Shown here piece by piece: positions 1-64,000 of a DNA stretch of 64,000 nucleotides (its first letter is position 1; each line of letters begins with the position of its first letter). This DNA comes from Methylococcaceae bacterium (GTDB lineage Bacteria > Pseudomonadota > Gammaproteobacteria > Methylococcales > Methylococcaceae). The stretch is from contig CADDYU010000002.1 in the NCBI GenBank assembly GCA_902810705.1, positions 1 to 64,000 on the forward strand, in the 5' to 3' direction. Below the pieces are notes generated by a model. The model was given only the letters and a program-made list of their open reading frames with translations. It ran no database searches and was not told where the DNA came from. The translations under genes and the position numbers were made by a program.

Positions 1-1
1 G

Positions 2-1270
2 CCGGGCACCGGCAAGACCTTGCTGGCGAAGGCCGTCGCCGGCGAGGCCGGGGTTCCATTCTTCTCGATGAGCGCCGCCGAGTTCGTGGAGATGATCGTC
101 GGGGTGGGCGCAGCGCGCGTGCGGGATCTCTTCAAGGAGGCCCGCGAGAATGCGCCGGCAATCATCTTCATCGACGAGATCGACGCAATCGGCCGCGCGC
201 GGGGGCAGGTGGCGATCGGCGGCGCCAGCGAGCACGAGCAGACGCTGCAGCAGATCCTCACCGAGATGGATGGGTTCACGGGCCGCGAAGGCGTCATCGT
301 GCTGGCCGCGACCAACCAGCCGGACGTGCTGGACCGGGCGCTGCTCCGGCCCGGACGCTTCGATCGGCGCGTGGTGGTGAATCTTCCGGACAAGGCTGGC
401 CGGGAAGCGATTCTGAAGGTCCACACCCGCGCGGTGCCGCTGGCGGACGACGTCCGCTTGGAGGAATTGGCCGCGATGACGCCCGGGCTCTCGGGGGCGG
501 ACCTCAAAAACCTCGTCAACGAGGCCGCCCTTTTGGCGGCTCGCCGCGAGCAGAGCGAGGTCCACCAGAAGGACTTCCTGGACGCCCTGGAAAAGATCGT
601 GCTCGGCCCCGAGCGTCCGCTCCTCCTGAGCCCGGAGGACCGGGAGCGGATCGCCTATCACGAAAGCGGGCACGCCATCCTCGGCCTGGTGATGCCCGGC
701 GCCGATCCGGTGCACCGGGTCACCATCGTGCCGCGCGGGCAAGCCCTCGGCGTGACCTATCAACGACCCCAGACCGACCGCTACAACTACCCGGAAGACT
801 ACCTCCGCGCGAGGATCGTCGGCATGCTGGGTGGGCGGGCGGCCGAGGAGATCGTGTACGGCACCCGGACCACTGGCGCCGAGAACGATATCGAGCAGGC
901 CACCCAGCTCGCCCGCAACATGGTGACTCGCTGGGGCATGAGCGACAAGCTCGGCATGGTGCAGCTCGCGCCCCGCGAGAATCCCTACCTGAGCGGCGCC
1001 GGCGGCGGCTATGTCGGCGCCAAGCCCTTCGGCGAGGAGACCGCCCGCATCATTGACGCCGAGGTGCAAAGAATTCTCAAGGAGAGCCACGAGCAGGCGA
1101 AGAGCCTCCTGAGGGCGCATCGGAAGGAACTCGACGCCTTGGTCAGCGCCTTGCTCACGCGCGAGACCCTGGGCGAAGAGGAGATCCTCGAGGTCACGGG
1201 ACTTCCGCCCGCGCCTGCGCTGGAAGCCCGTCCGCGATCGATTCTTCAGGTCGCCGGTGAAGGAAAATGA
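2..1270 (+). CDS. FtsH-family ATP-dependent zinc metalloprotease, 3' part
   Basis: This is the C-terminal part of an FtsH-family AAA+ zinc protease, a membrane-bound hexamer that unfolds and degrades proteins. The window opens inside the Walker A loop (PGTGKT), so the N-terminal membrane segments lie outside it. In order one sees Walker B (IIFIDEID), the arginine-finger region ([10 protein letters not shown]), the metalloprotease motif HESGH at bases 659-673 and the ENDIEQAT stretch that carries the third metal-ligand region. The tail is short and ends GEGK. The protein is clearly different from the second FtsH at 58361 (for example HESGH against HEAGH, and an extra [11 protein letters not shown] stretch), so it is a paralogue, not a duplicate. 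The family is certain; its substrate role is unknown. Confidence 0.93.
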
Positions 1271-1490
1271 GCGCCGCGCGCAAACGATGGCGTTAACCAC
1301 CCTGGCGTCCTTTCTCGTCCGTTACGCCCCAATGCGCGTTCTAAAAAATATTTGAGCAATATGAAGCGCTCTTCTGAAACCGAGACTGTTAACGTAGGTC
1401 CCTTGAGATTAAGAACGTTCGTTTCGCGAGGGAATTCGCGACTACAGTAAATATTGGAAGCGGATCACAAGGGACATTACGAAACATGCA

Positions 1491-1519
1491 TTGAGCGGGC
1501 TGGCGGGCTAAGGTAATAT
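1491..1519 (+). promoter_or_regulatory. candidate sigma-70 promoter of pcnB
   Basis: TTGAGC at 1491-1496 and TAATAT at 1514-1519 are separated by exactly 17 bases. A transcript would begin near 1526, about 30 bases before the protein-like reading frame of pcnB becomes plausible. The 290-base gap between the FtsH gene and pcnB holds no other feature I can support. The assignment rests on sequence match only. Confidence 0.5.
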
Positions 1520-1632
1520 TCTCGCCATCTGTAAAGCCCAATTCCTGCGTCACTCATCTGTCAATCCTCGATTTCGTCAAACAACTGTTCAAGTTTTCGC
1601 AGCCCAAACCCGAGCCGGTAATTCCCGAGACG

Positions 1633-2934
1633 TTGCCCAGGGTTTATTCGCGATCCGAACACATGATCTCGCGGTCGCTGATTAGCGATAGCGCGCTCAA
1701 AGTGCTTTACCGTTTGAAGAAGGCGGGCTTCCAGGCTTATTTGGTCGGCGGCTGTGTGCGCGATCTGCTTTTGGGGCGCGAACCCAAGGATTTCGACGTG
1801 GTGACCGACGCTCATCCGGAACAGGTTCGGACGGTATTCCGCAACTGTCGGTTGATCGGGCGGCGCTTCCGGCTGGCCCATGTTCATTTTGGCGAGGAAA
1901 TCGTCGAGGTCGCCACCTTCCGGGGTCTGGCCGGCGAGGAGGAGAATGGCGAGCGGGTGCTCGAGAACGGCCGCATCCTGCGGGACAATGTTTATGGGAG
2001 CATCGAGGAGGATGCGTTCCGGCGGGATTTCACAGTCAACGCTTTGTACTATAACATCGCCGATTTCTCGGTGGTCGATTACGTCGGCGGCATGGATGAC
2101 CACAAGGCCAGTACCTTGCGGTTGATCGGCGATCCCGAGCAGCGTTACCGCGAGGATCCGGTGCGGATGCTGAGAGCGGTGCGGTTCGCCGTCAAGCTCG
2201 GTTTCGGTATTCATCCCGAGTGCGCCGAACCGATTCCGAAGCTGGCCCCTTTGCTGCAGGAAATACCGGCGGCGCGGCTCTACGATGAAGTGGTAAAGCT
2301 GTTCCTAGGAGGTTATGCGGTGCAGACTTTCGAGCAGCTTAGACACTATGGCCTGTTCGCCTTCCTGTTTCCCGAGACCGAGCGGAGCCTCGCCTCCGAG
2401 CATCAGGGCTTTCCACTCACCTTTTTGGCCAAGGCCCTGGAGCGGACCGACCAGAGAGTTCAGGAGAACAAGCCCGTCGCGCCTTATTTCCTGTTCGCGG
2501 CCTTACTATGGGAACCGGTGCGGGTGCGCGCCCAGGCGCGTATCGAGGCTGGGGAGAACGAGATTCTCGCTTATCAGGAGGCTTCCGGTGAAGTCATCGG
2601 CCGGCAGATTCGCCGTACCGCCTTGCCTCGCAGCGTGGGCCTGCCGATCCGCGAGGTATGGGCTTTGCAGCCCCGGTTCGAGCGGACTCAAGGCAGTCGC
2701 CCGTTCCGGCTGCTGAGTCATCCGCGGTTCCGGGCGGCTTTTGATTTTCTGGCATTGCGAGCCGAAACCGGCGAGGCGGAACCCTCGCTGGCGGAATGGT
2801 GGGCCCGCTTCCAGAATGCTTCGGAAGCAGAACAAAAGTCCATGGCGCGTACCGGAAAGCGCGAGGCCAACCGGCCGCGGAGCCGGAAGCGCCGAACCCG
2901 CTCGAAGGCGGCCGGGAATGTCACGGCCATCTGA
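1633..2934 (+). CDS. pcnB: poly(A) polymerase I
   Basis: Poly(A) polymerase adds 3' A tails to RNA and so promotes its decay. The class II nucleotidyltransferase core is visible: GGCVRDLLLG, the catalytic DFDVVTD pair, RRDFTVNALYY, and GDPEQRYREDPVRMLRAVRF, the last being typical of PcnB and CCA-adding enzymes. The long C-terminal region and a basic Arg/Lys-rich tail favour PcnB over a tRNA nucleotidyltransferase. The start is uncertain. The first usual start codon is TTG 1633 and the first ATG is 1663, yet the frame is open and protein-like back to about 1558 without any ATG, GTG or TTG. E. coli pcnB is known to start at AUU, so a rare start upstream is possible. folK overlaps its end by 17 bases. 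Confidence 0.93.
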   Translation: MPRVYSRSEHMISRSLISDSALKVLYRLKKAGFQAYLVGGCVRDLLLGREPKDFDVVTDAHPEQVRTVFRNCRLIGRRFRLAHVHFGEEIVEVATFRGLAGEEENGERVLENGRILRDNVYGSIEEDAFRRDFTVNALYYNIADFSVVDYVGGMDDHKASTLRLIGDPEQRYREDPVRMLRAVRFAVKLGFGIHPECAEPIPKLAPLLQEIPAARLYDEVVKLFLGGYAVQTFEQLRHYGLFAFLFPETERSLASEHQGFPLTFLAKALERTDQRVQENKPVAPYFLFAALLWEPVRVRAQARIEAGENEILAYQEASGEVIGRQIRRTALPRSVGLPIREVWALQPRFERTQGSRPFRLLSHPRFRAAFDFLALRAETGEAEPSLAEWWARFQNASEAEQKSMARTGKREANRPRSRKRRTRSKAAGNVTAI

Positions 2935-3430
2935 ATCCCGGCCGGTTGCCGCTTACCTCGGGCTGGGCGGCAATCTCGAAGAACCCATCGAGCGGGTTCG
3001 GGCGGCGCGGCGCGCTATAGGAAGCCTACCTGGAGTCAGGGAAATGGCCTGTTCCAGCCTGTATCGCAGCGCACCCATGGGGCCCGCCAATCAGCCGGAC
3101 TACGTGAACGCTGTCATGGCCGTGGAAACCGCTCTGGCCCCGCTGGCCCTCCTGGATGCACTTCAAGCCCTGGAAACCGCATTCGGCCGGGTTCGCCACG
3201 GCGAGCGCTGGGGACCGCGCACCCTGGACTTGGACATCCTGCTGTACGGCTCGGAAATCCTGGCGACCGACCGCCTGACTGTCCCTCATCCCGGTCTTGC
3301 GGAACGCGAGTTCGTGCTTTACCCCTTGCAGGAAATCGCGCCTGATTTAAACATTCCAGGGCTTGGGCCTTTGGCGGATCTGGTGCGGCGCTGCCCGCGC
3401 CGGGGCCTTTCGGTGATCGAGGAGGCCTGA
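2918..3430 (+). CDS. folK: 2-amino-4-hydroxy-6-hydroxymethyldihydropteridine pyrophosphokinase
   Basis: HPPK transfers pyrophosphate from ATP to 6-hydroxymethyl-7,8-dihydropterin in folate synthesis. The 170-residue product shows the N-terminal LGLGGN motif and the family signature GPRTLDLDILLYG with the two magnesium-binding aspartates. ATG 2918 was chosen because it gives a normal-length protein beginning just before LGLGGN; the open frame further upstream runs inside pcnB. The gene overlaps pcnB by 17 bases and is followed after one base by panB, so pcnB-folK-panB-panC is very likely one transcription unit, a common arrangement in gammaproteobacteria. Confidence 0.94.
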   Translation: MSRPSESRPVAAYLGLGGNLEEPIERVRAARRAIGSLPGVREMACSSLYRSAPMGPANQPDYVNAVMAVETALAPLALLDALQALETAFGRVRHGERWGPRTLDLDILLYGSEILATDRLTVPHPGLAEREFVLYPLQEIAPDLNIPGLGPLADLVRRCPRRGLSVIEEA

Positions 3431-3431
3431 C

Positions 3432-4229
3432 ATGGATAGACCTCTGACCGTTCCTGGTTTGCTCGCGATGAAGGGGCGTGGTGAAAAAATCGCCGCGCTG
3501 ACCGCTTATGATGCCGGCTTTGCCGCGGCCATGGACGAAGCCGGCGTGGACCTGGTCTTGATCGGCGATTCCTTGGGGATGGTCGTGCAAGGGCATGCCA
3601 GCACGCTGCCGGTCACCCTGGACCACATGATTTACCATGCCGCCTGCGTTGCGCGTGGCGTGCGTCGAGCCGTGCTGGTCGCGGACCTGCCCTTCATGAG
3701 CTATGCCGACAGCGATCGGGCCCTGGAGAGCGCGGCGCGGCTGGTGCGCGAAGCCGGCGTCCAGGTGGTGAAGCTGGAAGGCGGACGCAAGCGGGAGAAC
3801 GTGGTCCGCGCCCTGGTGGAGCAGGATATTCCGGTGTGCGCCCATCTCGGCCTATTGCCCCAATCGGTCCATCGGACGGGCGGCTACCTGGTGCAGGGCC
3901 GGGACGACCGCTCCGCCCAGATCATCCTGGAGGACGCCATCCTCCTACAGGAGGCCGGTGCCAGCCTGTTGGTGCTGGAGTGCGTGCCGGCGACTCTGGC
4001 CAGTGAAATCACGGCCAGCCTCTCGATTCCTACCATCGGCATCGGCGCGGGATCGGGCTGCGACGGGCAGGTGCTGGTGTGCTATGACATGCTCGCCATC
4101 ACGCCGGGCAAGCGGCCCAGGTTCTCGAAGAATTTTCTCGAAGGCGCCGGCGACATCCGGGCGGCATTCCGGCGCTACGTGGCCGAAGTGCGCGAGGGCA
4201 AGTTTCCAGGCCCCGAACACAGCTATTGA
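3432..4229 (+). CDS. panB: 3-methyl-2-oxobutanoate hydroxymethyltransferase
   Basis: Ketopantoate hydroxymethyltransferase moves a hydroxymethyl group from 5,10-methylene-tetrahydrofolate to 2-oxoisovalerate, the first committed step to pantothenate and CoA. The 265-residue length is normal. Conserved stretches include LTAYDAGFAAAMDEAG near the N terminus, LIGDSLGMVVQGH, VVKLEGG with the metal/substrate region, and IPTIGIGAGSGCDGQVLV near the C terminus. The start ATG follows the folK stop by one base, and the stop TGA shares its last base with the panC start, which implies translational coupling. Confidence 0.97.
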   Translation: MDRPLTVPGLLAMKGRGEKIAALTAYDAGFAAAMDEAGVDLVLIGDSLGMVVQGHASTLPVTLDHMIYHAACVARGVRRAVLVADLPFMSYADSDRALESAARLVREAGVQVVKLEGGRKRENVVRALVEQDIPVCAHLGLLPQSVHRTGGYLVQGRDDRSAQIILEDAILLQEAGASLLVLECVPATLASEITASLSIPTIGIGAGSGCDGQVLVCYDMLAITPGKRPRFSKNFLEGAGDIRAAFRRYVAEVREGKFPGPEHSY

Positions 4230-5077
4230 TGCAGACTGTCGCATTCATTCCCGACTTGCGCCGCACGATCCGGGCCTGGCGGGATCAGGGTTCATCGGTC
4301 GCGTTCGTCCCCACCATGGGCAACTTGCACGCCGGGCATATCCGGCTGGTGGAAGAGGCGAAACGGCAGGCCGAGCGGGTGGTCGTCAGCATCTTCGTCA
4401 ATCCCACCCAATTCGGGCCGAGCGAGGATTTCGCGGCCTATCCCAGGACCCCCGCGCAAGACGCCGGCAAGCTCCAGGCCGCCGGAGTGGATCTACTGTT
4501 CCTGCCCGGCACGTCCGAACTTTACCCGTCCGATCCCGCCGCCATGACCTTTGTCGAGGTCCCGGGGCTGTTCGACGACTTGTGCGGCCGGTTTCGTCCG
4601 GGACACTTCCGCGGCGTCGCCACCGTGGTCCTGAAACTCCTCAACCAGGTTCAGCCCGACGTGGCCTTGTTCGGCGAAAAGGATTACCAGCAACTCATCA
4701 TCATCCGCCGCCTGGTGGCCGATCTCGACCTTCCAGTCCGCATCCACGGGGTGCCCACGGTCCGGGAGCCGAACGGACTGGCGATGAGCTCCCGAAACGG
4801 CTATCTCACGCCGGAGGAAAAAAACCGGGCCGCCCTGCTCTACGCCCATCTGGTCGAGGCGGCGGCAGACCTGCGACGCGGCGAACGGGACTTGGCCCGG
4901 ATCGAGCGGGAGCGGAGCGCGCAGTTGGTGGCTCTGGGCTTGCGGCCGGATTATTTCGCCATCCGCCGGCAGGACGATCTGTCACCGCCTGGGCCGGCCG
5001 ACGCGCGGCTGGTGATCCTGGTCGCGGCGTGGTTGGGTGCGGCACGGTTGATCGACAATGTCCAGGTGTTTCTTTAA
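4229..5077 (+). CDS. panC: pantothenate synthetase
   Basis: Pantoate-beta-alanine ligase joins pantoate and beta-alanine with ATP through a pantoyl-adenylate. The 282-residue protein has the nucleotide-binding segment FVPTMGNLHAGHI (HIGH-like), then FVNPTQFGPSEDF, GEKDYQQL and the MSSRNGYL motif that plays the KMSKS role. ATG 4229 overlaps the panB stop by one base; a TTG three bases upstream is unlikely. With panB directly before it, this gives the two pantoate-branch steps of CoA supply. Confidence 0.97.
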   Translation: MQTVAFIPDLRRTIRAWRDQGSSVAFVPTMGNLHAGHIRLVEEAKRQAERVVVSIFVNPTQFGPSEDFAAYPRTPAQDAGKLQAAGVDLLFLPGTSELYPSDPAAMTFVEVPGLFDDLCGRFRPGHFRGVATVVLKLLNQVQPDVALFGEKDYQQLIIIRRLVADLDLPVRIHGVPTVREPNGLAMSSRNGYLTPEEKNRAALLYAHLVEAAADLRRGERDLARIERERSAQLVALGLRPDYFAIRRQDDLSPPGPADARLVILVAAWLGAARLIDNVQVFL

Positions 5078-5096
5078 GCCTTCCCACAAAGCCCTC

Positions 5097-6104
5097 ATGA
5101 AGCTTCTCTATATCGCTCTCGCCAGTCTCGCGCTGACGGCTTGCCAACCCGCTCCCGAAACCGAACTGGCCGGCTCCGTTCAGGGCACGACCTACCACAT
5201 CAAACTGGTGCTGGAAGGGCTTCCCGTAACGCCCGAGCAGATCAAGGCGGATGTGGAGGACACCTTTAGGCAGGTGGACGAAAAGCTGTCCAATTGGCGG
5301 GAGGATTCGGAAATTTCCCGGATCAACCGGCAGAAAACCAGTGAATGGCTGACGGTTTCGCCCGAGATCGTCAAATTGATCGCGATCGCCCGCGAGGTCG
5401 GCGCCAAAACCCAAGGCTGTTACGATCTGACGGTGAAGCCGATTTTCGATCTCTGGGGGTTCTCCAAACACGAGAATCGGGTGCCGGAGCAGGCCGAAAT
5501 CGATCGCGTTTTGGCTCACGTCGGCATGGACAAGCTGGAACTCGATACGGCGCAGAACAGATTGCGGAAGAAGGATCCGGAGGTGCAGATCGATCTCTCC
5601 TCCATCGCCCAGGGCTACACTGTCGCCCAGGTCGCAGATCGCCTCGAAAGCCGGGGTATCCGGAATTATCTGGCGGAGGTCGGCGGGGAAATGAAGGTGA
5701 AGGGCAAGAAGGCCAATGGCCAACCCTGGCGGGTCGCGATCGAGAAACCCACCCCGTTCGCCCGCGAGGTCCAGCGGATTCTGGATATCCACGAGGAGCA
5801 AGGCACCGCGGTGATGACCGCGGGCACTTACCGCAATTTTTTCGAGGACCGGGGCCAGACCTATTCCCATATCCTCGATCCCAAGACCGGCCGTCCGGTG
5901 ACCCATGGCCTGCTCTCGGTCACCATCCTCCACGAGGATCCCACCCTGGCCGACGCCTGGGACACCGCCCTGCTCTGCGTCGGCGAGGCCGAAGGCGTCA
6001 AAATCGCCGAGGCGGAGCGCCTCAAGGCCCTATTCATCTATCGCGACGGCGACCAGCTCAAAGAACACCTGAGCCCGGCCTTCGCGGCCGAGCCGCCGCG
6101 CTGA
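5097..6104 (+). CDS. apbE: FAD:protein FMN transferase (ApbE family lipoprotein)
   Basis: ApbE proteins attach FMN covalently to a threonine of target flavoproteins such as Na+-NQR or RNF subunits, in the periplasm. ATG 5097 was chosen because the product then begins with a lipoprotein signal, lipobox LTAC with the modified cysteine at residue 16. The body shows GSVQGTTYHIKL, the FDLWGFSKHENRVP stretch, IDLSSIAQGYTVAQVA, and HILDPKTGRPV and DTALLCVG near the C terminus, all typical of the family. It starts 19 bases after panC. The target flavoprotein is not in this window. Confidence 0.94.
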   Translation: MKLLYIALASLALTACQPAPETELAGSVQGTTYHIKLVLEGLPVTPEQIKADVEDTFRQVDEKLSNWREDSEISRINRQKTSEWLTVSPEIVKLIAIAREVGAKTQGCYDLTVKPIFDLWGFSKHENRVPEQAEIDRVLAHVGMDKLELDTAQNRLRKKDPEVQIDLSSIAQGYTVAQVADRLESRGIRNYLAEVGGEMKVKGKKANGQPWRVAIEKPTPFAREVQRILDIHEEQGTAVMTAGTYRNFFEDRGQTYSHILDPKTGRPVTHGLLSVTILHEDPTLADAWDTALLCVGEAEGVKIAEAERLKALFIYRDGDQLKEHLSPAFAAEPPR

Positions 6105-6220
6105 TCCACCCGAGAGGCGGCTCACGGGTAGGATTTTCCGGTCCCGCAAGAGCCGAGTGACGCCCCAGTCGGAGTTGGCTATGCTTGTCCATTATCTGTC
6201 TCTCCTGGAAGGCCATCCTC

Positions 6221-7321
6221 ATGCCGTACCGTCTGATCCTCGTCTCTACCGCTATTCTCCTGCTCCATGCCTGCACGGGTCAGCCGCCCGAAAGATCGAA
6301 AGTGGCTAAGCCGGAGCCAAGACCGATGGCAAGCCCGCCGGCCAGTGCCGGCCTCACGGCTCCCGAATCCGCCACTTCGGCCCCGATCATCGTGCCAGGT
6401 CTTGCCGATCGCGCCGAAGTACAGGATTTCATCGCCGAAATGAGCCGTAAGCACCGATTTGATCCCGCCGAACTCCTTCGAATCTTCGACAGCGCCGCTA
6501 TTCAGCCGGATATTCTGGGCGCCATGGCGAAGCCCTACGAAGCCAAGCCTTGGCATGCCTATCGCAAGCTGTTTCTCACCGACAACCGCATCCAGGGCGG
6601 ATTGGCCTTCATGGCTCAGAATGCTGCGGCCCTGGCCCGGGCCGAAGCCCGCTACGGAGTTGCACCCGCCATCGTCAGCGCCATCATCGGCATCGAAAGC
6701 AGCTATGGCCAGAAACCCGGCAAATACCGGGTGATCGATTCTCTGTCGACTCTTGCCTTCGCCTATCCGAAGCGGGCCGCGTTCTTCAGAGGCGAACTGG
6801 AACAGTTTTTGCTCGTGTGCCGGGAAGAGGGGCTCGACGCCTTACAACCACTCGGTTCCTATGCCGGAGCGATGGGCATGCCGCAGTTCATGCCGAGCAG
6901 TTACCGCAAGCTGGCTGCCGATGGGGATGGCGACGGACGCCGGGATATTTGGACCAATGCCGCGGATGCCATCGCCAGCGTCGCCAACTACTTCGCCAAA
7001 AATGGCTGGCGGACTGGTGAACCGATCGCCGCGCCCGCCCACGTTAACGGCACCACATATCATAGCTTGGCCGGCAAGAACCCCAAGCCGATCTACACTC
7101 TGGCGCAACTCGCGGCTTCGGGCGTCCAACCCGAGGATTCCGTACCCGGCCATCTCAAGGCCGCCTTAGTGGAACTGGACGAGGAAACCGGCCCGGCGCA
7201 TTGGATAGCCTTCCCCAACTTCTCCGCCATCATGCGCTACAACCATAGCCCGCTTTATGCCATGGCGGCGTTTGAATTAAGCCGCGAGTTGGAAAAGCCG
7301 GATCGAACGGCATGGCGCTAG
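6221..7321 (+). CDS. mltB: membrane-bound lytic murein transglycosylase B
   Basis: MltB cleaves the MurNAc-GlcNAc bond of peptidoglycan with formation of a 1,6-anhydro end. The 366-residue product starts with a lipoprotein signal (lipobox LLHAC, cysteine near residue 18), followed by a Pro/Ala-rich linker. The catalytic motif GIESSYG places the active glutamate at residue 159. SYAGAMGMPQFMPSSY and DGDGDGRRDIWTNAADAIASVANYF are diagnostic for the SLT family 3/MltB group. ATG 6221 has a GGAAGG ribosome site just upstream and gives the lipoprotein signal directly, so the TTG at 6185 was not used. Confidence 0.94.
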   Translation: MPYRLILVSTAILLLHACTGQPPERSKVAKPEPRPMASPPASAGLTAPESATSAPIIVPGLADRAEVQDFIAEMSRKHRFDPAELLRIFDSAAIQPDILGAMAKPYEAKPWHAYRKLFLTDNRIQGGLAFMAQNAAALARAEARYGVAPAIVSAIIGIESSYGQKPGKYRVIDSLSTLAFAYPKRAAFFRGELEQFLLVCREEGLDALQPLGSYAGAMGMPQFMPSSYRKLAADGDGDGRRDIWTNAADAIASVANYFAKNGWRTGEPIAAPAHVNGTTYHSLAGKNPKPIYTLAQLAASGVQPEDSVPGHLKAALVELDEETGPAHWIAFPNFSAIMRYNHSPLYAMAAFELSRELEKPDRTAWR

Positions 7322-7728
7322 GTTCGGTTTGACAGATCTCCAGGTCTACTCTACGTTCACCGCACGGGCTCTTACGCGAGATGGCCGCCTTGAGCCCCAA
7401 AGGCGTGCCATGAATATGACGCTCCTAGCAGACTTGGATAGCGCACCGGCGGTTGCCCAAGCTCTCGGGCGAACCGATCCCGTGGAGGCCCCCAGACCGA
7501 AGCCACATCCCATGGGCATGGCCACCCAAATTAATGGCCCTGCTTGCTCGGGAGAATGTCGATACCTCAAGAACGGAGCCTTTGTGGCGGCCGATACCGG
7601 ACGAGCTTCTCAAAGCGAATAAAAGCTTCGGAAACGCTGACTTAAGACGGTGAAGGTCCAAAACCGTGCGGGGTAGGGGTCTTTAATCCAGTGATCTCTT
7701 GACTCAAGAATCAATACGAGCGTAATTC
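7322..7728. other. intergenic region without a supported gene
   Basis: This 407-base stretch between mltB and the HAD phosphatase has several short open frames on both strands, the longest about 97 codons. None has a convincing ribosome site, a recognisable motif or steady codon use. No terminator, tRNA or repeat was recognised. It may hold decayed sequence. Confidence 0.4.
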
Positions 7729-8370
7729 ATGAATTTCGAGGCAGTCATCTTCGATTGCGATGGCACGCTAGTTGACAGCGAGGTTCTGGGCAATCAAGTT
7801 CTCGTCGAATACGTGGCTGAACTGGGCGTGGAGATTCCCCTAGCAGACGCCGTGGCTGAGTTCACCGGCCGGAAAATGGCGGATACCATCGCATTGATCG
7901 AACAGCGGCTTGGCCATGCGGTTCCGGTCGGTTTCGTTCCTGAGCTTCGGCGGCGCATGGCCTCTACGTTCGAAGCACGGCTTCAACCGATTGCGGGAGT
8001 GGAAACCCTATTGCGGAGCCTCAAAGTACCCTATTGTGTCGCCTCCAACGGTCCGCGGGAGAAAATGGAAGTGAGTCTACGCTCGACGAAGCTCCTACCG
8101 TACTTTGCAGGAAGAATATTCAGCGGCTATGAAATCGGGAGCTGGAAACCCGCGCCAGAATTGTTCCTGCATGCAGCGTGCAGCTTAGGCGTGCCTCCTG
8201 AACGATGCGCTGTGGTCGAGGATAGCCTTTTGGGCGTGCAGGCGGGAAACGCCGCGGGGATGGTGGTTTTTGGCTTCGCGCCGTCCGGCAATGCGGCTCA
8301 ACTTGCTGAGGCCGGCGCGCGCCCCTTTACGGAGATGGCTACCCTTCTATCGTTGTTGCAGCAGGGATAA
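7729..8370 (+). CDS. HAD-superfamily phosphatase, YieH-like (6-phosphogluconate phosphatase type)
   Basis: A 213-residue HAD hydrolase with a small cap domain. Motif I is FDCDGTLVDSE (nucleophile and acid aspartates), motif II is VASNGPREKME, the lysine motif lies in FSGYEIGSWKPAPELF, and motif IV is VVEDSLLGVQAGNAAG. The SNGP turn and the SGY-x-I-x-x-WKP stretch resemble E. coli YieH, which acts on 6-phosphogluconate and other sugar phosphates. Substrate assignment is by analogy only. It lies upstream of the RuMP genes, where a sugar-phosphate phosphatase would be plausible, but 1.2 kb and another gene separate them. Confidence 0.85.
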   Translation: MNFEAVIFDCDGTLVDSEVLGNQVLVEYVAELGVEIPLADAVAEFTGRKMADTIALIEQRLGHAVPVGFVPELRRRMASTFEARLQPIAGVETLLRSLKVPYCVASNGPREKMEVSLRSTKLLPYFAGRIFSGYEIGSWKPAPELFLHAACSLGVPPERCAVVEDSLLGVQAGNAAGMVVFGFAPSGNAAQLAEAGARPFTEMATLLSLLQQG

Positions 8371-8659
8371 AGCATTCCTCGAATTTCGGCAAAAGCTTAG
8401 GACCCCCTTCGGCTTTAAGAGCAAAATTGATCGAGGAGGATTGCAGAAGAGCATTTTTGCCCTTTTTTCCTTAAAGTCGAGGGGTTTGCCTACTTTCAGT
8501 TCGTTGGCGAATGGCCACCCTCGTGCAGCCGGCAGGATGCATCAGTTGAGAAACTATATATTCCATTCCCCGAAGTGCCCCTTTATACTAATTCGAGGCG
8601 GCCATTTAGTCGACGTGGCCGGATTTGATTTGCTTTTATATTTTCGAGAGGAGGATGAC

Positions 8660-9301
8660 GTGACGAAGAACAATTCGATTAAAGGTTTATTTGCAGCATT
8701 GCTGCTGGCAAGCCCGATTGCTGGGGCGGAATCGCAGTATCCAGCGGCGGACTTCGAGCCGGTGATAATTACTCAGGACGCCGACCTGATTGCTAAACAC
8801 AGCCAGGCCGCCAAGGAGAGGGCTTTGGCTAAGCCAGAGGCTAGCTCGACCTCGCAAGCGAAGCCCACTATAACTGAGCAGGTCAAGTCGGGGGCCGCAG
8901 AAGCTGTCGAGCAGGTTAAATCCGGTGCTGCGGATGCCAAAGAGTCGCTGTTGGCCGGAAACTATCCCATTGCTTTAATCGTGCTTGCACTGATTGGATA
9001 TGTCTTTTGGAGTACAAAGCGGTCTGGAGCTCAACCTCAGCCTCAAGGGTCCAGCCACTATGTTGCCCCCCAGCCTGAGGGAAAAACAGGAGAAACCGGA
9101 GTGGCTCGTTATCTGAAGAGTCTTTCTCCGCAATCAACCACTGCCGAAACAGGTGTTGCCAAATACTTGAAGGATCTACCGGCTTCCACGAAGGCTGCTG
9201 TAAAGGAAACCAGTGTTTCGAGGTACCTGAAGAACCTGCCTGAATCCACCAAAGCATCCGGTGAAACCGGAGTTGCCAAATACCTGAAGAATCAGCAGTG
9301 A
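8660..9301 (+). CDS. exported or membrane protein with four C-terminal ETGVAKYLK repeats, function unknown
   Basis: I do not recognise this 213-residue protein. GTG 8660 is the chosen start because GAGAGGAGG lies six bases before it and the product then begins with a clean signal peptide (about residues 1-23, ending IAGAES). Residues 73-80 and 84-91 are a tandem EQVKSGAA repeat. A hydrophobic helix at about 102-117 (NYPIALIVLALIGYVFW) is followed by KR, placing the C-terminal part in the cytoplasm if the signal peptide is cleaved. The tail holds four units of the form ET-G/S-V-A/S-R/K-YLK at 145-153, 163-171, 183-191 and 202-210, spaced by Ser/Pro/Lys-rich linkers. The gene lies directly upstream of hps-phi on the same strand. 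The open frame upstream of the GTG overlaps the HAD gene and is not coding-like. Confidence 0.75.
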   Translation: MTKNNSIKGLFAALLLASPIAGAESQYPAADFEPVIITQDADLIAKHSQAAKERALAKPEASSTSQAKPTITEQVKSGAAEAVEQVKSGAADAKESLLAGNYPIALIVLALIGYVFWSTKRSGAQPQPQGSSHYVAPQPEGKTGETGVARYLKSLSPQSTTAETGVAKYLKDLPASTKAAVKETSVSRYLKNLPESTKASGETGVAKYLKNQQ

Positions 9302-9312
9302 AGGCCTTCGGT

Positions 9313-9338
9313 AGAAAAGCGTTTGCTGCTGCTTTTCT
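9313..9338 (+). terminator. stem-loop downstream of the repeat protein gene
   Basis: AGAAAAGC at 9313-9320 pairs perfectly with GCTTTTCT at 9331-9338 across a ten-base loop, eleven bases after the stop codon. No long T run follows, so it is a weak terminator or an RNA-stabilising hairpin. Confidence 0.35.
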
Positions 9339-9437
9339 GAGAATTCGGGCAAAAGCTATCGACTTGTGAAGGTTCCGCATAGAGCGCAAAAAACCTGGGG
9401 TCGTATACTGTTTGAAAAAATGGTGAACAACCGAGAG

Positions 9438-9467
9438 TTGACACTTAACCTGCTTCTCATTTAGAGT
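9438..9467 (+). promoter_or_regulatory. candidate sigma-70 promoter of hps-phi
   Basis: TTGACA at 9438-9443 and TAGAGT at 9462-9467 are 18 bases apart, and lie 73 bases before the hps start codon. The -35 box is perfect; the -10 box is fair. Nothing else in the 238-base gap competes with it apart from the stem-loop at 9313. Confidence 0.5.
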
Positions 9468-9539
9468 TAAGAAACAATGCATTTTGAAAATGCATCCCGC
9501 GCCTTAAACAATCATATTAACCAATCGGAGTACATAACC

Positions 9540-10181
9540 ATGGCGAGACCACTGATTCAACTGGCACTAGATTCTTTGGAAAACAGCCAAACCTTAAAGC
9601 TTGCTACCCTTGCTGCTCCTTATATTGATATTATCGAAATTGGAACTCCTAATATTAAGCATAACGGGGTTAACATCGTTAGGGAATTGAAGAAAAAATT
9701 TCCGGGCAAGTTGATATTGGTCGACCTTAAGACAATGGACGCTGGTGAGTACGAAGCTACGCCATTCTATGCGGCGGGCGCTGATATTTGTACAGTTCTT
9801 GGGGTTTCCGGCCTGGCTACCATAGGCGGTGTTGTTAAGGCGGCGAATGCTCATAATGCGGAAGCGCAGGTTGATCTTATCAATGTTCCGGATAAGGTTG
9901 GCTGTGCTCGGGAAGCCGCTAAATTGGGTGCCCAGATTATTGGCGTCCATACAGGCCTTGATGCTCAGGCAGCAGGCCAGACTCCCTTTGCCGATTTGCA
10001 GAGTGTAGCGAGATTGGGTCTGCCGGTGAGAATATCGGTGGCTGGTGGAATCAAGCAGTCAACGGCCAAGCAGGTCGCTCAGGCAGGAGCGAACATCATC
10101 GTAGTGGGTGCCGCAATCTATGGAGCGGCTTCGCCTGCTGATGCGGCACGAGAAATCCGCGAGTTGGTTGAGGCGGCATAA
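9540..10181 (+). CDS. hxlA: 3-hexulose-6-phosphate synthase
   Basis: HPS condenses formaldehyde with ribulose 5-phosphate to 3-hexulose 6-phosphate, the fixation step of the ribulose monophosphate pathway. The 213-residue TIM-barrel protein starts MARPLIQLALD, as I recall for methanotroph HPS proteins, and carries the orotidine-decarboxylase-superfamily core LVDLKTMDAGEYEA, with VDLINVPDK, GVHTGLDAQAAGQTPF and SVAGGIKQSTAKQV. ATG 9540 is preferred over ATG 9477 because the extra residues are not family-like and CGGAG lies before it. The stop is one base from the phi start. Methanotroph assignment of the window rests mainly on this pair. Confidence 0.96.
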   Translation: MARPLIQLALDSLENSQTLKLATLAAPYIDIIEIGTPNIKHNGVNIVRELKKKFPGKLILVDLKTMDAGEYEATPFYAAGADICTVLGVSGLATIGGVVKAANAHNAEAQVDLINVPDKVGCAREAAKLGAQIIGVHTGLDAQAAGQTPFADLQSVARLGLPVRISVAGGIKQSTAKQVAQAGANIIVVGAAIYGAASPADAAREIRELVEAA

Positions 10182-10182
10182 T

Positions 10183-10716
10183 ATGCATCACCAGCTTATC
10201 ATAGAAAAGATTTCGGACATTCTTGCCGCGACAGATCCTACCTATGATGAAAAACTGACCCAATTGCTCGACCAAGCTCCTCGCATATTTGTCGCGGGTG
10301 CCGGGCGATCAGCCTTGGTTGCGAGGTTCTTTGCGATGAGGCTGATGCATGGTGGTTATGATGTTTATGTCGTGGGTGAGATCGTCACGCCAAGCCTTAG
10401 AAGCGGCGATCTCTTGATTGTTATTTCGGGTTCCGGCGAGACGGAGACGATATTGGCGTTCACCAAGCGAGCTAAAGAGTTAGGCGCGGTGGTTGCGCTA
10501 CTTTCAGCGAAAAGTAGCTCCACTATTGGGGATCTCGCTGATACCGTATTTCGGATTGGTAGCCCAGAACAATACGGCAAAGTTATTGGTATGCCGATGG
10601 GAACGACGTTCGAATTGTCTACCCTAATCTTTTTGGAAGCTACGATTGCACATATTATTCACGAGAAAGGAATTCCCGAGGAAGAAATGCGCACCAGGCA
10701 TGCTAATTTAGAGTAG
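10183..10716 (+). CDS. hxlB: 6-phospho-3-hexuloisomerase
   Basis: PHI converts 3-hexulose 6-phosphate to fructose 6-phosphate, the second RuMP step. The 177-residue SIS-domain protein shows FVAGAGRSALVARFFAMRLMH, the phosphosugar loop VISGSGETETI, and a C-terminal stretch FLEATIAHIIHEKGIPEEE that matches known PHI proteins closely. ATG 10183 begins one base after the hps stop; open frame further upstream belongs to the hps coding region. hps and phi form a two-gene operon closed by the terminator at 10810. Confidence 0.96.
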   Translation: MHHQLIIEKISDILAATDPTYDEKLTQLLDQAPRIFVAGAGRSALVARFFAMRLMHGGYDVYVVGEIVTPSLRSGDLLIVISGSGETETILAFTKRAKELGAVVALLSAKSSSTIGDLADTVFRIGSPEQYGKVIGMPMGTTFELSTLIFLEATIAHIIHEKGIPEEEMRTRHANLE

Positions 10717-10809
10717 CCTTAGGTAACGATAAGCTATCAATCACCCGCAGGTATTATCAAAACGGAGAAGAATACGGGAATTGGCTTTAATCTATAAAAA
10801 CAGCTATTC

Positions 10810-10840
10810 AGAGGCCGAGTAATTTACTCGGCCTCTTTTC
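10810..10840 (+). terminator. rho-independent terminator after hps-phi
   Basis: A perfect 12-bp stem (AGAGGCCGAGTA at 10810-10821, its complement at 10825-10836) with a three-base loop is followed by TTTTC. It lies 93 bases after the phi stop and is the clearest terminator in the window. Confidence 0.88.
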
Positions 10841-10871
10841 TGGAACCTACATAAATCTTCCCTCTTCTAGG

Positions 10872-11507
10872 TGTTTAGTCCCGTTGGTGTGGTGGAGTTA
10901 AGGTATTCTGACTTGCCCGCCCAGGAGGAACTCTGGGTCAGGTATTCCATGGAAGCGCCCGGACGACTGCGGCAGTGAGTCTCAAGACAACCGTGTCAAG
11001 CGAGCCAAGGCGCTAGCGGAGCGGTACGGGATCAATCCGAAGACCGTCGCGAAGCGGAAGACGCGGGACTCTGGGCAGGAGGCCTGCTGGATGGAGCCGA
11101 AAGATCGGCGCTCCACGGTGCTGCCCTCTGAACAAGAGGCGGCTTGCGTGGCCTTAAGTGACGCTCTGCCATTGGAGGATTGCCTCCATGCGCTGCAAAA
11201 GCAGCCTCCCAGCGCTGACGCGTTCCGCCCTGTATCGTCTGTTTCAGCGCCACGGCATTCCGCCGATTAGCGGAAGTGGAGGGTGAAAAGCCGGCCAAGA
11301 AGAAGTTCAAGAAATGGCCGATCGACTATCTACCACATCCACCAGGTAAAAGAGCCTCTCTAACCATTTCCTGAATGCCCGCCACTTCGTCAAACGGCTC
11401 AACACTCTCCAGGGATTAACCCCTTACGAATACATTGCCCAAGCCTGGCAAAAAAACGCAGAACTCTTCAAACTCAACTCACTCCACCACACCCCTGGGG
11501 CTAAACC
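10872..11507 (+). mobile_element. internally deleted IS481-family element
   Basis: Two inverted ends frame this stretch: 10873-10898 and the complement of 11481-11506 agree at 22 of 26 bases, sharing a perfect GGTGTGGTGGAGT core. Between them lie both ends of an IS481-family transposase but not its middle. The total of about 640 bases is roughly half of a normal element of this family. As in complete members, the 3' end of the transposase frame runs into the right end. No target duplication was evident. The element cannot move by itself. Confidence 0.75.
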
Positions 11508-11529
11508 CTTAGAATGGGAAAATAAGTGA
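10995..11529 (+). pseudogene. IS481-family transposase remnant, frame-shifted and internally deleted
   Basis: The 5' part translates in pieces as a helix-turn-helix region (ALAERYGINPKTVAKRK) and then KKRRL and ALYRLFQRHGIPPISG, with stops and frame shifts. It continues to KPAKKKFKKWPIDY, which is where the DDE catalytic domain normally begins. The sequence then jumps to the extreme C terminus, FLNARHFVKRLNTLQGLTPYEYIAQAW, ending EWENK. About 200 residues including all three catalytic acidic residues are missing. The family call rests on these two recognisable ends; the gene is non-functional. Confidence 0.75.
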
Positions 11530-11636
11530 AGTTCGGTGTTTACGCCTTGCGACCGCCCTCGTGGAACTCGATAAGGGATTGGAAGGCGCCCTTCCGCTCG
11601 CGTTGGGCGGTGAAGAAGGGCGGTGGACTTCACGGC

Positions 11637-12938
11637 TCAGGCGGGAGATGGCCGCTGATTGGGCGGAACATAGCTTCGGACGGGTGAGCCGTCGTAGATT
11701 TGGCGAGGGCGCGCGATGCGCATGCCAGGCTCCTCGATCATTTCCTTCCAGTGGGCGATCCAGCCGGGCAGGCGGCCCAGGGCGAACATCACCGTGAACA
11801 TGTTGGTCGGAATGCACATGGCGCGGTAGAGGATCCCCGAATAGAAGTCGACGTTCGGATAAAGCTTCCGCTCGATGAAATAGGAGTCGGTCAAGGCCAC
11901 TTCCTCGAGTTCCTTGGCGATGTCCAAAATGGGATCGTGGATTCCCAGCTGATTCAATACATCATCGCAATATTTTTTGAGGATCGTGGCGCGCGGGTCG
12001 TAGTTCTTGTACACCCGATGGCCGAAGCCCATGAGCTTGAACGGGTCGTTCTTGTCTTTGGCCTTGTCGATGTATTTCTTGTAGTTGCAGTCGTCCTCCG
12101 CGATGGCCTCCAGCATCTCGATGACCATCTGGTTGGCGCCGCCATGCAGGGGACCCCATAGGGCGCAGATGCCGGCGGAAATGGAGGCGAACAGATTGGC
12201 CTTGGAAGAACCCACCATGCGCACCGTGGACGTGGAACAGTTCTGTTCGTGGTCGGCGTGCAGAATGAACAGCACGTCGAGAGCTTTCCGGATGACCTCG
12301 TTCGGCTCGTAGGGGTTCATCGGGGTGGTGAACATCATGTGCATGAAGTTGGACAGATAGTCCAGTTCCGGCCGGCTATAGACGAAAGCCTCGCCCACCG
12401 AGCGTTTGTAGGCGAAGGCGGCCAGCACGCGCACCTTGGATAGCAGCCGGGTGATGGTCTGATCCATCTCCCTGGGGGTGGGGTTCGGCGCCAGCAATTC
12501 CGGGTGGTACACGGAAAGCGAGCACACCATCGCGGAGAGAATGGCCATGGGGTGGGCGTGGCCGGGGTAAGAGGTGAAAAAGCTTTTCATGTCCTCATGG
12601 ATGAGCGAATGCCTGAGGACCCTCTCCTTGAACGCGCTGAACTGATCCGGGGTCGGCAACTCCCCATAAATGAGGAGATAGCAAACTTCCATAAAGGTGG
12701 ATTTCTCGCAAAGCTCGGCGATGTCATAGCCTCGATAGCGTAAGATGCCTTGGTCCCCGTCGATAAAGGTGATCGCGGACTTGCAGGCGCCCGTATTGGC
12801 GTAACCGGGATCCAAGGTCACATAACCGGTCGTGCCGTACAGATGGGTAATGTCGACGCCCTTTTCGTTCTCGGTGCCAACGACGATGGGCAGTTCGACA
12901 ATTGTTCCCTCCAGTTCGAGTTTCGCTGTATCTGCCAT
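11637..12938 (-). CDS. gltA: citrate synthase (type II)
   Basis: Citrate synthase condenses acetyl-CoA and oxaloacetate at the entry of the TCA cycle. The 433-residue protein resembles the hexameric, NADH-sensitive type of Gram-negative bacteria. Visible landmarks are DGDQGILRYRGYDIAELCE, the substrate/catalytic histidines in HADHEQNCSTSTVR and GPLHGGANQ, GFGHRVYKNYDPRA with the third histidine, and the catalytic aspartate in NVDFYSGI. The start ATG is preceded by AAGGGTAA, a fair ribosome site. It is monocistronic: a relic IS lies downstream and the 223-base gap upstream shows no further gene. Methanotrophs use this enzyme mainly for biosynthesis. Confidence 0.97.
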   Translation of the reverse strand: MADTAKLELEGTIVELPIVVGTENEKGVDITHLYGTTGYVTLDPGYANTGACKSAITFIDGDQGILRYRGYDIAELCEKSTFMEVCYLLIYGELPTPDQFSAFKERVLRHSLIHEDMKSFFTSYPGHAHPMAILSAMVCSLSVYHPELLAPNPTPREMDQTITRLLSKVRVLAAFAYKRSVGEAFVYSRPELDYLSNFMHMMFTTPMNPYEPNEVIRKALDVLFILHADHEQNCSTSTVRMVGSSKANLFASISAGICALWGPLHGGANQMVIEMLEAIAEDDCNYKKYIDKAKDKNDPFKLMGFGHRVYKNYDPRATILKKYCDDVLNQLGIHDPILDIAKELEEVALTDSYFIERKLYPNVDFYSGILYRAMCIPTNMFTVMFALGRLPGWIAHWKEMIEEPGMRIARPRQIYDGSPVRSYVPPNQRPSPA

Positions 12939-13161
12939 GGCGGTTTACCCTTGCAAAAGCTAAATTTCCTCAGGGCAGTGTAACGATAAGGTGTAGCGCG
13001 GCGCTAGCCTGCATAAATTCAGGGTAGGCGCCGCCGTTCCGGTCCGCGTGCTTGAACCCGTCTGAACCGCCAATAATCGCTGCATCCAGCGCCGCCACAT
13101 CGTCGTCCTGGAAACAGGCTATTCACGATAAGCCTTTGCAATTTGCTCGGAATTCGTCTCT

Positions 13162-13842
13162 TCAGGGTGCGATTTCAGCGAAAGGGACGTCCAGCAGCCG
13201 ATAGAAAGGCCAATCCTTGAAATTAAAATGCCACCACTCGTTTTCCGAGATTTCGAAGCCTACGGCGGTCATGGCCCGCCGCAAGATGTCCCTCGAGCGC
13301 CGCGCCTCCGGTGTGCCGCCGGCATAGTCGGGGTAAGCCCGGGCGGAGAATTCGTCGTAGTCGCTCGGCATGTCGGCTTCCCGGCCGGATTTTAGATCAT
13401 AGAGGCCGACATCCACGGCGCATCCTCGGTTGTGCTTCGAGCCGATCTCGGGATCGGCCACGAAGCCATTTCGCTGCTCATCCTCGCTGGCCGAATCCCA
13501 CAGGGCCTTTGTCACCGACCAGGGCCGATAAGCGTCATAGACGAGAATGCCGAATCCCTCAGCCTTTAGCTTCCGGTGAGCGCGGACCAGTGCCTCGGCG
13601 GCGGGCCGTTGCAGGAAGGCTCGGGGCTGGGGGTACAGCGGCCGGCCGGTGAAGTTGTCGGCGGTGGCGTAGCGGATGTCGAGGCGGATCGTGGGGTCGA
13701 GCTTGATGATTTCCACCAGGTCCGGAGCGCGGAACTGGCCAAGCTCCCGGGGCGGGCCGGTGAGGCAAGCAGTGAGCAGGCCCGGCAGGATCAGAGCGAG
13801 CAAGGCGAGGGACCGGCAAAGGAGCATGACTGAATGGCGCAC
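13162..13842 (-). CDS. D-alanyl-D-alanine dipeptidase (VanX/DdpX family lipoprotein)
   Basis: Peptidase family M15D hydrolyses D-Ala-D-Ala dipeptides. The 226-residue product carries the metal-binding motif SKHNRGCAVDVGLYDL and the C-terminal catalytic pair EWWHFNF, with YDAYRPWSVTKALWD between the N-terminal domain and the active site. It opens with a lipoprotein signal (LLTAC, cysteine at residue 26), so it probably works at the cell envelope in peptidoglycan turnover or D-alanine salvage rather than in vancomycin resistance, since no vanHA partner is present. An internal ATG five codons later is an equally possible start. Confidence 0.88.
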   Translation of the reverse strand: MRHSVMLLCRSLALLALILPGLLTACLTGPPRELGQFRAPDLVEIIKLDPTIRLDIRYATADNFTGRPLYPQPRAFLQRPAAEALVRAHRKLKAEGFGILVYDAYRPWSVTKALWDSASEDEQRNGFVADPEIGSKHNRGCAVDVGLYDLKSGREADMPSDYDEFSARAYPDYAGGTPEARRSRDILRRAMTAVGFEISENEWWHFNFKDWPFYRLLDVPFAEIAP

Positions 13843-13983
13843 GGAAAAAGATTCGCTTCTCAGGAGGGCGGGGGAATTCTAACCTGATCGCCAGGCAAAG
13901 ACCTCGCAAGGCGGGAAGACAGCGGCCGATGCCTCACCACCCGCCTCAAGCGCGCGTTGCGCTGGCCGTCCAAGACCTTGCAG

Positions 13984-14691
13984 TCAATCGCCTGTGGGCG
14001 TGATCTTGAACTCGCGCACCTGTTCCAGGCCGCGCAAGGCATCCGACAGCTTGGCGTAGTTACGGGTGTTGGTCGTCCGAAGAATCATGCGGTATTCAAA
14101 GAAGCGTCCGTCGTTCGTGACGCGATAATTCATGTTGGCGATGGTGAAGCCGTGGCTCCTCAGGAGCTTTCTCAAGTCGTCTTCCGGCATCACCCGGTCT
14201 CTCTCGAATCCGATATGGTGATGCGCATAGGATTGGGAGGGCATCTTGAGCTCGATCCAGCGGAACAGGGAAAGCGTGCCCAAGGCCAGCCCGGTGGTGA
14301 AAATGGCCGGAAAGTAGAACCCCACGCCCATCAATATGCCGATCGCGGCGGTAAGCCAGATGGAGGCCGCGGTCGTCAGTCCGCGTATGCTGAAGCCTTC
14401 CTTGAAGATCACCCCCGCCCCCAGAAAGCCGATGCCGGTCATGATGCCTTGGGCCATGCGGGTCGGGTCGGTCCGGATGGTCTCGAGCGGCACGCCGGGC
14501 AGCCATTGCCCCTGGTAAAGCGCCAGCAGCATCAGCAGGCTGGACGAAAGACAGACCAGCATATGGGTCCTGAAACCGGCGGGGCGGCCGTGGAAACTTC
14601 GCTCGAGGCCGATCAAGCCACCCGCTGCCAAGGCGCTCAACAGGCGGATGGCGATGTTGGCGTGTTCCCCGTGAAAAAGGATGTCCAGCAT
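13984..14691 (-). CDS. MgtC/SapB family membrane protein
   Basis: This 235-residue integral membrane protein shows the MgtC signature: ALAAGGLIGLERSFHGRPAGFRTHMLV, then GIGFLGAGVIFKEG and GLTTAASIWLTAAIGI. Four to five hydrophobic segments fill residues 15-150. The C-terminal soluble part (about 155-235) resembles the ACT-like tail of longer MgtC homologues. Family members affect growth in low magnesium or survival in macrophages, often through F1Fo ATP synthase, but the function of plain SapB-type homologues is not settled. It stands 141 bases upstream of the dipeptidase on the same strand. Confidence 0.88.
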   Translation of the reverse strand: MLDILFHGEHANIAIRLLSALAAGGLIGLERSFHGRPAGFRTHMLVCLSSSLLMLLALYQGQWLPGVPLETIRTDPTRMAQGIMTGIGFLGAGVIFKEGFSIRGLTTAASIWLTAAIGILMGVGFYFPAIFTTGLALGTLSLFRWIELKMPSQSYAHHHIGFERDRVMPEDDLRKLLRSHGFTIANMNYRVTNDGRFFEYRMILRTTNTRNYAKLSDALRGLEQVREFKITPTGD

Positions 14692-14978
14692 TGAAGGTAT
14701 CTCCGCTAAGTTGGAGAGCCGGAATTTCGCCTTACCGTTCCCGGCGATCGGCGCCTAGGCCGCGATGATCCGCGACCGGCGGAAAGCCGCTGGAGCCGAG
14801 CCGGCTTCGAAGAAGGCGTCCAGCCAACTTGCCCGCCCCGAAGCCAAATGTGAGAATATCCAACCATTCGGAGCCGGGTCGAAGCATTATTATTTATAGA
14901 TTGGCCCGGTGATCTCATCGAATGACCTCCGGGAACGTGGCCAACGTTCCGTTTTTTTGCCTGCGGGAGAGCCGTCAC

Positions 14979-15680
14979 ATGCCTATCAACGAACCCTGGA
15001 TCGCGCCTTCGATCTTGTCCGCCGACTTTGCCCGTCTCGGCGAGGAGGTGGAAAACGTTCTGAAATCCGGTGCCGACATCGTCCATTTCGACGTGATGGA
15101 CAATCACTACGTGCCTAACCTGACCATCGGCCCCCTGGTCTGCGAGGCGCTGCGGAAGTACGGCGTGACCGCGCCCATCGACGTGCATCTGATGGTGAAA
15201 CCCGTCGACCGCATCATCCCCGATTTCGCCAAGGCCGGGGCCAGCTACATCACCTTTCACCCGGAGGCCTCCGAGCACATCGACCGTAGCCTGCAACTCA
15301 TCAAGGATTCGGGCTGCAAGGCGGGCCTCGTGTTCAATCCGGCGACGCCGCTCGATTACCTCGATTACCTGATGGACAAGCTGGACATGATCCTCCTGAT
15401 GTCCGTGAACCCCGGTTTCGGCGGCCAGTCCTTCATTCCCTACGTGCTGGACAAGCTGCGCGAGGTCCGCCGGCGGATCGACGAGAGCGGCCGTAACATC
15501 CGCCTGGAAATCGACGGCGGGGTAAATCCCAAGAACATCCGCGAAATCGCCGCCGCCGGCGCCGATACCTTCGTGGCCGGTTCCGCCGTGTTCGGCGCGG
15601 GCCAGGAGAGCGACCCGAACCGCTACGACAGCATCATCGGCGCGCTCAAGGCCGAGATCGCCAAGGCCGGGGCTCTCTAA
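14979..15680 (+). CDS. rpe: ribulose-phosphate 3-epimerase
   Basis: Rpe interconverts ribulose 5-phosphate and xylulose 5-phosphate. In a RuMP organism it helps regenerate the formaldehyde acceptor used by HPS. The 233-residue TIM barrel shows [34 protein letters not shown], the catalytic [23 protein letters not shown] and [13 protein letters not shown] 14979 has CGGGAGAG eight bases before it; the open frame above it is not family-like. Its stop overlaps the gph start (TAATG), so the two genes are translationally coupled. Confidence 0.97.
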
Positions 15681-16363
15681 TGCTGGCCCGGAAGCCTGAG
15701 CTCATCGTCTTCGACCTGGACGGCACGCTGGTGGACAGCGCGCCGGATATCGCCTACGCGGTCGATACCATGCTGACCCGGCTGAACCGGCCTCAAGCCG
15801 GCGAGCAAAAGGTCAGGGACTGGATCGGCAACGGGGTCGCCATGTTGGTGAAGCGCGCCCTGACCGGCGAGTTGTGGCCGGAAGCCGAGCCACTCGGTTT
15901 CGACGAGGCGCTTCCTCTGTTCATGGATATTTACGAAGCGAACATCTGCGATCGTAGCCGGCTGTTCGATGGCGTGGCGGAGGGCTTGGCGCAGCTCAAG
16001 GCGGCGGGCTATCGCCTCGCCTGCAACACCAACAAGAATTCGCGTTTCACGCTCCCGCTGCTGGATCAGCTCGGGGTTTCGCACTATTTCGACTTCGTCG
16101 GCTGCGGCGATCAGTTCGAGAAGCAGAAGCCCGATCCCGAGCCCCTCCTGAAAACCGCCGAGCGGCTCGGCGTCCAGCCCGCCCGCAGCCTCATGGTCGG
16201 CGATTCCGCGAACGACGCCTTGGCCGCGCGGAATGCCGGCTTCATGCTGGTCTGCGTGCCTTATGGCTATCATGGCGGCGCCGGGGTGGAAGTCCTGGAG
16301 CCGGACGCCATCGTGGAATCCTTTATCGAGCTGCCTGCCTTGTGCGAGGAGACGGCCGGGTAA
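15680..16363 (+). CDS. gph: phosphoglycolate phosphatase
   Basis: Gph removes phosphate from 2-phosphoglycolate, formed by DNA 3'-end repair and, where RuBisCO is present, by oxygenation. The 227-residue HAD protein has motif I FDLDGTLVDSAPDIAYAV, motif II CNTNKNSRFTLPLL, the lysine in KQKPDPEPLL, and motif IV MVGDSANDALAARNAG. The rpe-gph-trpE order is common in proteobacteria, which supports Gph over other HAD phosphatases. ATG 15680 overlaps the rpe stop by one base. Confidence 0.93.
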   Translation: MLARKPELIVFDLDGTLVDSAPDIAYAVDTMLTRLNRPQAGEQKVRDWIGNGVAMLVKRALTGELWPEAEPLGFDEALPLFMDIYEANICDRSRLFDGVAEGLAQLKAAGYRLACNTNKNSRFTLPLLDQLGVSHYFDFVGCGDQFEKQKPDPEPLLKTAERLGVQPARSLMVGDSANDALAARNAGFMLVCVPYGYHGGAGVEVLEPDAIVESFIELPALCEETAG

Positions 16364-16512
16364 ACCCATGAGCCGGCGTATTCTGAAAGAGCGATGGCGT
16401 CGCTGAAATCCCCGACGTAGAGGTGCCGCGCGCTTCTATGATTCCTGCGGGTACGCACGGCGTACCCTCCAACCCTCGGGATCGATTCGGTCCAAAATCA
16501 ACGGAAAACAAC

Positions 16513-18000
16513 ATGACGCCCGAACACTTTCAGCATTACGCCGAACAAGGCTATAACCGCATTCCGGTCTCCCGCGAGGTGCTGGCCGACCTCGACACCC
16601 CGCTGAGCGCCTATCTCAAGCTGGCCGACGGGCCTTATTCCTATCTGTTCGAATCGGTGCAGGGCGGCGAGCAGTGGGGCCGCTATTCCATCATCGGCCT
16701 GCCGTGCCGCACCCTCATTACCGTACGCGGCCTCGATATCATCGTCGAGCGGGACGGCCGGCTCGCCGAGGCGGTCTCGGCAGACAACCCGCTCGACTGG
16801 ATTCGGGAGTTCGCGGCCCGCTACAAGGTGCCACGCCTCGAGGGGCTGCCCCGCTTCACCGGCGGCCTGGTGGGCTATTTCGGTTATGAAACCATTCGCT
16901 ATATCGAGCCGAAATTGCACCGCGACAAGCCCGATCCCATCGGGGTTCCGGACATCCTCTTGATGGTCTCGGAAGAGGTGCTGGTGTTCGATAATCTCAA
17001 GGGCCGGCTCCTGGTGATCACCCACGCCGACCCGAGCGAGCCGAACGCCTATTACGCCGCTCAGGACCGGCTGGAAATGCTGATCCGGGGACTCCGCCAG
17101 AACCGTCTGCCGATAGCCGCCGCGCCACCCGCGTCAAGGCGAGTGGACGAAAGCGAGTTCGTCTCCGGCTTTACCCAGGAGGGCTATGAGGACGGCGTGC
17201 GGCGGATCAAGGATTACATCGTCGAGGGTGACGTGATGCAGGTAGTCTTGTCCCAGCGCATGTCGATTCCCTATTCGGCCCCGCCCCTGAACCTTTATCG
17301 GGCGCTCCGTGGCCTGAACCCCTCGCCCTACATGTTTCATCTGAATCTCAAGAACTTTCAGGTGGTCGGTTCCTCGCCGGAAATCCTGGTGCGCCTCGAA
17401 GACGGCACCGTGACGGTGCGCCCCATCGCCGGCACCCGCCGCCGCGGCAGCACCCAGGAAGAGGATTTGGCGCTGGAGCGGGAGCTTCTGGCCGATCCCA
17501 AGGAAATCGCCGAGCATTTGATGCTGATCGACCTCGGCCGCAACGATGCCGGTCGGGTGGCGGAAACCGGCACGGTCAAGCTCACCGAGCGGATGATCGT
17601 CGAACGCTATTCCCACGTCATGCACATCGTCTCCAACGTCACGGGGCATCTCGCGGAGGGGAAGGACGCTTTCGACGTGCTCAAGGCCACGTTTCCCGCC
17701 GGCACGGTGAGCGGCGCGCCGAAAATCCGCGCCATGCAAATCATCGCCGAGCTGGAGCCGGTCAAGCGCGGCGTCTATTCCGGCGCCGTGGGCTACATCG
17801 GCTGGTCCGGCAATCTCGACACCGCCATCGCCATCCGCACCGCCCTCATCAAGGACGGACAGCTGCACATCCAGGCTGGGGCCGGCGTGGTGCACGATTC
17901 CGTCCCGCGCAACGAGTGGGAGGAGACCCTGAACAAGGGCCGCGCCATCTTTCACGCGGTCGCCCTGGCCGAGGCGGGCCTGGAAGGAGGCCAATCATGA
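16513..18000 (+). CDS. trpE: anthranilate synthase component I
   Basis: TrpE makes anthranilate from chorismate with ammonia delivered by TrpG, the first step to tryptophan. The 495-residue protein has the N-terminal domain with [23 protein letters not shown], which includes the tryptophan feedback site region, and the chorismate-binding core: [57 protein letters not shown] and QAGAGVV. ATG 16513 was chosen over the longer open frame because family similarity begins there. The stop overlaps the trpG start (ATGA). I saw no leader peptide or attenuator. Confidence 0.96.
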
Positions 18001-18578
18001 AAGTCCTGATGATCGACAACTACGATTCTTTCACCTACAACCTGGTCCAGTACCTGGCGGAACTGGGGGCCGACGTGGAGGTGGTGCGCAACGATCAGAT
18101 CGCGGTCGAGGAGATCGAGCGGATCGATCCGGATAAGATCGTGATTTCCCCCGGTCCTTGCACTCCCAAGGAAGCCGGCATCTCGGTGCCGACCATCCGC
18201 CGCTACGTCGGCCGCTATCCCATCCTGGGCGTGTGCCTCGGACATCAGAGCATCGGCCACGCGTTCGGCGGGCGCATTGTCCACGCCAAGAGCATCATGC
18301 ACGGCAAGACTTCTAGGGTGCATCACCGCGATGTGGGCGTCTTCCGCGGGCTCAACAACCCGTTTCAGGCCACCCGCTATCATTCCCTGGTGATTGAGCA
18401 ACAGACGCTACCTGAATGTCTTGAAGTCACCGCCTGGACCGAGGACGAGGCCGGCAACATCGAGGAAATCATGGGCGTACGGCACCGTGAATTGGATATC
18501 GAGGGGGTGCAGTTCCACCCCGAGTCGATATTGACCGAACAGGGGCATGAGTTGTTGAGGAATTTCTTGGGGCGGTAA
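17997..18578 (+). CDS. trpG: anthranilate synthase component II (glutamine amidotransferase)
   Basis: TrpG hydrolyses glutamine and feeds ammonia to TrpE; the same type of subunit can also serve PabB. The 193-residue class I amidotransferase starts [20 protein letters not shown] and carries [12 protein letters not shown], the nucleophile elbow [15 protein letters not shown], and the catalytic His-Glu in [11 protein letters not shown] 17997 overlaps the trpE stop by four bases. Confidence 0.96.
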
Positions 18579-18637
18579 GGCCGCCGCTTACGCTCGGATA
18601 AACGGAAGTCGGAAGGACCGAATCGCAATCGTCTTCA

Positions 18638-19654
18638 ATGAACATCCCCGCCGCCCTCAATCATCTGCTCGAAGGCCAGGACCTGTCCTCCGAAGCTATG
18701 CGCGAGATCATGTACATCATCATGAGCGGCCGAGCAACGCCGGCGCAGATCGGCGGGTTTCTGATCGCCCTGCGTGCCAAGGGCGAGAGCGTGCAGGAAG
18801 TCGTGGCGGCGGCGACGGTGCTGCGGGAGATGTCCACCCGGGTGCAAGTCGATGCCGAGCATCTCATCGACACCTGCGGCACCGGCGGCGATGGCGCCCA
18901 TACCTTCAACATCAGCACGGCTTCGGCCTTCGTGGCGGCGGCGGCGGGATGCCGGGTGGCGAAGCACGGCAACCGCTCGGTATCCAGCAAGTCCGGCAGC
19001 GCCGACGTGCTGGAAGCGGCCGGCGTGAACCTGAATCTCACCCCGGAGCAGGTCAAGGCCTGCATCGAGCGGGTCGGTCTTGGCTTCCTGTTCGCCCAGC
19101 GCCACCATAACGCCATGCAGCATGCCATAGGCTCCCGTCGGGAACTCGGGGTTCGGACTATCTTTAATCTTCTGGGACCGCTCACCAACCCGGCCGGCGC
19201 GCCCCATCAGTTAGTGGGCGTCTACTCGGCCGCCTGGGTCGAACCGCTCGCGGAGGCCTTGCGCAAGCTCGGCAGCCGTCACGTATTGGTGGTGCATGCA
19301 GAGGACGGCTTGGACGAGATCAGCATTGGCGCCGCCACCCAAGTGGCCGAGCTGAAGGACGGCCGCATCGAGACGTATACCCTGACGCCCGAGCGCCTCG
19401 GCTTCGTCCGGACGTCCTTGAGCCGGCTCCAGGTGGACACGGCGGCGGACAGTCTCCGCATGATGCTCGGCGTGTTCGAGGGCGTGAGCGGCCCCGCCCG
19501 CGACATCGTGCTCCTCAATGCCGGCGCGGCGATTTACGCCGCCGATCTCGTCGATAGCCTGGAAGCCGGCGTCGCGCGGGCCGCGGAGGCCATCGATTCC
19601 GGCGCGGCCCGGGACAAGCTGGACGAACTGATAGCTCTCACCGGAACGCTCTGA
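18638..19654 (+). CDS. trpD: anthranilate phosphoribosyltransferase
   Basis: TrpD adds the phosphoribosyl group of PRPP to anthranilate. The 338-residue length is normal. Diagnostic stretches are the glycine-rich PRPP loop [25 protein letters not shown] shown at about residues 80-105, [35 protein letters not shown], and [17 protein letters not shown]. It lies 59 bases after trpG and nine bases before trpC, consistent with one trpEGDC operon. Confidence 0.96.
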
Positions 19655-19663
19655 CCAAGACCC

Positions 19664-20503
19664 ATGCGAACTTCCCCTCCCGACATTCTGCAAAAGATCC
19701 TTCACCGGAAGACCGAGGAAATCGTCCAGCGCCTTGCCGAGGTATCCTACGAGGAAATGCTGCAAAGAGCCGCCGCCGCCGATGCGCCGCGCGGCTTCGT
19801 CCAAGCGCTGCGGGCGAGGATCGACGCCGGCCAGCCGGCCGTGATCGCCGAAATCAAGAAAGCGTCGCCCAGCAAGGGCGTGATGCGGCCCGAGTTCTAC
19901 CCGGCCGAGATCGCCGAGAGCTACGCCAGGTACGGCGCCGCCTGCCTTTCGGTGCTGACCGACCGGGACTTCTTCCAGGGCGCCGAGGACTATCTGCAGG
20001 AAGCCCGCGCCGCCTGCGATCTGCCGGTCATCCGCAAGGATTTCCTCATCGATCCCTACCAGGTGGTCGAAGCCCGCGCCATCGAAGCCGACTGCATTCT
20101 TCTGATCGCCGCCGCTCTGGACGATGAAGCGCTGCAGGAGCTGTCCGGACTGGCGATCGAACTGGGCATGGACGTGCTCGTCGAGGTGCATGACGCCGCT
20201 GAGTTGGAAAGAGCCTTAAGATTGGACCTGCCGCTGATCGGCATCAACAACCGCGATCTTCGCAGCTTCGACGTCCGCCTGGACACGACCTTGGGGCTTC
20301 TATCCTCGATTCCCCCGGACCGCATCGTGGTGACCGAAAGCGGCATTCACACTCCCGAGGACGTGGCTCTGATGCGCCGCCATGGCGTCAACGCTTTTCT
20401 AGTGGGCGAAGCCTTCATGAAAGCGAAAGAGCCTGGGGAAAAATTGGGGGAGGTGTTTGGATTGCCCGAGTTCCAGAAGAAGGGCTCAAGCGATAAACCG
20501 TGA
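19664..20503 (+). CDS. trpC: indole-3-glycerol phosphate synthase
   Basis: TrpC closes the indole ring by decarboxylating carboxyphenylamino-deoxyribulose phosphate. The 279-residue TIM barrel shows [13 protein letters not shown] at the N terminus, [12 protein letters not shown] with catalytic lysine, [56 protein letters not shown] and [12 protein letters not shown]. It is monofunctional, with no fused TrpF domain. trpF, trpB and trpA are not in this window. Confidence 0.96.
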
Positions 20504-20844
20504 AGGACCCCGCTTGCCTGGCATGTAAAAACGCCAGGACTTAGCCCTAGAGTTTGAGGAACCCGTGAAAATCCTGCACGCCAGCAAGTCCAATGAATGG
20601 GGCATCCGCCTCTTGAGGAACAAGCGCGAAAACGGCTGGAATTGATTCCACAGGCTTTTCGGTGAAAAAGTCGCGACCTGGGGCGCATCGGTAATCCAGG
20701 TCCAAGTGAAGCTGTTCGGTTTAATCCACCTTAGGGGCGCTATAAAACGTTCGTTGGCGATAAGCCAGCCTCGCCATTGTGTCAAACTGTCGGGTAACAT
20801 GATCTTATCGATGAATTTAAAAATTGCTTGAATTCCCCTCATCC
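20504..20844. other. intergenic region without a supported gene
   Basis: This 341-base stretch follows trpC. It has a small hairpin just after the stop (CCTGGC and GCCAGG around 20518-20543, no T run) and a 26-codon GTG-initiated frame near 20564 without a good ribosome site. A longer minus-strand frame crosses it but looks non-coding. I see no RNA gene. Confidence 0.4.
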
Positions 20845-21645
20845 ATGCTTCCTGATCTCGATGAACTCGCCACCCTGGTCGAAACCGTCGCCCGCGAGGA
20901 ATTGCTGCCCCGGTTCACCCATGCCGAGTACCGGCTGAAGGCCGACGGCAGCATCGTGACCGAAGCCGATTTCGCGGTGCAAAACCATTTGATCGAGGTT
21001 TTGCGCGAGCGTTATCCACAGTTCGATCTGTTGGGCGAAGAAATGGATTTAGCCAGGCAAAAGGACCTGTGGGCTCAAGGCGGCGCAGGCTTGTGGTGCC
21101 TGGATCCCGTGGACGGCACCAGCAATTTCGCCGCGGGATTTCCCTTTTTCTGCATCTCTCTGGCGCTGCTGGTCGGCATGGAGCCGGTGCTTGGTCTCGT
21201 TTACGATCCCATCCGCGATGAATGTTTCACCGCCAAGCGGGGCCAGGGCGCGTGGTTGAACGGCGAGCGCCTTGCCTGTGAATCCCCGAGCCCGCCGCTC
21301 AAGCGCTGTCTCGGAGCGGTGGACTTCAAGCGCCTGGGCCGGGAATTGGCGGCGGAGTTGGCGGTTCGGCCGCCTTACAGTTCCCAACGTTATCTGGGCT
21401 CGGGCGCGCTGGAATGGTGCTGGTTGGCCGCCAACCGCTTCCATGTCTACCTCCATGGCCATCAAAAGCTCTGGGACTACGCCGCGGGTACTTTGATTCT
21501 GAGCGAGGCGGGCGGCATCGCCGAAACCTGGCGAGGCGAGCCCATCTTCAGGCCCGAATCGCTCTCGTGCTCGGTCATCGCCGCCTTGGATGCGAAATTG
21601 TTTAAGGAATGGCGGGATGCGCTGGCCGGATGGCTTAAAGGATAA
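20845..21645 (+). CDS. inositol monophosphatase family protein
   Basis: A 266-residue magnesium-dependent sugar/nucleotide phosphatase. It shows the family motifs in order: GEEM (metal-binding glutamate), LDPVDGTSNFAAG (metal-binding aspartates), and WDYAAGTLILSEAGG near the C terminus. Such enzymes act on inositol phosphate, 3'-phosphoadenosine 5'-phosphate, histidinol phosphate or fructose bisphosphate; the sequence read here does not let me choose. ATG 20845 was taken as start; an in-frame TTG seven codons earlier is possible, and neither has a strong ribosome site. Confidence 0.88.
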   Translation: MLPDLDELATLVETVAREELLPRFTHAEYRLKADGSIVTEADFAVQNHLIEVLRERYPQFDLLGEEMDLARQKDLWAQGGAGLWCLDPVDGTSNFAAGFPFFCISLALLVGMEPVLGLVYDPIRDECFTAKRGQGAWLNGERLACESPSPPLKRCLGAVDFKRLGRELAAELAVRPPYSSQRYLGSGALEWCWLAANRFHVYLHGHQKLWDYAAGTLILSEAGGIAETWRGEPIFRPESLSCSVIAALDAKLFKEWRDALAGWLKG

Positions 21646-21845
21646 GGACGGCGCTTAAGTCCAGACCGCCTCCAACCCCGCGTCGAGTGATCAGCGGCAT
21701 CTAAGCTCATCGGTATCGCCCGAGAGGGCTGCTTTCCTGCATTTTTTCGAGTCGAAGCGGCAACGATCTGCGATGATTTCGCGGGATTCCGGCCATGGGT
21801 TGGCAGAACGAGCAGGACGAAAAACGCGTGCAATCTTGGGATCGG

Positions 21846-23570
21846 ATGTGGATTCGGCCGGCCGGCCTCGCCTTGCTGATCGGAGCGCTGCGCTGCCAGG
21901 CCGCCGATCCCGTGGTGGTGAAGATCGAAGGCTTGAGCGAGCTTCTGGAAAAGAACGTTCGCGCCGTGCTGACCCTGACCGGAGAAACCGCCGATGCCGC
22001 TCCGGAAAGGATTCGTTTGGCCGAAGCGCGGGCGCCCGAGGAAATCCGGAAAGCCTTGGAGCCTTTCGGCTATTACCGGCCGCGAGTGGTGGAGGCGTCC
22101 GTCTCCCGCCGGGACGGCAATTGGCTAGCCGAGTACCGCATCGACCCGGGACCGCCCATCAGGCTTTCGGCGGTGGACGTCCGGCTCGTCGGGGAGGCGG
22201 CCCCCGTGCCGGAAATGCGCGCCCTGGTGGACGGGTTTCCCCTCAAGAAAGGCGATGTGCTCGACCAGACCCTCTACGAAAAAGGCAAAGGCGCGCTCCA
22301 GGACCGGGCCGCCGAACTGGGCTTTTTCGATGCCCGGCTGACGCGGCACGAGATTCAGGTCGATCTTGCAGCCTACACCGCCAAGCTCTATCTGCGGCTC
22401 GATTCCGGCCCCCGCTACCGCTTCGGACCCATTTCCTTCAATCAAACTCCGCTCCAGCCTGATCTGCTGCGCCGCTTCGTCCGCTTCGCCCCGCGCGAAC
22501 CTTATCGAGCCTCGGCCGTGTTGGCGCTGCAGAAGAGCCTGCTGAACAGCGGCTACTTCTCGAATGTCGATGTGGATCCGCAGCCCGAGCGGGCGAAGAA
22601 TAGGGAAACGCCGATCAAAGTCGATCTCGACATGGCGCCGCGCAATCGCTACGACATTGGAGTCGGCTACGGCACCGATACGGGGCCACGTCTTAGCCTG
22701 GGCTACCGAAACCGCTACGTGAATAGCTACGGCCACAGCTTTCAGGCCAATGGGCGAATATCCTTCATCTGGAACGATCTGAACGCGATTTACGCCATTC
22801 CGCTGGCGGATCCGGAAAAGGATCAGCTTGCCTTCACGGCGAGAAGCGGTCTGGAAAATACCGTGGTGGGAAATGCGAAAGTGCTTCTTGCGGGCGTCCG
22901 GCACACCACCAGCCGCTGGGGTCTTAGGGAGATGCTGGCCCTGGATTTTCAGCGCGAGAGCTTCAAGATCGCCGGGGTCCGCCAGACCGCCATTCTGTTG
23001 ATTCCGAGCGTCAACTACGGCTGGCTCTATTCGGATAACGCCATTTTTCCAAGCCAAGGCCTTCGCCTCGACGGCACTCTAGCCGGGGCCTGGGACGGCC
23101 TCGTGTCCGATGTCTCGTTGCTCCGTTTGCAAATCAACGCCAAGGGCTTATACAGCCTCGATGACGATAATCGGCTGATCGCCCGCGCCCAGTGGAGCGG
23201 GCTCGTCACCAGCGATTTCGATCGCCTGCCGCTCACCCAGCGGTTTTACGCCGGCGGCGACCAGTCGGTACGCGGCTACCGGTTCAACGAGATCGGTCCC
23301 CGTAATCGCAACGGCGACCGGATCGGTGGGCGCCATCTCCTGGTCGGAAGCCTGGAGTACGACCGGGTCTTGTTCGGCAACTGGGGCATGGCGGTATTCG
23401 CCGATGCCGGTCATGTCTACAACACGCGAGACGAACCGGTCAAGATCGGCGTGGGCGTGGGGGCCCGCTGGCGGTCTCCGGTAGGGCCGGTGCGCCTCGA
23501 TTTTGCCGTGCCCCTATCGAAAGCGGAAGACGCGTTCCAGGTGCATCTGGTACTGGGGCCCGATCTGTGA
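21846..23570 (+). CDS. tamA: translocation and assembly module subunit TamA (Omp85 family)
   Basis: TamA is an outer-membrane Omp85 protein that works with TamB in outer-membrane protein insertion and lipid transport. ATG 21846 gives a 574-residue product starting with a signal peptide (GLALLIGALRCQAA); ATG 21795 would add 17 charged residues in front of it. POTRA domains fill about the first 250 residues (GYYRPRVVEASVSRRDGNW and GFFDARLTRHEIQVD belong to them). The C-terminal barrel follows, including the GGDQSVRGYRFNEIGPRN motif of Omp85 lid loops and a final strand ending VHLVLGPDL. It overlaps tamB by four bases. Confidence 0.92.
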   Translation: MWIRPAGLALLIGALRCQAADPVVVKIEGLSELLEKNVRAVLTLTGETADAAPERIRLAEARAPEEIRKALEPFGYYRPRVVEASVSRRDGNWLAEYRIDPGPPIRLSAVDVRLVGEAAPVPEMRALVDGFPLKKGDVLDQTLYEKGKGALQDRAAELGFFDARLTRHEIQVDLAAYTAKLYLRLDSGPRYRFGPISFNQTPLQPDLLRRFVRFAPREPYRASAVLALQKSLLNSGYFSNVDVDPQPERAKNRETPIKVDLDMAPRNRYDIGVGYGTDTGPRLSLGYRNRYVNSYGHSFQANGRISFIWNDLNAIYAIPLADPEKDQLAFTARSGLENTVVGNAKVLLAGVRHTTSRWGLREMLALDFQRESFKIAGVRQTAILLIPSVNYGWLYSDNAIFPSQGLRLDGTLAGAWDGLVSDVSLLRLQINAKGLYSLDDDNRLIARAQWSGLVTSDFDRLPLTQRFYAGGDQSVRGYRFNEIGPRNRNGDRIGGRHLLVGSLEYDRVLFGNWGMAVFADAGHVYNTRDEPVKIGVGVGARWRSPVGPVRLDFAVPLSKAEDAFQVHLVLGPDL

Positions 23571-26500
23571 AGCGCCTCCTGGCCGGCCTGCTGGCTTTCT
23601 TTCTGCTGTTGCTCCTGGTGCCGGGCTTGGCGCTGTATTGGCTGGCGGCGACCGAGCCGGGGCTGCGCTGGCTGCTTCGGGAGGCCAGCGCCCGGATATC
23701 CGCAGTCGCAGTCGAGCGGGTGGAAGGCACTTTCCTGGAGGGATTCATCCTCCATGGACTCGTCTATCAGAGTTCCGCGATCGAGGTGCGCCTCGCTGAG
23801 CTCGACGTGCGTTGGGAGCCGAGGGTCTTGTGGCAGCGCCGCCTGCATTTCCGCTCGATCCATGCTCAGGGCTTGCAGGTGAGCTTGAAGGGAGAAGAGG
23901 GCGGCTCCGAGCCGCCCGCCTGGCCGCAATGGACCCTGCCCCTGGACGTGGCGATCGAGGAGGCACGGCTCGTGGGCGGGAACGTGCGGACGACGGCCGA
24001 CGCCGAGCCCATCGTTATCGACCGCCTTGACACGGCATTGCATCTCGCCAGGGAGGGATTGACCGTCGCCCGCTTCGACTTGGCGATGCCGATACTGAAG
24101 GCGGGGCTCTCGGGCTCGGTGGGGTTTACCGGCGAGCGGACGGTGGCGTTGAAGACGGCGTGGACGCTGGCGCTGGCCGGGCGGCCGGAGATTAAGGCCG
24201 CCGGCGCCGTCGTCGGCAATCCCGAGCGCCTGGAAATTCGCCAATCCCTTGAAGCGCCGGTTCCGGCCGAAGTGATGGCGGTGCTGTCCGATCCGCTCGA
24301 CAAACTGGGCTGGACGATGCAACTGGAGGTGCCCAGGTTTTCACCGCAAAGGCTCGATCCCGCCTGGAAGCCTTGGCCCTTGGCGCTAACCCTGCAAGGA
24401 CAGGGCATGCGGGCCGAAGCGGCGGCGACCGGCACCTTCTCGGCCGAAATCCCGGAAGTGGGCGAAGCACAAGGTCGCTTGCAAGCGAATTACCGGGCGC
24501 CGGGCGAAGTGGTTGTCGAGGCCCTGGACCTAGCCCTGCCGCGCACCGGAACCGATTTTCACCTGGAAGGCAAGGCGGAAAAACTCCAGGAAAACCCCGA
24601 ATTCACCGTATCCGCCCGCTGGCGGAACCTGGTCTGGCCACCTTCTCCAAAAACTGACAAGTTCGCCGGGAGCGAACTTGGACAGGCGGAGCCTGGCGCG
24701 AAGCGCAAGCCCCAGGGACGGGGTGCGCACAAGTTCGCCGGGAGCGAACTTGGACGGGCGGAGCCTGGCGCGAAGCGCAAGCCCCAGGGACGGGGCGGGC
24801 CATGGCGCAGCCCGGAAGGCCGGCTGGACGTCTCGGGCAGCCTCAAGGACTTTCGATTCGAGGCCGATGGCAAGCTCCGGAACTTTCGGGTTCAAGCCGA
24901 GGGCAACATCGGCATCGAGCCCGATCGGACCGTGTTGCGCGGCTTTCGGGTCCTGGGAGCCGGGGCCAAGATGGCGGTGGACGGCGTTCTGGGGCCGCGT
25001 CTCGATTTCGCTTGGACCCTGGAGGCGGCCGACCTGGGACTGTGGGTGCCAGGTGCCCAAGGGCGAATGAAGAGCCGCGGCACACTGCAAGGCACCCGGA
25101 CGGCCCCGGAGGGCGAGGCCGAACTCGCCGCCCGGGGACTTCGTTACGCAGGCAACGGAGTCGACGAGCTGAATCTGAATTTGAAAGCCGGTCTCCAGCC
25201 GGATTCTCCCTTTGTCTTGAATCTTTCCGCCGATGATTTGAGCGCGGCGGGGCAGAGGCTGGATATAGCCTTGGCAGGGCAGGGAACCCGCGCCCGGCAT
25301 CGCCTCACGGGACGGATCACAAGTTCGCCGGGAGCGAACTTGGACGGGCGGAGCCCAGCGCGAAGCGCGAGCCCCAGGGACGGGGTGGGCCATGGCTCGG
25401 TCACTGGCCGCGAGGCGGCTCCCCGGAGCCGGACCGAGCCGCCTTCGCGGCTGGACTTCCTGGCCGAAGGCGGATTCCGGGACGACGGTTGGACCGGCAG
25501 CATCGTCCGCTTCGACTTTACCGTTCCGCCGGCGGGAAGCTGGGATTTACGGCGGCCGGCGACCTTACGGTTGGGAGCGGAGAGCAGCGAATTGGGCAGG
25601 GCTTGCTGGGGCGGCGAGGGGGCCGACGCCTGCCTGGAGGCGAAATTCGCCGGCGCGGGCGATTGGCGGCTCGCCGCCGAACTGTCGCGCCTGCCCCTGA
25701 CCCGCTTCCAAAATGCCATGCCCGAAGGCGCGGCGGTGGCGGGATTCCTGAACGCCACGGCGAGATTTTCCGGGAAAGGCGGACTGATCGGGGAAGGCCG
25801 GCTGATTCTGGACGTCGCCGATTCCCGGCTGGACTATCGCGGCGAGGGAGGGAGCGCGCTGCGCTTCGAGCCCCGGCCTTTGATGCTCGAGGCCCTGGTG
25901 TCCGGCCGTGCCGGCAAGCTCCGCCTGGCGGCCGAACAGGCGGGCGTGGCCTCTCTGCACGGTCAGGCCAGCATCGAAGGCGCGCTGGACCCGGCCCGCC
26001 TGAAACAGGCGCGGCTTGCCGGCGGCGTGCAGGCTCGTCTGCAAAACCTCGCCCTGCTGGATCCTTTTCTCCCTCAGATCGAAAAGCTTCGCGGTAGCTT
26101 CAACGCCGATCTCCGGTTCGCCGGAACGGCTTCCGCTCCGGCGCTGAAGCTCGATGCCGCCGTGCCGGATGCAGGGTTCGCGCTGCCGCCGCTAGGTATA
26201 AACGTGCGGAATGTGAATTTACGGGCCACGACCGGCGAGGATGGCACGGTCGCGCTGCAAGGCCGGGCGGCTTCCGGCAGCGGAGAGATCCGGCTGGCCG
26301 GAGAGGCGACCCTGAACGGCGAGGCCGGCTGGCCTATGCACCTGAATGTCACCGGCAACCGGTTCCTGGCCGCCGATATTCCCGAAGCCAAGGTCTACGT
26401 ATCGCCGGACCTCGGCATCGGCTTCGAGCAAGGCAGGCTCCAGCTACAAGGCGAAATAACGGTGCCGGAAGCATCCCTCCGCGCGCCGGAACGACCGGGT

Positions 26501-27325
26501 GCGGTGAAACCTTCGGGCGACGTGGTTCTGGTGGGCGCCGAGGCGCCCCCGGAAGAGCCGGGCTTGCCTATAGAAACGCACGTGGATGTGCGGCTAGGCA
26601 ATAAGGTCGAGGTCCAGGGCGCCGGTTTTACCGGCCGGGTGGATGGACATGTCTTCATCGACCAAACGCCAAACGGGCCGGCTTTGGGTACGGGCGAGAT
26701 CGGCGTGCGCGACGGAAAGTACGCCCTTTACGGAGTGGAACTCGCCGTCGACAACGGTCGGCTGCTGTTCGCCCATTCACCGATCGAGAATCCCGGTCTG
26801 GATCTCAACGCCACTCGGCGGGTCGATAACGTCTTGGCGGGGGTGAGGGTACTTGGAACGCTCAACAAACCCAACGTCACCTTGTACTCCGACCCTCCCA
26901 TGGCCCAGACCGATATCCTGGCCTACCTGGTCACTGGCAAGCCGTTCGGCCTCGCTTCCCAACAGGAGGGCAGCTTGTTGCAAGGCGCCGCGGCGTCCCT
27001 GGGCGGATCGGTGGGCGGCTTCCTGGCGAAGGAAGTGAGCAGCCGCTTAGGGCTGGGCGAACTGGTGGACGTCAGCGTGCAAAGCTCGCTGTACGCTCAA
27101 GGGTTTCCGCAAGGCTATCGGCCCGGCCAGGTTTCGGGGGCCCAGAGTACCGCCCTGTTTCTAGGGCGGTATCTCACGCCCAAGCTGTACGTGCAGTACG
27201 GCATGGGATTGTTCCGCAACGCCTATGTGTTCCGGGTACGCTATGACCTCGCCAAGCATTGGAAACTTCAGACCGAGACCGGCCAGTTCAGCGGCGGGGA
27301 CATCCTTTATCAATGGGAGAGGTGA
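23567..27325 (+). CDS. tamB: translocation and assembly module subunit TamB
   Basis: TamB is a very long inner-membrane-anchored, AsmA-like periplasmic protein that forms a beta-taco bridge to TamA. The 1252-residue product begins with a membrane anchor (LLAGLLAFFLLLLLVPGLALYWL) and ends with the conserved DUF490 domain: GTGEIGVRDGKYALYGVELAVDNGRLLF, DPPMAQTDILAYLVTGKPFG and YDLAKHWKLQTETGQFSGGDILYQW. Three copies of a palindromic DNA repeat interrupt the poorly conserved middle: two in tandem at about residues 364-413 and one in another frame at about 585-610. They add Gly/Arg/Pro-rich segments unlike their surroundings without breaking the frame. The gene is coupled to tamA. Confidence 0.92.
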   Translation: MKRLLAGLLAFFLLLLLVPGLALYWLAATEPGLRWLLREASARISAVAVERVEGTFLEGFILHGLVYQSSAIEVRLAELDVRWEPRVLWQRRLHFRSIHAQGLQVSLKGEEGGSEPPAWPQWTLPLDVAIEEARLVGGNVRTTADAEPIVIDRLDTALHLAREGLTVARFDLAMPILKAGLSGSVGFTGERTVALKTAWTLALAGRPEIKAAGAVVGNPERLEIRQSLEAPVPAEVMAVLSDPLDKLGWTMQLEVPRFSPQRLDPAWKPWPLALTLQGQGMRAEAAATGTFSAEIPEVGEAQGRLQANYRAPGEVVVEALDLALPRTGTDFHLEGKAEKLQENPEFTVSARWRNLVWPPSPKTDKFAGSELGQAEPGAKRKPQGRGAHKFAGSELGRAEPGAKRKPQGRGGPWRSPEGRLDVSGSLKDFRFEADGKLRNFRVQAEGNIGIEPDRTVLRGFRVLGAGAKMAVDGVLGPRLDFAWTLEAADLGLWVPGAQGRMKSRGTLQGTRTAPEGEAELAARGLRYAGNGVDELNLNLKAGLQPDSPFVLNLSADDLSAAGQRLDIALAGQGTRARHRLTGRITSSPGANLDGRSPARSASPRDGVGHGSVTGREAAPRSRTEPPSRLDFLAEGGFRDDGWTGSIVRFDFTVPPAGSWDLRRPATLRLGAESSELGRACWGGEGADACLEAKFAGAGDWRLAAELSRLPLTRFQNAMPEGAAVAGFLNATARFSGKGGLIGEGRLILDVADSRLDYRGEGGSALRFEPRPLMLEALVSGRAGKLRLAAEQAGVASLHGQASIEGALDPARLKQARLAGGVQARLQNLALLDPFLPQIEKLRGSFNADLRFAGTASAPALKLDAAVPDAGFALPPLGINVRNVNLRATTGEDGTVALQGRAASGSGEIRLAGEATLNGEAGWPMHLNVTGNRFLAADIPEAKVYVSPDLGIGFEQGRLQLQGEITVPEASLRAPERPGAVKPSGDVVLVGAEAPPEEPGLPIETHVDVRLGNKVEVQGAGFTGRVDGHVFIDQTPNGPALGTGEIGVRDGKYALYGVELAVDNGRLLFAHSPIENPGLDLNATRRVDNVLAGVRVLGTLNKPNVTLYSDPPMAQTDILAYLVTGKPFGLASQQEGSLLQGAAASLGGSVGGFLAKEVSSRLGLGELVDVSVQSSLYAQGFPQGYRPGQVSGAQSTALFLGRYLTPKLYVQYGMGLFRNAYVFRVRYDLAKHWKLQTETGQFSGGDILYQWER
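24657..24728 (+). repeat. palindromic in-gene repeat, copy 1
   Basis: A 72-base unit inside tamB starting ACAAGTTCGC. It contains the perfect hairpin AAGTTCGC-N5-GCGAACTT and a GCGC-GAA-GCGC mini-palindrome. It is followed directly by copy 2, so the two form a tandem repeat with a period of exactly 72 bases (24 codons). It differs from copy 2 at three positions. It reads KFAGSELGQAEPGAK. Confidence 0.9.
24729..24806 (+). repeat. palindromic in-gene repeat, copy 2
   Basis: This copy has the same frame as copy 1 and reads KFAGSELGRAEPGAK. It extends to GGCCATGGC at its right border, giving 78 bases. It differs from copy 3 at only four positions over those 78 bases, although copy 3 lies 590 bases downstream. 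Confidence 0.9.
25319..25396 (+). repeat. palindromic in-gene repeat, copy 3, in a different reading frame
   Basis: The same 78-base sequence as copy 2, with four substitutions. The distance to copy 2 is 590 bases, not a multiple of three, so here tamB reads it in another frame as TSSPGANLDGRSPARSASP. The 8-bp hairpin near its left end is intact. Both ends match copy 2 to the base, which defines the unit. Confidence 0.9.
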
Positions 27326-27434
27326 GGAGCGGCGAAACCTGAAGCGTTGCGGCCGCATTTACCGTACCGGGGCGAATCGTTAACATCGGCTTCGCTCTTC
27401 CACATCTTTACTGGAGCGAGAATTATCCACCGAC

Positions 27435-28619
27435 ATGAACGCGGTTTTGTCCTTTCTCGAAAAGCTGGTGCTTGGAATCTTCGCGCTGGGCATAGGTGCG
27501 CTGGTCATCGTGGGGCTCATTAGCTACAACAGCAGCCGGTTCGATGAAACCGATTCTTGGCGGCATGTCACCAGGCAGAATACGATCGAAGCCTATCTGG
27601 ATTATCTCCGCGCCTGCCAGCCCTGCCCGCATCGGGAGGAGGCCGAACGCGCCTTGGACGAATTGCAGCGTTCGCAGGGCCTGCTGGCTAGGCTGTCCCG
27701 GGCGCACCTTCCGGAGCGGGCCGGCATTACGCACCCGACGTTCTCGCCGAGCGGCCGGACTGTGCTCGCCAGTATCGGAGCGAGGCTGGATTTCTGGGAT
27801 GCCGATACGGGCCAGCACTTGGCGCGCGGCGAGAAGGCCTTTGTGCTTCCCGGTAGCAGCTATGTCGAATCCCTAGCGTACTCGCCGGACAGCCGATGGA
27901 TCGCCGCGGGCTTGTCGGCCCCGGAGCACGGAAGTCTTCGGGTTTGGGATGAGCGGAGCGGAAAGTTGGTCGCTGACTACGTCGTGGACGACTATGACGT
28001 TAAGTTCGTCGCGTTTGCTCCAGAGGGCTCGCGGCTCGGATGGCTGGCCCAAGGCCCGGCGGGGATCTGGGAGCCCGTCACCGGGAAAATCCTGCGAGTC
28101 GCCCACGAGGGTGCTAGCGCCTTGGCATTCCGCCGCGATGAAGACAGCCGAACCTGGTTGCTGACGGCCGCCGGTCGTGATTTGTGGTTCTGGAGTCCTT
28201 CAACCTTGGAGCTGACGCAGCAGGTGCGGCTCGACAGCGAGCGGCCTTTATTGGGCCTGAGCCGCGATGGCCGGCTGATCGTCTTTTCCGATAGAACGGT
28301 TCTGGAAGTATGGGATACGCGCACAAGCTCGCTCATCGCCAGTTTAAGAGATGTCAGCGGCGAGATTGCCTCATTCTGCCGAGAACCCCGAAAAGGCTGG
28401 ATCGCGGTCGGCACGAGCGCCGGCATCTTGTACTTGTGGGACCCTTTAGGATCACCCTTGCCGCTGGGGCAAGTCTCAGCCCACAGGGGACCCATAGAAC
28501 AGCTGGCATGCTCGACCGAGGGCCGCGCGGTAACCATAAGCTGGGATAGCGCCAAGGTTTGGAATCTCGACAAGTTAAGCAAATCGTCGTCCTCATCAAG
28601 CTATTTGCCGAGTCGATGA
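27435..28619 (+). CDS. membrane-anchored WD40/beta-propeller-like protein
   Basis: A 394-residue protein with one N-terminal transmembrane helix (about residues 8-30, LVLGIFALGIGALVIVGLI) and no cleavage site. A short Cys-containing helical segment (CQPCPHREEAERALDELQ) precedes a series of WD40-like blades, seen as repeated SPSGRTVLASIGARLDFWD, SPDSRWIAAG-LRVWDERSGKLV, GIWEPVTGKIL, LWFWSPST, VLEVWDTRTSSLI, GILYLWDPLG and AKVWNLDKL. The propeller would be periplasmic if the helix is a signal anchor. Function is unknown; such proteins are usually scaffolds. It stands 109 bases after tamB, on the same strand, with no terminator seen between them. Confidence 0.8.
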   Translation: MNAVLSFLEKLVLGIFALGIGALVIVGLISYNSSRFDETDSWRHVTRQNTIEAYLDYLRACQPCPHREEAERALDELQRSQGLLARLSRAHLPERAGITHPTFSPSGRTVLASIGARLDFWDADTGQHLARGEKAFVLPGSSYVESLAYSPDSRWIAAGLSAPEHGSLRVWDERSGKLVADYVVDDYDVKFVAFAPEGSRLGWLAQGPAGIWEPVTGKILRVAHEGASALAFRRDEDSRTWLLTAAGRDLWFWSPSTLELTQQVRLDSERPLLGLSRDGRLIVFSDRTVLEVWDTRTSSLIASLRDVSGEIASFCREPRKGWIAVGTSAGILYLWDPLGSPLPLGQVSAHRGPIEQLACSTEGRAVTISWDSAKVWNLDKLSKSSSSSSYLPSR

Positions 28620-29280
28620 AAGCCTTTCCTCATTCCTCTGGGTTAAAAAACGTGGGTGTCGTGGGCGGATTTTTTCGCTCACCTGAAGAGCGGGATTAAA
28701 TCGAGGAGTAAGTAAGGAGTATTGCGTATTTTTAGCCAGGGGATGATCCGTTTTAATAAAACTCAGCAGGGAGGCAATGACCCACTGAATCGTTAGATGG
28801 AAATCCACGATAACGAAGCCAAATAAGTGTTATTGCGTATTTGTGGCCGATTCATTTAAGGATTAAATAAATCCGGCTCCAAATCAGGATTTACCAAAAG
28901 ATGATGCCTGAATGGCTTAGGCAAGGGATGCCCCGGGCGAAATAGGAATTTTAGGACATAGACATCGGCGAGCAGGAAGCTCCACATTCAATAGGAAAGT
29001 GGACGGCAGGATTTTGAGGATGTCGCGAAGGGATGAGGGATGTCGCAAGGAGCAGGAAGCACCGAAACGAGGCTGGAGGGCCTTGATGGGAGTCAGCCCC
29101 CGAATTGATTTTTGGGGTCGGACAGGGCTAAGGAAGCCCAGAATAGGGAAGTTTCAAGGTATTAGCTCGTTAGAGATTAATTGCCATTAAACGGCAAAGA
29201 TGCCGCGCGGGAACAGGGATGTTCCGAATTTCTCGGGTGCTGCGATTGTAGAATCATGGAACTTAAAGGAAGTAAGGACT
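28620..29280. other. long intergenic region with short direct repeats
   Basis: No supported gene is present in this 660-base stretch. It contains two copies of TATTGCGTATTT (28720 and 28831), two copies of GAGCAGGAAGC (28970-28980 and 29050-29060), and two copies of GGATGTCGC 20 bases apart (29018-29026 and 29038-29046). An open frame at 28999-29190 has no ribosome site. The repeats look like decayed intergenic repeat units rather than a CRISPR array. Confidence 0.5.
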
Positions 29281-29430
29281 ATGGTTAAGCCCTCCCCAGG
29301 AGGGTTTATCGAAGATTTCCCGCTTTCCATTTCCTCGACGTCGACAATTACAGTACCTCAACCAAACGGATGGGCTAAAGACCGAGATAGGTCTTACCTT
29401 TTAGAGAAATTAAAATCGGTAAAAGACTAG
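29281..29430 (+). CDS. candidate small protein, 49 residues, unknown
   Basis: I do not recognise this product. ATG 29281 is preceded by GGAAGTAAGG at a proper distance, the frame reads MVKPSPGGFIEDFPLSISS onward to a charged helix-like C terminus (DRDRSYLLEKLKSVKD), and a good terminator follows at 29525. It has no signal peptide or membrane segment. The position inside an otherwise gene-free stretch with its own ribosome site and terminator is the main support. Confidence 0.4.
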   Translation: MVKPSPGGFIEDFPLSISSTSTITVPQPNGWAKDRDRSYLLEKLKSVKD

Positions 29431-29524
29431 AGATTCGTTTTTCAATTTTGCGGTTCGATCATCCCTAAATGATGTCATAAGCTTACAGATTCTCGATGCG
29501 AGACCTGTAATCATAGGTTCCCCA

Positions 29525-29574
29525 GAAGGTAGAGGTTTCCCTCCCCCCACTCTTTCCTCTACCTTCCTTTTTTG
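29525..29574 (+). terminator. rho-independent terminator
   Basis: GAAGGTAGAGG at 29525-29535 pairs perfectly with CCTCTACCTTC at 29556-29566 across a 20-base pyrimidine-rich loop, followed by CTTTTTTG. It would end a plus-strand transcript from the small frame at 29281. It lies 85 bases from the end of the minus-strand gene at 29660. Confidence 0.7.
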
Positions 29575-29659
29575 CTTTTATCCATTCCGAACGAAGGCCG
29601 GTTTTCTTCCGGCATAGTCTTCTCGCGAATGGCCAAATCGTAGCTCCCCCGATACGGCA

Positions 29660-30046
29660 TCAAGACTGCCGCTCCGCCAGCCGCCGTGCGGCGATGGCAA
29701 GCACCAACCAAGCGGCCATGAACGCTGTCCCCCCAAATGGCGTAACGATCCCCATCCAGGACCAGCCGGCGAGACTGAGCAGGTAAAGACTGCCGGAAAA
29801 CAGAAGGATTCCCACAAGCATCAGCCAGCCGGCCCATAGGAGTAGCCACTGGCCGGGAAACCGGTCCACCAGCAGGCCTATGAGACCCAGTCCCAGGGCG
29901 TGCCACATCTGGTAATCGACAGCCGTTCGGTAGATCGCCAACCGCGTTTCGTCCAGATGGCTACTTAAGCCGTGCGCGCCGAACGCGCCGAAGGCGACTG
30001 CGAGAAGAGCGGCCAGGGCCGCAAGAAAAAGGAAGGATCGATGCAT
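29660..30046 (-). CDS. DUF423 family inner-membrane protein (YgdD-like)
   Basis: A 128-residue membrane protein with four predicted helices. The start MHRSFLFLAALAALLAVAFGAFGAHGL is typical of the DUF423/YgdD family, as are the segments QMWHALGLGLIG and SLYLLSLAGWSWMGIVTPFGG. ATG 30046 was chosen because the longer frame adds residues derived from a decayed neighbouring gene. Function is unknown. Confidence 0.88.
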   Translation of the reverse strand: MHRSFLFLAALAALLAVAFGAFGAHGLSSHLDETRLAIYRTAVDYQMWHALGLGLIGLLVDRFPGQWLLLWAGWLMLVGILLFSGSLYLLSLAGWSWMGIVTPFGGTAFMAAWLVLAIAARRLAERQS

Positions 30047-30059
30047 GACTGTTGGTTGC

Positions 30060-30345
30060 CAGAGTGAATCGGAGGCTGGATTGTAAAGCGGTATCGAGCG
30101 TCGAAGCCAATGCCGGTTTGCCGAAGAGATTGGCCGGCGCTTCCCCATGGATCAAAAAGTCCAATAAACAGGTTTCCCATAGCATTAACGAAGGCTTTCG
30201 CGCCACCACGAAACGCCGCCCCGGAAATCGAACTCCAGGCGCATGGCCTTTCCGCTGAGTACGAGCGCGATTTGGGCTTCTCCGGAAGAGATCGCGGTCC
30301 AGCCTGACCGATCCTTGATGTCGTCCAGAATTTCACTGGCATGTC
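30060..30345 (-). pseudogene. remnant of a CIA30/carbohydrate-binding-like protein
   Basis: Reading downward from about 30340 one frame gives EILDDIKDRSGWTAISSG and then GKAMRLEFDFRGG. A shift of one base then gives FVVARK and, further on, LDFLIHGEAPAN. This order (ILDD-F/I-xx-xSGW, MRLEFDF-x-GG, Y/FVxARK, F-x-RGEAPAN) is what I know from the N-terminal sugar-binding-like domain of long discoidin/CIA30-type bacterial proteins. The rest of the protein is missing and the frame is broken, so it is a decayed fragment. It starts at the end of ppk2 and runs almost to the YgdD-like gene. The similarity is from memory, not from a search. Confidence 0.5.
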
Positions 30346-31246
30346 ATGCTTCCTCGGAGGCTTCGTTTTCCAATTGCGCGCGGGCTTGCGCGAGGGCTTG
30401 CCGCTGCTCGTCGGACAACGGAGGAAATTTGAGGTCAAGATTATCGAGAGTGCGGGTGACGAGGTCCGCGACCAGGGTACGCGCCGCCCACTTGCGGTCG
30501 GCGGGAATGATGTACCAGGGCGCCCACTCGGTGCTGGTGGCGGTGAGGGCATCCTCGTAGGCGTCCATGTAAGCGTCCCAGAGGGCTCGCTCGGCCAGAT
30601 CGGCCAGAGAAAATTTCCAATGTTTCTCGGGACGCTCCAGCCGTTTGAGGAAGCGCCGCTTCTGCTCGTCCTTCGACACATGCAGGAAGAACTTGAGAAC
30701 GACGGTTCCGTTCCGCACCAGATGGCGCTCGAAGGCGTTGATGTCCTGGTAGCGCTCCTCCCAAAACGCCTGGTTTCGCTTGCCATCGGGCAGCTTCTGC
30801 TGCTCGAGGAGTTCGGGGTGCACCTTGACCACCAGCACGTCCTCGTAATAGGATCGGTTAAAGATACCGATGCGGCCCCGTTCCGGGAGACAGCGCATGT
30901 AGCGCCAGAGAAAATTGTGGTCGAGTTCCTCGGCGGAAGGTTTCTTGAAGCTGAAGACCTGACAGCCCTGCGGATTCACCCCGGACATGACGTGCTTGAT
31001 GGTGCTGTCTTTTCCCGCCGCGTCCATGGCCTGGAGAATGATCAGGAGGGCGTAGCGATCGTCGGCGTAAAGGATTTCCTGAACTTCCGCGAGGCGAGTT
31101 AGGGTTTCTTCCAGAATCTTTTTGGCTCTCTCTTTTCCATCTTCCTTCAATCTCTTGCTGCCCGCCCAAGCGGTGCTACGGTCTTTGAGCTGCGCTTTTG
31201 TTCCGGGCTCGACGCGAAAGTGCCCGATAAGCTTTTTTGGCTTCAT
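30344..31246 (-). CDS. polyphosphate kinase 2 (polyphosphate:nucleotide phosphotransferase)
   Basis: PPK2 enzymes transfer phosphate between polyphosphate and nucleotides. The 300-residue protein has Walker A LQAMDAAGKDSTIKHVMSG, the lid-module stretch SGVNPQGCQVFSFKKPS, and Walker B FNRSYYEDVLVVKVHPE. GVNPQG with FKKPS and EELDHNFLWR resembles the PPK2-related class III group that uses AMP and ADP. ATG 31246 (MKPKKLIGHFRVEPG) was chosen; the frame continues upstream but that part is antisense to the lipoprotein gene region and not family-like. It ends just before the decayed fragment at 30345. Confidence 0.92.
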   Translation of the reverse strand: MKPKKLIGHFRVEPGTKAQLKDRSTAWAGSKRLKEDGKERAKKILEETLTRLAEVQEILYADDRYALLIILQAMDAAGKDSTIKHVMSGVNPQGCQVFSFKKPSAEELDHNFLWRYMRCLPERGRIGIFNRSYYEDVLVVKVHPELLEQQKLPDGKRNQAFWEERYQDINAFERHLVRNGTVVLKFFLHVSKDEQKRRFLKRLERPEKHWKFSLADLAERALWDAYMDAYEDALTATSTEWAPWYIIPADRKWAARTLVADLVTRTLDNLDLKFPPLSDEQRQALAQARAQLENEASEEA

Positions 31247-31529
31247 GGTGTCTACGTCTACAAACCGGCGGTTGAAGGTTCGAGCGCTGGTTCGGCCCGC
31301 GAAAAACCTCGCCGAACGCCTCTGTGGGCCTTGCCTCGGAGAGCGCCAGGAATTCACCAAGCCCCGGAGAACGATTCCATTGTTGTTTCTGATAGTTTGC
31401 CCGGTGGGACATGTTCCGGCGTTAGGCTGTTTAAGATCATGTTTCGATCCAGAGCCGCTAAAAGCTATCCCGAACAAGCATACGGCATCATGGGTTAGAA
31501 TCGCCGCTTCGTCTTCAACGGGGCCGAAC

Positions 31530-31808
31530 ATGAAAAATAGTAAAGAGCCATTAAAGCAGCTTCTCCTCGGCTTGGCACTGATCGCCACGGGTTCGGGATT
31601 GACGGCTTGTAGCAAGGTCAACCGGGAGAATTACGACAAGCTGAGAATGGGCATGGACTATGGGGAAGTCGTTCAGCTTCTGGGCGAGCCTGAACAGTGT
31701 GAATCCCTGGTTTCCGCCAAAAGCTGCACCTGGGGAAAGCCCCCGAAGACCATCACGGTTCAACTCGTCGGCGACAAGGTGATTTTATACCAGGGCGAAG
31801 GGCTGTAG
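31530..31808 (+). CDS. DUF3862-type small lipoprotein (BamE/SmpA-like fold)
   Basis: A 92-residue protein. It starts with a lipoprotein signal (LLLGLALIATGSGLTAC) and continues with YDKLRMGMDYGEVVQLLGEPEQC, a repeat of the pattern seen in SmpA/OmlA-like domains, then KSCTWGKPPKTITVQLVGDKVI. The C-x(7)-SCTWG arrangement matches DUF3862 proteins as I know them. ATG 31530 gives the signal directly; the upstream open frame is antisense to ppk2. Function unknown; likely an outer-membrane lipoprotein. Confidence 0.82.
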   Translation: MKNSKEPLKQLLLGLALIATGSGLTACSKVNRENYDKLRMGMDYGEVVQLLGEPEQCESLVSAKSCTWGKPPKTITVQLVGDKVILYQGEGL

Positions 31809-32088
31809 GTTTCTCCTATGGAGTTGGGTGCGGGGGGCGCTACGAATCGCCCCTGGCTCACTAACTCGCCGGCTGAGGCGAATCGCCCCATTGCGGGCAA
31901 AGCTCTGGCAATTCACTCAGGACAATCAGACCATCATTGAGAGAATGACTCGATCCAGTTCAAGGCATAGCGTTTTGATCTGAATGGAAATGGTGCAAGG
32001 CTGCGATACGCTTTAGGCTTGGGGTGATTTCGGCGTGTAGGGAAAGGGTAGAATGAACGGCCTTTAAACCCTACACCCTAAACCTTTT

Positions 32089-32974
32089 GTGCCCATGCCA
32101 AAACCACCCCGCACCCGCCGCAGTTCGTCCGGATTCTCCGGCAAGGCCGTTCATCCGATCCGCCAATTTGCTCCTATCGAGAAGCCTGAGGCCCCTGCCC
32201 CGGCGCGCGCCAGCCGCATTTGTCGGATGGCCCGCCTGTGGCCCTGTTCAAGCGCACACCGGAGCGGGTGCTGCGCTTTTTCTATGAGGAACGGATGGTG
32301 CGAGAGGTGGGCGATATCTGTGCCCAGATGGCCAAGCGGCGGCCCGACTGCCTGGTGGACGCGGAAGAATTGACTAAGATCGCCGGCACGCCGTTGCGCG
32401 GTGGCGTCGTGGCCGAGCCTCGTCTTCCGCCCCTCAGACCTACGGAAGCCAAACGATGGGCGGTTGCACATCAGTCCTTGTTCGTGCTGGACGGCATCGG
32501 CAATCCCCACAATCTGGGCGCCATTGCCCGTATCCTGGCCTTTCTCGGTTTCAAGCGATTAGTGATTTCCGATTATCCGGAACAAGCCGGTCTTTCGGCT
32601 GTGGCTTGCCGGGTCGCGGAGGGCGGGTTCGAGGCCTTGGATGTCTACCGCGCCACCATGCTGCTTGCCATATTAAAGCAACTCAAACCCGACTATCGGA
32701 TGGTAGGGACCGCTTTGGTCCCGAATGGTCTGCCCCCGGAAAGCCTGTGGGACGATCCACGGCCGGTCGTGCTGGTTTTGAGCAATGAGGAATACGGCTT
32801 GCTGTGCGCCACCCTCGATGCTTGCGATGCCGTCATCACGCTGCAAGGGCGGGCGCGGTGCAATCCCTCAATGTTTCCGCCACCGCCGCGATCTTTTGCC
32901 TGTGCGTCGCGCCCGCGTTCCCGAAAGACCCCGCCACCGCGCCGCCCGGCGGCTTCAAGGCGGAAATCGCCTGA
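32089..32974 (+). pseudogene. SpoU/TrmH-family RNA methyltransferase (YfiF-like), two frameshifts
   Basis: The middle (about 32220-32840) reads well as a SpoU 2'-O-methyltransferase: ALFKRTPERVLRFFYEERMV, VDAEELTKIAGTPLRGGVVA, LDGIGNPHNLGAIARILAFLGF, VACRVAEGGFEAL and VVLVLSNEEYGL. The N-terminal part is in another frame (MPKPPRTRRSSSGFSGKAVHP, from 32089), joined near 32200 where the middle frame has a stop at 32187. After 32845 the third motif continues two bases off, as GAVQSLNVSATAAIF, ending at 32974. YfiF of E. coli has the same layout with a basic N-terminal extension. Either the gene has decayed or the sequence carries two small errors. Confidence 0.75.
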
Positions 32975-33829
32975 CTATGGCGGAAAACCGAAGGCTCGCC
33001 CATCCCGTGATACTCGGCAGCATTGGGAATATCGCTGGCTCTGTCGTGATCAGACGCCCGCTTCGATCGGGATTGCGGTTTTCTCGGTGGGATAGCAACT
33101 CAGCGCAATGTTCGAGGCCGCCCGGGGACGGAAAAGCTTGGTGACGGAAGGAGCATTGTAGCGACAGCGGATAAAAAAAGACCCACTTTGGAAAGCAGGT
33201 CGTCAAGCGAGGAGGAATGAGTAACTAACGAGCGAGGATTTTGGATCAGTTTGCCGAATGCCTAGACTGATTGGTGCGGAGGAGGCGAAGTGCTCCGGCC
33301 ACGGCGGTGGCTAAGTCGAGAAGCAGAACCCATTTGTGAAGAGTCATGTGCGTCCTCAAAAGCCATTAACTTGGCTAACAGTCTACTAGCTCATCTGCTT
33401 TTTACAATTCCGTCTGTAAGGTCATATCTGTTCACTATCTTGAAATAATATTTTGGGAGTCGGCTTTTTGGAGCGCTGGATCCGATGCTTTAACCAGCGT
33501 AAGCGTAGGACTTGGATGGAAACGGTCGCCCCGAATGGATGAACAAATATCGCCCAAGCCTGCGAGGGCGTTGTCCCAAAGTTTGACAGAGGTGAACGGG
33601 TGGGCTCGGGCGATGAGGACGAATAGGGCGCTTTTTTTCCAGCGCGCTCTCGGCAATATTAATCCGAAAATTGCCTAAGCGAGATTTGTCCCTAACTGGG
33701 TAGGCTTGCTGCTTTGAGATGGGTCTAATCCCTTGAGGTGGAAATCTTGATATGGAATAAAGAATCTTCATTTATGGTTTATCAGCCAATAAAGAGCGAT
33801 TCGAGAAACCCAAAAATTAAGGAAACCCC
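32975..33829. other. long intergenic region, mostly without genes
   Basis: This 855-base stretch holds only one candidate small gene (minus strand, 33246-33347). Other open frames on both strands lack ribosome sites and recognisable motifs. I saw no terminator, tRNA or CRISPR. Confidence 0.45.
33246..33347 (-). CDS. candidate 33-residue single-pass membrane peptide
   Basis: The frame reads MTLHKWVLLLDLATAVAGALRLLRTNQ and ends after SRHSAN. ATG is preceded by GAGGA with a five-base spacer, a good ribosome site. A hydrophobic helix of about 18 residues is followed by positive charges. It stands alone in an 855-base gap. It could be a real small membrane protein or chance; no homologue is known to me. 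Confidence 0.3.
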   Translation of the reverse strand: MTLHKWVLLLDLATAVAGALRLLRTNQSRHSAN

Positions 33830-34783
33830 ATGGAATTCAAGGATTACTATCAAATCCTAGGGGTGGCACGCGACGCCACGGCGGACGAGATCAAGAAGGC
33901 TTTTCGCAAACTCGCGCGCAAATATCACCCCGATATCTCGAAAGAAGCGAATGCCGAACAGCGCATGAAAGAGGTGAACGAGGCCTACGCAGTGCTCTCC
34001 GATCCGGAAAAGCGCGCCGCATACGATCAACTTGGACGGGGATACCAACCTGGGCAGGATTTCCACCCGCCACCCGATTGGGATGCGGGTTTCGAGTTCT
34101 CGAGCCGCGGGTTCTCACAGCAGGAGGCGATGGATTTCAGCGATTTCTTCGCCGAATTATTCGGACGCATGGGTGGCGGACGTGGCGGCTTCCGGGCACG
34201 GAGCGGACCTTTCCAAGCCCGCGGAGAGGATCACCATGCCAAGGTGCTTCTGGACTTGGAAGACACTTTCCACGGCGCGACCCGGCAAGTTTCCTTGCGC
34301 GTTCCCAAAACGGATGCCCAAGGCCGGCCGATTCTAGACACCCGTACCTTGACGGTCAAAATCCCGAAAGGGGTTCGCGAAGGGCAAATCATTCGTCTGG
34401 CTGGCCAGGGTAGCCCGGGAACAGGTGGAGCGTCCGCCGGCGATTTGCTCCTGGAAGTGCACTTCCGACCGCATCCGCGCTTTCGGGTAACGGGGCGGGA
34501 TCTGCATCTGATTCTGCCGGTGGCACCCTGGGAGGCGGCCTTAGGTGCCGTCATTCCGGTGGAAATGCCGGACGGCAGCCTCAAAGTGCGCATCCCGGCC
34601 GGTACCCAGAGCGGTCACTCCTTGCGGGTTCGTGGTAAGGGGATACCCGGCAGCCCGCCGGGCGATCTGCTCATCGAGACACGGGTGGTGCTGCCGCCGG
34701 CCGACACGCCCAAGGCCCGGGAGCTATACGAGACCATGGCGCGTGAACTCGCCTTCGATCCGCGCCTCGTTGGGAGAGCTTAA
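33830..34783 (+). CDS. cbpA: curved DNA-binding protein CbpA (DnaJ homologue)
   Basis: CbpA is a class II J-domain co-chaperone of DnaK that also binds curved DNA. The 317-residue protein has the J domain at about 4-70 with the HPD motif ([11 protein letters not shown]), a Gly/Phe-rich linker, and the DnaJ C-terminal substrate-binding domains ([21 protein letters not shown] and [22 protein letters not shown]). The zinc-finger of DnaJ is absent. The next gene encodes its inhibitor CbpM, which confirms the assignment. Confidence 0.95.
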
Positions 34784-34786
34784 GCC

Positions 34787-35089
34787 ATGTATGAGGATGA
34801 CGTTTTGATTGGCAGCCTGATGGAAGAGTCCTGGCTGACCCTGGAACAGGTGGCGGCCGCCTGCAGAGTCGAGCCGGAATGGCTCGCCCGCCACATCGAA
34901 GAGGGATTTTTTCCCGAAACCGAAAGCGCCGCCGGCATCTGGCGATTTTCCAGCGCTAGCCTGCGCCGCGCCCAGCGTATGCGACAGTTGGAGCGCGATT
35001 TCGATGCCGTGCCGGAATTGGCCGCTTTGATGGTCGATCTGCTTGAGGAAATGGCCGATCTTAGGGCCCGGCTGCGCCGCGCGGGTTGA
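34787..35089 (+). CDS. cbpM: chaperone modulator CbpM
   Basis: CbpM binds the J domain of CbpA and blocks its co-chaperone and DNA-binding activities. The 100-residue product has the MerR-like helix-turn-helix pattern of this family (LTLEQVAAACRVEPEWLARHIEEGFF) and a C-terminal helix with DLLEEMADLRARLRR. It starts three bases after cbpA, as in most cbpAM operons. Confidence 0.92.
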   Translation: MYEDDVLIGSLMEESWLTLEQVAAACRVEPEWLARHIEEGFFPETESAAGIWRFSSASLRRAQRMRQLERDFDAVPELAALMVDLLEEMADLRARLRRAG

Positions 35090-35184
35090 GGTGAGCATGA
35101 AGGCGGAGATCAGCCCAGTGCCATCATGGTCTAGCTTCACCGACTCCGGGATTTTCCGCTTCCTTTAAGCACAAGGAATTCTTC

Positions 35185-35619
35185 ATGAGCGACTCGCTAC
35201 ATCTCGTCTGCCCGAGCTGCCATGCCGTCAACCGGCTTCCGATCTCGCGCTTGGATCAGGGCCCCCGCTGCGGACAATGTCGCCAAGCTCTCTTCACGGG
35301 CCAGCCGTTGGAATTGACGGGCGCCACCTTTGGCAAGCACGTCAGCCGTAACGACATCCCAGTGCTAGTGGACTTTTGGGCGTCCTGGTGCGGGCCATGC
35401 AGAATGATGGCGCCCCAGTTCGTCCGGGCGGCGAGTCTCCTGGAGCCCCAGGTGCGGCTGGCCAAGGTCGACACCGAGGCAGAACCCACGCTGGGTGCCC
35501 GATACGGCATCCGCAGCATTCCCACTCTGGCGCTGTTCAAAGGCGGACGCGAGATTGCGCGGCAATCCGGAGCCATGGCGGCGCAAGACATCGTGCGCTG
35601 GGTGCGCACCCAGTTATAG
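35185..35619 (+). CDS. trxC: thioredoxin 2
   Basis: Thioredoxin 2 differs from thioredoxin 1 by an N-terminal zinc-binding module. The 144-residue protein shows this module (CPSCHAVNRLP and CGQC, residues about 9-33) and then the thioredoxin fold with the active site WASWCGPCRMM and the cis-proline loop SIPTLALFKGG. It lies 95 bases after cbpM and has its own region for a promoter. It works in redox defence in the cytoplasm. Confidence 0.96.
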   Translation: MSDSLHLVCPSCHAVNRLPISRLDQGPRCGQCRQALFTGQPLELTGATFGKHVSRNDIPVLVDFWASWCGPCRMMAPQFVRAASLLEPQVRLAKVDTEAEPTLGARYGIRSIPTLALFKGGREIARQSGAMAAQDIVRWVRTQL

Positions 35620-35763
35620 GAGGGAGATTGCCGTAAGGCAATTCCGGATCGAGGCGCCGTCGGACTCCTCGGCGTCCTTAAATATTATTGGTTTTGCCTA
35701 ATGAAAATAACCTCTGGCAGGGAGGCCCCTGGAATCCGCCTGAAGAAGAACGGCAATTAAGCC

Positions 35764-37488
35764 ATGTTCCCGCTGATTCTCACGCTGATTGCCGTCGCGA
35801 CCTTCATGGCGGCTCTCTCGGCTTGGCTGCGCCTACCTACCATTCTCGGCTATCTCGTTGGTGGAGTCATCGTGGGACCTTCCGTGAGCGGCATCGTGCA
35901 ACCCGGCGAAGCGCTGAACTTTACGGCAGAGTTGGGGATAGTGTTGCTCATGTTCATGGTGGGGTTGGAATTCTCGGTGAGTGGGTTATGGGCCACCCGG
36001 TATCGGGTACTGATGGCCGGCGGTTTGCAGAGTCTCTTGACCGGAACGGCCATCGGCGCGGTCGCTTGCGCTCTGGGCACCCCGCCGACCGCCGCCGTGC
36101 TGCTAGGCGGTGCGGGAGCCCTGTCTTCCACGGCCATTGCCGGCAAGCAACTGGCGGATCAGGGAGAACTGACGACCCGCCATGGCCATATGGCCATCGC
36201 CGTGTTGGTGTTTCAGGATATCACGACGATTCCGCTCTTGACCTTGCTGGACATTTGGAGCCGCGGTGAGCATCCCGATATGGCCAACCTGTTTGGAGCC
36301 GTCGCTCGGGTTCTGGCGCTGTTCGCCCTCGCCGTGGCATTGACCAAGCCGATCCTGCACCGCGCGCTAGCTTGGGTCACCCGCCATGGCACGGCGGAAG
36401 TGTTCCTCTTGGCGGCGTTGCTCCTGGTGGTGGGCGCAGCCTTCGCCGCTCATGCCTTGGGATTGTCATCCGCATTGGGGGCTTTCCTGACCGGAGTAGT
36501 GCTCGGCGAGGGCGATTTCAAGCACCGCATTGAGGACGATATCCGTCCCTTCCGGGACCTTTTCGTGGGCATCTTCTTCATCGCCGTTGGTTTGCAGCTC
36601 GACGCCGGTCAGATCGTCGAAATGCCCGCCCGCGTGCTGCTCTGGCTTCTGGCGCTGATTCCCTTGAAGATCCTGCGGACCTGGCCCGTACTGCGCATCG
36701 CCGGGCTAGGGCGGCTCGATGCCGCCCGCTGCGCTATAGTTCTCGGCCATGGTGGCGAGTTCGGCCTGCTGCTCATCGCATCCGCCTTGACGGCTGGCAT
36801 CGTCCCTGCCAGCCTTGGGCAGCCCGCCCTCGTCGCCGTGGCGTTGTCCATGGGCGCGGCCCCATTTCTCATCCATCGCCACGACCGGTTGGCGGCCGCA
36901 GTTTTCGGCCGTGGCGCTGCGTCCAAAGCTCCCCAGGACGAGGCGATGACCAGCATCCGGCAGAATGCCGCCCTGCAGGGCCATGTCATTATCTGTGGCG
37001 CAGGCCACTTGGGGCGATTGGTGGCACAGGCCTTGGTGCTGGCCGATATACCATATCTCCTGGTGGAATCGGATTATGAAGCCTTTCAATCGGCCCGGGC
37101 AGTGGGTCTTAACGTGCTGTTGGGCGACGCCAGCCGGCTCGCTACGCTCAAAGCCGCGGGCGTCGAGAATGCCAACATGGTCATCATCAGCTTTAACCAT
37201 CCGCAGTCTGCCGCGCGCATCGCCCGCACTCTGCGGCATGCCTATCCACATGTGGCCGTGATCGCCACCAGCCTCACCGATCAGGAGACGCGCCACCTCC
37301 TATCCGTTCCCGGCTTGCGTGTCTATTCGGAGAAGATCGCCGCAGGACTAGCGCTCGCGGAACAGGCCCTGCTGGACCGGGGTTTGTCCGCCGAGGCCAA
37401 AGACGCTCTTATTGCGGACCTGCGCCGTCAATTGCAATCCGCAACATCGAGAAAAGCGAAGGCGCAGTCCAAAAATAAAGCTTGGTAA
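35764..37488 (+). CDS. Kef-type cation:proton antiporter with TrkA-N domain (YbaL-like)
   Basis: A 574-residue monovalent cation/proton antiporter of the CPA2 family. Residues 1-380 hold about a dozen membrane helices with VGGVIVGPSVSG, LMFMVGLEFSVSGL, GALSSTAIAGKQLADQGEL and ALGLSSALGAFLTGVVLGE. Residues from about 405 form a cytoplasmic RCK/TrkA-N nucleotide-binding domain (GHVIICGAGHLGRLVAQAL, LLGDASRLATLKAAGV). The C-terminal tail is short and basic. Gene order (after trxC) suggests stress-related expression but a common transcript was not shown. YbaL or KefB/C type cannot be decided by eye. Confidence 0.9.
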   Translation: MFPLILTLIAVATFMAALSAWLRLPTILGYLVGGVIVGPSVSGIVQPGEALNFTAELGIVLLMFMVGLEFSVSGLWATRYRVLMAGGLQSLLTGTAIGAVACALGTPPTAAVLLGGAGALSSTAIAGKQLADQGELTTRHGHMAIAVLVFQDITTIPLLTLLDIWSRGEHPDMANLFGAVARVLALFALAVALTKPILHRALAWVTRHGTAEVFLLAALLLVVGAAFAAHALGLSSALGAFLTGVVLGEGDFKHRIEDDIRPFRDLFVGIFFIAVGLQLDAGQIVEMPARVLLWLLALIPLKILRTWPVLRIAGLGRLDAARCAIVLGHGGEFGLLLIASALTAGIVPASLGQPALVAVALSMGAAPFLIHRHDRLAAAVFGRGAASKAPQDEAMTSIRQNAALQGHVIICGAGHLGRLVAQALVLADIPYLLVESDYEAFQSARAVGLNVLLGDASRLATLKAAGVENANMVIISFNHPQSAARIARTLRHAYPHVAVIATSLTDQETRHLLSVPGLRVYSEKIAAGLALAEQALLDRGLSAEAKDALIADLRRQLQSATSRKAKAQSKNKAW

Positions 37489-37693
37489 GACTTTCAAAGT
37501 GGATTTCTATCCCGTGATGGGGTCGGGCGTTCATCCAGTGGAGTGAACCTTATATAAGGCAGCCTGATTTTCCGCGATCAACTCTGTCGAATGATGAGTA
37601 ATAGTCTCTTTCCATTCTCCGGGTGAATGGGCCAGAGTCTAGCCTTTTGACCTTCTTAAACCCAAGCCGGACCTGATTAGCTTTAAGGAATCA

Positions 37694-39856
37694 TTGAGAA
37701 TGACGAGTCACGAGAGTGCTGTTGAGCGCCGTATCCTGCAACCCGGACGCAATTGCTGGCGCCTTGCGGAGGCGTCGCGAGTGGCTTTCTTGATCGACGC
37801 TGCGGATTATTTTGCCGCCTTGAGATCGGCGGCGCTATGTGCTCAACGCTCGATCTTCATTCTTGGATGGGATATCGACAGCCGCACGAAAATGCTACTT
37901 GAGGATCCCGCTGACGAGTATCCCATCTATCTCGGAGCGTTTCTCAAGACCCTCGTAGAGCGTCGCGATGAGCTCGAGATTTACATCCTGAATTGGGACT
38001 TTGCCATGCTCTACGCGATTGATCGGGAGTTGCTACCGATCTATACCAACGGCTGGCAAACTCATCGGAGATTGCATTTCCATCTCGACGGGGTGCATCC
38101 TGTAGGTGCCTCGCACCATCAGAAAATTGTCGTTGTCGATGACAAAGTTGCCTTCGTGGGCGGCATGGATCTCGCTCAGGCACGCTGGGATAAATCTCTT
38201 CATGAGCCGAAAGCCCCTTACCGTTATCGTTCGAACGGGCAGCCCTATCCGCCTGTCCACGATGTTCAGGTAATGGTCGAAGGGGAAGCCGCCGCCGCGC
38301 TCGGCGAGCTCGCCCGGGAGCGTTGGCGGAAAGCCACGGGACAGACAATTAACGCCAAGGGCTCGGCTGGTGGGACTCCGTGGCCGTCTTCCGTTGTTCC
38401 CGATATTCACGATGTGGAGGTCGCTATCACCCGCACCTTGCCCCATTTCAACGGTTCGCCTGGGGTGTTTGAAATTCGTCAGCTTTATCTCGACGCGATC
38501 GCCGCGGCAAAACGCTTCATCTATTTTGAGAATCAATACCTCACGGCGTCCATCATTGGCCGGGCCATCGAGGCCCGATTGCGGGAACCTGGAGGCTCCG
38601 AGATCGTGGTCGTGTCCCGATTATCAGGAGGCGGCTGGCTCGAGGAAAACACGATGAGCGTTTTACGGGCGCGGCTCTTGCGCCGGCTGCGTGCCGCTGA
38701 CCGATACGGAAAATTTCGAATTTATTATCCGGATTGCGCCGGGCTGAGTCCCGAATGCATCAATGTGCACTCCAAACTGATGGTCATGGACGACCGGTTA
38801 GTGCAGATCGGTTCGGCCAACTTGGCCAATCGCTCCATGGGGCTCGATACCGAATGCGATCTTGCCATCGAAGGCACAGAGCTCCGCATCCGAGAAGCCA
38901 TCGCGCGGTTTCGCAGTCGGCTTTTGGGCGAGCATCTCGGCGTTGATCCCGATCGGGTCCGGGAGGAAATCCAGCAGAACGGGTCGGTGATTCGCACTAT
39001 CGAGCTCTTACGGGGAAATGAACGTACCCTCCGCCCCCTTGAAGGAGAGATTCCGCCCGAGGTGGACGCCGCCGTCCCCGAGGCTAGCGTCATTGATCCG
39101 GAAAAGCCGATTGATCCGGATCGGCTGATAGATGAGGTCTTGCCGGTAGAACATCGCTCTGCTGCCAGGAAAAGGATGATCTTGGCCTTCGCCGTGCTCG
39201 TCGGTATGGGAGCGGCCGCGGCGGCTTGGCATTGGGGGCCTTTAGCCGAGTGGTTCGGCAAGGAATCGCTGATCAATATCGCGAATCGGATGCAAGAGGC
39301 TTCCGCGACACCGGTTTGGGTGCTCGGGGCCTATCTGATCGCCGCGCTCACCGCTATGCCCATTACGCTGGTGATTTTCGTTACCGCACTCGTATTTGGC
39401 CCGGTGGCGGGTTTTATCTACGCCTTCTGTGGCGCTCTGCTCGGGGCTTCCGTGACCTTTGGGATTGGTCGCAGGATTGGGCGCGATCTCGTGCGACGGT
39501 TGGCCGGTCAGCACTTGAACGCCTTGAGTCACTGGCTGAGGCGCCAAGGTCTTCTCGCGATTATTGCGGTACGCGTCATACCGGTTGCCCCTTTCACGGT
39601 GGTCAATCTCGTCGCCGGCGCCTCTCACATCCGCTTCCGGGATTTTCTGCTCGGTACCGCGCTTGGCATGGCACCTGGCACCATCGGCATCACGCTTTTT
39701 TCGGACCGCCTCACGGCCGCCCTGCTAGAGCCGACAGCCTTCAACATGGCGCTGCTCGCTGGTGCGGTGATCATGATTGCCGCCGCCATCTTTGGCTTGC
39801 ACCGCTGGCTCCGCCGCCGCGATGCGGCGAACGAGCCCTGCTCATCCGAAGGCTAA
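37694..39856 (+). CDS. phospholipase D family protein fused to a VTT (DedA/TVP38-like) membrane domain
   Basis: A 720-residue fusion. The N-terminal half has two HKD phospholipase D motifs: HHQKIVVVDDKVAFVGGMD and VHSKLMVMDDRLVQIGSANL, together forming one catalytic site, with YFENQYLT between them. After about residue 490 come hydrophobic segments and the VTT (SNARE-associated Golgi protein) core: ALTAMPITLVIFVTALVFGPVAGF, GRRIGRDLVRRL, and AIIAVRVIPVAPFTVVNLVAGASHIRFRDFLLGT. Fusions of this kind are known in bacteria; the likely role is membrane phospholipid turnover or transport. It is followed after 16 bases by an endonuclease/exonuclease/phosphatase-family gene. Confidence 0.9.
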   Translation: MRMTSHESAVERRILQPGRNCWRLAEASRVAFLIDAADYFAALRSAALCAQRSIFILGWDIDSRTKMLLEDPADEYPIYLGAFLKTLVERRDELEIYILNWDFAMLYAIDRELLPIYTNGWQTHRRLHFHLDGVHPVGASHHQKIVVVDDKVAFVGGMDLAQARWDKSLHEPKAPYRYRSNGQPYPPVHDVQVMVEGEAAAALGELARERWRKATGQTINAKGSAGGTPWPSSVVPDIHDVEVAITRTLPHFNGSPGVFEIRQLYLDAIAAAKRFIYFENQYLTASIIGRAIEARLREPGGSEIVVVSRLSGGGWLEENTMSVLRARLLRRLRAADRYGKFRIYYPDCAGLSPECINVHSKLMVMDDRLVQIGSANLANRSMGLDTECDLAIEGTELRIREAIARFRSRLLGEHLGVDPDRVREEIQQNGSVIRTIELLRGNERTLRPLEGEIPPEVDAAVPEASVIDPEKPIDPDRLIDEVLPVEHRSAARKRMILAFAVLVGMGAAAAAWHWGPLAEWFGKESLINIANRMQEASATPVWVLGAYLIAALTAMPITLVIFVTALVFGPVAGFIYAFCGALLGASVTFGIGRRIGRDLVRRLAGQHLNALSHWLRRQGLLAIIAVRVIPVAPFTVVNLVAGASHIRFRDFLLGTALGMAPGTIGITLFSDRLTAALLEPTAFNMALLAGAVIMIAAAIFGLHRWLRRRDAANEPCSSEG

Positions 39857-39872
39857 AACCTCCGCGCTGCCA

Positions 39873-40610
39873 ATGGGCTTGGTTATTGCCACTTACAATG
39901 TCCATGATTGCATCGGACGGGATGGGCGATATGATCCGGATCGGGTCCTTACGATCATTCGGCAACTCGACGCCGATCTTATCGCCCTACAGGAGCTTCA
40001 ATGGGAGCCTGAGGTGGCCATGGACATACTGCAATATTTCGCGTCTGAGCTGCATTACCGGGCCGTTCCAGGCCCAACGCTGCTGCGCCGCAACGGTCAT
40101 TACGGTAATGCTGTTCTAACCAGGCTGCCCGTCAAGAACATTCGCCGCTGGGACCTGAGCATTCCCGGTCGCGAGCCGCGGGGCGCCATTGATCTGACCG
40201 TCGATACGCCCTGCGGCGTCCTGCGCTCGATCGCCACTCATTTGGGGCTGCTTCCAGGGGAGCGCCGCAAGCAAATGTCGCGACTTCTCGAAATATTAAC
40301 CAAGGAGGGGAGGCCGGCGGTCTTGTTCGGGGATCTGAACGAATGGTTTCTCTGGGGGAGACCGCTTCGCTGGCTGCGCACCCATTTCGGCCATGTGCCG
40401 GACCTGGCTACCTATCCTTCGATTCGTCCTCTTTTCGCGCTTGACCGGATTTGGGTCAAGCCGCGTGAACTGCTCGCCGACCTAACCGTCCATGCAACGC
40501 CTCTTGCACGCGAAACCTCGGATCATTTGCCGCTGCGCGCCGTGCTGAAATGCGCTGAGGTGCCGGATAGCCGATCCTTGTTGATTGAAGAGGTGTCCGA
40601 AGCAGTGTAA
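39873..40610 (+). CDS. endonuclease/exonuclease/phosphatase family protein
   Basis: A 245-residue metal-dependent phosphodiesterase-fold protein. Motifs in order are ATYNVHDCIG (metal-binding Asn), ALQELQWEPE (catalytic Glu), GNAVLTRLPV, GDLNEW (Asp-x-Asn) and the final SDHLPL (His). It has no signal peptide. ATG 39873 is used because family similarity begins directly there; the open frame above it lies inside the previous gene. The partnership with a PLD-VTT protein is common and suggests a role in lipid or phosphodiester hydrolysis at the membrane rather than DNA repair. Confidence 0.88.
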   Translation: MGLVIATYNVHDCIGRDGRYDPDRVLTIIRQLDADLIALQELQWEPEVAMDILQYFASELHYRAVPGPTLLRRNGHYGNAVLTRLPVKNIRRWDLSIPGREPRGAIDLTVDTPCGVLRSIATHLGLLPGERRKQMSRLLEILTKEGRPAVLFGDLNEWFLWGRPLRWLRTHFGHVPDLATYPSIRPLFALDRIWVKPRELLADLTVHATPLARETSDHLPLRAVLKCAEVPDSRSLLIEEVSEAV

Positions 40611-40901
40611 TAAATCCGCTGAGACGCGAGCGGGTTGCCAGTTCAGTGTTTGTTTCGCCTGCGCGATTCAAAATCTACGCTCGAAAATGAGTCGCCCAAG
40701 CTCGGGCAAGAGGTTTTCATCGCTTGAAGGTCATGTCAAAACAATACGCCACTCAGGGAATTGAATTGCAAAAATCGGCATGGAGATTTAAAGTTGGTCT
40801 GTTTCTGCGAGAACTAGCAACGCTTGGCGAAGTCATAGCGAAAGGTAGTTTTTGGCGTATGAGTTTTAGTACAGAGCAACTTTGTATCAGGCGAGAATGA
40901 G

Positions 40902-41378
40902 ATGGCAGAGCAGGAATGGGACCGTGAGACAGTGCAGGGTATCCTAGCGAGCTTAAAGGATAAACCGGGAGCTTTATTGCCCGTACTGCATGGCATTCAA
41001 GATACTCTTGGTTATGTGCCGCCAGGCAGTGTGCCCTTGATTGCTTCAGAACTTAACCTGTCTCGGGCCGAAGTGCATGGTGTCATCACTTTTTATCATT
41101 ATTTTCGCGACACGCCGCCGGGTGAGCAGACTATTTACGTTTGCCGAGCGGAGTCCTGCCAATCGATGGGCTCCAAAACGCTCGAACATCACATTAAGCA
41201 ACGCCTTGGCGTGGATTATCACGAGACTACCGCCGATGGGGCTTTCAGCTTGGAGCCAGTTTACTGCCTCGGGAATTGTGCGTGTTCGCCCTCGATCATG
41301 ATCGACAAGGAAGTATATGGCCGAGTAACCTCTCAACGGTTCGACGATATCATTGAAACCATCCGAGAAAGTACATGA
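40902..41378 (+). CDS. fdsG: NAD-dependent formate dehydrogenase, gamma subunit
   Basis: This NuoE-like subunit carries a [2Fe-2S] cluster that relays electrons in the soluble NAD-linked formate dehydrogenase. The 158-residue protein has an N-terminal helical domain ([17 protein letters not shown]) and a thioredoxin-like domain with the four cluster cysteines at 81, 86, 122 and 126 (CRAESC and CLGNC). It opens a cluster in the order G-B-A-C-D found in Cupriavidus and in methanotrophs. The stop overlaps the fdsB start (ATGA). Confidence 0.95.
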
Positions 41379-42925
41379 TTAAGGTTTTTGTTCCGCGCGA
41401 TTCCAGCGCCTTGTCCCTCGGCGCCGAGGAGGTTGCGAATGCGATTCAGGTCGAGGCAGCCAAGCGGGATATTGGCATTGAATTGATCCGTAATGGTTCC
41501 CGAGGAATGTATTGGCTGGAGCCTTTGGTTGAAGTTGCGACCACTGCTGGTCGCATAGCCTATGGCCCGGTGCGAGCGCGCGAGGTGTCGTTGTTATTCG
41601 AGGCAGGATTTCTGCAAGGAGCCGCGCATCCGTTACGTTTAGGACTGACGGAAGATATCCCATATCTTAAGAATCAGGAACGCTTGACTTTCGCTCGGGT
41701 AGGTATTACCGACCCCGTCAGCTTGGACGATTATCTAACGCACGAGGGTTATCGAGGTTTGAAGCGAGCGCTGGACATGGCTCCTGCCGCCATTGTCGAC
41801 GAGGTGGCTCAATCGGGGCTCCGGGGGCGCGGCGGCGCGGCTTTTCCGACCGGCATTAAATGGCGTACCGTGCTGAATGCCGCGGCGGCTCAAAAATATG
41901 TTGTCTGTAATGCGGATGAAGGCGATTCGGGCACCTTCTCCGACCGCCTGATCATGGAAGGCGACCCCTTCGTGCTGATCGAAGGCATGACCATCGCCGG
42001 AATGGCCGTGGGGGCGACCAAAGGCTATATCTATCTGCGCGTTGAATATCCCCATGCTCATCGAGCGCTGAACGAGGCTATCGAAGCGGCTTATCGGGCG
42101 GGTTACCTCGGCAAGGACATTCTCGGCAGTGGCAGGAGTTTCGATCTAGAGGTCCGTTTGGGCGCCGGCGCTTATGTGTGCGGCGAGGAGACCTCTCTGT
42201 TGGAAAGCTTGGAAGGTAAACGCGGTTTGGTGCGCTTCAAGCCGCCACTACCGGCGATCAAGGGTTTGTTCGGTCAGCCTACCATCATCAATAACGTCAT
42301 TTCACTGGCTTCCGTACCCATTATTCTGGATAAGGGTGGGGACTACTATCGAGATTTCGGCATGGGGCGTTCCCGCGGCACATTGCCAATTCAATTGGCC
42401 GGCAATCTCAAACATCCCGGCCTAGTGGAGAAAGCTTTTGGTCTGACCTTACGGGAGCTTCTGTACGACTATGGTGGCGGCTCCGCCAGCGGCAGACCAC
42501 TTCGTGCCGTGCAGGTGGGCGGGCCTCTCGGCGCCTATCTGCCCGAATCGCAGTTCGATACGCCGATCGACTACGAGGCCTTTGCCGCGATCTGGGCGGT
42601 TCTGGGCCATGGCGGGATAGTGGCGTTCGACGATACTGTCAATATGGCGGAAATGGCGCGCTATGGTATGGAATTCTGTGCCATCGAATCCTGCGGCAAA
42701 TGTACGCCTTGCAGGATAGGTTCGACTCGAGGAGTGGAGGTGATTGACAAGATCACGAGCGGCATCGAGCGCGATAAGAATGTGAGACTCCTGCGGGATC
42801 TGAGCGATACCATGCTGAACGGATCGCTATGCGCGCTTGGCGGCATGACGCCATATCCGGTTCTTAGCGCCCTCAATCATTTTCCGGAGGATTTTGGCGT
42901 GTCCGCGACCGAGAAAGCGGCGTAA
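41375..42925 (+). CDS. fdsB: NAD-dependent formate dehydrogenase, beta subunit
   Basis: The NuoF-like subunit holds FMN, a [4Fe-4S] cluster and the NAD site, and reduces NAD+ with the electrons from formate. The 516-residue protein has an N-terminal thioredoxin-like domain, then [17 protein letters not shown] (FMN loop), [34 protein letters not shown], and the cluster motif [12 protein letters not shown] with a fourth cysteine in SLCALGG. The start overlaps fdsG by four bases. Confidence 0.96.
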
Positions 42926-42954
42926 TCTTTCTTGATGAATTGAGGAATTATCCC

Positions 42955-45801
42955 ATGGCACTACACGATTGTGATTACGGCACCCCGGCGAGTGATTCGT
43001 CGAAAAAGGTCACCCTGGAAATCGACGGCTTTAGCGTGACGGTACCTGAAGGTACTTCGGTGATGCGGGCCGCGGCGAGCATTGGCATTCAAATTCCTAA
43101 ATTATGCGCCACCGATAGTCTAGAGCCATTTGGTTCTTGCCGGTTGTGTCTGGTGCAAATTGAAGGTGGCCGTGGCCTGCCGGCTTCCTGCACTACTCCG
43201 GTCGCCGAAGGCATGAAGGTCTGCACTCAGAATGAACGGCTGGCTAACGTCCGCCGTGGCGTTATGGAACTGTACATCTCCGACCATCCGCTTGACTGCT
43301 TGACCTGTTCCGCTAACGGCGACTGTGAGCTGCAGGACATGGCGGGCGCTGTGGGCCTTCGTGAAGTGCGCTACGGCTATGAGGGTGAGAACCATCTCAA
43401 GGCCGAGAAGGACACTAGCAATCCCTATTTCGCTTTTGATCCTTCCAAGTGCATCGTTTGCTCGCGTTGTGTGCGCGCCTGCGAGGAGGTTCAGGGTACC
43501 TTCGCGTTGACTCTGGATGGACGCGGCTTCGATTCCAAAGTATCGCCAAGCCAGAACCAGAACTTCATGGATTCCGAGTGTGTCTCCTGCGGGGCCTGCG
43601 TGCAGGCTTGCCCAACCGCAACCTTAATGGAAAAGAGCGTTATCGAAAAAGGCCAGCCGGAGCACAGCATTATTACCACCTGTGCCTATTGTGGCGTGGG
43701 TTGTTCGTTCAAGGCGGAAATGAAAGGCGCCGAGGTAGTCCGCATGGTTCCCAATAAGGACGGCCACGCCAATCATGGCCATTCCTGCGTGAAGGGCCGG
43801 TTTGCCTTCGGCTACGCGATTCACAAGGACCGAATTACGACGCCAATGATCCGGAAGAGCATCCATGATCCTTGGCGGGCGGTCTCTTGGGAAGAAGCCA
43901 TTAATTACACGGCTTCTGAATTCAAACGCATTCAGGCCCAGTACGGACGTTATTCGGTGGGTGCCTTGACCTCTAGCCGCTGCACCAACGAAGAGACCTA
44001 TGTGGTGCAGAAGCTGGTGCGCGCGGCTTTCGGCAACAATAACGTGGATACTTGCGCGCGAGTGTGCCATTCGCCCACAGGCTATGGTCTTAAGCAGACC
44101 CTGGGCGAGTCGGCCGGCACTCAGACCTTCGATTCCGTCATGAAAGCCGACGTTATTATGGTGATCGGCGCCAATCCTACCGATGGACATCCGGTATTTG
44201 GTTCCATGATGAAGCGGCGTTTACGTCAAGGCGCCAAGTTGATCGTCGCTGATCCACGTGATATCGACCTGGTGAAGTCGCCGCATATTAAGGCAGACTA
44301 TCATCTGAAGTTACGTCCCGGCACGAATGTCGCTCTAGTCAATGCCCTGGCGCATGTGATTGTCACTGAAGGCCTGGCTAATGACGCCTTCGCCTTGGAG
44401 CGTTGTGAAGTGGCATCCTACGAAAAGTGGAAAGCGTTTGTAAGCCAGAATCGCAACTCGCCCGAGGCTACCGAGTCCATCACCGGGGTTCCCGCCGAAA
44501 CAATGCGTGCTGCCGCCAGGCTTTATGCCACGGGGGGTAATGCCGCCATTTACTATGGCCTTGGCGTTACCGAGCACAGTCAGGGTTCCACAACGGTCAT
44601 CGGCATCGCTAACCTCGCGATGGCAACCGGCAATATCGGCCGCGAAGGTGTGGGGGTGAATCCTCTCCGCGGCCAAAATAATGTTCAGGGTTCCTGCGAT
44701 ATGGGCTCGTTCCCGCATGAATTTCCTGGTTATCGCCATGTATCCGACTTCGAGACCCGGTCTCAATTTGAGTCGGCTTGGGGCGTAACCTTGGAATCCG
44801 AGCCGGGCCTGCGTATTCCCAATATGTTTGGAGCCGCGCTGGATGGCAGTTTCAAGGGCTTATACTGTGAGGGCGAGGATATTGCTCAATCCGATCCGGA
44901 TACCCAGCATGTCCATGCCGCTCTGCGAGCCATGGAATGCGTAGTTGTGCAGGACCTATTCTTGAATGAAACCGCCAAGTTCGCTCATGTGTTTCTGCCG
45001 GGTGCATCGTTTTTGGAAAAGAGCGGTACCTTCACCAATGCCGAGCGACGTATTTCGCCAGTGAGGCGGGTAATGACGCCCCTGGCCGGCTATGAGGACT
45101 GGGAAGTCACCCAAATGCTCTCGAACGCGCTAGGTTTTCCAATGAACTACAAGCACGCGTCCGAAATCATGGACGAAATCGCGCGGCTCGTGCCAACTTT
45201 TACCGGTGTCAGCTTCAAGAAACTCGATGAACTCGGCAGTGTGCAGTGGCCGTGCAACGAGGAAGCCCCGGATGGCACACCGACCATGCACAAGCATCAA
45301 TTCGTTCGTGGCAAGGGTAGATTCCTGCTGACGGAATATGTACCGACACAGGAACGTACAACCAGCCGCTTCCCCCTAATCTTGACTACCGGGCGCATTC
45401 TGTCCCAGTACAATGTGGGTGCGCAGACCCGCCGTACCATGAATTCGGTGTGGCATTCGGAAGATCGTCTGGAGATCCATCCTCACGACGCGGAGCAGCG
45501 CGGCATAAACGATGGGGACTGGGTCGGCATCACGAGCCGCGCCGGTGAAACCGTGCTGCGCGCTACCATTACCGAACGGGTTCAGCCGGGCGTGGTTTAC
45601 ACGACCTTCCATTTCCCGGAATCTGGCGCCAATGTCATTACCACAGATAATTCCGACTGGGCCACTAATTGTCCGGAATATAAGGTGACGGCGGTGCAAG
45701 TCACTAAAGTCAACAAGCCTTCCGAGTGGCAGCGTCAGTACCAGGAGTTTACCGACGAGCAGCTGGCGCTTCTCAAGAAGCGTACGGCCGCCGCCGGATA
45801 A
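42955..45801 (+). CDS. fdsA: NAD-dependent formate dehydrogenase, alpha (molybdopterin) subunit
   Basis: The catalytic subunit oxidises formate to CO2 at a bis-MGD molybdenum centre. The 948-residue protein carries, in order, a plant-type [2Fe-2S] site (Cys 51, 62, 65, 79), a His-Cys3 [4Fe-4S] site (HPLDCLTC...C at 111-124), two ferredoxin [4Fe-4S] sites (166-176 and 209-219), the molybdopterin-domain cluster (CAYCGVGC at 243-250, Cys 278), and Cys 371 in ARVCHSPTGYG as the molybdenum ligand in place of selenocysteine. ATG 42955 follows a GAGGAAT ribosome site; a TTG five codons earlier is less likely. Confidence 0.96.
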   Translation: MALHDCDYGTPASDSSKKVTLEIDGFSVTVPEGTSVMRAAASIGIQIPKLCATDSLEPFGSCRLCLVQIEGGRGLPASCTTPVAEGMKVCTQNERLANVRRGVMELYISDHPLDCLTCSANGDCELQDMAGAVGLREVRYGYEGENHLKAEKDTSNPYFAFDPSKCIVCSRCVRACEEVQGTFALTLDGRGFDSKVSPSQNQNFMDSECVSCGACVQACPTATLMEKSVIEKGQPEHSIITTCAYCGVGCSFKAEMKGAEVVRMVPNKDGHANHGHSCVKGRFAFGYAIHKDRITTPMIRKSIHDPWRAVSWEEAINYTASEFKRIQAQYGRYSVGALTSSRCTNEETYVVQKLVRAAFGNNNVDTCARVCHSPTGYGLKQTLGESAGTQTFDSVMKADVIMVIGANPTDGHPVFGSMMKRRLRQGAKLIVADPRDIDLVKSPHIKADYHLKLRPGTNVALVNALAHVIVTEGLANDAFALERCEVASYEKWKAFVSQNRNSPEATESITGVPAETMRAAARLYATGGNAAIYYGLGVTEHSQGSTTVIGIANLAMATGNIGREGVGVNPLRGQNNVQGSCDMGSFPHEFPGYRHVSDFETRSQFESAWGVTLESEPGLRIPNMFGAALDGSFKGLYCEGEDIAQSDPDTQHVHAALRAMECVVVQDLFLNETAKFAHVFLPGASFLEKSGTFTNAERRISPVRRVMTPLAGYEDWEVTQMLSNALGFPMNYKHASEIMDEIARLVPTFTGVSFKKLDELGSVQWPCNEEAPDGTPTMHKHQFVRGKGRFLLTEYVPTQERTTSRFPLILTTGRILSQYNVGAQTRRTMNSVWHSEDRLEIHPHDAEQRGINDGDWVGITSRAGETVLRATITERVQPGVVYTTFHFPESGANVITTDNSDWATNCPEYKVTAVQVTKVNKPSEWQRQYQEFTDEQLALLKKRTAAAG

Positions 45802-45810
45802 GGAAACAGC

Positions 45811-46644
45811 ATGGCTGTTGCCGCCACCGAGCTCGGCTGGCCCAGCTATCAAATTAGCCTGGTCGAACGCTGGCGTGGGGAAACCCACGCCAGCCATGAA
45901 GATTACATCGCTGAAGAAGCGCCGATTGCTCTGCTCTACAACGGCGAGCCGCATGTGGTCATGTTAGCGACTCCGCTGGATCTTGAGGATTTCGCCTTAG
46001 GCTTTAGCCTGACCGAAAACATCGTTGCCAACGCAAGGGAAGTGGAGTCCGTTCGGGCTTATCAACGCTTAGAAGGGATTGAAGTTCGGCTACGAATACC
46101 CGAGATGCGCTGCGAAACAATGGCAGACAAGGGCCGCAATATGACAGGCCGTACTGGCTGTGGACTTTGCGGCGCTCGTACCCTTCAGCAAGCTATGCGA
46201 AGGCCGCCTCCTGTAGGGAGAGGGATTAGTGTGCCGGCAGCTGAATTGACTCATGCACTGACTGAGTTGCGGATCCATCAGAAACTGAACCGCATTACAG
46301 GAGCTGTGCACGCCGCGGCCTGGATAGTACCAGGAGAGGGTATAAAACTGGTTCGCGAAGATATTGGCCGGCATAATGCTTTGGATAAGCTCATCGGTGC
46401 ACTGGCGCGTAAAGCCACCGATTTTGAAACAGGCTTTGTGGTTGTAACCAGCCGCGCCAGCTATGAAATGGTGCAAAAATGCGCTTCAGTAGGCATCACC
46501 CTGATGGCCGCGATTTCTGCTCCAACGGGCCTCGCTCTAAGGCTAGCTGAAGATACAGGATTTACGTTGGTAGCTTTTGCCCGTGACGATAGCCATACGG
46601 TTTACACCCATCCACAGCGGCTACTCCATAAAGCTGCTTTATAA
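45811..46644 (+). CDS. fdhD: formate dehydrogenase accessory sulfurtransferase (FdhD/FdsC)
   Basis: FdhD (FdsC) passes sulfur from IscS to the molybdenum cofactor of formate dehydrogenase and is needed for its activity. The 277-residue product shows DLEDFALGFSLTE, the Cys pair in TGCGLCGA, HAAAW, and VREDIGRHNALDKLIGAL, all typical of the family. It begins ten bases after fdsA, which is the position of fdsC in Cupriavidus. Confidence 0.95.
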   Translation: MAVAATELGWPSYQISLVERWRGETHASHEDYIAEEAPIALLYNGEPHVVMLATPLDLEDFALGFSLTENIVANAREVESVRAYQRLEGIEVRLRIPEMRCETMADKGRNMTGRTGCGLCGARTLQQAMRRPPPVGRGISVPAAELTHALTELRIHQKLNRITGAVHAAAWIVPGEGIKLVREDIGRHNALDKLIGALARKATDFETGFVVVTSRASYEMVQKCASVGITLMAAISAPTGLALRLAEDTGFTLVAFARDDSHTVYTHPQRLLHKAAL

Positions 46645-46801
46645 AAAATAAGCAAAAAGCTAGATAATCTTTCATGAATCCCTTCTTCAAGGGGAAGAGG
46701 GGCTTTCGCTTTTCAATTGAGAATCCATACACTTCCTAGTGTAACGTTAATCGCCTCATAAATTAAGGTGGTGCGGCAAATTATAAGGGTATCGAAGAAC
46801 C

Positions 46802-47041
46802 ATGGATATTGAGCATCTAGTCCGAATGACCAACGACATTGCCAGCTTCTTCAGCGCTGAGCCTGCCACGGCCGTACAAGGGGTTGTCGACCATATCAAG
46901 AAATTCTGGGACCCTCGCATGCGCCGCCTTATCATTAATCATTACCTCGAAGGAGGCGCCGGCTTGAATGACATCAGTCGTGCCGCCATCGGGCAGTTGG
47001 AAAGAGAAACCGCTTCTCTTCGAAGTGCTGGGGACGGTTAG
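46802..47041 (+). CDS. fdsD: NAD-dependent formate dehydrogenase, delta subunit
   Basis: FdsD is a small accessory subunit of NAD-linked formate dehydrogenases. The 79-residue protein has the family pattern MTNDIASFFSA, VDHIKKFWDPRMR and INHYLEGGAGL. It is separated from fdhD by 157 bases, more than other gaps in the cluster, and that gap is A+T-rich; a separate promoter is possible. It is convergent with the next gene. Confidence 0.93.
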   Translation: MDIEHLVRMTNDIASFFSAEPATAVQGVVDHIKKFWDPRMRRLIINHYLEGGAGLNDISRAAIGQLERETASLRSAGDG

Positions 47042-47125
47042 AAGAATATATAAATAAATATATGAATTTCCCCAATCCCTATAATTGGGATAAACCAAGA
47101 TTTCTGCAATGAGGCATATTAAAAA

Positions 47126-47467
47126 TCACTGTTTAATACAGGTATAGCTCGCCGCATTGCTCTTAATCATTAACGATACCGGGTATTTGTTTTCTCTCAC
47201 GAATTTTTTGACCTCGTCTAGCGTTAGGCGCTTGCTCTCTTCCTTTGCAATGCATTGACATAATTCCGTAATAGCCATTTCGTTAATCCCAGTACCTTCA
47301 GTTTTAGATTTTTCTCTCTCGATACACATTTCTGCAAACTTGTGCTCAAACGCATGGTGGTCAGCCTCGCTGATGACATGAGCCCAAGTCCTGGCTGGCA
47401 ATATGAAAGTGCTTAATAGACCTATGTACAAAATGGTAGCATGAGGAAAGTTTATCTGGATTTTCAT
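47126..47467 (-). CDS. secreted protein of unknown function
   Basis: I do not recognise this 113-residue protein. It starts with a signal peptide (YIGLLSTFILPARTWA) and the mature part is helix-rich and charged, with Cys residues in AEMCIERE, ELCQCIAKE and YTCIKQ. The spacing of conserved-looking Cys pairs suggests a small periplasmic disulfide protein. It is convergent with fdsD and lies after ggt on the same strand (73 bases between). Confidence 0.6.
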   Translation of the reverse strand: MKIQINFPHATILYIGLLSTFILPARTWAHVISEADHHAFEHKFAEMCIEREKSKTEGTGINEMAITELCQCIAKEESKRLTLDEVKKFVRENKYPVSLMIKSNAASYTCIKQ

Positions 47468-47540
47468 GGCTAGATTTATGCTTGAAGTGAGATTTACAAA
47501 TAATACTGGCTAGATAGGCGGGAAAGTCCAAACCGCTCTT

Positions 47541-49217
47541 TTATCTCCAAACCGCCCATCCTTCGCCTCGTGGATCGCTTGCCGCGTGAACACGGTTAGC
47601 GGCTCGTTCCCAGAGCACAGCTTGCATGTCGCCGTAGCGATGGTCAACCTCTTTCAATTGATGGCCAAGTTGGCGAAGACCGTCCTTCTCCGTCTCATTC
47701 AAACCGTTCGGTTCGTATTCGACAACATCAGGCAAATATTGATGATGAAAACGGGGAATGCGGACCCAAGAATCAGGCCCCGTGCCTCTAGCGAAATCCA
47801 ATAAGGCTAGAAGCACCATGGAAACAATGCGGCTTCCGCCGGGCGTTCCTAGTAAGCCTAACCGTTCACCATCATCGACAAAAGTTGGGGTCATACTGGA
47901 CAACATGCGCTTGCCTGGTGCGATGGCATTGGCTTCGCCGCCGGTTAATCCATAGATATTGGGCGATCCGGGTTTGACCGCAAAATCATCCATCTCGTCA
48001 TTGAGCAATATGCCTGTGCCAGGCGGCATGAAACCAGAACCGAAAGAATAATTAATGCTCAAGGTCGCGGCAACGGCGTTGCCGTCCCTGTCCAAAATCG
48101 AAAAATGGGTGGTGTGCTCTCCCGTGGGTTCCGATGCCGCGGGCTGGCTAAGATAGCTGCTAGGTAGCGCTCGGTCTAGGCGGAGAGTGGTGCGAAGACC
48201 CGCAGCGTAGTTTGGACTCAGCAGTCTCTGTACGGGAATGGAGACAAAGTCGGGATCGCCCAAGTATTCCTCCCGGTCATGGTAGGCCCGGCGCATTGCT
48301 TCGACAATTACATGCTTACGAGTGACGGCGGGCAGATGATCGAGATCATAGGCAGAAAGTACGTTCAGCATTTCGATCAATCCGAGGCCGCCCGCCGATG
48401 GGGGAGCCGCAGTAGTGATGCGGATGCCGTGATAGAACCCGCGCAGGGGCTGTCGCTCCACGACTTGGTAATCCGCCAGATCGCGTGAAGTCCAGATGCC
48501 ACCCGCTGCCCGCACGCCTTGGACCAGCTTTTTCGCCGTCTCGCCGGCATAAAATCCAGCTTTCCCGTACTGTGCGATTTTCCTGAGCGTCTCGGCTAAA
48601 TCCTTCTCGGTTAAAAGATCGCCGGGTTCTGGTGGTTTGTCGCCGCGCAGGAAGACTTTAGCCGCGGATGGATAGCGATGCAGTACATTCGCTCGGGCGG
48701 TGAGTAGGCGAACATGCCGTTCTCCGACGCGAAAGCCTTGTTCGGCATAGCGAATGGCCGGAGCCAGAGTTGAAGCTAATGGCAAACGGCCATAATGCTC
48801 GGCCAAGTAGACTAGTGCCGCCGGCGTGCCAGGAATGGCGGCAGCCAATGGGCCATTAACGGAAAGGTCCGGAATAGGCTGGCCGTCAGCATCCAGATAC
48901 ATGCTTCGTGTGGCGGCATAGGGGGCGCGCTCACGTCCATCCAGCATCACGTCCTTGCCGTCAGAGGCTCGGTGCAGGAGCCAAAATCCGCCGCCTCCAA
49001 GGCCCGATCCCGCCGGTTCCACTACGGCCAGCGCTGCGCTCACCGCTATCGCGGCGTCGAAGGCATTGCCGCCTTTGTTAAGAATTTCGGTTCCGGCGCG
49101 GGTTGCAAGCGGATGAGCGCTGGCGATAGCCGCATGGGATGGAGGAGACGAAATTGAGGGAGGCGAGAAGTTGAGGAGGAGAACAAGCAGCCAAATTGCG
49201 ATCGCTCGGGGCTGCAT
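47541..49217 (-). CDS. ggt: gamma-glutamyltranspeptidase
   Basis: Ggt cleaves gamma-glutamyl bonds of glutathione in the periplasm. The 558-residue precursor has a signal peptide (AIAIWLLVLLLNF) and the self-processing site EHTTHFSILDRDG, where the second Thr starts the small subunit and becomes the nucleophile. Other landmarks are GGGGFWLLH, LDGRERAP, NGPLAAAIPGTPAALV, SINYSFGSGFMPPGTGILLNDEMDDF and SSMTPTFV. ATG 49217 was chosen because the product then begins with the signal peptide. It follows dapB after 31 bases. Confidence 0.95.
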   Translation of the reverse strand: MQPRAIAIWLLVLLLNFSPPSISSPPSHAAIASAHPLATRAGTEILNKGGNAFDAAIAVSAALAVVEPAGSGLGGGGFWLLHRASDGKDVMLDGRERAPYAATRSMYLDADGQPIPDLSVNGPLAAAIPGTPAALVYLAEHYGRLPLASTLAPAIRYAEQGFRVGERHVRLLTARANVLHRYPSAAKVFLRGDKPPEPGDLLTEKDLAETLRKIAQYGKAGFYAGETAKKLVQGVRAAGGIWTSRDLADYQVVERQPLRGFYHGIRITTAAPPSAGGLGLIEMLNVLSAYDLDHLPAVTRKHVIVEAMRRAYHDREEYLGDPDFVSIPVQRLLSPNYAAGLRTTLRLDRALPSSYLSQPAASEPTGEHTTHFSILDRDGNAVAATLSINYSFGSGFMPPGTGILLNDEMDDFAVKPGSPNIYGLTGGEANAIAPGKRMLSSMTPTFVDDGERLGLLGTPGGSRIVSMVLLALLDFARGTGPDSWVRIPRFHHQYLPDVVEYEPNGLNETEKDGLRQLGHQLKEVDHRYGDMQAVLWERAANRVHAASDPRGEGWAVWR

Positions 49218-49248
49218 GCGGATGTTCCAGTCCTCAATTCTGCACACC

Positions 49249-50148
<900 letters not shown>

Positions 50149-51285
50149 TTAGAGCCCCAACTTATCGAAAAACTGTTTGACGCCATCGAGCCAGCCATGG
50201 GCCTGAGGACTGTGATGGCTGCCGCCTCCGCTTAGGGATTCATCCAGTTTCTTGATGAGCTCGAGTTGTTCCTTATTAAGATGGACTGGCGTCTCGATGC
50301 GGACGCGGCATAATAGATCGCCCGCTAGGCCGCCTCGTACGGGTTTAACCCCTTTGCCCCGCAACCGAAACAAACGGCCCGTTTGTGTTTCCGGTGGAAT
50401 CTTGAGGACTACTTTGCCATCCAGTGTTGGCACTTCCATGTCTCCGCCAAGACACGCCGTCGGAAAACTGATCGGGACCTCACAATAGAGATTCGGTCCA
50501 TCTCGGGTAAAGATAGGGTGCTCTTTGACGGTGATCTGGACATAGAGGTCGCCGGGCTGCCCGCCGGTTTCCCCGGCTTCGCCCTCGCCAGCCAGACGAA
50601 TACGATCGCCGGTATCAACGCCGGCGGGGATTTTGACTGATAGAGTCTTGGTTTCCTGGATTCGGCCCTGTCCATGACAGGCGCGGCAGGGATCTTTGAT
50701 TTGCTGGCCGGTGCCGTGACAGGTGGGGCAGGTTTGTTGAACCGCGAAAAAGCCCTGTTGCATCCGAATCGCGCCGTGCCCCTGGCAAGTGGGACAGGTT
50801 ATCGGAGCGGAGCCTTTCTTAGCGCCCGTACCACCGCACTGTTCGCAGACGACCAAAGTTGGGACCCGAATCTTGGTTTCAGTGCCTGCGACAGCCTCTT
50901 CAAGCGTGATTTCTAGGTTGTAGCGCAGGTCGGCGCCTCGTTGTGCCCGGCTCCGCCGTCGCGAGCCTCCGCCCCCAAAAATATCGCCGAATACATCGCT
51001 GAAAATATCACTGAAATTTTCTCCGCCAAAACCAAAGCCACCGGCCGCCCCCATTGAGGGGTCAACTCCAGCATGGCCGAACTGGTCGTAAGCGGACCGC
51101 TTCTTGGGATCGGAAAGCACATCGTAGGCTTCCTTGATCTTTTTGAACTGTTCTTCGGTTTTGGGATTGTCCCGGTTACGATCCGGATGATATTTCATCG
51201 CCAAACAACGAAAGCTCTTTTTGATCTCGTCATCGCTCGCATTGCGAGTTACGCCTAATAGTTCGTAATAATCTTCTTTCGCCAT
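50149..51285 (-). CDS. dnaJ: chaperone protein DnaJ
   Basis: DnaJ stimulates the DnaK ATPase and delivers substrates. The 378-residue protein is a class I J protein: J domain with KYHPDRN, Gly/Phe-rich linker ([12 protein letters not shown]), a zinc domain with four CxxCxG repeats ([32 protein letters not shown]) and the C-terminal substrate domain. ATG 51285 starts [12 protein letters not shown]. It lies 92 bases after dnaK. Confidence 0.97.
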
Positions 51286-51377
51286 AGAACCACGTGCCGC
51301 GGGCTTTACCCGCGGCAAAGGTGAAGTTATTAGGGCGAAGTCTTGCGACGACCTCGCTGGTTACTTTCCGATTGGGA

Positions 51378-53306
51378 TTACTTTCGGTCTTCCTTGACTT
51401 CCTCGAATTCCGCGTCAACCACATCCTCGTTGTGATTTTCGTCGGCCGAGCGGGTTTCGGGGCCGGAAGTCGCACCGGCGGTTTCTCCCGGCCCGGCATA
51501 CAGACGTTCAGCCAGTTTACCCGAAACCTCGGTCAAGTGCTGAACTTTACGGTCAATCTCGTCTTTATTGTCGCCTTTTATAGCTTCCTTTAACTCATTA
51601 ATCGCGGTTTCGACCTTGCTCTTTTCATCCGGCTGGATTTTGCTGCCAAGATCCTGAAGAGTCTTGCTGCTGGCGTGAATTACAGCGTCGGCATGGTTTC
51701 TCGCCTGTACCAGCTCGTGCAATCTCTTATCCTCCTCGGCATGCAATTCTGCATCCTGTACCATCCGTTTTATTTCCTCTTCGGATAAGCCAGAGGACGC
51801 GGTAATGCGAATGGACTGTTGTTTACCCGTAGCCTTGTCCTTGGCGGATACATGTAGGATACCATTGGCGTCGATATCGAAGGTCACCTCGATTTGGGGA
51901 ACTCCGCGCGGTGCCGGAGGAATATCGGCCAAATCAAATCGACCTAAGGACTTGTTGTCCCGCGCCATTTCGCGCTCACCCTGCAGGACGTGAATGGTTA
52001 CCGCCGTTTGGCTATCTTCGGCGGTAGAAAATACCTGGCTGGTTTTGGTCGGAATAGTAGTGTTCTTCTCGATCAGCTTAGTCATCACCCCTCCAAGGGT
52101 CTCGATGCCTAGCGAGAGCGGGGTGACATCCAGCAGCAACACATCCTTGACCTGCCCACCCAGCACGCCGCCCTGAATGGCCGCACCCAGGGCCACGGCT
52201 TCGTCCGGGTTCACGTCTTTGCGCGGCTCTTTGCCAAAAACTTCCTTCACGAATTCCTGAACCTTGGGCATCCGGGTCTGGCCGCCGACCAAAATGACTT
52301 CGTTAATCTCGCTGGGCTTGAGGCCAGAATCCTTCAAAGCCGTCTCGCACGGCCTTTTAGTCTTGAGGATGAGATCCTCGACCAAGGCTTCGAGCTTGGC
52401 GCGGGTAAGCTTCAGGTTCAAATGCTTCGGACCCGACGCATCCGCCGTAACATAAGGCAGATTGATCTCGGTCTGCTGGCTCGAAGAGAGCTCAATTTTG
52501 GCTTTCTCCGCCGCCTCTTTCAGGCGTTGCAAGGCAAGCGGGTCATTGTGCAGGTCAATTCCACTCTCTTTTTTAAACTCGTCGCAGATGTAATCGATGA
52601 TTCTTAGATCGAAATCCTCGCCGCCCAAATGCGTATCGCCATTAGTGGACAATACCTCGAACTGGTGCTCGCCATCGACCTCAGCGATTTCGATGATGGA
52701 AATATCGAAAGTACCACCGCCCAAGTCATATACAGCGACTTTGATGTCTCCGTGCTTCCGATCAAGACCAAAAGCCATAGCCGCGGCGGTGGGCTCGTTG
52801 ATGATGCGCTTGACTTCAAGCCCGGCGATTCGCCCCGCATCCTTGGTGGCTTGGCGCTGCGAATCATTGAAATAGGCCGGTACGGTAATGACCGCCTCTT
52901 TGACTTCCTCGCCTAGGAAAGCTTCCGCGTCTTTCTTGAGCTTCATCAAGACCCGTGCAGAAATTTCCGGCGGCGCCATTTTTCGGCCATTAACCTCGAT
53001 CCAGGCGTCGCCGTTGTCCGCTTCGACGATTTTATAGGGTACGAGATGAATATCCTTTTGAACCTCCTGATCCTTGAAGCGGCGTCCTATGAGGCGCTTG
53101 ACCGCATACAGCGTATTTTTCGGATTGGTGATCGCTTGGCGTTTGGCCGATTGGCCCACCAATATTTCGTTATCGGGGGTGAACGCTACAATGGAAGGTG
53201 TCGTGCGAGCGCCCTCGGCATTCTCTATGACACGCGGTTTGCCCCCTTCGAGTATGGCCACACAGGAATTCGTGGTGCCCAGATCGATGCCGATGATTCT
53301 TGCCAT
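51378..53306 (-). CDS. dnaK: chaperone protein DnaK
   Basis: DnaK is the Hsp70 ATP-dependent chaperone. The 642-residue protein starts [19 protein letters not shown] (phosphate-1 loop) and shows [51 protein letters not shown] at the interdomain linker and substrate domain, and an acidic C-terminal tail ending in [13 protein letters not shown]. The ATG is preceded by GGAGAG. It is the third gene of the hrcA-grpE-dnaK-dnaJ series. Confidence 0.98.
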
Positions 53307-53384
53307 TTAATTCTCTCCAATTTTGTCAAGATCTTAGATGTGACTGCCAACCTGTGCATTAATGTGGGGGCAGGCATTACGATT

Positions 53385-54002
53385 TCAAGCTTGCTCGTTA
53401 ACGGGGCTCGGTTGCTGTGCGGGAGCTTGGGCGATGACAACCATCGCGGGACGCAGCAGTCGATCATTCAGCAAATAGCCCTTTTGGAAAACCTTCACCA
53501 CGGTATTGGGAGCGGCGGCTTCCGTAGGCTGCATCGCCATGGCTTGATGCAATTCGGGATTGAATTTCTCTCCCAGAGGATCAATGCCGTGAATGTTGAA
53601 TTTCTCTAATACCGAGAGTAACTGCCTAAGGGTCAATTCCATGCCTTCGCGGAGTTTTTGCGTCTCCGGGCTATCTCCGGTGGCCGCCTGCAAACCGAGT
53701 TCCAAACTATCGACTACGGTAAGAAGCTCCTTGGCAAATCTTTCGAGCGCGAACTTATGCGCATTCTGCAAATCCTTTTCCGAACGGCGCTTCAAATTTT
53801 CCAGTTCCGCCTGAGCGCGAACGAATTTATCCCAATTCTCCTCAGCCTTACGAGATGCTTCGGCTAACTGTTCGGCAAGTGGCGCGCCGGAGCTGGATTC
53901 GGCTTTAGGTTCGGCAGCTTCCCGAGAGCTTTCGGAAGCGGGACTTTCGGTCTCATCCGGTTTGATCAATGCCGATTCCGGCAGAGCGTCATTCTGGCTC
54001 AT
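53385..54002 (-). CDS. grpE: nucleotide exchange factor GrpE
   Basis: GrpE releases ADP from DnaK. The 205-residue protein has a low-complexity acidic N terminus, a long coiled-coil helix (about 40-95, with AELENLKRRSEKDLQNAHKFALERFAKELL shown in part), and the C-terminal beta domain with GEKFNPELHQAM, VVKVFQKGYLLNDRLLRPAMV. It lies between hrcA and dnaK. Confidence 0.96.
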   Translation of the reverse strand: MSQNDALPESALIKPDETESPASESSREAAEPKAESSSGAPLAEQLAEASRKAEENWDKFVRAQAELENLKRRSEKDLQNAHKFALERFAKELLTVVDSLELGLQAATGDSPETQKLREGMELTLRQLLSVLEKFNIHGIDPLGEKFNPELHQAMAMQPTEAAAPNTVVKVFQKGYLLNDRLLRPAMVVIAQAPAQQPSPVNEQA

Positions 54003-54102
54003 CTATACAGCTCCTTAACTTGGAATGCGATAAAACCGTAAACAAACCCGCCTCGCCCTGAAGCAAGCCGGGGATTGGCGCGAGTTGAGAAATACTTTTT
54101 GA

Positions 54103-55170
54103 TTAAGATGGGGACAAGGATTTATGATTCAAGGCGGCGCCCACCAATTTGGCGGTAAAATCCACGAGCGGAATGACCCGTTCGTATTCCATGCGGGTCG
54201 GACCGATCACACCGAGCACGCCGACGACTTGATCATTCACCGTATAGGAGGCGGTGACTAGGCTGCACTGATCCAAGGCCCGGTAGCCTGATTCCTCCCC
54301 GATAAAAATTCTGACACCCGTCGTCTCGATACAGCGGTCAAGAAGATGAACAATATCTTCCTTTTGGCGAAAGGCTTCGAACAGGCTGCGGAGCCGCTCC
54401 ATACTCGCTAATTCCGAAAAGTCCATGAGATTAATTTCACCGGTTAATACAAAAGGTTTTCGGTGGCTGCTCCGGTCCTTCAATGCGAGTTCCGCGATAG
54501 CGGCGGCGTCGATAATTGCCTGGCTGAGTCTATCCCGAGTTTCCGCGAGATCTTGGATCAGGCTCGTGCGGATAAGCTCCAAATCCTTGCCGGCGTAAGT
54601 GCGGTTTAAGAAGTTGGCGGCTGCTTGTAGATCAGCGTTTGAAAATTGGCGCGGCGCATGGATGATTTTATTATGAACCTCTTGCTCGTTAGTAACCAGG
54701 ATAACCAGGATGCGCTGTTCGGAGAGGGGAAGGAATTCGATATGCCGGAAAGAAACCGCTTCTTGACGGGGCAAGGTCACCACACCTGCCATATGGGAAA
54801 CTTCGGACAGCAACCTGGAGGCGGTCTCTAGCAGTTCGTCGGGAGTATCCTGCGTATCCAGATCATGTCGAAGCTGTCGGATCACATTGGATTGCAGGGG
54901 TTTAACCGTTAAGAGGGTATCGATGAACAGCCGGTAGCCCATAGCGGTAGGCACGCGGCCTGCCGAAGTGTGGGGGGCTGTAATAAGTCCGAGTTCTTCC
55001 AGGTCAGCCATGACATTCCGAATGGTGGCCGGACTGAGATTGAGGCCCGCTTCGCGGGCCAGAGCTCGCGAGCCCACCGGCTGGCCCTCGCTAATATAGC
55101 GTTCCACCAGCACTTTCAAGAAGTGCAGGGCACGCTCGCTCAACTGGAGGGGGTTCGAGACGGAACTCAT
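54103..55170 (-). CDS. hrcA: heat-inducible transcription repressor HrcA
   Basis: HrcA represses chaperone genes by binding CIRCE. The 355-residue protein has the N-terminal winged helix (LVERYISEGQPVGSRALA, LSPATIRNVMADLEELGLI), then the conserved HTSAGRVPTAMGYRLFID, and a C-terminal region with GVIGPTRMEYERVIPLVDF. A perfect left half and near-perfect right half of CIRCE lie just upstream. It is autoregulated by inference and probably controls the four chaperone genes behind it. Confidence 0.97.
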   Translation of the reverse strand: MSSVSNPLQLSERALHFLKVLVERYISEGQPVGSRALAREAGLNLSPATIRNVMADLEELGLITAPHTSAGRVPTAMGYRLFIDTLLTVKPLQSNVIRQLRHDLDTQDTPDELLETASRLLSEVSHMAGVVTLPRQEAVSFRHIEFLPLSEQRILVILVTNEQEVHNKIIHAPRQFSNADLQAAANFLNRTYAGKDLELIRTSLIQDLAETRDRLSQAIIDAAAIAELALKDRSSHRKPFVLTGEINLMDFSELASMERLRSLFEAFRQKEDIVHLLDRCIETTGVRIFIGEESGYRALDQCSLVTASYTVNDQVVGVLGVIGPTRMEYERVIPLVDFTAKLVGAALNHKSLSPS

Positions 55171-55184
55171 GAATCAACCAGGAT

Positions 55185-55211
55185 TTAGCACTCTAAGTGG
55201 TCGAGTGCCAA
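55185..55211 (-). promoter_or_regulatory. CIRCE operator of the hrcA operon
   Basis: TTAGCACTC (55185-55193), a nine-base spacer, then GAGTGCCAA (55203-55211). The consensus is TTAGCACTC-N9-GAGTGCTAA, so only one base differs. It lies immediately downstream of the -10 box, in the expected place for HrcA repression, and 14 bases from the hrcA start codon. Confidence 0.95.
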
Positions 55212-55240
55212 AAATTAGCAACCCCTAGATAATGTGTCAA
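55212..55240 (-). promoter_or_regulatory. sigma-70 promoter of the hrcA operon
   Basis: On the minus strand TTGACA (55240-55235) and TAATTT (55217-55212) are 17 bases apart. The -10 box abuts the CIRCE. No sigma-32-like site was noticed here. Confidence 0.85.
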
Positions 55241-55477
55241 GAAGCTCATACCATAGGCGCTCTTGTCTTTACGAGCGTATGTCCTTTAGGTCGTATGTCC
55301 CTTAGGGTTGGGCGGGCTGAATGGTGGTCAAACAATTGTGGAGCGACGTAAAGCGGGCGGAGTTCGTTCGGAAGAAGACCGGAATAGCCATGCTTTCTTG
55401 GCAATACTGTTCCTTTTAAATCGTCCATTCAAAGCGACGATAGCTTCGATCGAAAATTCGGGAACCAACAATCCAAA

Positions 55478-56365
55478 TTGATGTCACCTTACTTCCGGAC
55501 AGTGGCCCTCATCGGCAAATCAGATGCCGAGCGCATCGCCGAAACGCTCTCTGAGCTTTATCGGTACTTGCGGGAGCGTGGACTACGAGTCATTGTGGAA
55601 AATGACTGCCTGCGCTTTATTGAGGGTATTACGCCAGAAAGCGGCAGCATCACTGAGATCGGCGAGCGGTGTGATCTTGCCATCGTAGTGGGGGGAGATG
55701 GGACCCTGCTTCGGGCCGCCCGTTTGCTTGCAGAATTCAATACTCCCTTGATTGGAGTGAATTTAGGGCGGTTGGGCTTTCTGGTCGATATCTCGCCGGC
55801 TGACGTCACGGCTCGTTTAGAAGATATTTTGAGTGGCCGGTACAGCGCCGAGGAACGTTTTATCCTGCGCGCTAAAATCATTCGGGAGGGCGAGATCGTA
55901 TATCAGCAGAGCGCTGTCAACGAAGTGGTCGTCCATAGTTGGAATGCTACCAGCATGATTGAGATCGAGACCTCCATTAACGGTAAGTTCTTGAATTCCC
56001 AGCGTTCCGACGGCCTAATTGTTTCCACTCCCACAGGTTCGACTGCCTATGCCTTATCTGCAGGCGGCCCCATCCTTTCGCCCACCCTCAAGGCAATCGT
56101 GCTGGCGCCTATCAATCCGCATACTTTGACGAATCGTCCGATTGTTGTTAACGATGAAAGCATCATTGGAATTGCCTTTCGTCCGAGCAAGCAATTCAAG
56201 GCGCAAGTGGTATGTGACAACGTATCCATTCCCGATGTCGAGATTACCGATCGTATCGAGATCAGGAAAGAAGTTAAGTCTTTTCGTATTTTGCATCCGC
56301 TAAACTACGATTTTTTTGAAATCCTGAGGGCCAAGCTCAATTGGAGCTCGGGTTATCGCAGTTAG
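55478..56365 (+). CDS. nadK: NAD kinase
   Basis: NadK makes NADP from NAD with ATP. The 295-residue protein has VGGDGTLLRAARLL (the GGDG motif), NLGRLGFLVDI, and the substrate stretch DGLIVSTPTGSTAYALSAGGPI. It is divergent from hrcA, with a 266-base gap between it and the hrcA operator in which no gene was supported. recN begins three bases after its stop. Confidence 0.95.
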   Translation: MMSPYFRTVALIGKSDAERIAETLSELYRYLRERGLRVIVENDCLRFIEGITPESGSITEIGERCDLAIVVGGDGTLLRAARLLAEFNTPLIGVNLGRLGFLVDISPADVTARLEDILSGRYSAEERFILRAKIIREGEIVYQQSAVNEVVVHSWNATSMIEIETSINGKFLNSQRSDGLIVSTPTGSTAYALSAGGPILSPTLKAIVLAPINPHTLTNRPIVVNDESIIGIAFRPSKQFKAQVVCDNVSIPDVEITDRIEIRKEVKSFRILHPLNYDFFEILRAKLNWSSGYRS

Positions 56366-56367
56366 TC

Positions 56368-58083
56368 ATGCTAGTACACCTGAGTATTCGCGACTTGGCT
56401 GTCGTTGAGGCTTTGGATTTGGAGTTCGAGAGCGGTCTGACCGTACTCACGGGCGAAACTGGAGCCGGAAAATCCATTCTTCTTACGGCACTCGGATTGG
56501 CTTTAGGCGATCGGGCTGATTCGGGATTTATTCGACCTGGAGCAACTCGGGCCGAGATTAATCTAGCCTTTGACCTCATCGATAGTCCAGCGGCGATACA
56601 GTGGCTGAACGACAATGAATTAACCCAGGATAACGAATGTCTAATCCGTCGAATCATAGGACAGGACGGGCGTTCGAAAGCTTTCGTCAACGGCCGGCCG
56701 GTAACGCTACAGGCTTTGCAGGAACTAGGCGCGGGATTGGTGGAAATTCATGGGCAGCATGCCCACGTTCGGTTATTGAAGGCGGCGGAGCAACGCCGGC
56801 TGCTGGATGAGGCTGCTCAGAATCAGGTTTTGGTGATGCAGACCGAGGAGTTTTACCGACGCTGGCGAAGCCTCCGTGAGGAATTGGAACGGTGCGTCCT
56901 GGCCGCCAGGAATCAGGCATCCCGAGAAGAATTGCTGCGGTATCAAATCGAGGAATTGGAGCAGCACGACATCGCCGATCTTGATTATTCGGCTCTAGTC
57001 GAGGAGCATACCTTACAGGCGAACATCGGGAAAATTCTCGAGACCGGACAAAGCCAATTAAATACCCTCTACGAGGATGAGCATCGTTCCGTCACCGTCT
57101 GTTTGGCGCAAGCGATCCATGCTCTTGAGGATGTGTGTCAACTGGCTCCCGAGTTTCAGGGTGCTGTTGCAATATTAGGTGAGGCTCAGGTGCAGGTCAA
57201 AGAGGCGTCGCTGCAATTGCGCCGGGAGCTTGAGAGTCTAGAGGCCGACCCTAGCCGATTGGAGTGGCTAGAACTGCGTTTGGCGGACATTCACAGATTG
57301 GCCCGCAAGCATCAGCGGCGCCCTGAAGAATTGCCCGAGCATTTGAAAACACTTCGGGATGAGTTGGATGCTATCGCCCACAGCTCCGAAGTGGCTCAGG
57401 CCATTCGGGACGAATTCGAGCAAATAACTGCGGAATATAGACGAGCGGCCGAGGCTCTTTCGGAGCGGCGAAGGTCTGCCGCAATGATGTTGCAAGAGCG
57501 GATCTCATCGCTAATTCGAGATCTGGGTATGCCTCAAGGAAACCTACTGGTGCAGGTGCATTCTCTTGATGCAAAAGAACCCACCCCGCATGGCTTTGAT
57601 CAGGTCGAATTTCTTGTGAGCGCCAATCCCGGTTTGCCACCGCGCCCCTTGGCGAAAGTCGCCTCAGGGGGCGAATTATCGCGCATCAGCTTGGCCATTC
57701 AGGTGGCGGCAATCGATTCTAAGACGGCGCCCACCTTAATATTCGACGAAGTGGATACGGGCGTTGGCGGAAGAATCGCCGAGATCATCGGTCAGAAGTT
57801 ACGTCTTTTGGGACGAGAGGGGCGGCAGGTATTTTGCGTGACACATCTCCCGCAGGTTGCCGTACAAGGGCAGCATCACTTGCTTGTGGAGAAGGTCAGC
57901 CAGGGAGACGCGACTCAAACCTTCGTTCGGCCGTTATCTGGTACTGAACGGAAGCAGGAAGTGGCTCGCATGTTGGGAGGCATCCGTGTAACGCAGCAAA
58001 CTTTGGCGCATGCCGAGGAAATGTTAAGAATTGATGAATCTAAAGAAATAGGTGAATGTTGGAGTTATTTCGAAGTAAAGTAA
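56368..58083 (+). CDS. recN: DNA repair protein RecN
   Basis: RecN is an SMC-like ATPase acting early in double-strand break repair. The 571-residue protein has Walker A GETGAGKSI near residue 35, a long central coiled coil, and the C-terminal ABC signature LAKVASGGELSRISLAI, Walker B APTLIFDEVDTGVGG, and FCVTHLPQVAVQGQHH. ATG 56368 starts MLVHLSIRDLAVVEAL; nine upstream codons overlap the nadK end and were not used. The nadK-recN pair is usual in proteobacteria. Confidence 0.96.
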   Translation: MLVHLSIRDLAVVEALDLEFESGLTVLTGETGAGKSILLTALGLALGDRADSGFIRPGATRAEINLAFDLIDSPAAIQWLNDNELTQDNECLIRRIIGQDGRSKAFVNGRPVTLQALQELGAGLVEIHGQHAHVRLLKAAEQRRLLDEAAQNQVLVMQTEEFYRRWRSLREELERCVLAARNQASREELLRYQIEELEQHDIADLDYSALVEEHTLQANIGKILETGQSQLNTLYEDEHRSVTVCLAQAIHALEDVCQLAPEFQGAVAILGEAQVQVKEASLQLRRELESLEADPSRLEWLELRLADIHRLARKHQRRPEELPEHLKTLRDELDAIAHSSEVAQAIRDEFEQITAEYRRAAEALSERRRSAAMMLQERISSLIRDLGMPQGNLLVQVHSLDAKEPTPHGFDQVEFLVSANPGLPPRPLAKVASGGELSRISLAIQVAAIDSKTAPTLIFDEVDTGVGGRIAEIIGQKLRLLGREGRQVFCVTHLPQVAVQGQHHLLVEKVSQGDATQTFVRPLSGTERKQEVARMLGGIRVTQQTLAHAEEMLRIDESKEIGECWSYFEVK

Positions 58084-58340
58084 GGAAATTAATCCGTTCC
58101 GCGAGGCAATATATTCAGGTTGTTGCGAATGACCCAAATGTTTACGGTACTCTTTACTTGGTACAAATATGGAGTTTGCTCGCTACGCTCGCTACAAATG
58201 AAGAGGCGTGGAACCAATGTTTAGAAGGGTGGTCTACTTGCGACAGTGAACTGCTAAAGCGTAGCAAACCTAATTCTAAAGTGAGATCGGATGATATCCT
58301 GATAGTATTATCGAATTATATTATAAAAGGTCGGATTTAG
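58056..58340 (+). CDS. possible small protein overlapping the end of recN
   Basis: A 94-codon frame ([19 protein letters not shown] onward, ending [12 protein letters not shown]) overlaps recN by 28 bases. It has no recognised domain and only a weak ribosome site (AGGTGA directly before ATG). The stretch includes the repeated GCTCGCTAC. It may be simple leader sequence before ftsH. Reported only because it fills most of the gap. Confidence 0.25.
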
Positions 58341-58360
58341 TCCGGCGAGGAAGTGAAATC

Positions 58361-60283
58361 GTGAATGATATGCTAAAAAATATTATCTTATGGATCGTCA
58401 TCGCAGTTGTGCTGATGTCGGTATTCAACAACTTCGGTTCCCGCAAATCGGTGGATTCGACCATGTCCTATTCACAGTTCATTGGAGCTGTGAAAGAAGG
58501 ACAAGTGAAGCAAGTTAACATAGAGGGCTCGCTGATTCGGGGCATCCTTAGTACAGGTGAAAAATTCACGACTTACAGCCCTCCGGAAGATCCGCATCTC
58601 GTGGACGACTTGTTGGAAAATCACGTAGAAATTAAAGCGCAGCCGCCTGAGTCACAGTCGTTGCTGATGCAGATTTTTATTTCTTGGTTTCCAATGTTGC
58701 TTCTCATTGCAGTCTGGATCTTCTTCATGCGACAGATGCAAGGAGGAGCGGGTGGCAGAGGAGCGATGTCCTTCGGTAAGAGCCGAGCGCGCCTTATCGA
58801 GGAGGACCAGGTAAAAGTAACATTTGCTGATGTTGCTGGGGTTGAAGAAGCCAAGGAAGACGTACAGGAAATGGTGGATTTCTTGAAGGATCCTAGCAAA
58901 TTTCAAAAATTAGGCGGAAAAATTCCCCGTGGCGCCCTCATGGTAGGCCCTCCGGGTACGGGCAAGACCTTGTTGGCGCGTGCCATCGCGGGCGAAGCTA
59001 GAGTGCCTTTCTTCTCGATTTCCGGTTCCGATTTCGTGGAGATGTTCGTGGGCGTCGGTGCCTCTCGGGTTCGGGATATGTTCGAGCAGGCGAAAAAGAA
59101 TGCACCATGCATCATTTTTATCGATGAAATTGATGCTGTAGGTCGTCATCGCGGAGCAGGTCTAGGCGGTGGTCATGACGAGCGTGAACAGACTCTTAAT
59201 CAATTGCTCGTTGAAATGGATGGCTTCGAAGGAAATGAAGGTATCATTGTTATTGCAGCTACGAATCGCCCGGACGTTTTGGATCCCGCGTTATTAAGGC
59301 CCGGTCGGTTTGACCGTCAAATCGTTGTTGGCTTGCCAGATGTTCGTGGACGCGAACAAATATTGAAAGTCCATATGAAGCGGGTACCCATTGCCGCCAA
59401 TGTGGAAGTCGAATACCTAGCGCGCGGCACCCCCGGCTTCTCCGGCGCGGATCTTGCAAATCTTGTCAACGAAGCCGCCCTGTTCGCCGCCCGCAAGAAC
59501 AAGCGGCAAGTCGACATGGAAGACTTCGAAAAGGCCAAAGATAAGATCCTGATGGGCGTCGAACGTAAGTCCATGGTTATGAGCGATGAGGAAAAGCAAC
59601 TTACTGCCTACCACGAGGCGGGGCATGCTATCGTTGGCCGCCTAGTGCCTGAGCATGACCCGGTCTACAAGGTCAGCATCATGCCACGTGGCCGAGCTCT
59701 TGGCATCACCATGTTCTTACCCGAGCGAGATCAATATAGTGCAAGCAAACAAAAATTGGAAAGTCAGATCTCCAGCTTGTTCGGAGGGCGAATTGCCGAG
59801 GAGATAGTGTTTGGAAAAGACAAAGTCACTACCGGTGCTCAAAACGACATTGAACGCGCGACGAATATCGCCCGAAATATGGTGACCCGGTGGGGATTGT
59901 CAGAACGGCTGGGACCTCTAGCTTACAGTGAAGAGGAAGGCGAGGTATTTCTTGGTCGATCGGTAACTAAACACAAGATGGTTTCCGAAGAAACAGCTCA
60001 CCTAATCGATGAAGAGATCAGATCGGTTATCGATCGAAATTATGAGCGATCGGAAAGAATGCTGCGAGAAAATCTGGAGAAGCTTCATTTAATGGCTGAA
60101 GCTTTAATCAAATATGAGACCATTGATCGTTTCCAAATTGATGACATCATGGAGGGTAGAATTCCACGCCCGCCACAGAGCTGGGAGGAGACGCCTCCAA
60201 GCGGAGGTGCCACAGAATTAGAACCGAAGGAAGTCAAGCCTAAGGGAGCAGGAGGGATAGGGAAAGCCGCAGAACAGCATTAG
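58361..60283 (+). CDS. ftsH: ATP-dependent zinc metalloprotease FtsH
   Basis: FtsH is the essential membrane AAA+ protease. The 640-residue protein has two transmembrane segments (about 7-23 and 104-123), Walker A GPPGTGKT at 196-203, Walker [12 protein letters not shown] at about 251-261, and the zinc motif HEAGH at 418-422. The start is GTG 58361 after GAGGAA; ATG 58370 (MLKNIILW) is a close second choice and agrees with the E. coli N terminus. It closely resembles canonical gammaproteobacterial FtsH, unlike the one at the left end. In many relatives ftsH is followed by folP and glmM; folP is absent here. Confidence 0.97.
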
Positions 60284-60323
60284 ATTTCCTACATTTTTAT
60301 TAGTTATTGCCAACACTCAATTA

Positions 60324-60354
60324 GCCCCTGCCATCTTGGCAGGGGCTTCCTTTT
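60324..60354 (+). terminator. rho-independent terminator after ftsH
   Basis: A perfect 10-bp stem (GCCCCTGCCA at 60324-60333 with its complement at 60337-60346), three-base loop, then TTCCTTTT. It lies 41 bases after the ftsH stop, so glmM is transcribed separately. Confidence 0.85.
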
Positions 60355-60460
60355 GAGGGCTATAAATGATTCTAAAGGGAGAAAGCATCTAAATGTCTTC
60401 TATCGCTGCCTGTTAAAAGATGTTTATGGTGGAAGTAAACTGGTCTTGTTCAGGAAAAAA

Positions 60461-61804
60461 ATGAAAAGAATTTATTTTGGTACCGATGGTATTCGAGGGC
60501 GAGTTGGCGAATACCCAATTACTCCTGATTTTATGTTAAAGCTTGGGTGGGCAGCTGGTCGGGTTTTTGCCCGTGAAGGCTCGCAACAAAGCGTCTTAAT
60601 CGGAAAAGATACACGCATATCTGGATACATGTTTGAGTCCGCTTTAGAGGCGGGTTTATCCGCCGCTGGAGTAAATACTTTGCTTTTAGGGCCCATGCCA
60701 ACTCCAGCAGTTGCCTATCTTACTCGAACATTCAGAGCGCAAGCGGGAATCGTTATTAGTGCCTCGCATAATCCACATTATGACAATGGAATAAAGTTTT
60801 TTGGCTCAGATGGAATGAAGCTCCCCGATACTGTCGAGGCACTCATCGAGGATGAGTTAGACCAGAAAATAACGACTGTAAATTCAGAACGAATAGGTAA
60901 AGCACTCCGCATGACGGATGCCGCAGGGCGCTACATAGAGTTTTGTAAAAGTACAATTCCAGCAAAAATAGATTTTAGTGGCACAAAGATAGTTATTGAT
61001 TGTGCTCATGGCTCGACTTATCACATCGCTCCTCATGTATTTGAGGAAATAGGAGCAACTGTGATAGCCATAGGCGCCCAGCCTAATGGTCTCAATATTA
61101 ACGATGAGGTAGGGGCTACTAAGCCAGATAGGTTAGTTCGAACTGTACTTGATGAGAGAGCAGATTTTGGAATAGCTTTGGACGGTGATGGTGATCGGCT
61201 CATTATGGTTGATCACAAGGGCAATATCGTAGATGGGGATGAAACTTTATACATTATTGCAACATCACGGCGTGATAAGGGAGAGCTTTATGGACCGGTT
61301 GTCGGCACTCAAATGAGCAACTTTGGCCTTGAGCATGCCTTAGAAGCCTTGGGAATTGAATTTAAGCGGGCGGCTGTCGGTGATCGATATGTTATGGAAA
61401 TGATGCTTCGTAATAATAGCACTCTGGGAGGAGAAAGTTCCGGGCATATTATCTGTAGGGATAAAATCGCCACGGGTGATGGTATTATTTCAGCCTTGCA
61501 AGTAATGGAGGTAATGTATAATACGGGAAAGACTTTATATGAACTTAAAGAGGGCATGCAGAAGTATCCTCAGTGTTTGATTAATGTTAGTATCAAGGAA
61601 AAGGTTGATTTAGATAAAATTGAATCAATCCAAAAGGTAAAGAGTGAAATACAGCGCGAATTAAAGGGTGGTGGACGCGTGCTGCTCCGGTCTTCCGGCA
61701 CGGAGCCTTTAGTTAGAATTATGGTCGAGGGTATTGATGCTCAACAGATTCGTGCCATGGCAGCTCGTTTAGCGAGCACTGTGTCGGAAGTGCTTGCAGC
61801 TTAA
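60461..61804 (+). CDS. glmM: phosphoglucosamine mutase
   Basis: GlmM converts glucosamine 6-phosphate to glucosamine 1-phosphate for UDP-GlcNAc. The 447-residue protein shows [13 protein letters not shown], the phosphoserine loop [20 protein letters not shown], the metal loop [13 protein letters not shown], and the C-terminal [18 protein letters not shown] 60461 follows CAGGAAAAAA. Codon use is clearly more A/T-rich than in the left half of the window, especially in the last third. Confidence 0.95.
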
Positions 61805-61847
61805 GTGCTAGGAATTAAGCCACAGTGCCGTCAAATGAGGTAATCAT

Positions 61848-62030
61848 ATGAAGAAGCTGAGTGTGCTCGAGATTCAAACAATGATGGTACGAACGTTCTT
61901 GAGACTAATCCCATATACACAGGGCCGTTTTGGACGAGCTTTGTGGAAGTTGCTTGTGAATAGAAGTCGAGTTGCCCATAAAGAAAGAAACATTGGTGAC
62001 ACTTCAATTGTTTTCATAGGATCAGTCTAG
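61848..62030 (+). CDS. candidate small basic protein, 60 residues, unknown
   Basis: The frame starts MKKLSVLEIQTMMVRTFLRL and ends in IVFIGSV. ATG 61848 has GAGGTAA seven bases upstream. The product is basic (RGRFGRALWKLLVNRSRVAHK region) with no signal or membrane helix. It lies between glmM and hfq on the same strand. I know no homologue; the good ribosome site is the main support. Confidence 0.4.
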   Translation: MKKLSVLEIQTMMVRTFLRLIPYTQGRFGRALWKLLVNRSRVAHKERNIGDTSIVFIGSV

Positions 62031-62105
62031 TATAGAGCCTAAGGAAAACTATAAAGGGAATCATTAAATCCGATTGGCAAATTGGCCAAATATCTTGTTG
62101 TAGTA

Positions 62106-62144
62106 TTGGTCATGCTGACAAAAATAGGTTATACGGCCTATACT
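62106..62144 (+). promoter_or_regulatory. candidate sigma-70 promoter(s) of hfq
   Basis: Two overlapping matches are present: TTGGTC (62106) with TTATAC (62129) at 17 bases, and CTGACA (62115) with TATACT (62139) at 18 bases. Either would give a very short leader before the strong AAGGAG site of hfq. Confidence 0.45.
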
Positions 62145-62160
62145 AATAAGGAGAAATAAA

Positions 62161-62406
62161 ATGTCAAAAGGGCAGAACTTGCAAGATCCTTTTCTGAATA
62201 CTTTAAGAAAAGAGCATATTCCAGTATCAATTTACCTTGTTAACGGTATTAAGTTGCAGGGAAAGGTGGACTCATTTGATCAGTATGTGATAATACTTAA
62301 AAATACTGTAAGTCAAATGGTTTATAAGCACGCGATTTCTACTATTGTTCCAGCACGCCAAGTCCGTTTGCCACATGCCCAGGAGGGCTTTGAAGAAGAA
62401 ACATAG
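62161..62406 (+). CDS. hfq: RNA chaperone Hfq
   Basis: Hfq is the hexameric Sm-like protein that pairs small RNAs with mRNAs. The 81-residue product has the Sm1 region [26 protein letters not shown], with [12 protein letters not shown], and the Sm2 motif [12 protein letters not shown]. The C-terminal tail is very short. A strong AAGGAG ribosome site precedes the ATG. It is followed by hflX, the usual neighbour. Confidence 0.97.
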
Positions 62407-62462
62407 CTGTGCTGCCTCATGCAACATGTTCAATAAAAGTGTAATTTTGGAGCACGTAATTC

Positions 62463-63740
62463 TTGTTTAAAAATACAAAGACGAGTGAGCGAGCCGTTTT
62501 GGTTCAGGTTGCAGAGCAAAGTGCTACTGAATCTTTGACGGAATTACGCGAGTTGGCGCTGTCAGCAGGGGCAAATCCGATAGCCGCACTTGTAGGGAAA
62601 AAACGATCAATAAATTCTCGACACTTTATTGGTAAAGGCAAGTTGGATGAACTCCTAAGGCTTGTTAAGGAGCGCGAGGCTGACATTGTTCTTTTTGATA
62701 ATGTCCTTAGCCCAAGCCAAGAACGCAATCTTGAGGAGGTGTTGGGTGTCAGAGTGGTTGACCGCACAGATCTAATCCTCGATATTTTTGCCCAGCGTGC
62801 GCAGACCTTTGAAGGAAAGCTTCAGGTAGAGCTTGCTCAGCTTAGGCGTCTTGCTTCCCGATTGGTAGGTGGCTGGACCCATTTGGAGCGTCAGAAGGGT
62901 GGAATAGGTTTGCGCGGTCCCGGCGAAACGCAGTTGGAAACTGACAAGCGACTAATTACCAAACGCTTAATCCAAATCCAAAAGCGGCTAGATAAGGTTG
63001 AAAAACAGCGCTCTCAAGGACGCATTGCCAGACGGCGCGTCGAGTTACCCGTAGTTGGGCTCATAGGTTATACAAATGCGGGAAAATCTACTTTGTTCAA
63101 CGTCTTGACTGATTCCGACGTGTATGCGGCCGATCAGTTGTTCGCCACCTTAGATCCTACGCTTCGACGTCTTTCGTTAACGCCAGCGCTATCTTTGGTT
63201 CTTGCTGACACGGTGGGTTTTATCCGCCATTTGCCTCATGAATTAATTGCCGCTTTTCGCTCAACCCTTCAGGAAACTGTTGAAGCCAATTTGCTGTTGC
63301 ATGTTGTCGATGCCACTGATGAGAGGATCGAGGAAACGATCGAGGAAGTAGACCGAGTGCTTCAGGAAATAGGTGCGGATGAGGCCAATCGCATCCTAAT
63401 ATTCAACAAAATCGATAGGCTTGAGGGTGTAGAACCTCGTATTGAGAGAAACGCGCAAGGGTTGCCCAGCAAAATATGGCTCTCAGCAGTAACCGGTGCT
63501 GGTCTTCCTGTATTGTTGGATGCTTTGCGAGAATATTTCTGTGGCTCGATGATTCGCCGGACAGTACATTTAATGGCGTCCGAAGCGGCCCTAAGAGGCA
63601 GGCTTTATGGGGCTGCCAGAGTTGTCAAGGAAGAGAACGACGGGAAAGGAGGGTGGACAATGGATATCGAAGTTTCTCCAGGGGAGATAGCTTTTCTAAA
63701 GGAGTTGGAATCTGCGCGTATCAGAAATCAATCCCAGTAG
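62463..63740 (+). CDS. hflX: GTPase HflX (ribosome-splitting factor)
   Basis: HflX is a ribosome-associated GTPase that splits stalled ribosomes under heat stress. The 425-residue protein has the N-terminal HflX domain (KRSINSRHFIGKGKLDEL, FDNVLSPSQERNLEE), the glycine-rich GGIGLRGPGETQLETDKR, G1 GYTNAGKSTLF, the G3 DTVGFIRHLP and G4 FNKIDRLEGV. The start is TTG 62463 with GGAGC upstream; no ATG is available before the conserved region. hflK and hflC, which often follow, are not present in the remaining 260 bases. Confidence 0.94.
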   Translation: MFKNTKTSERAVLVQVAEQSATESLTELRELALSAGANPIAALVGKKRSINSRHFIGKGKLDELLRLVKEREADIVLFDNVLSPSQERNLEEVLGVRVVDRTDLILDIFAQRAQTFEGKLQVELAQLRRLASRLVGGWTHLERQKGGIGLRGPGETQLETDKRLITKRLIQIQKRLDKVEKQRSQGRIARRRVELPVVGLIGYTNAGKSTLFNVLTDSDVYAADQLFATLDPTLRRLSLTPALSLVLADTVGFIRHLPHELIAAFRSTLQETVEANLLLHVVDATDERIEETIEEVDRVLQEIGADEANRILIFNKIDRLEGVEPRIERNAQGLPSKIWLSAVTGAGLPVLLDALREYFCGSMIRRTVHLMASEAALRGRLYGAARVVKEENDGKGGWTMDIEVSPGEIAFLKELESARIRNQSQ

Positions 63741-64000
63741 GAGCAGGCTGCGTGCAGTGACTTCTTCTGATATCTCTTAAGATTAAAGAGACCATTACGA
63801 AGAGGGAATAAAATACACGGGGAGCGGGAGACAAGAGGAGGGCTCCGGTAGTTCAGGATGGATTATTCGAGCAGAGGGAACAGTTCTTACCGCTGCGCAA
63901 GCCGGCTTTGTTCAGCCCTCGATCCCAAGGATTGCGTTGATAAGTGATGGAGCCTCTTGTTTACTGCCGTCTGTCCGTGGAAGCTGAAGCTAAAGTTTAA
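63741..64000. other. 3' flank without a supported gene
   Basis: No complete gene is visible. A short frame on the plus strand from about 63785 reads, without a start codon, GSGSSGWIIRAEGTVLTAAQ and stops at about 63987; it recalls the N-terminal part of a trypsin-like domain but lacks the catalytic histidine. No terminator was found. Confidence 0.35.

Follow-up and report, generated by a model that had tools for sequence, protein, structure and literature searches.

A 72-nt four-hairpin repeat within tamB of a Methylococcaceae bacterium, probably a REP-like mobile element of a family found across Gammaproteobacteria

Mobile palindromic DNA which is found in frame in conserved genes, and also in intergenic regions, has been described for Rickettsia and Wolbachia (PMC2229807). 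RU-1, RU-2 and RU-3 of enterobacteria, Correia elements and other MITEs are non-autonomous, have open frames and are found fused in proteins (PMC2229807), and Cod-2 of C. diphtheriae codes for different peptides in different frames (PMC2267715). REP elements are short covarying palindromes which occur as dimers and have intragenic copies (PMC3733652), properties they share with the repeat described below. Their single-stranded form is cleaved by TnpA-REP (PMC8266576). For the CGTC REPs, no transposase was found by Di Nocera et al. 2013 (PMC3733652). The E. coli tyrT operon contains RtT RNA (RF00391, rttR), a multi-hairpin unit. Like many gammaproteobacterial copies of the family reported here, it is placed within the T-loop of a tRNA 3' end that has been duplicated (GGTTCGA^...^ATCC).

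The window analysed is a stretch of 64,000 nucleotides of a Methylococcaceae bacterium (contig CADDYU010000002.1, assembly GCA_902810705.1). It contains an intact tamB gene, the product of which matches Pfam TamB (PF04357) with residues 903-1251 (E = 2.7e-67). Three copies of a repeat are located within this gene (Table 1). A sequence-only reading of the window had described them as 78-base units with an 8-bp hairpin, two in tandem at an exact period of 72 bases and the third 590 bases away. Number and arrangement were confirmed by a full covariance-model scan of the whole window, which returned three matches with E = 1.9e-16 or better (24656-24730, 24728-24802 and 25318-25392; with distances of exactly 72 and 590 bp); a fourth copy was not found, the next best match having E = 0.18. 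The identity between copies 2 and 3 is 95% over 79 nt, in agreement with the four differences counted before. Unit length and stem had to be corrected, as the repeating unit comprises 72 nt and its main stem has 9 bp and belongs to the first hairpin of a set of four. The additional bases of the longer unit are a CATGGC which lies outside the unit and is common to copies 2 and 3 (24801-24806 and 25391-25396); it may represent either a target preference or a copied flank. The change of frame with conserved DNA, also claimed in that reading, was found again: copies 1 and 2 encode DKFAGSELG..., copy 3 encodes TSSPGANLDG....

Table 1. Window coordinates of tamB, the repeat copies and their hairpins. 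Bit scores refer to the match to covariance model R1 of the element family; A1 denotes the first alignment.
Feature	Position	Strand	Description
tamB, host gene of the insertions	23567..27325	+	1252 codons, intact ORF
Element copy 1, 72-nt unit	24657..24728	+	tandem with copy 2; frame A (DKFAGSELGQAEPGAKRKPQGRG); 93.1 bits
Hairpin 1, copy 1	24658..24680	+	9-bp stem CAAGTTCGC/GCGAACTTG, loop CGGGA
Hairpin 2, copy 1	24683..24695	+	CAGGC GGA GCCTG; A1 columns 28-40
Hairpin 3, copy 1	24696..24706	+	GCGC GAA GCGC; A1 columns 41-51
Hairpin 4, copy 1	24709..24724	+	GCCCC AGGGAC GGGGT; loop A-N-GGA-X closed by C-G; A1 columns 54-69
Element copy 2, 72-nt unit	24729..24800	+	frame A; 92.3 bits when scored whole (overlapping copy)
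Hairpin 1, copies 2 and 3	24730-24752, 25320-25342	+	like copy 1
Element copy 3, 72-nt unit	25319..25390	+	frame B (TSSPGANLDGRSPARSASPRDGVGH); 87.7 bits
Second imperfect palindrome	25394..25462	+	unrelated to the element, directly after copy 3; fold z = -2.65

The unit consists of four consecutive hairpins with stems of 9, 5, 4 and 5 bp and the loops NNGGA, GNA, GNA and ANGGAX. Pairs changed on both sides amount to 16 of 23 in the first alignment (A1), which was not fitted to the covariance model, and to 21 of 23 in the wider alignment of diverse Gammaproteobacteria (A3), which was. In the alignments, 97-98% of the cells are paired, none of 500 shuffles reached the covariation, and sliding of the partners led to collapse. 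In shuffled sequence, the expected number of hairpin motifs is 0.00, and folding of the element as DNA and as RNA was in both cases far better than that of shuffles. The loops are the most constant part of the unit while the stems covary; perfect stems could be kept by quasi-palindrome repair instead of selection on the structure. In alignments A1-A3, nearly all loops of hairpins 2 and 3 have the form C(GNA)G. Triloops of the GNA type show unusual stability in DNA, and such stability of hairpins 2 and 3 would fit a single-stranded DNA form of the element.

The lack of stop codons in both tamB frames and in at least one reverse frame had been taken as a property of the repeat. On average, 4.9 of the six frames are open in 173 family copies, compared to 4.3 in shuffles; frame openness thus exceeds the expectation from composition only mildly.

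Hairpin 1, with its 9-bp stem and 5-nt loop, is like that of CGTC families 3-4 (PMC3733652), and in most A1 members its reverse strand is preceded by CGTC or TGTC. REPs of the CGTC super-family are marked by a CGTC, TGTC or CCTC tag, a stem of 8-9 bp and a loop of 4-5 nt. The outer stem pair is C-G in 28/28 members, whereas CGTC REPs have A-T at the first and second stem positions, and the unit has four hairpins instead of one. Head-to-tail 72-nt arrays are frequent in the element family, whereas tandem arrays are negligible for CGTC REPs according to the survey in PMC3733652. The distribution is also different, the element family being widespread in gamma- and the CGTC REPs in alphaproteobacteria.

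The TamB proteins of six genomes of the same taxonomic family were compared by protein search and multiple alignment, and both tamB segments are missing from all of them. In the protein search, matches to a TamB of 57% identity are interrupted at residues 363/411 and 589/629. At site 1, exactly 48 codons (2 x 72 nt) are cleanly missing from the six orthologues in the multiple alignment, and excision of 24657-24800 gives PKTAWRSPEG, compared to PKAPWRSPEG in the closest orthologue. At site 2, the orthologues are short of about 36 codons, corresponding to one 72-nt unit and ~36 nt of the second palindrome; copy 3 and this palindrome together probably make up the missing part. By this presence/absence evidence, which is between species and not movement seen in real time, the tamB copies are shown to be insertions, the orthologues being without even one copy.

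Slippage or unequal crossing-over within tamB, as in a minisatellite, is an extremely improbable source of the copies. The head-to-tail arrangement of copies 1 and 2 with its exact period and the varying number of units in the nuoG array (see below) would suit it, whereas copies are present at unrelated loci of the own genome and of hundreds of other genomes, copy 3 lies 590 bp off in a different frame, and the orthologues do not hold even one copy. Dispersed copies and empty orthologues refute such an origin; slippage accounts for the number of units in an array, not for their origin. We consider it highly probable that the tamB repeat is a non-autonomous, REP-like mobile 72-nt element of a large four-hairpin family, which was inserted at two sites of tamB and was tandemly duplicated at site 1.

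The family is very large and is distributed across Gammaproteobacteria and some other Pseudomonadota. The own genome has 18 copies at E ≤ 5.1e-9, 15 of which lie beyond tamB. In relatives, up to 114 or more copies per genome were counted, a lower limit with 128 candidates scored per genome. Positive genomes were 69 of 121 for the order, 146 of 369 for the class and 69 of 399 for the phylum. A search of genome contigs with a DNA pattern returned 20 named or MAG contigs, e.g. from Rheinheimera, Alishewanella and Ectothiorhodospira; no match to the element was obtained in the viral contigs and plasmids searched. Several copies, one of them 93% identical to the tamB copies, are found in genome G013 (C1 1.27-1.28 Mb; L221, L215), in an island which also contains a DUF6079 gene and helicases of the SNF2/ResIII type. 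This is probably a defence island, and the copies within it hint at horizontal spread. A description of the family was not found in literature searches, which does not prove that none exists. The family and its link to RtT RNA (see below) appear to be new; protein-coding palindromic elements are already known as a kind.

Long ORFs of protein families harbour 12 of the 18 copies of the own genome, in both orientations. In addition to the three in tamB, two were found in a PmbA/TldD-like gene, three in a gene for a TgpA transglutaminase and one in hydantoinase A; antisense copies are present in the genes for 4'-phosphopantetheinyl transferase (PPTase, two copies) and a VanZ-like protein (one copy). 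PDB alignments of the hydantoinase and of the 4'-phosphopantetheinyl transferase are interrupted at the inserts. One relative has a copy in hsdR. Frame A is used in tamB copies 1 and 2 and in nuoG, frame B in tamB copy 3 and the TldD-like gene, and frame C in the hydantoinase gene. Since all three forward frames are used by element copies, the DNA and not the peptide is the shared feature.

In nuoG, the units are placed between ATG-CCT and the 2Fe-2S domain (loci L229-L234). Six species of one genus have 1, 1 and a part, 2, 2, 3 and 6 units, the sixth of the six being truncated, whereas nuoG of the own genome and of genome G008 has none. The number of units varies by species and could be used for typing. 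No in-frame ATG, GTG or TTG was found between the first unit and the 2Fe-2S domain. Translation must therefore begin upstream of the repeats, and, judged from the sequence, these must be translated as an N-terminal extension. In stem 2 of the nuoG units, A-T, C-G or G-C is found; the change on the left swaps Q, P and R, and the one on the right, in the partner codon, is silent. Here, structure is preserved at the cost of protein sequence, either through selection or through quasi-palindrome repair.

The nuoG extension is present in 6/6 sampled species of the genus, which might indicate that the peptide itself was selected, i.e. that the acquired low-complexity linker is of use to TamB, NuoG and others. 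Such selection is very unlikely, as different genes read the same DNA in different frames and from the opposite strand, the nuoG copies tolerate the stem-preserving replacements of Q, P and R, and their number drifts from 1 to 6.

The flanks of 68 copies were inspected; the unit is preceded by (G/C)A and followed by AA. A target duplication of more than 1-2 nt was visible neither in these flanks nor at the nuoG and tamB sites. MITEs are bounded by terminal inverted repeats and, in most cases, by a target duplication; neither was seen in the tamB element family. The step of tandem copies is 72 nt in tamB, the TldD-like gene, nuoG and several arrays of relatives, and 75 nt in the TgpA gene. Mutually pairing flanks of ≥ 7 bp were found for 7 of the 68 copies versus 1.2% at random places. 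This enrichment inside other palindromes is partly due to one repeat class and is suggestive rather than strong.

Y1 (RAYT-type) transposase genes are present in the own and in related genomes. Their number (Y1_Tnp) does not track the copy number of the element (rho 0.22, p 0.19), no Y1_Tnp was detected at E ≤ 1e-8 in one complete genome that has 30 copies of the element, and 37 loci read for elements flanking Y1_Tnp yielded one weak neighbour. A RAYT-driven REP was rejected, there being no link by copy number or location. In contrast to the REP GTAG super-family, no conserved GTAG is present beside the stem in the element alignment, and no RAYT/Y1 gene is associated. RPEs are single long stem-loops of 105-146 bp and restricted to Rickettsia, whereas the tamB family has 72 nt and four small hairpins; in-frame palindromic repeats in conserved genes which are missing from orthologues were found in both (here in tamB, nuoG and others).

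The sequence-only reading had likened the repeat to RPE and REP elements and had named a target duplication and a REP-associated tyrosine transposase as marks to look for. The likeness in behaviour stands; the element is not a standard REP, having four hairpins, no GTAG and no associated RAYT. A duplication of at most 1-2 nt is possible at the tamB and nuoG sites, and the Y1 genes that exist have no tie to the element by number or location. The mobile element suspected in that reading is supported by the 15 further copies, several of them in other protein genes in other frames, and by the six orthologues without both segments; the spread of the family, the tRNA T-loop sites and the link to RtT RNA were not part of it.

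By analogy with the cleavage of REPs, a single-stranded hairpin serving as substrate for an enzyme acting in trans is the most likely mode of movement. The element would move as a folded single strand, on which a HuH/Y1-type (RAYT-like) or similar recombinase of the host or of foreign origin would act in trans. This recombinase would read the loops, and joining would take place at a (G/C)A^A-like site, in many cases within another hairpin. In-gene copies would survive because the unit has 24 codons and seldom contains a stop; the peptide added by an inserted unit would be short and hydrophilic and would lie at the N-terminus or in a loop that tolerates it. For TamB, the element is most likely neutral baggage.

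Copies outside the taxonomic family of the host cluster behind tRNA genes. In nearly all of the 20 cases read, the element splits a duplicated tRNA 3' end at its T-loop (...GGTTCGA-element-ATCCCTCTCTCTCCGCCA). No tRNA was found near the copies at five intergenic sites of the own genome and at 53 loci of close relatives scanned. Model R1, which was built without RtT, matches E. coli RtT copies and argVYZQ spacers with 22.4, 21.0 and 16.7 bits; these matches are weak (E = 1e-4 to 2.5e-3 in 8.5 kb) and have GA...GAGTAA in register. In E. coli K-12 (L326 2567-2737, L327 2942-3416), the RtT copies and the argV-argY/argZ-argQ spacers behind csrA match weakly and in the same register. The RF00391 model covers tRNA-linked copies from end to end, with scores of 29.6 to 38.1 bits that do not reach its gathering score of 45. 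E. coli RtT has degenerate hairpins 1 and 4, and E. coli rttR overlaps the annotated small protein gene tpr. Judging by these alignments, the element family and RtT RNA likely, if unproven, share descent. Membership in RF00391 does not extend to the tamB copies: in contrast to RtT, they are not located beside a tRNA and are without tRNA-derived outer arms, and a search of the window and of nine loci from the own genome and its relatives gave no match to Rfam, including RF00391 (E-values up to 1).

Copies were also found near csrA, namely in 12 of 56 csrA neighbourhoods at E ≤ 0.001, all 12 downstream of csrA and on the same strand; the 56 neighbourhoods come mostly from element-positive genomes, and the four cases seen first were left out. 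Association with csrA itself was rejected. The copies are near csrA because tRNA-Ser and tRNA-Arg genes lie behind it; they follow these genes and, in other cases, tRNA-Gln, tRNA-Leu and others.

The CsrA-type loop of hairpin 4 is the most interesting point. A high-affinity CsrA/RsmE site is an ANGGAX hexaloop directly on the stem (PMC4005645). Hairpin 4 has the form C-(A N GGA X)-G, which is exact in 138 of 181 distinct copies; 16 more lack N alone, and three are without A(N)GGA. N and X are its variable loop positions, and the loop of hairpin 1 is an NNGGA pentaloop. The element might thus act as RNA, with CsrA/RsmA-binding hairpins which recruit or titrate CsrA and are thereby kept fixed in their loops. 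We regard this as rather unlikely. In its favour, the own genome has one csrA, and two copies near tRNA-Arg genes match rsmX (CsrB/Rsm clan), although sub-threshold and far under the gathering score. Against it, at least 6 of 20 listed genomes without detectable csrA carry elements, one of these genomes being 100% complete, and the proximity to csrA is accounted for by the tRNA-Ser and tRNA-Arg genes behind it. Orientation relative to genes is barely biased, with 26 sense and 19 antisense copies by crude ORF calling, in which short ORFs are unreliable; a strong strand bias as a mark of RNA function was not found with this caller. A wider proposal would unite RtT RNA, CsrA-type GGA hairpins and protein-coding repeats in one ancient mobile family with its own CsrA site. 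DNA of this family would be mobile in the form of folded single strands, with tRNA T-loops, other palindromes and coding sequence as targets, and its transcripts would engage the global regulator CsrA. The proposal is speculative and, in our estimate, improbable.

The invasion of proteins in frame by palindromic DNA is not peculiar to Rickettsia and Wolbachia. It also occurs in a very widespread gammaproteobacterial family, which in one genus has reached the core respiratory subunit NuoG in all species sampled. RtT RNA, the function of which is unclear, gains an evolutionary context as the probable relative of a mobile element, seated in a tRNA T-loop. A covariance model, sites with and without the element and young copies that are identical are now available; on this basis, the long-standing question of the mover of transposase-less CGTC/REP-like palindromes becomes testable.
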